Source: Anaerolineae bacterium (GTDB lineage: Bacteria; Chloroflexota; Anaerolineae; B4-G1). From it: a stretch of DNA of 14,380 bases. The translations under genes were made by a program, and so were the position numbers. The stretch's first letter is position 1, and the number at the start of each line of letters is the position of its first letter. Of the stretch, positions 1 through 14,380 are shown piece after piece. The DNA lies in the NCBI GenBank assembly GCA_030612585.1, contig JAUWNP010000111.1, forward strand, positions 1-14,380, in the 5' to 3' direction. The notes beneath the pieces were generated by a model that was given only the letters and a program-made list of their open reading frames with translations, had not been told where the DNA came from and did not search any database.

Positions 1-4
1 GCAT
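1..4 (-). CDS. Start of a further leftward gene cut off by the window edge
   Basis: Only the start codon (ATG, complement of bases 2-4) is inside the window. It is inferred from a very strong Shine-Dalgarno, GGAGGGAGG (complement of 10-18), placed 5 nt before the ATG. It follows the TGSGDI-module operon in the same direction after a gap of about 126 bp, so it may be a further component of that system or an independent gene. Nothing can be said about the product. Confidence 0.4.
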
Positions 5-35
5 CAATGCCTCCCTCCAAAAAATAGATAGAGAC

Positions 36-64
36 AGTATGCCATCAAACGGCCACTTTGTTAA
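36..64 (-). promoter_or_regulatory. Possible sigma-70-type promoter for the edge gene
   Basis: On the minus strand, TTAACA (complement of 59-64) and CATACT (complement of 36-41) are separated by exactly 17 nt. The match is only moderate (5/6 and 4/6). It lies between the stop of the small module protein (131) and the edge gene's ribosome site, so the edge gene may have its own transcript besides read-through. The rest of 5-130 shows no gene I can support. Confidence 0.3.
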
Positions 65-130
65 GGAGCTACCAGCGATGTGCCTGCGTAATTCAAATGA
101 CGCACTTTACTTCCCTACGGAGATAGAAAA

Positions 131-568
131 TCATTTATGGATCTTGATCAAATCCTTACCTAAAACACGTTCAACACCAACAGCTATTCCCTCACGCCGA
201 GTTTCGTCGTAATAAATGTCACCACTACCGGTGTGTACTGGGCCTGATACAGGCCCGGTAAACTTTGTTTTGTGGATACGTTCTCCGCCAATAACGTCCC
301 CTGTAATACGTGCCTCACCGCCAAAGAAGACGCCGCCGCTGCGCGCGTCAATGTAGACCGAGGAGACCGAGGCAATCTGCCGGCCGCGCAACAACTCAGC
401 GACGGCGCGAGCCACATCCTCAACTTTATCTCTGATTTCTTTGACCCACTCCTCTTCTGAGGCAGGTCGGACCGGCGACTCAGCGTCTCTGTCCTCCGGT
501 GGAGCCTCAGCGGCCACTGCCTCCTCTGCCCTTTCCTGAGCATTGTTTACGGATTCATCACCACTCAT
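131..568 (-). CDS. Small soluble protein with a GDVIG / GPVHTGSGDI glycine-rich module
   Basis: The product is 145 aa with no membrane segment or signal peptide. Residues 1-40 are acidic and Ala/Glu-rich, probably disordered. Residues 40-62 look like an amphipathic helix. Residues 71-118 form the glycine-rich module (SGGVFFGGE, TGDVIGG, then SGPVHTGSGDI). A basic tail follows. The same module is in the two upstream genes, which is the main clue to function: shared assembly or recognition inside one system. The start at 568 is chosen because a GGGGG-type ribosome site (complement of 576-583) lies 7 nt upstream; an in-frame ATG at 589 would place that site inside the gene. The first 11 bp overlap the end of the DUF4062 gene, implying translational coupling. 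No enzyme motif is visible, so an adaptor or regulator is inferred only. Confidence 0.85.
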   Translation of the reverse strand: MSGDESVNNAQERAEEAVAAEAPPEDRDAESPVRPASEEEWVKEIRDKVEDVARAVAELLRGRQIASVSSVYIDARSGGVFFGGEARITGDVIGGERIHKTKFTGPVSGPVHTGSGDIYYDETRREGIAVGVERVLGKDLIKIHK

Positions 569-1688
569 CGGTAAACCCCCTCTGTCCACTCAATCGACCA
601 AATCGCCGTTGGAACTCTGCGACAGCGGGCTCACCGGCAGCTTCGATAGTCTGCGCCATGGCGGGATGGAAGATAACGGCCACCACCGCGCCGGCAAGAG
701 ACGGCAGGTGCTTTTGGAACCAGCCCAACGCCGACTCCATCAGCCCCAGGTCAGGCTCCCTCTCGGCGATGGTCTCAGCCAGCGAATCCACTCGCTGCAA
801 GGCTTTAGATTGCACTGCTGGTGGGGCCTGGGCGGCCACGGCCTGGCGCAGGGCGGCCAGCAGGGTCTCCAACGAGGCATCCGCACCGACCGACATGCTG
901 CCAATGTGGATGTCCCCGCTGCCGGTGTGAACCGGGCCGGTGATGGAGCCGTGGAAATGGGTCTCGTGGCTGGTCTTGGTCTGGTCGCTGCCAATCACGT
1001 CCCCCTGGATGTGGACCGACCCTTCCCCCTCAAAATAGACCCCGCCGCTGCGGTTGTCCACCTTCACTACTCGGGAAGAGCTGCCGTCGCCGATGACGTT
1101 GCAGTCTCCCACAATCTGGGCAATGTCCTTCCCGGCGGCTACGTGGCGGGCGTGGTCGCCAATGATGATTCGAACGTTGTCCCCGCCGACTGCTGGCCTT
1201 CCCCCTTTCAGCCATTCCAGGAATTCGCCCAGAGGACCCAAGTCCCGAGGTCGTAGCCGGTAGCGGCGATATCCTTTGATCAACTCGTCGGTTACCGCCT
1301 CCTGCACCTGACGTCTCAATTCATCAGTTGTAGCGAACTCCACCCATTTGACGTCAATAGCCTCGACGAAAGTCTGAGCCTCCAGGCTCCGATGGCATTT
1401 CTTGAGAAAGACCAGACGGGGCTTGACGGTGACCGAGGCAGTCTGCCACTCCTTGCGCACTGGGTCGGTAATGTTCTGGCCCAAGAGCAGGATGAACAGG
1501 TCACACTCCCCCACCTTGTCCAAGTAGCTCTCCTCCAGCGGGTCGGCTGAAGCCGGGGTGCACTCAAAGGCCCAGGGTCGGGTCAGGGGTACGGCCGCCA
1601 GGGCCTCGCCGACCGCCCGCCGCTCTGCGAGGAGATTAGCGATAGGGGAACTGAGGAAAACCAATAGCTTGTTTTCCATATCTACCAT
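558..1688 (-). CDS. DUF4062 protein with glycine-rich GDVIG / GPVHTGSGDI module
   Basis: The product is 376 aa. Residues 7-110 match DUF4062 by eye: a beta strand and Ser-Ser turn (KLLVFLSSP), the AERRAVGEAL helix, then CDLFILLLGQ with a conserved Gly. DUF4062 is a TIR/flavodoxin-like domain found next to NACHT-type NTPases in animals and bacteria; its biochemical role is not established here. Residues 170-263 are glycine-rich with IIIGDHARHVAAGKD, SGGVYFEGE, QGDVIG and ITGPVHTGSGDI. Residues 272-365 are helical and end in a hydrophobic stretch around LAGAVVAVIFHPAM, too polar around it to call a clear membrane anchor. The start is 4 nt after the upstream stop; an ATG at 1679 (MENK) is an equally good candidate. 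The reading frame is open further upstream, to 1817, but that part overlaps the previous gene and looks unlike DUF4062. No NTPase motifs are present. Confidence 0.85.
   Translation of the reverse strand: MVDMENKLLVFLSSPIANLLAERRAVGEALAAVPLTRPWAFECTPASADPLEESYLDKVGECDLFILLLGQNITDPVRKEWQTASVTVKPRLVFLKKCHRSLEAQTFVEAIDVKWVEFATTDELRRQVQEAVTDELIKGYRRYRLRPRDLGPLGEFLEWLKGGRPAVGGDNVRIIIGDHARHVAAGKDIAQIVGDCNVIGDGSSSRVVKVDNRSGGVYFEGEGSVHIQGDVIGSDQTKTSHETHFHGSITGPVHTGSGDIHIGSMSVGADASLETLLAALRQAVAAQAPPAVQSKALQRVDSLAETIAEREPDLGLMESALGWFQKHLPSLAGAVVAVIFHPAMAQTIEAAGEPAVAEFQRRFGRLSGQRGFTDEW
576..583 (-). promoter_or_regulatory. Ribosome binding site deciding the start of the small module protein
   Basis: The minus strand reads AGAGGGGG, 7 nt before the ATG at 568. 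It lies within the last codons of the upstream DUF4062 gene and would lie inside the coding region if the alternative ATG at 589 were used. It therefore argues for the shorter 145-aa product. Confidence 0.65.
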
Positions 1689-1692
1689 CAGC

Positions 1693-2937
1693 CTATGAAC
1701 TAACCCTACTGTCTTTCCAAGCTTGGTACACGTACCAAATTGCGGAGAGAGAGCAAACCGCAAAGGGAGTGCCCCAAAGAATCGCAATGAGACCGAACGC
1801 CAGCACAACAAGGTCATCGAGCGATCCGGACCATAGGGGTGTACCGGTCATCAGAAAAGGCGAGATGTTGACCAACATTATGCAGCCAAACACTGCCGCC
1901 ACCATCAGGCACTCTATAGCCTTTCTAATGCCTCCAACAGGAATCTCCGCTTTGGCAATCTCGCCATTGTGTCCATCAATCCAGATATTGTAGAGGCGAT
2001 CACGATAAATTAGTGTAACTTTCCACAGAGGCATACACACGAGTGCAATGCTGAGGGGATTGATGTCGCTGTCAAAACGCTCCAGCCTATGGAACTTAGA
2101 ACGAAACTGAGTCCAGTAGAAGGTATGGATATCATTGTGCGCCTTTTTGATGGCAAACTGAGGAGATGAGCTTATCAACGTCTTTCCGATTTGTCCAACT
2201 TGTGTCCAGTCCGTAACCTCCTCTGCGCGAGACAGGAACGTGGGATCTTCCGTGACGGGAATTCCACTTGATGCAATGGAGAAAAAGGGAAATCTGGGAG
2301 AGAGATATGGCTTGAAGGCAGAGTTGTCTGGACCAAGCGAGGAACCACGTCCCCCCAATGCTTCAGATAAGGTTGATATGAGTTTCCTAAGCTTAACAAA
2401 CACAAAGCCTCCCCAATCGTACACGATTCTTAAGGAACCTCGCTTGAATAGATGGGCTAGTTCTACAGATGGAACCTCAACCTTTCCAGCGTAGATGGGC
2501 CAACGATGAGAGACCTGGTGGATATGGGGACCTGTCCTTTCCTCGTATTCCTCTCTATGTACCTCACCATCCGCGCCATGCACCGATCGGGTCCTTTTGT
2601 GGACGCCCTCGTACCGTATTGCTACCTCACACTCTATAAGCCACCACGGATGATATGCTATCTCAACTTTCTCAATGCCTGGCAGTTGTCTTAAGCTTGA
2701 AGGCGCATAAGATTGCCGTTGCAAGTAACTAGCGGCGCATTGTAAGACTTGTCCGTGGTTGATTCTTTTTTCCACCAGGAAAGTCTTTGGTCTGCCCAGA
2801 CCATAGGCGTCCTCCACGTGGAAGTGCAAATCTTTCACAGCGACCTGGAATGTTCTGACACTGATATCGCCACTGCCAGTGTGTACCAGTCCCCTGATAG
2901 AACCATGAAGGTGGGTCTGGTGAATACCGTTAGACAT
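1693..2937 (-). CDS. Two-helix membrane protein with N-terminal TGSGDI motif
   Basis: The product is 414 aa. Residues 4-25 carry the shared motif (THLHGSIRGLVHTGSGDI) but lack the preceding GDVIG half seen in the two downstream proteins. Residues 50-135 include a beta-rich stretch with PWWLIECEVAIRYEG. Residues 318-336 read YNIWIDGHNGEIAKAEIPVGG, resembling the 'G-x-T/N-G-E/K' loop of uncharacterised membrane proteins often annotated as PriA-like or zinc-ribbon membrane proteins; no Cys ribbon is present here. Two membrane segments lie near 341-362 and 375-404, leaving most of the chain in the cytoplasm or wrapped on one side. AAGGAG (complement of 2943-2948) lies 5 nt before the ATG. It is first in the operon, behind a good promoter. 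It is visibly AT-richer than its neighbours, which suggests separate origin. Function is unknown. Confidence 0.85.
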   Translation of the reverse strand: MSNGIHQTHLHGSIRGLVHTGSGDISVRTFQVAVKDLHFHVEDAYGLGRPKTFLVEKRINHGQVLQCAASYLQRQSYAPSSLRQLPGIEKVEIAYHPWWLIECEVAIRYEGVHKRTRSVHGADGEVHREEYEERTGPHIHQVSHRWPIYAGKVEVPSVELAHLFKRGSLRIVYDWGGFVFVKLRKLISTLSEALGGRGSSLGPDNSAFKPYLSPRFPFFSIASSGIPVTEDPTFLSRAEEVTDWTQVGQIGKTLISSSPQFAIKKAHNDIHTFYWTQFRSKFHRLERFDSDINPLSIALVCMPLWKVTLIYRDRLYNIWIDGHNGEIAKAEIPVGGIRKAIECLMVAAVFGCIMLVNISPFLMTGTPLWSGSLDDLVVLAFGLIAILWGTPFAVCSLSAIWYVYQAWKDSRVSS

Positions 2938-3117
2938 TTATACTCCTTATCACTCAAACAGTTAGCACTGCAGTTCTCCTGCGCTCCCAACGGAGATTGC
3001 TTTCACCGCTGGCTCCGCGATCCCCCGTCCGCCTTCGAGCGTGGTGGATGCTCTCCACTTCGTGGTAGATGCAGTCCAGCACTCTATCACCTCTTAACCA
3101 TCCGGCTTGTTAGTTGC
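2938..3117 (-). promoter_or_regulatory. Long, potentially structured 5' leader of the TGSGDI operon
   Basis: About 180 nt separate the predicted transcription start (near 3117) from the first ATG (2937). On the transcript strand I see short hairpins: CCAC-GAA-GTGG; GAGC...GCTC around an ATCCACCAC loop; and CGGAG...CTCCG. There is no terminator-like U-tract and I recognise no known riboswitch class. A short GTG-initiated frame of 43 codons is possible but has no properly spaced ribosome site, so I do not call it a gene. Confidence 0.35.
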
Positions 3118-3123
3118 ATGGCT

Positions 3124-3152
3124 AGTATACTACACGACTGTGCCTGACACAA
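3124..3152 (-). promoter_or_regulatory. Sigma-70-type promoter for the TGSGDI operon
   Basis: On the minus strand, TTGTGT (complement of 3147-3152) and TATACT (complement of 3124-3129) are separated by 17 nt. The -10 matches the consensus in 5 of 6 positions. The -35 lies inside a small inverted repeat, CCTGA (3143-3147) with TCAGG (3156-3160), which could bind a regulator. Predicted start of transcription is near 3117. Confidence 0.6.
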
Positions 3153-3156
3153 ATCT

Positions 3157-3394
3157 CAGGATCTGGGATGGTTCCCTACGCTGTGATGTGGTGTGAGATA
3201 TTCGTGGGACTATAGTCTTCATCTGGCCCATCGCTCACCGAAAGCACCCCCCATATATGGGCAAAAGACGGCTTTTTGGGCCAAAAACGGCATATCTGGG
3301 GGGCGAATTTGATCTGGAAAGGCAAAACACTGTCATTGCAACCCACGAATAATTCATCTTCTTATCACACATTAGGGAACCGTCCCCAGGATCT
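3157..3394. repeat. Large symmetric inverted-repeat region between divergent promoters
   Basis: Several blocks occur in inverted copies at almost constant distance from a centre near 3275. GGTTCCCTA (3170-3178) pairs with TAGGGAACC (3373-3381). TATTCGTGGG (3199-3208) pairs with CCCACGAATA (3342-3351). CCCCCCATATATG (3247-3259) pairs with CATATCTGGGGGG (3291-3303), with one mismatch. The middle contains TTTTTGG-G-CCAAAAA (3273-3287). The sequence between blocks is not conserved between arms. It may be a decayed palindromic mobile repeat or paired operator regions. No gene is supported in it. Confidence 0.65.
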
Positions 3395-3410
3395 CCTGTC
3401 GCCTCATCGG

Positions 3411-3439
3411 TTGCGTCAAATTGACAACTGGCGTACAAT
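3411..3439 (+). promoter_or_regulatory. Promoter of the Vps62-PrsW gene
   Basis: TTGCGT (3411-3416) and TACAAT (3434-3439) are 17 nt apart. Transcription would start near 3446, giving a leader of about 27 nt that contains the GAGGAGG ribosome site. A TTGACA at 3421-3426 is only 7 nt from the same -10 and so is not its partner. Confidence 0.55.
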
Positions 3440-3458
3440 TCACGCCCAGAGGTGAAAC

Positions 3459-3465
3459 GAGGAGG
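3459..3465 (+). promoter_or_regulatory. Ribosome binding site deciding a GTG start
   Basis: GAGGAGG lies 7 nt before the GTG at 3473. An in-frame GTG at 3452 would place this site within the gene and itself lacks a good upstream site. The start at 3473 is therefore preferred. Confidence 0.7.
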
Positions 3466-3472
3466 CACAACA

Positions 3473-5971
3473 GTGCTCACACACATAGGGGCCAAGAAAC
3501 CGGGTTTTTCACACAGGAAGACCTCGCTGACAGCGGGAAAGCACCTGCGAGCAATACTACTTCGCTTGTGGAGCACCAAAAACCCGGTTTCTGTGTCCAT
3601 CGCGCTGGCGCTGGTGCTTCTGGCCTGGGCCGTTCCGGTCCTGGCCGACGATCCCCCTCCTCCCGCAAGCGACGAGGAGTTGGCCCGGCGCTACGCACCG
3701 GTGCTCTACTTCCACCCGGCCGAGATCTTCCGCCCCCAGCCGGTGGACGTGATCGTGGAGCAGGCCCGGTTGCGCCAGGGCCGCAGGCTGTGGTTCGACG
3801 TCAACGTTCTGCTCAGCCTGGACGTCTTCGATCTGTTCAACCTCGAAAGCGACGAGAGCCACTTTCTCGACGTCTGGTACGGCGACGACGGCGGTTCAGC
3901 CTACACCAATTACTCCGCCCACCAGGCATACTATGAGGCAGTGCTGAGCCTCGAGGCCGGTGGGCCGCCCGCTGTGGTCTACGCCCACGTGGTGCGGGAA
4001 AAGGACACAGGTCACATCACGATCCAGTACTGGGCCCTCTATTTCTACAACGACTGGTTCAACAAACACGAGGGCGACTGGGAAATGGTCCAGGTGATGC
4101 TCACCGCTGAGGGTGAGCCGGAATGGGTGGTGCTCAGCCAGCACCACGGCGGCACCCGCCGGCCCTGGGCCAGTGCGCCAGTTGAGCCGGTCGAAGACGG
4201 CACGCACCCGGTAGCCTACGTCGCCCTGGGCTCGCACGCCAACTACTTCGCCGGCGACGAGATCTACCCCAATGGAAAGGACATCGGCAAGACACGTATC
4301 GAGATTCTGGACCGCACGGGCACCTGCGACCGTCTGATCCCCGACGTGATCCTGATCCCCGACCGGGCCGACCTGACGATGGACCCCGAAACGTGGCCGG
4401 GAGCGGAGTGGCTGCCCTACCGTGGCCGCTGGGGTGAGGCGGCCGTCCAGAGCGACTTCGGCGGCCCGCTGGGCCCGGCCGACAAGGGCGCGCAGTGGGA
4501 ACAGCCCTATGCCTGGGGGATGGCCCAACCCCTGGACACGGATACCTGGTACGCTAACCGGCTGCGAGTGGAGGTCGTCGGAGCGACTGCCCAAGATGCC
4601 GAAGAGGCCCAGGTACAGTTGGCGGCCGAGCGCGGCGGCGAGTTGTCCCCGGTGGAGGAATTGGGCCACCTGGCCATCCTGCATAGCGACCCACTGACAG
4701 GGACGGGAGTCGTGGCCTCCATCAACGTTCTCCCCAACAGCCGCTGGGACGTGGTCGCCACCTGGCCTGACGCTGCGACAACGCAGGTGACTCGGCTGCG
4801 CTTCGCCGCTGTGCCGTTCGCCGAGTCGGGCCATGCGACGCTGGAACTGGGGCCCGGCCCCGTGGCAAGCCTGCTGGTGGAGGGCGCAGGCGACGGGGGG
4901 AGCGACCTGGCGCTGGAGCCTGCGGAAACGGAGACCTCCGAGGTCACGTGGGACGCACCCGACCTGGTCTGGATCGGTACCGTCCTCCCGGCGCACCAGG
5001 TGGGAACGGGGTTGCTGATTGTGTTGCTGGCGAGTGTGGTGCCGGCGCTGGTCTACGTCGGCACGCTCTACTGGGTGGACCGGTACGAGAAGGAGCCGAA
5101 GCGGCTGCTGGCGGCAACGTTTCTGTGGGGGGCCATCCCGTCGCTGGCGCTGGCCCTGGCGGCGGAACTGTTCTTTCGGCTGCCGCCGGACCTGATCGGT
5201 GCCCATGCGTTGGAAGCAGTGCGGCTGGGCCTGATCGCGCCGCTGTTGCAAGAGGTCTTAAAGGGCGCGGCGGTGCTTTTTATCTCCTGGCGCTACCGGC
5301 GCGAGTTCGACAACGTCCTGGATGGCATCATCTACGGGGCGATGGTGGGCTTCGGCTTTGCGATGACGGGGAATATCATCAGTTACGCCGGCAGTTTCGC
5401 GCTGTGGGGCTTCGACGGACTCAGTGTGTCCGTCTTCGCTGAGGGGCTGGCCTACGGTATGAACCACGCCTTATATACGGCGGTCTTTGGCGCGGGGCTG
5501 GGATTCGCTCGCCTGGCACAGAAGCGGAGGCAGCGCTGGGTGCTAGCTGTGGGGGGATTCGTGCTGGCGGTGGTGACTCACGCGCTGCATAGCCTGCTGG
5601 CGCGAAATCTGCTGGGGTTGAACATCGTGACAGTGCTCGCAACAGGGGCGGGGGTGATCCTGGTCGCGATCGTCACAGGCTGGTCGCTGGCGCGGCAGCG
5701 CCGGTGTCTGATAACCGAGTTGGTGGGCGAGGTGCCAGACGCGCTCTACCGCACGCTGACCGCCCCAGGGAGGCGCGGCCGGGCAGAGTGGCGGGCGCTA
5801 TGGACCGGAGGGATAAGTGAGTGGCGGCGGGCACGACGACTACACGAATACTGTACAGAACTGGCCTTCAAAAAGATGCAGCACCGGCGGCGGCCCGATG
5901 AGTCTGAGATAGTTCAGGAAATTGAACGGTTGCGCCAGGAAATCAGCACACTGGTCGAACACACGGACTAG
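3473..5971 (+). CDS. Vps62-like domain fused to PrsW-type intramembrane protease domain
   Basis: The product is 832 aa. After a basic N-terminal stretch, a hydrophobic segment ending VLLAWAVPVLADD (about 47-59) looks like a signal peptide or anchor. Residues 65-350 resemble the Vps62/DUF946 family (RRYAPVLYFHPAE, KHEGDWEMVQV, GSHANYF). Residues 395-495 are beta-rich. From about 508, several membrane helices form a PrsW-like (M82) domain: WVDRYEKEP, APLLQEVLKG, FDNVLDGIIYGAMVGFGFAMTGN, NHALYTAVFGAGLG, THALHS. In active members the first motif is EExxK and the later one has Glu before Asn; here they are Gln-Glu (593-594) and Gly-Asn (633-634), while the two His (665, 703) remain. B. subtilis PrsW cleaves the anti-sigma factor RsiW; here catalysis is doubtful. 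The C-terminus (from about 745) is cytoplasmic and charged. The gene is monocistronic, convergent with the FHA gene. Confidence 0.88.
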   Translation: MLTHIGAKKPGFSHRKTSLTAGKHLRAILLRLWSTKNPVSVSIALALVLLAWAVPVLADDPPPPASDEELARRYAPVLYFHPAEIFRPQPVDVIVEQARLRQGRRLWFDVNVLLSLDVFDLFNLESDESHFLDVWYGDDGGSAYTNYSAHQAYYEAVLSLEAGGPPAVVYAHVVREKDTGHITIQYWALYFYNDWFNKHEGDWEMVQVMLTAEGEPEWVVLSQHHGGTRRPWASAPVEPVEDGTHPVAYVALGSHANYFAGDEIYPNGKDIGKTRIEILDRTGTCDRLIPDVILIPDRADLTMDPETWPGAEWLPYRGRWGEAAVQSDFGGPLGPADKGAQWEQPYAWGMAQPLDTDTWYANRLRVEVVGATAQDAEEAQVQLAAERGGELSPVEELGHLAILHSDPLTGTGVVASINVLPNSRWDVVATWPDAATTQVTRLRFAAVPFAESGHATLELGPGPVASLLVEGAGDGGSDLALEPAETETSEVTWDAPDLVWIGTVLPAHQVGTGLLIVLLASVVPALVYVGTLYWVDRYEKEPKRLLAATFLWGAIPSLALALAAELFFRLPPDLIGAHALEAVRLGLIAPLLQEVLKGAAVLFISWRYRREFDNVLDGIIYGAMVGFGFAMTGNIISYAGSFALWGFDGLSVSVFAEGLAYGMNHALYTAVFGAGLGFARLAQKRRQRWVLAVGGFVLAVVTHALHSLLARNLLGLNIVTVLATGAGVILVAIVTGWSLARQRRCLITELVGEVPDALYRTLTAPGRRGRAEWRALWTGGISEWRRARRLHEYCTELAFKKMQHRRRPDESEIVQEIERLRQEISTLVEHTD
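3495..3592. repeat. Inverted-repeat element inside the 5' coding region
   Basis: AGAAACCGGGTTTTT (3495-3509) and AAAAACCCGGTTTCT (3578-3592) are perfect 15-bp inverted copies separated by 68 bp. The loop holds a small CGCTG-A-CAGCG palindrome. It is read in frame and supplies part of the basic extension ahead of the signal-like helix of the Vps62-PrsW protein. It resembles a small non-autonomous palindromic repeat inserted at the gene start. Confidence 0.7.
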
Positions 5972-5982
5972 AGGCAATTCTG

Positions 5983-6010
5983 TCATTGATCATTGTTCAT
6001 TGGTCATTGA
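5983..6010. repeat. Four tandem TCATTGN heptamers
   Basis: Four perfect 7-bp units of TCATTGN (last bases A, T, G, A) fill most of the 42-bp gap between the convergent Vps62-PrsW and FHA genes. No terminator hairpin is seen in this gap. Confidence 0.75.
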
Positions 6011-6013
6011 CAC

Positions 6014-6658
6014 TCACCGGTTCTCCAACCGGAACCCGTGCCCACGCACAGTAACAATGTAGTGGTGATCCGGGTCTGCGGCTGAGATACGGTCGCGCAG
6101 GCGGCGCACCAGCGCATCAATCGCCTGTTCGGAGATGCCCACCTCTTCATCTTCGGACCACACGGCAGCCACGATTGTTTCCCGCGCAACAACCTCACCT
6201 TCGTGGTCGAGCAGTAACTCCAGCAGCCGGTACTGAGACACCGAGAGAGGCGGGGTCAACTCGTGCCCCCCGACGAAGACCCTCTTGGCAGCCCGGTCAA
6301 CGTGGAGTCCACGGCGTGGACCGGTCAACTCCAACGGCAACGTCGCGTCAGCGCCCACAAAGCCCATCTTGACGCACAGCGCGACCTGTATCTCGTCCCC
6401 ATCCCGCAGACGGTACGGCTCATCGTGCACCTCCTGGCCATTGACGCAAGTGCCGTTTTTGCTCCCCAGATCGCGCAGCAGATAGCCACTGGCGTCCCGC
6501 TCGATCTGGACGTGGTGGCGCGATACCTGCCGCTCCGGGAGTACGATGTCACATTCCGACCCCCGCCCGATAATCACCTGACCCTGCTCGATGACCCAGC
6601 GCTGCCCTTCCAATTCTCCCTCGTAGACAATGAGCATTGGCATGTCCCGTCGCATCAT
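6014..6658 (-). CDS. FHA domain fused to OmpR/PhoB-type winged-helix DNA-binding domain
   Basis: The product is 214 aa and cytoplasmic. An FHA domain (about 7-99) carries the phosphothreonine-binding marks: IGRGSECDIVLP, VSRHH and GSKNGTCVNG. A winged-helix domain of the OmpR/PhoB C-terminal type (about 115-213) ends in the characteristic wing YIVTVRGHGFRLENR. No receiver domain is present, so the FHA domain would replace Asp phosphorylation as the input. A divergent Ser/Thr kinase gene is the obvious partner; the Mycobacterium EmbR-PknH pair is a known parallel, though EmbR has the domains in the other order. AGGAGG (complement of 6664-6669) lies 5 nt before the ATG at 6658 and 8 nt before a second ATG at 6655; a GTG at 6661 is too close. 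Transcriptional control, possibly including its own shared promoter region, is inferred. Confidence 0.93.
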   Translation of the reverse strand: MMRRDMPMLIVYEGELEGQRWVIEQGQVIIGRGSECDIVLPERQVSRHHVQIERDASGYLLRDLGSKNGTCVNGQEVHDEPYRLRDGDEIQVALCVKMGFVGADATLPLELTGPRRGLHVDRAAKRVFVGGHELTPPLSVSQYRLLELLLDHEGEVVARETIVAAVWSEDEEVGISEQAIDALVRRLRDRISAADPDHHYIVTVRGHGFRLENR

Positions 6659-6676
6659 CACAACCTCCTCACTTCA

Positions 6677-6722
6677 AGACCTGACAGGTTTCCACGAATT
6701 TGGGTAAAAACCTGTCAGGTCT
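6677..6722. repeat. Perfect 15-bp inverted repeat in the kinase/regulator control region
   Basis: AGACCTGACAGGTTT (6677-6691) and AAACCTGTCAGGTCT (6708-6722) are exact inverted copies around a 16-nt loop. Each arm also contains its own palindrome, ACCTG-A/T-CAGGT. It lies between the two divergent starts, about 23 bp upstream of the kinase -35. It could be an operator for the winged-helix protein or a genome-wide palindromic repeat that settled here. Confidence 0.75.
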
Positions 6723-6744
6723 GATCAACCGGGAATTGCTGTAC

Positions 6745-6773
6745 TTGACAGAATCGCCCTTCTCGCTTATGAT
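6745..6773 (+). promoter_or_regulatory. Near-consensus sigma-70 promoter of the kinase gene
   Basis: A perfect -35 TTGACA (6745-6750) and TATGAT (6768-6773, 5/6) are spaced by 17 nt. Transcription would begin near 6780, leaving a leader of about 29 nt. The kinase ribosome site is only a purine-rich stretch (GAAGAAGAG), weak compared with neighbours. I found no comparable promoter for the divergent FHA gene. Confidence 0.75.
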
Positions 6774-6808
6774 GAAACACAGCCGCAACAGAGAGAAGAA
6801 GAGAAAAC

Positions 6809-7795
6809 ATGGCCCGCCTGCTTGCATCCGAGACCGTCCTGCGTGGACGGTACAAAATCATTGCGCCTGTCGGCCAAGGGGGTATGGGGGCAGTATACCG
6901 CGCCGAGGACCTGCGCCTGGAAGGTCGCATCTGTGCGGTCAAAGAGGTCCGCCCAGACCCAGACGCCACGCCAGAGGCACTGCTCCAATCCCAGGAGCAG
7001 TTCCGCCGCGAGGCCTCCACCCTGGCGCGGCTGGACCACCCCAACCTGCCCAAGGTCTCCGACACCTTCAGCGAGAATGGGCGTGAGTACCTGGTGATGG
7101 ACTTCGTCGGGGGGCCGGACCTGCGCCACCTGATGGAGGAGAATCGTCGCCAGGGAAAATTCCTCGACGAGCGACAGGTGCTTCGCTGGGCCGATCAGTT
7201 GTGTGATGCGTTGGAGTATCTCCACAGCCAGGACCCTCCCGTGCTCCACCGCGACATCAAGCCGGCCAACATCAAGTTGACGCCCGGTGGGCTGATTAAA
7301 TTGGTGGACTTTGGGCTGGTCAAACTGCTGGCGGCGGACGACTCCCACACCGTCACCATTCTGCAAGGTCGGGGCACCGTAGCCTATACCCCGTTGGAGC
7401 AGTATGGTGGAGATACCGGCCACACCGATGTCCGTTCCGACGTTTACTCGTTTGGCGCTACGCTCTACCATCTGTTGACCAATCAGCCCCCAGCAGATGC
7501 CAAGCAGCGGTTCCTCAACCCCAACGCGCTCCTGTTCCCGCGGGCGATCAATCCACGCATCCCTCCCACCACAGAGCGTGCCATTATGACAGCCATCGCC
7601 ATGCATCCCAGTCCACGTCCACCAAACGTGGCAGCGTTTCGGGAACTGCTACACGCCAGTTCCATCCCCTCCTCCTTGCTTCCCCTGGTTCCCGCGCAAG
7701 GGGAGTGGCGCCGGGCAGTGATCGAAAACCGGGGCTTGCTATCGTTTGCCGCCGTGATGCTCATCCTCGCCGTATTGGTGACCTTCTTCAATTAG
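6809..7795 (+). CDS. Hanks-type Ser/Thr protein kinase with C-terminal membrane anchor
   Basis: The product is 328 aa. The kinase core is complete: glycine loop GQGGMGAVY (22-30), Lys45 in CAVKEV, Glu68 in helix C, catalytic [11 protein letters not shown] with Asp149 and Asn154, and DFG at 167-169. The activation segment contains [13 protein letters not shown] in place of the usual APE. After the core there is a short linker and one hydrophobic helix (about 308-327, [19 protein letters not shown]) at the extreme C-terminus, so the kinase is tail-anchored and has essentially no extracellular sensor domain. Input must come through the membrane helix, a partner or the linker. The divergent FHA-winged-helix gene suggests a phosphothreonine-based signalling pair. 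The gene is convergent with the GH3 gene. Confidence 0.95.
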
Positions 7796-7824
7796 CCGCT
7801 CAAAATCCCTGCCTCAAGGACATC

Positions 7825-7887
7825 ACACCTGCTAATCTGCCAACCTGCAAACTTGCAAACTTGCACACCTGAAACCTGCAAACTTGC
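7825..7887. repeat. Degenerate tandem octamers (AAMCYTGC-like)
   Basis: Eight consecutive units of a degenerate 8-bp motif, mostly AAACTTGC, AAACCTGC or CAACCTGC, with one unit short by a base (7865-7871). They fill the gap between the convergent kinase and GH3 genes. No terminator-like hairpin with a T-run is visible on either strand here. Confidence 0.75.
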
Positions 7888-7890
7888 GGA

Positions 7891-10755
7891 CTATCCAGAC
7901 CGTCTCCACCGGCCGGCAATCCGCGCGATAACCAGCGGCACCACCCCGCCCAGCAGCCCCATCCATCCTGCGGCCCACACGCCAGCCTGCTCTCGCAACC
8001 AGACAGCCCCTGGCACGCGCAGAGCGTAGGCCAGATACAGCGCCAGTCCGCCTATCATACACCACAACGCCACGCGCAAAGCCCGGCTGGCTGGACCGTT
8101 GTCAAAACGCACAACGTAGTACCCCGTACCGCCGACGATGAGGACACCGAGCAGTGCCAGGGTCAGGTCCAGAAATCCGACGCTCTCGATCGCGGGGGGT
8201 ATCTCTTCCTCCTCATTCCCCGGCCCAGGCGTGGCTGTGGGTGTTTCTTCGACCTCCGGTTCTGGCTCCGGTGTAGGAGTTGGTCTCGGTGTAGACGTAG
8301 GCCTGGGCGTGGACGTGGGCGTGGGCGTCCAGATGATGGCTGGCTCCCCCTCCGGGATCGTGATTTGCAGGCAGATTGTGCGCGGAACAGGGTCTGCCTG
8401 GACGGATATCTCGAGTTGCCCCGTCCGCTCCAGCGTAACCGCCGTTTCGGCCACGCCGCCCTGGGTCGTTTCCACAATGAAGTGTTCCAACCCTTCCTGT
8501 GGATAGGTGAAGATGAACCGGACAGGAGTGCCATCGGGCACCGGATGGCCATTGTGATCCACGATCACACCGGTGCGCAACCTCAATTCGTCGCCAACAT
8601 CAAGCCTGGGAGGCTCCAGCGTCGGCTGCCCCTCCTCAGGCGGCTCCGGCGTTGGCTGACCCTCCTCAGGCGGCCCGCCAATGTCGTAGTAGAGCGTGAT
8701 GGTCTGCTCAGGATCTGGAGATGTCCGGGTTGATAAGTCATAGTTGATGCCAGCCACACTGACAGGCGCGGTCCCCCTTGGTGCAAACTCGCCGAACAAC
8801 GCCCGCACGGAACCCTCGATGAAAGGCCCCATCCGGCCGTAAGCCACGTAGTAAGCGCTCAGTTTGTTGATCTCAGTTGCATCCAGGTAGTAGGGGGCAT
8901 CGTAAGCCAGCACGACCAGGTGTGGATCGCGCAACGCATCGGCCCGCTCGGCCAGGAAGCGCCGCACGGCTCCTGACTGGGGCGGATCGCCGGTCGGGTT
9001 GAGCATAGCGAAGATGATCCAGTCGGCCCCTCCCAGTGCCTCTTCGACGGGGTAAGGTTGAGTCGGTGTGATGGCTTCCCCGGCTGTGGGGGACAGCGCC
9101 AGCGCGCTCATGTATTCTTCCAGTTGGTCGAAGGTGAAACTGGTCACCCGCCACGGAGTGATCTGCCCCGTCGCATCAGGGCCATAGAGCCGCACGATTG
9201 TATCTCGCAGCGCGAGAGGATCAATATAGGACACAGGAGCACACACAGCGCAGGGTTGCCCATCCCGACCGTCGGTGAAGATGACGATGTTGTCCTCGGG
9301 AGTCGGTGGAGAGGGGACCAGGTCAGGTGACGGAGGAGAAAGCAGCGTAATAGCGTCACGGCCAATGGCCGATGCCGTCTCCAGTTGCAGCCCTACCTGT
9401 TCGCTGGCTGTCTCCACGTCCGGCTGGATGGCAGCGAGGTCAAACGTGCCGCCGTAGAGTCTCAGTTTCAGCCGCAATATGCGCGCTACAGCCGCATCCA
9501 CCGACATCTGGAACGAGGGATCACTGTCATATTTCTCGCGGAAGAAGGCGATCGTGGACTTGACGTTGGTTATCCGGTCTTCCCAATCATCAGTGAGCGC
9601 AAACTGGGAAAGGAGCAGGAGGTCGTTGCCAGCGAAGAACGCCTCCTGTACGATGCGGCGGCTGTTGAAAGTCTGCTCGCCGGGATCGTAGAAGCGCCTC
9701 AACGCGCGCAGGCCCAATCCATCAGAGACCGTCACACCGCCCGCCTCACGCCAGGCAGCCAGTTCCGGTAACCCCAGCAGCCGCTGGAGCACCTGGCTAT
9801 CCACGCTGACCGGGCGGGTGGTAACAAAACGACCACCCTCCAGCCCCCGGAAGCGGATGTGAGACACCATCAACCCGTCCGTGCGCGCCAACGGATCCTC
9901 AGCCTGGGTCACGGCGAAAAAGGGAGACAAGTCAATCTGCCGTAGTTTCTCCAGCGTGCGTTGTACCGTGGAAACCTCTTCATCAAGTGAACGGTCGGAG
10001 GCTCCCAGGCCAGGGAAGTGCTTCGCTACGACCGCGACCTGTCCCTCGGCCCCCTCGTGGACGCCACGGACATACGCCCGCCCCATCTGCCCCACCCAGA
10101 ACGGCTCACCCCCGAAGGCTCTCACACCCAGGTCACCGGCACTTTCAGGGCGTGGGTTTTCGAGCACGTCCAGCGAGGGCCCCAGCAGCATGTTGATGCC
10201 CAGACCGCGCAGTTCCTGCCCCACAATCTGGCCTATGCGCTCAGTATGGCTCAGATTCCAGGTGGCCCCCAACGCCATCTCAGAGGGCAGAGGTGTCGTC
10301 CCGCTGACGATGCCGGTGAACGGCATGCCGTTGCCCTCGTGATTCACGGCGACAAAGAGAGGGACGAAAGGACCGGGAGATGCTCCTTCCTCGACGAGCG
10401 TCTCGGTCACCGGCTGCGTAGCATCCCAGGCGGCCTGCTGGAGTTGACCGACCAGCGCGGCCACCTGCGCGGGCGTGTCACCCTCGTTGACGATGTTGCC
10501 GTTATCGGGCAGAAGCACTACCCCGCCGATGTGATAATCGCGGGTCAGTTCTGCGATGACACCATCCTCGGCAACCTCGGCCCCAGGGAAAGTGACCAGG
10601 AAGAGCTGCCCCACCTTGGCCGCGCTGGACATACGTTCCATCAGCCGCGCGACCTCGTCTTCCTCCTGCGCACGGCCCATCTTGAGCGGCACAAGCGATA
10701 TCAATATGGTGACCACGAGGGCCAGTGTAGCCAGTCGTTTCAATTGCTTAGCCAT
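7891..10755 (-). CDS. Exported GH3-family glycoside hydrolase-like protein with C-terminal membrane helices
   Basis: The product is 954 aa. Residues 1-29 form a signal peptide or anchor (KQLKR then a hydrophobic core ending GRAQ). A GH3 barrel (about 35-435) shows VAVNHEGNGMPF, GPSLDVLENPRP, KHFPGLGASDRSLDEE and VTVSDGLGL, whose Asp345 fits the nucleophile. The Asp-Ser-His acid/base loop of NagZ-type N-acetylglucosaminidases is absent after KHFPG, so the substrate is uncertain. Residues 450-690 look like a GH3 C-terminal alpha/beta domain. Two PPEEGQPT repeats lead into an immunoglobulin-like domain (about 745-805, resembling invasin/Big repeats). A Thr/Pro linker (810-850) precedes about three membrane helices (863-945). 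The bulk should lie outside the membrane. The ATG directly abuts the stop of the upstream gene (TAAATG) without a clear ribosome site, implying reinitiation. Last gene of its operon. Confidence 0.88.
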   Translation of the reverse strand: MAKQLKRLATLALVVTILISLVPLKMGRAQEEDEVARLMERMSSAAKVGQLFLVTFPGAEVAEDGVIAELTRDYHIGGVVLLPDNGNIVNEGDTPAQVAALVGQLQQAAWDATQPVTETLVEEGASPGPFVPLFVAVNHEGNGMPFTGIVSGTTPLPSEMALGATWNLSHTERIGQIVGQELRGLGINMLLGPSLDVLENPRPESAGDLGVRAFGGEPFWVGQMGRAYVRGVHEGAEGQVAVVAKHFPGLGASDRSLDEEVSTVQRTLEKLRQIDLSPFFAVTQAEDPLARTDGLMVSHIRFRGLEGGRFVTTRPVSVDSQVLQRLLGLPELAAWREAGGVTVSDGLGLRALRRFYDPGEQTFNSRRIVQEAFFAGNDLLLLSQFALTDDWEDRITNVKSTIAFFREKYDSDPSFQMSVDAAVARILRLKLRLYGGTFDLAAIQPDVETASEQVGLQLETASAIGRDAITLLSPPSPDLVPSPPTPEDNIVIFTDGRDGQPCAVCAPVSYIDPLALRDTIVRLYGPDATGQITPWRVTSFTFDQLEEYMSALALSPTAGEAITPTQPYPVEEALGGADWIIFAMLNPTGDPPQSGAVRRFLAERADALRDPHLVVLAYDAPYYLDATEINKLSAYYVAYGRMGPFIEGSVRALFGEFAPRGTAPVSVAGINYDLSTRTSPDPEQTITLYYDIGGPPEEGQPTPEPPEEGQPTLEPPRLDVGDELRLRTGVIVDHNGHPVPDGTPVRFIFTYPQEGLEHFIVETTQGGVAETAVTLERTGQLEISVQADPVPRTICLQITIPEGEPAIIWTPTPTSTPRPTSTPRPTPTPEPEPEVEETPTATPGPGNEEEEIPPAIESVGFLDLTLALLGVLIVGGTGYYVVRFDNGPASRALRVALWCMIGGLALYLAYALRVPGAVWLREQAGVWAAGWMGLLGGVVPLVIARIAGRWRRSG
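8612..8671 (-). repeat. Two 30-bp tandem units encoding PPEEGQPT-x-E
   Basis: Two adjacent 30-bp copies with few differences, in frame within the GH3 gene. They form a spacer between the enzyme part and the Ig-like domain. Such units can expand or contract by slippage without breaking the frame. Confidence 0.75.
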
Positions 10756-11649
10756 TTATTGAGGGATGACGCTGATTGCGACGGGCAGGACAACGTGGTC
10801 ATCACCCGTCCCGGCCAGGACTCGCCCGGCAGCCGGTTCGTACAGGCCAACCACGATCCTCGCCGGCCCGGTGTAGGCGGTGTCGTAGAAGGCCAACAGA
10901 TGAGAGTCTACAATGGTCTCACCGGGGGTCCATCCGGTCGTGGGACGGGTACCGCCTGCCGGTCCACCATCGTGCTGCGCGACGAGGTGGCCGTCCCCTG
11001 CCAGGAGATGAGTGAATACCATGTAGTCCACCGGGCTGGTCCCATCCAGTGCCCGCCAGTAGAGGGTGAGCGGCAGAGGCTCTGCCGTGGTGACCGCGGC
11101 GGCCGGCAGGCTATAACCGACCAGTGCCGAAAAATCGCCGAAACGGACGTATAACTCACCCGAGATGGCGATTTCCGGTACCTCAGCCGGCTCCGGAGTG
11201 GGCATCTCAGCCGGTTCTGGAGTGGGCGTCTCGACCACCTCCGGCGGAGGAGGCGTGGGCACCGTCCCGGTCGTGGTCAGCGGGGTGAGAGTCGGTACCA
11301 CGAGTTCCGGCATGGGACTGGGAGTAGACGTGACGCCGGAGGTAGGAAACTCCACGCCGGCTGACAGTGTAGGTGTTGGGAGCAGGGTTCCTGCCTCATA
11401 GATGGACAAGCCGGGCAGAATAATAGTAATGCTGACGAAGATGACCACTCCAATGACGACGAAGATCAGTACCATAGACCAGGCCTGTACGATTCTTGCT
11501 GTGGCAGTATCCCGTTCGAGTATGAACAGGGCCAGGTTTCGCTCCCGCCGAGCGACAAGCGCACGCACCACATGGACAATGACGCCGATGGCACATGCAG
11601 CGTAGAGAACCCAGACGTTCTCTACCAGCCATTGGAGAAGAATCATCAT
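10756..11649 (-). CDS. Two-helix membrane protein with Thr/Pro linker and beta-rich outer domain
   Basis: The product is 297 aa. Membrane helices lie at about 10-33 and 56-79, separated by a basic cytoplasmic loop (ARRERNLALFILERD). A long Thr/Pro/Glu linker (90-158, with PTPEPAE repeats) leads to a beta-rich domain (160-297) with LTLYWRA, PVDYMVFTHLL, TTGWTPGE and IVVGLYEP, a pattern I associate with uncharacterised Chloroflexota surface proteins. The start is the ATG at 11649 that overlaps the phosphorylase stop (ATGA); a TTG at 11670 is in frame but deep in the upstream gene. Tight coupling to the phosphorylase before it and the GH3 protein after it suggests a shared transcript. The helix-linker-domain plan mirrors the GH3 protein's, so the two may act together at the cell surface. 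Function is not known. Confidence 0.85.
   Translation of the reverse strand: MMILLQWLVENVWVLYAACAIGVIVHVVRALVARRERNLALFILERDTATARIVQAWSMVLIFVVIGVVIFVSITIILPGLSIYEAGTLLPTPTLSAGVEFPTSGVTSTPSPMPELVVPTLTPLTTTGTVPTPPPPEVVETPTPEPAEMPTPEPAEVPEIAISGELYVRFGDFSALVGYSLPAAAVTTAEPLPLTLYWRALDGTSPVDYMVFTHLLAGDGHLVAQHDGGPAGGTRPTTGWTPGETIVDSHLLAFYDTAYTGPARIVVGLYEPAAGRVLAGTGDDHVVLPVAISVIPQ
11182..11229 (-). repeat. Two 24-bp tandem units in the Pro-rich linker
   Basis: Two 24-bp copies, differing at a few third positions, encode the repeated TPEPAE-type linker of the two-helix surface protein. They are in frame and probably arose by slippage. Confidence 0.7.
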
Positions 11650-12488
11650 AGCGCTTTTAGCACCCCGCAAATGATGGCTTCCAGTCGTGGCACTAGCATC
11701 CGCCCCGCCTCCAGCACCTCTTCGTGGCTCGTCTCCGCTGGCGACATACCCTCGCCCGGCAAAACGTTGCTGATGCCGGAAAGGCCCAACACCCGCGTGC
11801 CGCCGTGCCGGGCGACGATGGCCTCGGGAACGGTGGACATGCCCACAGCATCCGCTCCAATCAGGCGCAGGAACCGTAGATCGGCCGGGCTCTCGAAACT
11901 AGGACCGACCAGGCAGACGTACACCCCTTCCCGCAAAGGCACATTCGCCCCAGTTGCTGCCTGCCTGGCAAGCGCCCGTAACCGGGTATCGTACACCTCT
12001 GACATGTCGGGGAAGCGCGGCCCGAACTCGTCGAGATTGGGGCCACGCAGCGGATTCAGCCCACCCATCCCGACCAGGTTGATGTGATCGGTGATAAGCA
12101 TCACGTCTCCCGTGTGAAACTCCGGGTTGAGGCCGCCGGCTGCATTGGTGATGATCAGAACCTCAACCCCCAGAACCTGCATCACCCGCACGGGGAAGGT
12201 GGCCTCAGCCATCGAACAACCCTCGTAGTAGTGAGCACGTCCCTGCATCACCGCCACAGCCTGCCCTCCCAGTCGCCCGACGATGAGCCGGCCAACGTGT
12301 CCTTCCACACTCACGGTGGGGAAGTGCGGGATTTCGCTGTAGGGGATTGCCGTACCATCCTCGACAGTATCAGCCAGTGGATTAAGACCCGAGCCCAGAA
12401 TCAGGCCAACCTTCGGTTCGAGTTGGGTCCGCTCTCGTATCGTCGCAGCAGCATCATCGAAGTGCGACCGTGAAAAAAATTCAGGCAT
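11646..12488 (-). CDS. punA: Purine nucleoside phosphorylase, trimeric (PNP-I, high-molecular-mass-independent) type
   Basis: The product is 280 aa, the usual length for trimeric PNP (EC 2.4.2.1), which splits purine (deoxy)nucleosides with phosphate to free base and (deoxy)ribose-1-phosphate in purine salvage. Motifs appear in order: LILGSGLNPL with phosphate-binding Ser33; VEGHVGRL with His64; MQGRAHYYEG with Arg84 and His86; TNAAGGLN; the GPRFPDMSEVYD stretch; GPSFESPADLR with Glu199; GADAVGMSTVPEAIVARH; and SN at 240-241, where Asn contacts the base. GAGGAGA (complement of 12494-12500) lies 5 nt before the ATG. The gene follows the PH/SHOCT gene by 38 bp and overlaps the next gene by 4 bp. 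The Glu-Asn pair suggests a 6-oxopurine preference, which is inferred. A methylthioadenosine phosphorylase is less likely. Confidence 0.96.
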   Translation of the reverse strand: MPEFFSRSHFDDAAATIRERTQLEPKVGLILGSGLNPLADTVEDGTAIPYSEIPHFPTVSVEGHVGRLIVGRLGGQAVAVMQGRAHYYEGCSMAEATFPVRVMQVLGVEVLIITNAAGGLNPEFHTGDVMLITDHINLVGMGGLNPLRGPNLDEFGPRFPDMSEVYDTRLRALARQAATGANVPLREGVYVCLVGPSFESPADLRFLRLIGADAVGMSTVPEAIVARHGGTRVLGLSGISNVLPGEGMSPAETSHEEVLEAGRMLVPRLEAIICGVLKAL

Positions 12489-12526
12489 AAATATCTCCTC
12501 TCATCTCTTTCTTCCCTTTCCTGGCC

Positions 12527-13174
12527 CTAAATCTTGGCCAGCAATCGCTGTTTCTTCTCTTCGAACTCCACGTCGGTAATCACGCCCTTCTGGCGCAATT
12601 CATCCAGTCCGGCAATCAGTTCAGGGACATCGCTGGCGTCTGGCGTTTCAGCGCTCAGTACGCGCCCCACCCGTTCGTCAAAAACACCCAGGCTGCCAAG
12701 TGTCTCCTTCTGATTGAGGAGTTCCTTCTTAAACTCAATGGGATCAGCAATGCGCCGGAAGACGTCAATGCCGCTCTCGGAGCCGCTGATGATCTCAATG
12801 TCACCGAACTTGAGCAAGCGCCCCAGCGCCGACTGCTCCATCACAATATCGTTGATTTTCTCCAGCGAAGTATCCGACACTCGCTTGCCGAACGTCCCCG
12901 TGACCTGGATGATACGCCGGTTGGTGACGATGTACTGCTTGTTCCACCACGCCCAGACGCGAAGCGCGAGGTGGCCGATGATGGGCACAGCCAGCAACAT
13001 GAGGCCGAACCACGCCCAGGGCAGCGAGAGGATGTCCCCCACGACTGAGAGCCCAATGATGACGATACTGACCGCAACGTCAACCAGAATTACAGGCAGC
13101 AACGTGACCCAGTGGTCGCGGGCGACTCGCACGATACGCTCGTTGCGTGCCAGTAGTTCCTCAACATAACCCAT
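12527..13174 (-). CDS. Membrane PH-like (bPH_2) protein with C-terminal SHOCT domain
   Basis: The product is 215 aa. Two membrane helices (about 23-43 and 53-75) precede a bacterial PH-like domain (79-152) with the usual YIVTNRRIIQVTGTFGKR start and the SLEKINDIVMEQSALGRLLKFGDIEI core. Residues 184-214 form a SHOCT-type helical hairpin (IAGLDELRQKGVITDVEFEEKKQRLLAKI), a short module linked to oligomerisation or interaction. It is a cytoplasm-facing membrane protein related to the YdbS/YdbT type; the ligand is unknown. AAGGAGG (complement of 13180-13186) lies 5 nt before the ATG. It heads the leftward operon with the phosphorylase, two-helix and GH3 genes. Upstream of it are palindromic TGACA sites. 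Confidence 0.93.
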   Translation of the reverse strand: MGYVEELLARNERIVRVARDHWVTLLPVILVDVAVSIVIIGLSVVGDILSLPWAWFGLMLLAVPIIGHLALRVWAWWNKQYIVTNRRIIQVTGTFGKRVSDTSLEKINDIVMEQSALGRLLKFGDIEIISGSESGIDVFRRIADPIEFKKELLNQKETLGSLGVFDERVGRVLSAETPDASDVPELIAGLDELRQKGVITDVEFEEKKQRLLAKI

Positions 13175-13205
13175 GTGTGCCTCCTTACGAGAACGGCCTG
13201 GTATT

Positions 13206-13246
13206 TGACAATGTCAGATTGACCTTTGTGCAATGTGACATGTCAA
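13206..13246 (-). promoter_or_regulatory. Paired TGACA palindromes upstream of the PH/SHOCT operon
   Basis: TGACA-A-TGTCA (13206-13216) and TGACATGTCA (13236-13245) lie about 30 bp apart centre to centre in the 77-bp gap after the recombinase gene. A TTGACA (complement of 13241-13246) inside the second palindrome could be a -35 for the leftward operon, but the best -10 at 17 nt (GTCAAT) is poor. This is consistent with an activator- or repressor-controlled promoter. Confidence 0.35.
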
Positions 13247-13251
13247 GGTAG

Positions 13252-14142
13252 TTACGCTCGCGGGTGAGCCTTGTCATAAGCCTCTCGCTTGCGCCGGGTG
13301 GAAATCTCGGTGTAAACCTGCGTGCTGGCGATACTGGCGTGGCCCATCAGTTGTTGGAGTTCGCGCAGTCCTGCCCCACCGTCGAGCATGTGGGTGGCGA
13401 AGGAGTGACGAAATGTGTGAGGTGTAACCTCACGTTCGACACCAGCGGCTGCAGCGTATGTTCTGACAATCAGCCAGAGCCCCTGCCGGGTCAAAGGCCG
13501 CCCCCGGTGATTGACAAACAACACTGTTGTCTCTCGCCCCCGCAGCAACCTGGCGCGTCCGTTCTCAAGGTAAGCGCCGAGCGCTTCCCGCGCACGCTCG
13601 TACAGCGGCAGGAGGCGCTCTTTGTTCCCCTTGCCCAGGCAGCGCACCGTGCCGACCTCCAGGTCAACTGCGTCCATCTCAAGTCCGGTCACCTCACTGG
13701 CCCGCATCCCGGTGGCGTACATCAACTCGAGCAGGGCACAATCCCGCAGCGCTCTGGGCGTGTCGGACTTAGCCGGCTCCGCCAGCAGCCGCGCCATCTT
13801 TTCCAGGCTCAGAGGACGCGGGAGGCGTTTGTCTACCCGGGGTGAATCCACCGCAGCGGTGGGGTCATCCCGGAGCACTCCATCGGCAACCAGGGAATGG
13901 AAGAACGACTTGACGGACGCAACCTTGCGGGCCACTGTCGAAGAAGCGTATTCACGTTCCTTCAGGTACAGAATGTAATTCAGGATATGCGTCCGGCCCA
14001 CTGCTTGCCAGGAAGAAACGATCTCGCCTGCCAGATAGGCCAGGAACTGGGTGAGGTCATTGCGGTAGGCTGCGATGGTGTGTTTCGAGTAACCTTTCTC
14101 CACTGCCAGTAAGCGAAGGAATTCTTCAACCTGTGTTTGCAT
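13252..14142 (-). CDS. xerD: Tyrosine recombinase of the XerC/XerD family
   Basis: The product is 296 aa, the usual Xer length. An N-terminal SAM-like core-binding domain (about 2-88, EKGYSKHTIAAYRNDLTQF) is followed by the catalytic domain with all active-site residues: Arg147 (TGMRASE), Lys171 (GKGNKER), His242 and Arg245 (HTFRHSFATH), His268 (MGHASI) and Tyr277 (TQVYTEI). Xer proteins resolve chromosome dimers at dif sites through breakage and rejoining by the Tyr. XerC cannot be told from XerD securely by eye; XerD-like features are favoured. The ATG at 14142 has a GGGG site 7 nt upstream; the GTG at 14145 is less well placed. It has its own promoter and is 77 bp from the next gene. No phage genes are nearby, so a housekeeping role is more likely than an integrase of an element. 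Confidence 0.95.
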   Translation of the reverse strand: MQTQVEEFLRLLAVEKGYSKHTIAAYRNDLTQFLAYLAGEIVSSWQAVGRTHILNYILYLKEREYASSTVARKVASVKSFFHSLVADGVLRDDPTAAVDSPRVDKRLPRPLSLEKMARLLAEPAKSDTPRALRDCALLELMYATGMRASEVTGLEMDAVDLEVGTVRCLGKGNKERLLPLYERAREALGAYLENGRARLLRGRETTVLFVNHRGRPLTRQGLWLIVRTYAAAAGVEREVTPHTFRHSFATHMLDGGAGLRELQQLMGHASIASTQVYTEISTRRKREAYDKAHPRA

Positions 14143-14184
14143 CACCTGTCCCCTATCGTCACATTCATCTCCTGTCCCAACTAT

Positions 14185-14213
14185 AGTATACTTTGCATGA
14201 ACCCAAAATGCAA
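14185..14213 (-). promoter_or_regulatory. Sigma-70-type promoter of the recombinase gene
   Basis: On the minus strand, TTGCAT (complement of 14208-14213) and TATACT (complement of 14185-14190) are spaced by 17 nt. Predicted start is near 14178, 36 nt before the ATG. The -35 is one arm of a 6-bp inverted repeat (TTGCAT/ATGCAA, 9-nt loop). Confidence 0.6.
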
Positions 14214-14310
14214 GTCCGCCAATTTCAATATCCCCTTCAAACTTTAGTTTCCGGTAAACCGTCCGTCGCTGGTGGGCAGTAGCGTACAGCCGGGAATTCC
14301 AAAAGCAATG

Positions 14311-14339
14311 AAAAAGGCTTCCGAGTTGAGAAAAAAGCC
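14311..14339 (-). terminator. Possible intrinsic terminator of a gene to the right
   Basis: On the minus strand, GGCTT (complement of 14335-14339) pairs with AAGCC (complement of 14316-14320), extended by G-U pairs and followed by TTTTT (complement of 14311-14315). The stem is short, so this is tentative. It would end a leftward transcript entering from beyond the window. The rest of 14214-14310 shows no gene. Confidence 0.35.
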
Positions 14340-14350
14340 GGAAATTGGCC

Positions 14351-14380
14351 TCAACCAGCGGTTTTAGGTGCTGGCAGGCT
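14351..14380 (-). CDS. Possible C-terminal end of a leftward gene (partial)
   Basis: One minus-strand frame from the window edge reads SLPAPKTAG and stops with TGA (complement of 14351-14353), just before the possible terminator. Nine codons are too few to judge coding, and the same bases can form a CCAGC/GCTGG hairpin. Confidence 0.15.
   Translation of the reverse strand, partial: SLPAPKTAG

Follow-up and report, generated by a model that had tools for sequence, protein, structure and literature searches.

Closest described systems

Bacterial amyloid signaling sequences (BASS) are said to have been described by Dyrka et al. in 2020, with profiles designated BASS1-10. As described in two papers (PMC7889193, PMC8086366), a short motif is carried by the products of adjacent genes, one encoding a STAND/NLR receptor with the motif at its N-terminus and the other an effector, and BASS motifs have also been reported on CHAT and TIR proteins. 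The first of these, a 2021 commentary, poses as an open question whether bacterial signaling amyloids act beyond the NLR/executioner pairs that served to define them (PMC7889193).

Two other types of system invite comparison. In EAD and ternary conflict systems, described by Kaur et al. in 2020 and 2021, effectors of diverse kinds are joined to a STAND or ternary core through an adaptor that they have in common (PMC7159879, PMC8195603). In addition, a preprint of May 2026 on Swarozyc presents the DUF4062 family as a TIR-like NADase with anti-phage activity and reports a catalytic glutamate for the family, which is residue E97 in KpSwz (PMC13174449). Among the matches listed, this is the sole abstract containing both DUF4062 and "defense", and the word "amyloid" is absent from its accessible text.

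Here we describe a chloroflexotan locus at which three consecutive genes share a short glycine-rich module, whose string HTGSGD had no occurrence in the literature texts searched. The best reading is that the use of this tag resembles that of BASS, such that a STAND receptor would be wired to a DUF4062 TIR-like NADase and to a membrane protein. More generally, relatives suggest that tags of this kind, probably through clumping, join immune-type sensors to partners that destroy NAD or sit in the membrane.

Three coupled genes carry the same module

The window, by which we mean the whole stretch of 14,380 nucleotides that was analyzed, includes the following features.

1693-2937, minus strand: gene A, 414 aa, module N-terminal, predicted transmembrane protein
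2863-2916, minus strand: module copy in A, residues 8-25 (THLHGSIRGLVHTGSGDI), core at 2863-2886
558-1688, minus strand: gene B, 376 aa, DUF4062 (TIR-like), central module, C-terminal helical domain
1476-1661, minus strand: DUF4062 profile match in B, about residues 10-71
1449-1451, minus strand: Glu80 of B, candidate catalytic glutamate, putatively equivalent to that of the family
909-1052, minus strand: full module in B, RSGGVYFEGEGSVHIQGDVIG...HFHGSITGPVHTGSGDI, residues 213-260, core at 909-932
591-887, minus strand: C-terminal helical domain of B, about residues 268-366, AF2 pLDDT mostly about 90
131-568, minus strand: gene C from its ATG, 145 aa, alternative start GTG at 589
215-343, minus strand: full module in C, RSGGVFFGGEARITGDVIGG...GPVSGPVHTGSGDI, core at 215-238
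131-139, minus strand: divergence of C from the receptor sequence, from residue 144 through the stop codon

The starts and stops of these genes are coupled, as the initial annotation had claimed: the ATG of B lies 4 nt past the stop codon of A, and the ATG of C falls inside the end of B, creating an 11-nt overlap. The single good promoter that had also been proposed was not recovered, because a scan of positions 1-4000 for sites of the sigma-70 consensus type returned two sites versus 1.6 expected, with none upstream of A on the minus strand.

All three proteins contain the core VHTGSGDI, so the central claim of one motif in three consecutive proteins holds. Three matches to this core are encoded in the window, compared to a mean of 0.00 in 200 shuffles, and the longest substring common to A, B, and C is 8 residues, compared to 2-4 in 2000 composition shuffles. 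The longer string GPVHTGSGDI had been attributed to all three proteins; its GPV context is present in B and C, whereas A has GLV. Two further elements ascribed to B and C, SGGV[YF]F-x-GE and GDVIG, were both confirmed. The first of these forms part of a shared R-S-G-G-V-[YF]-F-x-G-E segment, encoded by a DNA repeat of 79% identity (315-343 in C, 1024-1052 in B).

In its full form, the module consists of two parts, RSGGVYF...GDVVG and GPVxGPVHTGSGDI, which together span about 50 residues with constant spacing in 22 aligned proteins. Alignment positions G30, H33, T34, G35, G37, and I39 are invariant in the 17 rows of a module alignment (A2) composed only of Chloroflexota-type rows; it contains zero actinobacterial rows, so actinobacterial matches to it are weak by construction. 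Within the window, the core codons differ at 5 of 8 positions in each of the three pairs of genes, and every change is synonymous. This pattern reflects conservation at the protein level rather than a recent DNA duplication.

Gene C is the N-terminus of a truncated receptor

Gene C had been interpreted as a small soluble protein that acts as a separate component. However, its first 143 of 145 residues are identical to the N-terminus of P0034, a protein that matches nSTAND3 (27.9 bits, cut-off 27.2), and these are followed by two other residues and a stop codon. Thus, C represents a receptor that is cut off in the window. Its frame stops at position 131, ahead of the NTPase, and the NTPase domain is absent from C. 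The proposal that the system lacks the usual STAND NTPase is not supported either, given that C corresponds to the start of an nSTAND3 receptor and that relatives have this receptor in full. When six-frame pieces of window positions 1-150 were compared with the rest of six receptors, only matches of 4-6 residues, a chance length, were obtained. A search against PADLOC matched C only to DrmD (E 0.066) and yielded no match for A or B at E values up to 1.

With its receptor cut after residue 143, the window copy may have lost its function; alternatively, the contig end may have created an artifactual break. An unlikely, though by no means far-fetched, explanation is that what the window holds is a relic or an artifact of the assembly edge, in which case the operon no longer signals and its three-protein arrangement tells us little about a working system of three parts. 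The departure of C from P0034, its end only 131 bases from the window edge, and the chance-length matches just described are all consistent with this explanation. Nevertheless, A and B are open throughout, B is identical to P0005 at 372 of 373 positions, and the exclusively synonymous differences among the three cores imply past selection on the core. Moreover, intact relatives exist, and the explanation concerns the window copy rather than the module.

Receptor partners among relatives

For the database matches to C and B, P0034 and P0005, the longest contig measures 2714 bases in each case. Similarly, the longest contig is 5048 bases for P0001 (the single homolog of A at E ≤ 0.001 in the protein search, 93%), for P0010 (87% to B), and for P0037, and the three together occupy about 4.55 kb of that length. 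Apparently, one 5048-base contig carries relatives of A, B, and the receptor together. P0037 is a protein of 733 aa with scores of 21.1 bits for nSTAND3 and 21.9 bits for HEAT_2, both below cut-off, and neither it nor P0104 has a PADLOC match at 0.001.

This coincidence was counted over 23 module proteins (P0005-P0027, with P0028 and P0029 excluded). Six of them have a longest contig identical in size to that of a receptor, compared to 0.07 expected from shifted lengths, where the receptor side comprises the first 50 of 83 receptor-type matches (P0028, P0030-P0078). All six receptor partners match nSTAND3 at E < 0.001, although only P0034 and P0036 (the latter by database annotation) are listed as nSTAND3 proteins and the rest fall below the Pfam cut-off. 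Eleven of the 17 module proteins without a contig-matched receptor are on contigs shorter than 3.3 kb, and six are not. The HTGSG core is present in only 10 of 73 receptor relatives versus 64 of 73 for the RSGGxFF half, and the receptor tag may therefore be the first half of the module.

The module in other genomes

Elsewhere in the Chloroflexota, the module is seldom encountered, but most copies are clustered; they occur on TCAD9, STAND, CHAT, and membrane proteins. Profile matches are clustered in genomes G001 (3 of 3), G003 (4 of 4), G004 (3 of 3), G448 (2 of 2), and G421 (2 of 3, the third copy being on a different contig), whereas G426, G002, and G005 have a single match each, on contigs of 6.5 kb in G002 and 5.0 kb in G005. 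The clusters span 3.7 kb (G001), 12.6 kb (G003), 4.9 kb (G004), and 2.0 kb (G448). Genome-wide, the chance of such clustering is 7e-7, 1e-7, 1e-6, and 5e-4, respectively, but the values are weaker when the contig is taken as given (0.006, 0.04, 0.0003, and 0.18). The predicted recurrence in adjacent, otherwise unlike genes was thus observed, rather than a scatter among random single genes with no neighbor conservation.

The suspected association with conflict systems is also borne out, because module carriers include nSTAND3/NACHT, TIR, CHAT, TCAD9, and TRADD-associated TM proteins. TCAD9 proteins carry the module at about residues 494-555 in five clusters. In G001, G003, and G004, it is shared by TCAD9 and membrane proteins, and in G001 also by a STAND protein; in being common to effectors and core components within a cluster, it follows the principle of EAD-type adaptors. 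Pfam scans covered actinobacterial neighbors and four receptors. At all four actinobacterial loci, the gene after a motif-bearing TIR gene is an nSTAND3 gene (27.2-30.6 bits, cut-off 27.2), whose product has a version of the motif at its N-terminus that had not been selected by the search. In L005 and the actinobacterial TIR proteins, the motif lies close to the C-terminal end, whereas it is at the N-terminus in the STAND receptors L001, L008, L012, L013, L047, P0034, and P0036; in the window, this receptor form exists only as the truncated C.

Two other explanations were considered. Such a short core that hardly varies, with six positions fixed in 17 rows, might be expected of a recognition peptide for a third protein, such as a protease, chaperone, or localization factor, instead of a self-association tag. 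This reading seems improbable, since nSTAND3 receptors as well as TIR effectors bear the module, each at the end that contacts the other in known STAND-effector pairs. As for chance or low-complexity similarity, 4 of 15 public-genome pattern matches (L002, L007, L009, L011) do look like chance and were set aside by eye, without a family search, and L004 is uncertain. For the module as a whole, however, the shuffle controls and the clustering leave this explanation with almost no credibility.

A probable assembly tag and its physical form

We favor, as reasonably probable, the interpretation that the module acts as a tag for homotypic assembly in a Chloroflexota STAND-NTPase conflict system, which is probably anti-phage. 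In its intact form, an nSTAND3-HEAT receptor would carry the module, or the first half of it, near its N-terminus. Upon sensing a trigger, the receptor would oligomerize and its modules would be gathered; these in turn would recruit the effectors through their own copies of the module or serve them as templates. The DUF4062 protein would be one effector, its clustered TIR-like domain destroying NAD+, and the two-TM membrane protein would be the other, either positioning the response at the membrane or carrying it out there. The outcome might be cell death. Physically, the assembly would most likely be a short stack of cross-beta (amyloid) type, a form that has been proposed for BASS.

The likeness to BASS lies in a short motif carried by adjacent or overlapping genes, both here and in relatives, and the actinobacterial TIR/nSTAND3 pairs have the same layout. 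There are also differences: the carriers in Chloroflexota are DUF4062, TCAD9, and membrane proteins, the module is often internal, and three or four proteins of one cluster can have it. In B, for example, the module is internal and is followed by the helical domain, whereas descriptions of BASS place the motif terminally. The module profile matches a published Frankia BASS3 peptide only weakly (1.4 bits, with 75 of 2000 shuffles as good), and 307 of 2000 shuffles are as good as its match to a Methanothrix peptide. The RHIM family is absent from Pfam matches at E values up to 5 for P0104, P0106, P0010, and L005, although such short motifs are often missed.

Alternatively, the module might be a folded, non-amyloid homotypic interaction domain (a beta-roll, beta-solenoid, or docking peptide), in the manner of other EADs. 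It co-occurs with TCAD9 and with EAD7, which is found in module carriers themselves or in adjoining proteins; in addition, the constant spacing of its two-part full form in 22 aligned proteins and the weak BASS3 match would suit such a fold. The module itself has no EAD-family match; in the carriers that were scanned, the matches to EAD7 and the weak ones to EAD11 fall outside it. EADs are also mostly alpha-helical domains (9 of 12), as the available portions of the source papers indicate, whereas the module is a short glycine-rich motif (PMC7159879, PMC8195603). In the accessible text of these papers, "RHIM" is absent from both, and "amyloid" is absent from the former and appears once in the latter. 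AlphaFold2 gave no confident fold for the module, with pLDDT < 50 over module residues 222-257 of B (shallow alignment), and A, L006, and L014 have, by eye, just 18-30 module residues, which is short for a globular domain. On balance, a non-amyloid fold is a rather unlikely alternative to the assembly tag with a cross-beta form.

More tentatively, one short glycine-rich cross-beta motif might act as a universal plug through which a STAND receptor simultaneously engages several dissimilar executioners, creating a bacterial multi-effector amyloid signalosome. If true, these executioners would be the DUF4062 NADase and the membrane protein and, elsewhere, CHAT, TCAD9, and TIR proteins, and amyloid signaling would extend to ternary conflict systems that are thought to use helical adaptors. 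The presence of the module on DUF4062, TCAD9, and membrane proteins, three to four per cluster, provides a test case for the question raised in PMC7889193, and a defined tag of 20-50 residues with intact relatives makes the amyloid question testable.

Candidate effectors

Gene A has two hydrophobic C-terminal segments (residues 337-366 and 368-401) that are predicted from hydropathy to be transmembrane, and it matches no Pfam family at E values up to 0.1. Gene B matches PF13271 (DUF4062) with 33.6 bits (cut-off 24.7), and its Glu80 is invariant in 6 of 6 aligned module-bearing DUF4062 rows. With a DUF4062 domain, an invariant candidate catalytic glutamate, and further C-terminal parts, B resembles Swarozyc as the preprint describes it. 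In that account, however, the auxiliary domain of KpSwz binds the phage portal itself, whereas B would be driven by a separate STAND receptor via the shared module (PMC13174449). The module would thereby place the DUF4062 NADases, a recent discovery, under a STAND receptor acting in trans. The helical C-terminal domain of B is also found in proteins without DUF4062.

A module shared by three coupled genes

Three adjacent genes in the window carry a glycine-rich module, and a DNA pattern search bears out the initial annotation in placing its core, VHTGSGDI, in each of them, with no fourth match to the pattern elsewhere in the window:

1693-2937, minus strand: gene A, first in reading order, predicted membrane protein; core at 2863-2886
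558-1688, minus strand: gene B, second in reading order, DUF4062 protein; core at 909-932
131-568, minus strand: gene C, third in reading order, 145-aa reading frame; core at 215-238

The proposed coupling of these genes also holds, with a gap of 4 nt between A and B and an overlap of 11 nt between B and C. The single good promoter that had been claimed was not found by a sigma-70 consensus scan. The longest substring common to the three proteins is 8 residues, compared with 2-4 in 2000 shuffles, and any pair of the three core DNA copies differs at five of eight codons, always synonymously. In B and C the common module is longer (R-S-G-G-V-[YF]-F-x-G-E, GDVIG, then GPVHTGSGDI), and A carries the second half only, with L in place of P.

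Gene C resembles the start of a STAND receptor

The locus had tentatively been viewed as a system without a STAND NTPase, a view that gene C does not support. The first 143 residues of C are identical to those of P0034, a 439-aa nSTAND3 protein (PF20720, 27.9 bits, cut-off 27.2) that then continues into the NTPase domain, in place of which the window gives two other residues and a stop. The N-terminus of a second protein, P0028, is similar to C (75% over 91 aa). In P0028 the two module halves flank an nSTAND3 stretch that scores 23.3 bits, under the 27.2 cut-off, and a TRADD-associated domain with two TM segments closes the protein. These two resemblances identify C as the N-terminal part of a STAND receptor, the rest of which is absent from the window.

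The break may be genuine or may come from the contig edge. Pieces of window 1-150 read in all six frames match the remainder of six receptors over only 4-6 residues, and thus a simple frameshift at the end of C was rejected. A longest contig of 2714 is listed both for P0034 and for P0005, a protein with a single difference from B in 373 residues. The broken receptor copy in the window was counted against the proposed assembly mechanism. Past the end of C, window 1-130 shows no continuation of the receptor; its minus strand has GGAGGGAGG and an ATG at 2-4 at its end, so a further gene may begin at this edge of the window.

Receptor relatives and probable intact sets

P0028, used as the query, retrieved 83 proteins. 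Among 73 receptor relatives (P0030-P0102), the RSGGxFF half lies within the first 160 residues in 64 and the HTGSG core is present in 10, such that most receptors of this type retain only the first module half, which was counted against an assembly-tag function. The nSTAND3 relatives in this set also have an unusual P-loop, GxxxxG[KR]W in 40 of 48 pattern-matched proteins, where S/T is usual.

Six of 23 module proteins (P0005-P0027) match a receptor-type protein exactly in longest-contig size, against 0.07 expected from shifted sizes, with linkage judged from contig sizes and receptors drawn from the best 50 of the 83 P0028 relatives. The other 17 are on contigs under 3.3 kb (11) or longer ones (6). 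All six size-matched receptors have nSTAND3 at E below 0.001; P0034 scores above the Pfam cut-off, and the other five below it (20.4-24.7 bits). A 5048-base contig is listed for P0001 (93% to A), P0010 (87% to B) and the 733-aa receptor-type P0037, and these matching sizes suggest that all three lie on one contig.

The DUF4062 protein and its helical tail

B matches DUF4062 at 33.6 bits. This domain is described in a 2026 preprint as a TIR-like NADase whose bacterial members provide anti-phage defence via NAD+ depletion and require a catalytic Glu (PMC13174449). Glu80 of B (PVRKEWQTA), invariant in all six aligned module-bearing DUF4062 rows, is a candidate for its equivalent.

A search with the B module alone yielded 25 proteins from 28 candidates, 23 of them without a listed DUF4062. 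In an alignment of 22 rows including B, the N-terminal parts vary (that of P0012 is weakly EAD11-like, E 0.0097, below cut-off), and the module and then the same helical C-terminal domain are kept. Since both are kept behind differing N-terminal parts, module and tail form a portable unit. The tail itself (window 591-887) recurs in many module proteins whose N-terminal parts differ; it lacks a clear structural match.

The module in other Chloroflexota

The core DNA pattern occurs in 15 stretches of an 84,980-species collection, sorted by eye into six Chloroflexota loci, four actinobacterial TIR loci, one uncertain locus (L004) and four chance-like matches. Profile searches found further copies in those genomes, mostly clustered.

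Clustering of module copies, with chance genome-wide and given the contig
G001: 3/3 inside 3.7 kb; 7e-7; 0.006
G003: 4/4 inside 12.6 kb; 1e-7; 0.04
G004: 3/3 inside 4.9 kb; 1e-6; 0.0003
G448: 2/2 inside 2 kb; 5e-4; 0.18
G421: 2/3 clustered
G002, G005, G426: one copy each

Among 400 genomes sampled from the phylum, strong matches occur only in the centre genome, so the module is rare. Its carriers are unlike one another. They include TCAD9 proteins in five clusters (module at about residues 494-555), three of which also have EAD7 (L045, L047, L051). Further carriers are a NACHT protein that has its copy at the N-terminus (L047), proteins in which hydrophobic stretches, probably membrane segments, occur (L045, L046, L047, L049, L050), one CHAT protein (L014) and one TPR protein (L015). 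Neighboring genes encode CHAT-TPR proteins and proteins with C-terminal winged helices, two of the latter with sub-threshold AAA or STAND matches. A receptor relative at E 1e-20 was found once in 56 genomes of the order, within the G003 module cluster (55% identity).

A type IIG restriction-methylase and a PglW-like kinase adjoin or lie near module clusters (L045 16766-19000, L048 10381-11778). Other Chloroflexota have proteins related to A in its C-terminal part (L052 850-2022, L053 1306-2448). By eye these lack the module, and a zinc-ribbon-like stretch, CxxC...CPYC, stands at their start, as though the tag had taken its place.

Actinobacterial TIR and nSTAND3 pairs

In all four actinobacterial loci, which the search pattern picked through their TIR copies only, the TIR gene has the motif close to its C-terminus and precedes an nSTAND3 gene that bears a version of the motif at the N-terminus. 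The module profile scores the nSTAND3 neighbors at E below 0.001 in L001 and L013 only, and the L008 and L012 versions were read by eye.

Actinobacterial pairs: TIR_2 bits (cut-off 28; L008 below), nSTAND3 bits (cut-off 27.2), nSTAND3 N-terminal version
L001: 31; 28; MHTGSGDI
L008: 24.7; 29.4; VHGGNGDQ
L012: 34.4; 27.2; MHSGAGDQ
L013: 35.2; 30.6; VHTGSGDQ

The receptor family common to these pairs and the Chloroflexota system is nSTAND3.

A possible assembly tag

Bacterial amyloid signalling sequences (BASS) are described as pairing a STAND receptor that has an N-terminal motif with an effector that has the same motif, with CHAT and TIR carriers also reported (PMC7889193). Because the module shows this same receptor/effector layout, recruitment nucleated by the receptor is proposed. 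Receptor oligomerization would nucleate the module, which by analogy may take a cross-beta form, and the nucleated module would recruit or template the putative NADase B and the membrane protein A.

By eye, one BASS3 peptide (V-x-x-G-x-G-[ND]-[VI]-x-I) resembles the module, and its score against the module profile is weak, with 75 of 2000 shuffles as good. An archaeal peptide gave no match to this profile (307 of 2000 as good). The internal position of the module in B was counted against the proposed mechanism, as was the PADLOC result, in which no family covers the proteins tested. AF2 places most of the module in B below pLDDT 50, which is compatible either with a tag that is not assembled or with an alignment that is shallow.

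A shared motif joining receptor and effector is of an already known kind, and a BASS family that includes the actinobacterial form may have been published before. As far as literature searches reach, the combination on a single short module of DUF4062 with a STAND protein in trans, a membrane partner and proteins of ternary systems appears to be new; no paper with the string HTGSGD was found in the literature searched.

Other genes in the window

The product of the gene at 3452-5971 (839 aa) contains a PrsW intramembrane protease domain (108 bits), preceded by a weaker match to Vps62 (22.6 bits); exact inverted copies of 15 bases (3495-3509 and 3578-3592) lie near the start of this gene. At 6014-7795 lies a divergent gene pair, one gene encoding a regulator with FHA and winged-helix parts and the other a protein kinase whose C-terminal tail is hydrophobic by eye.
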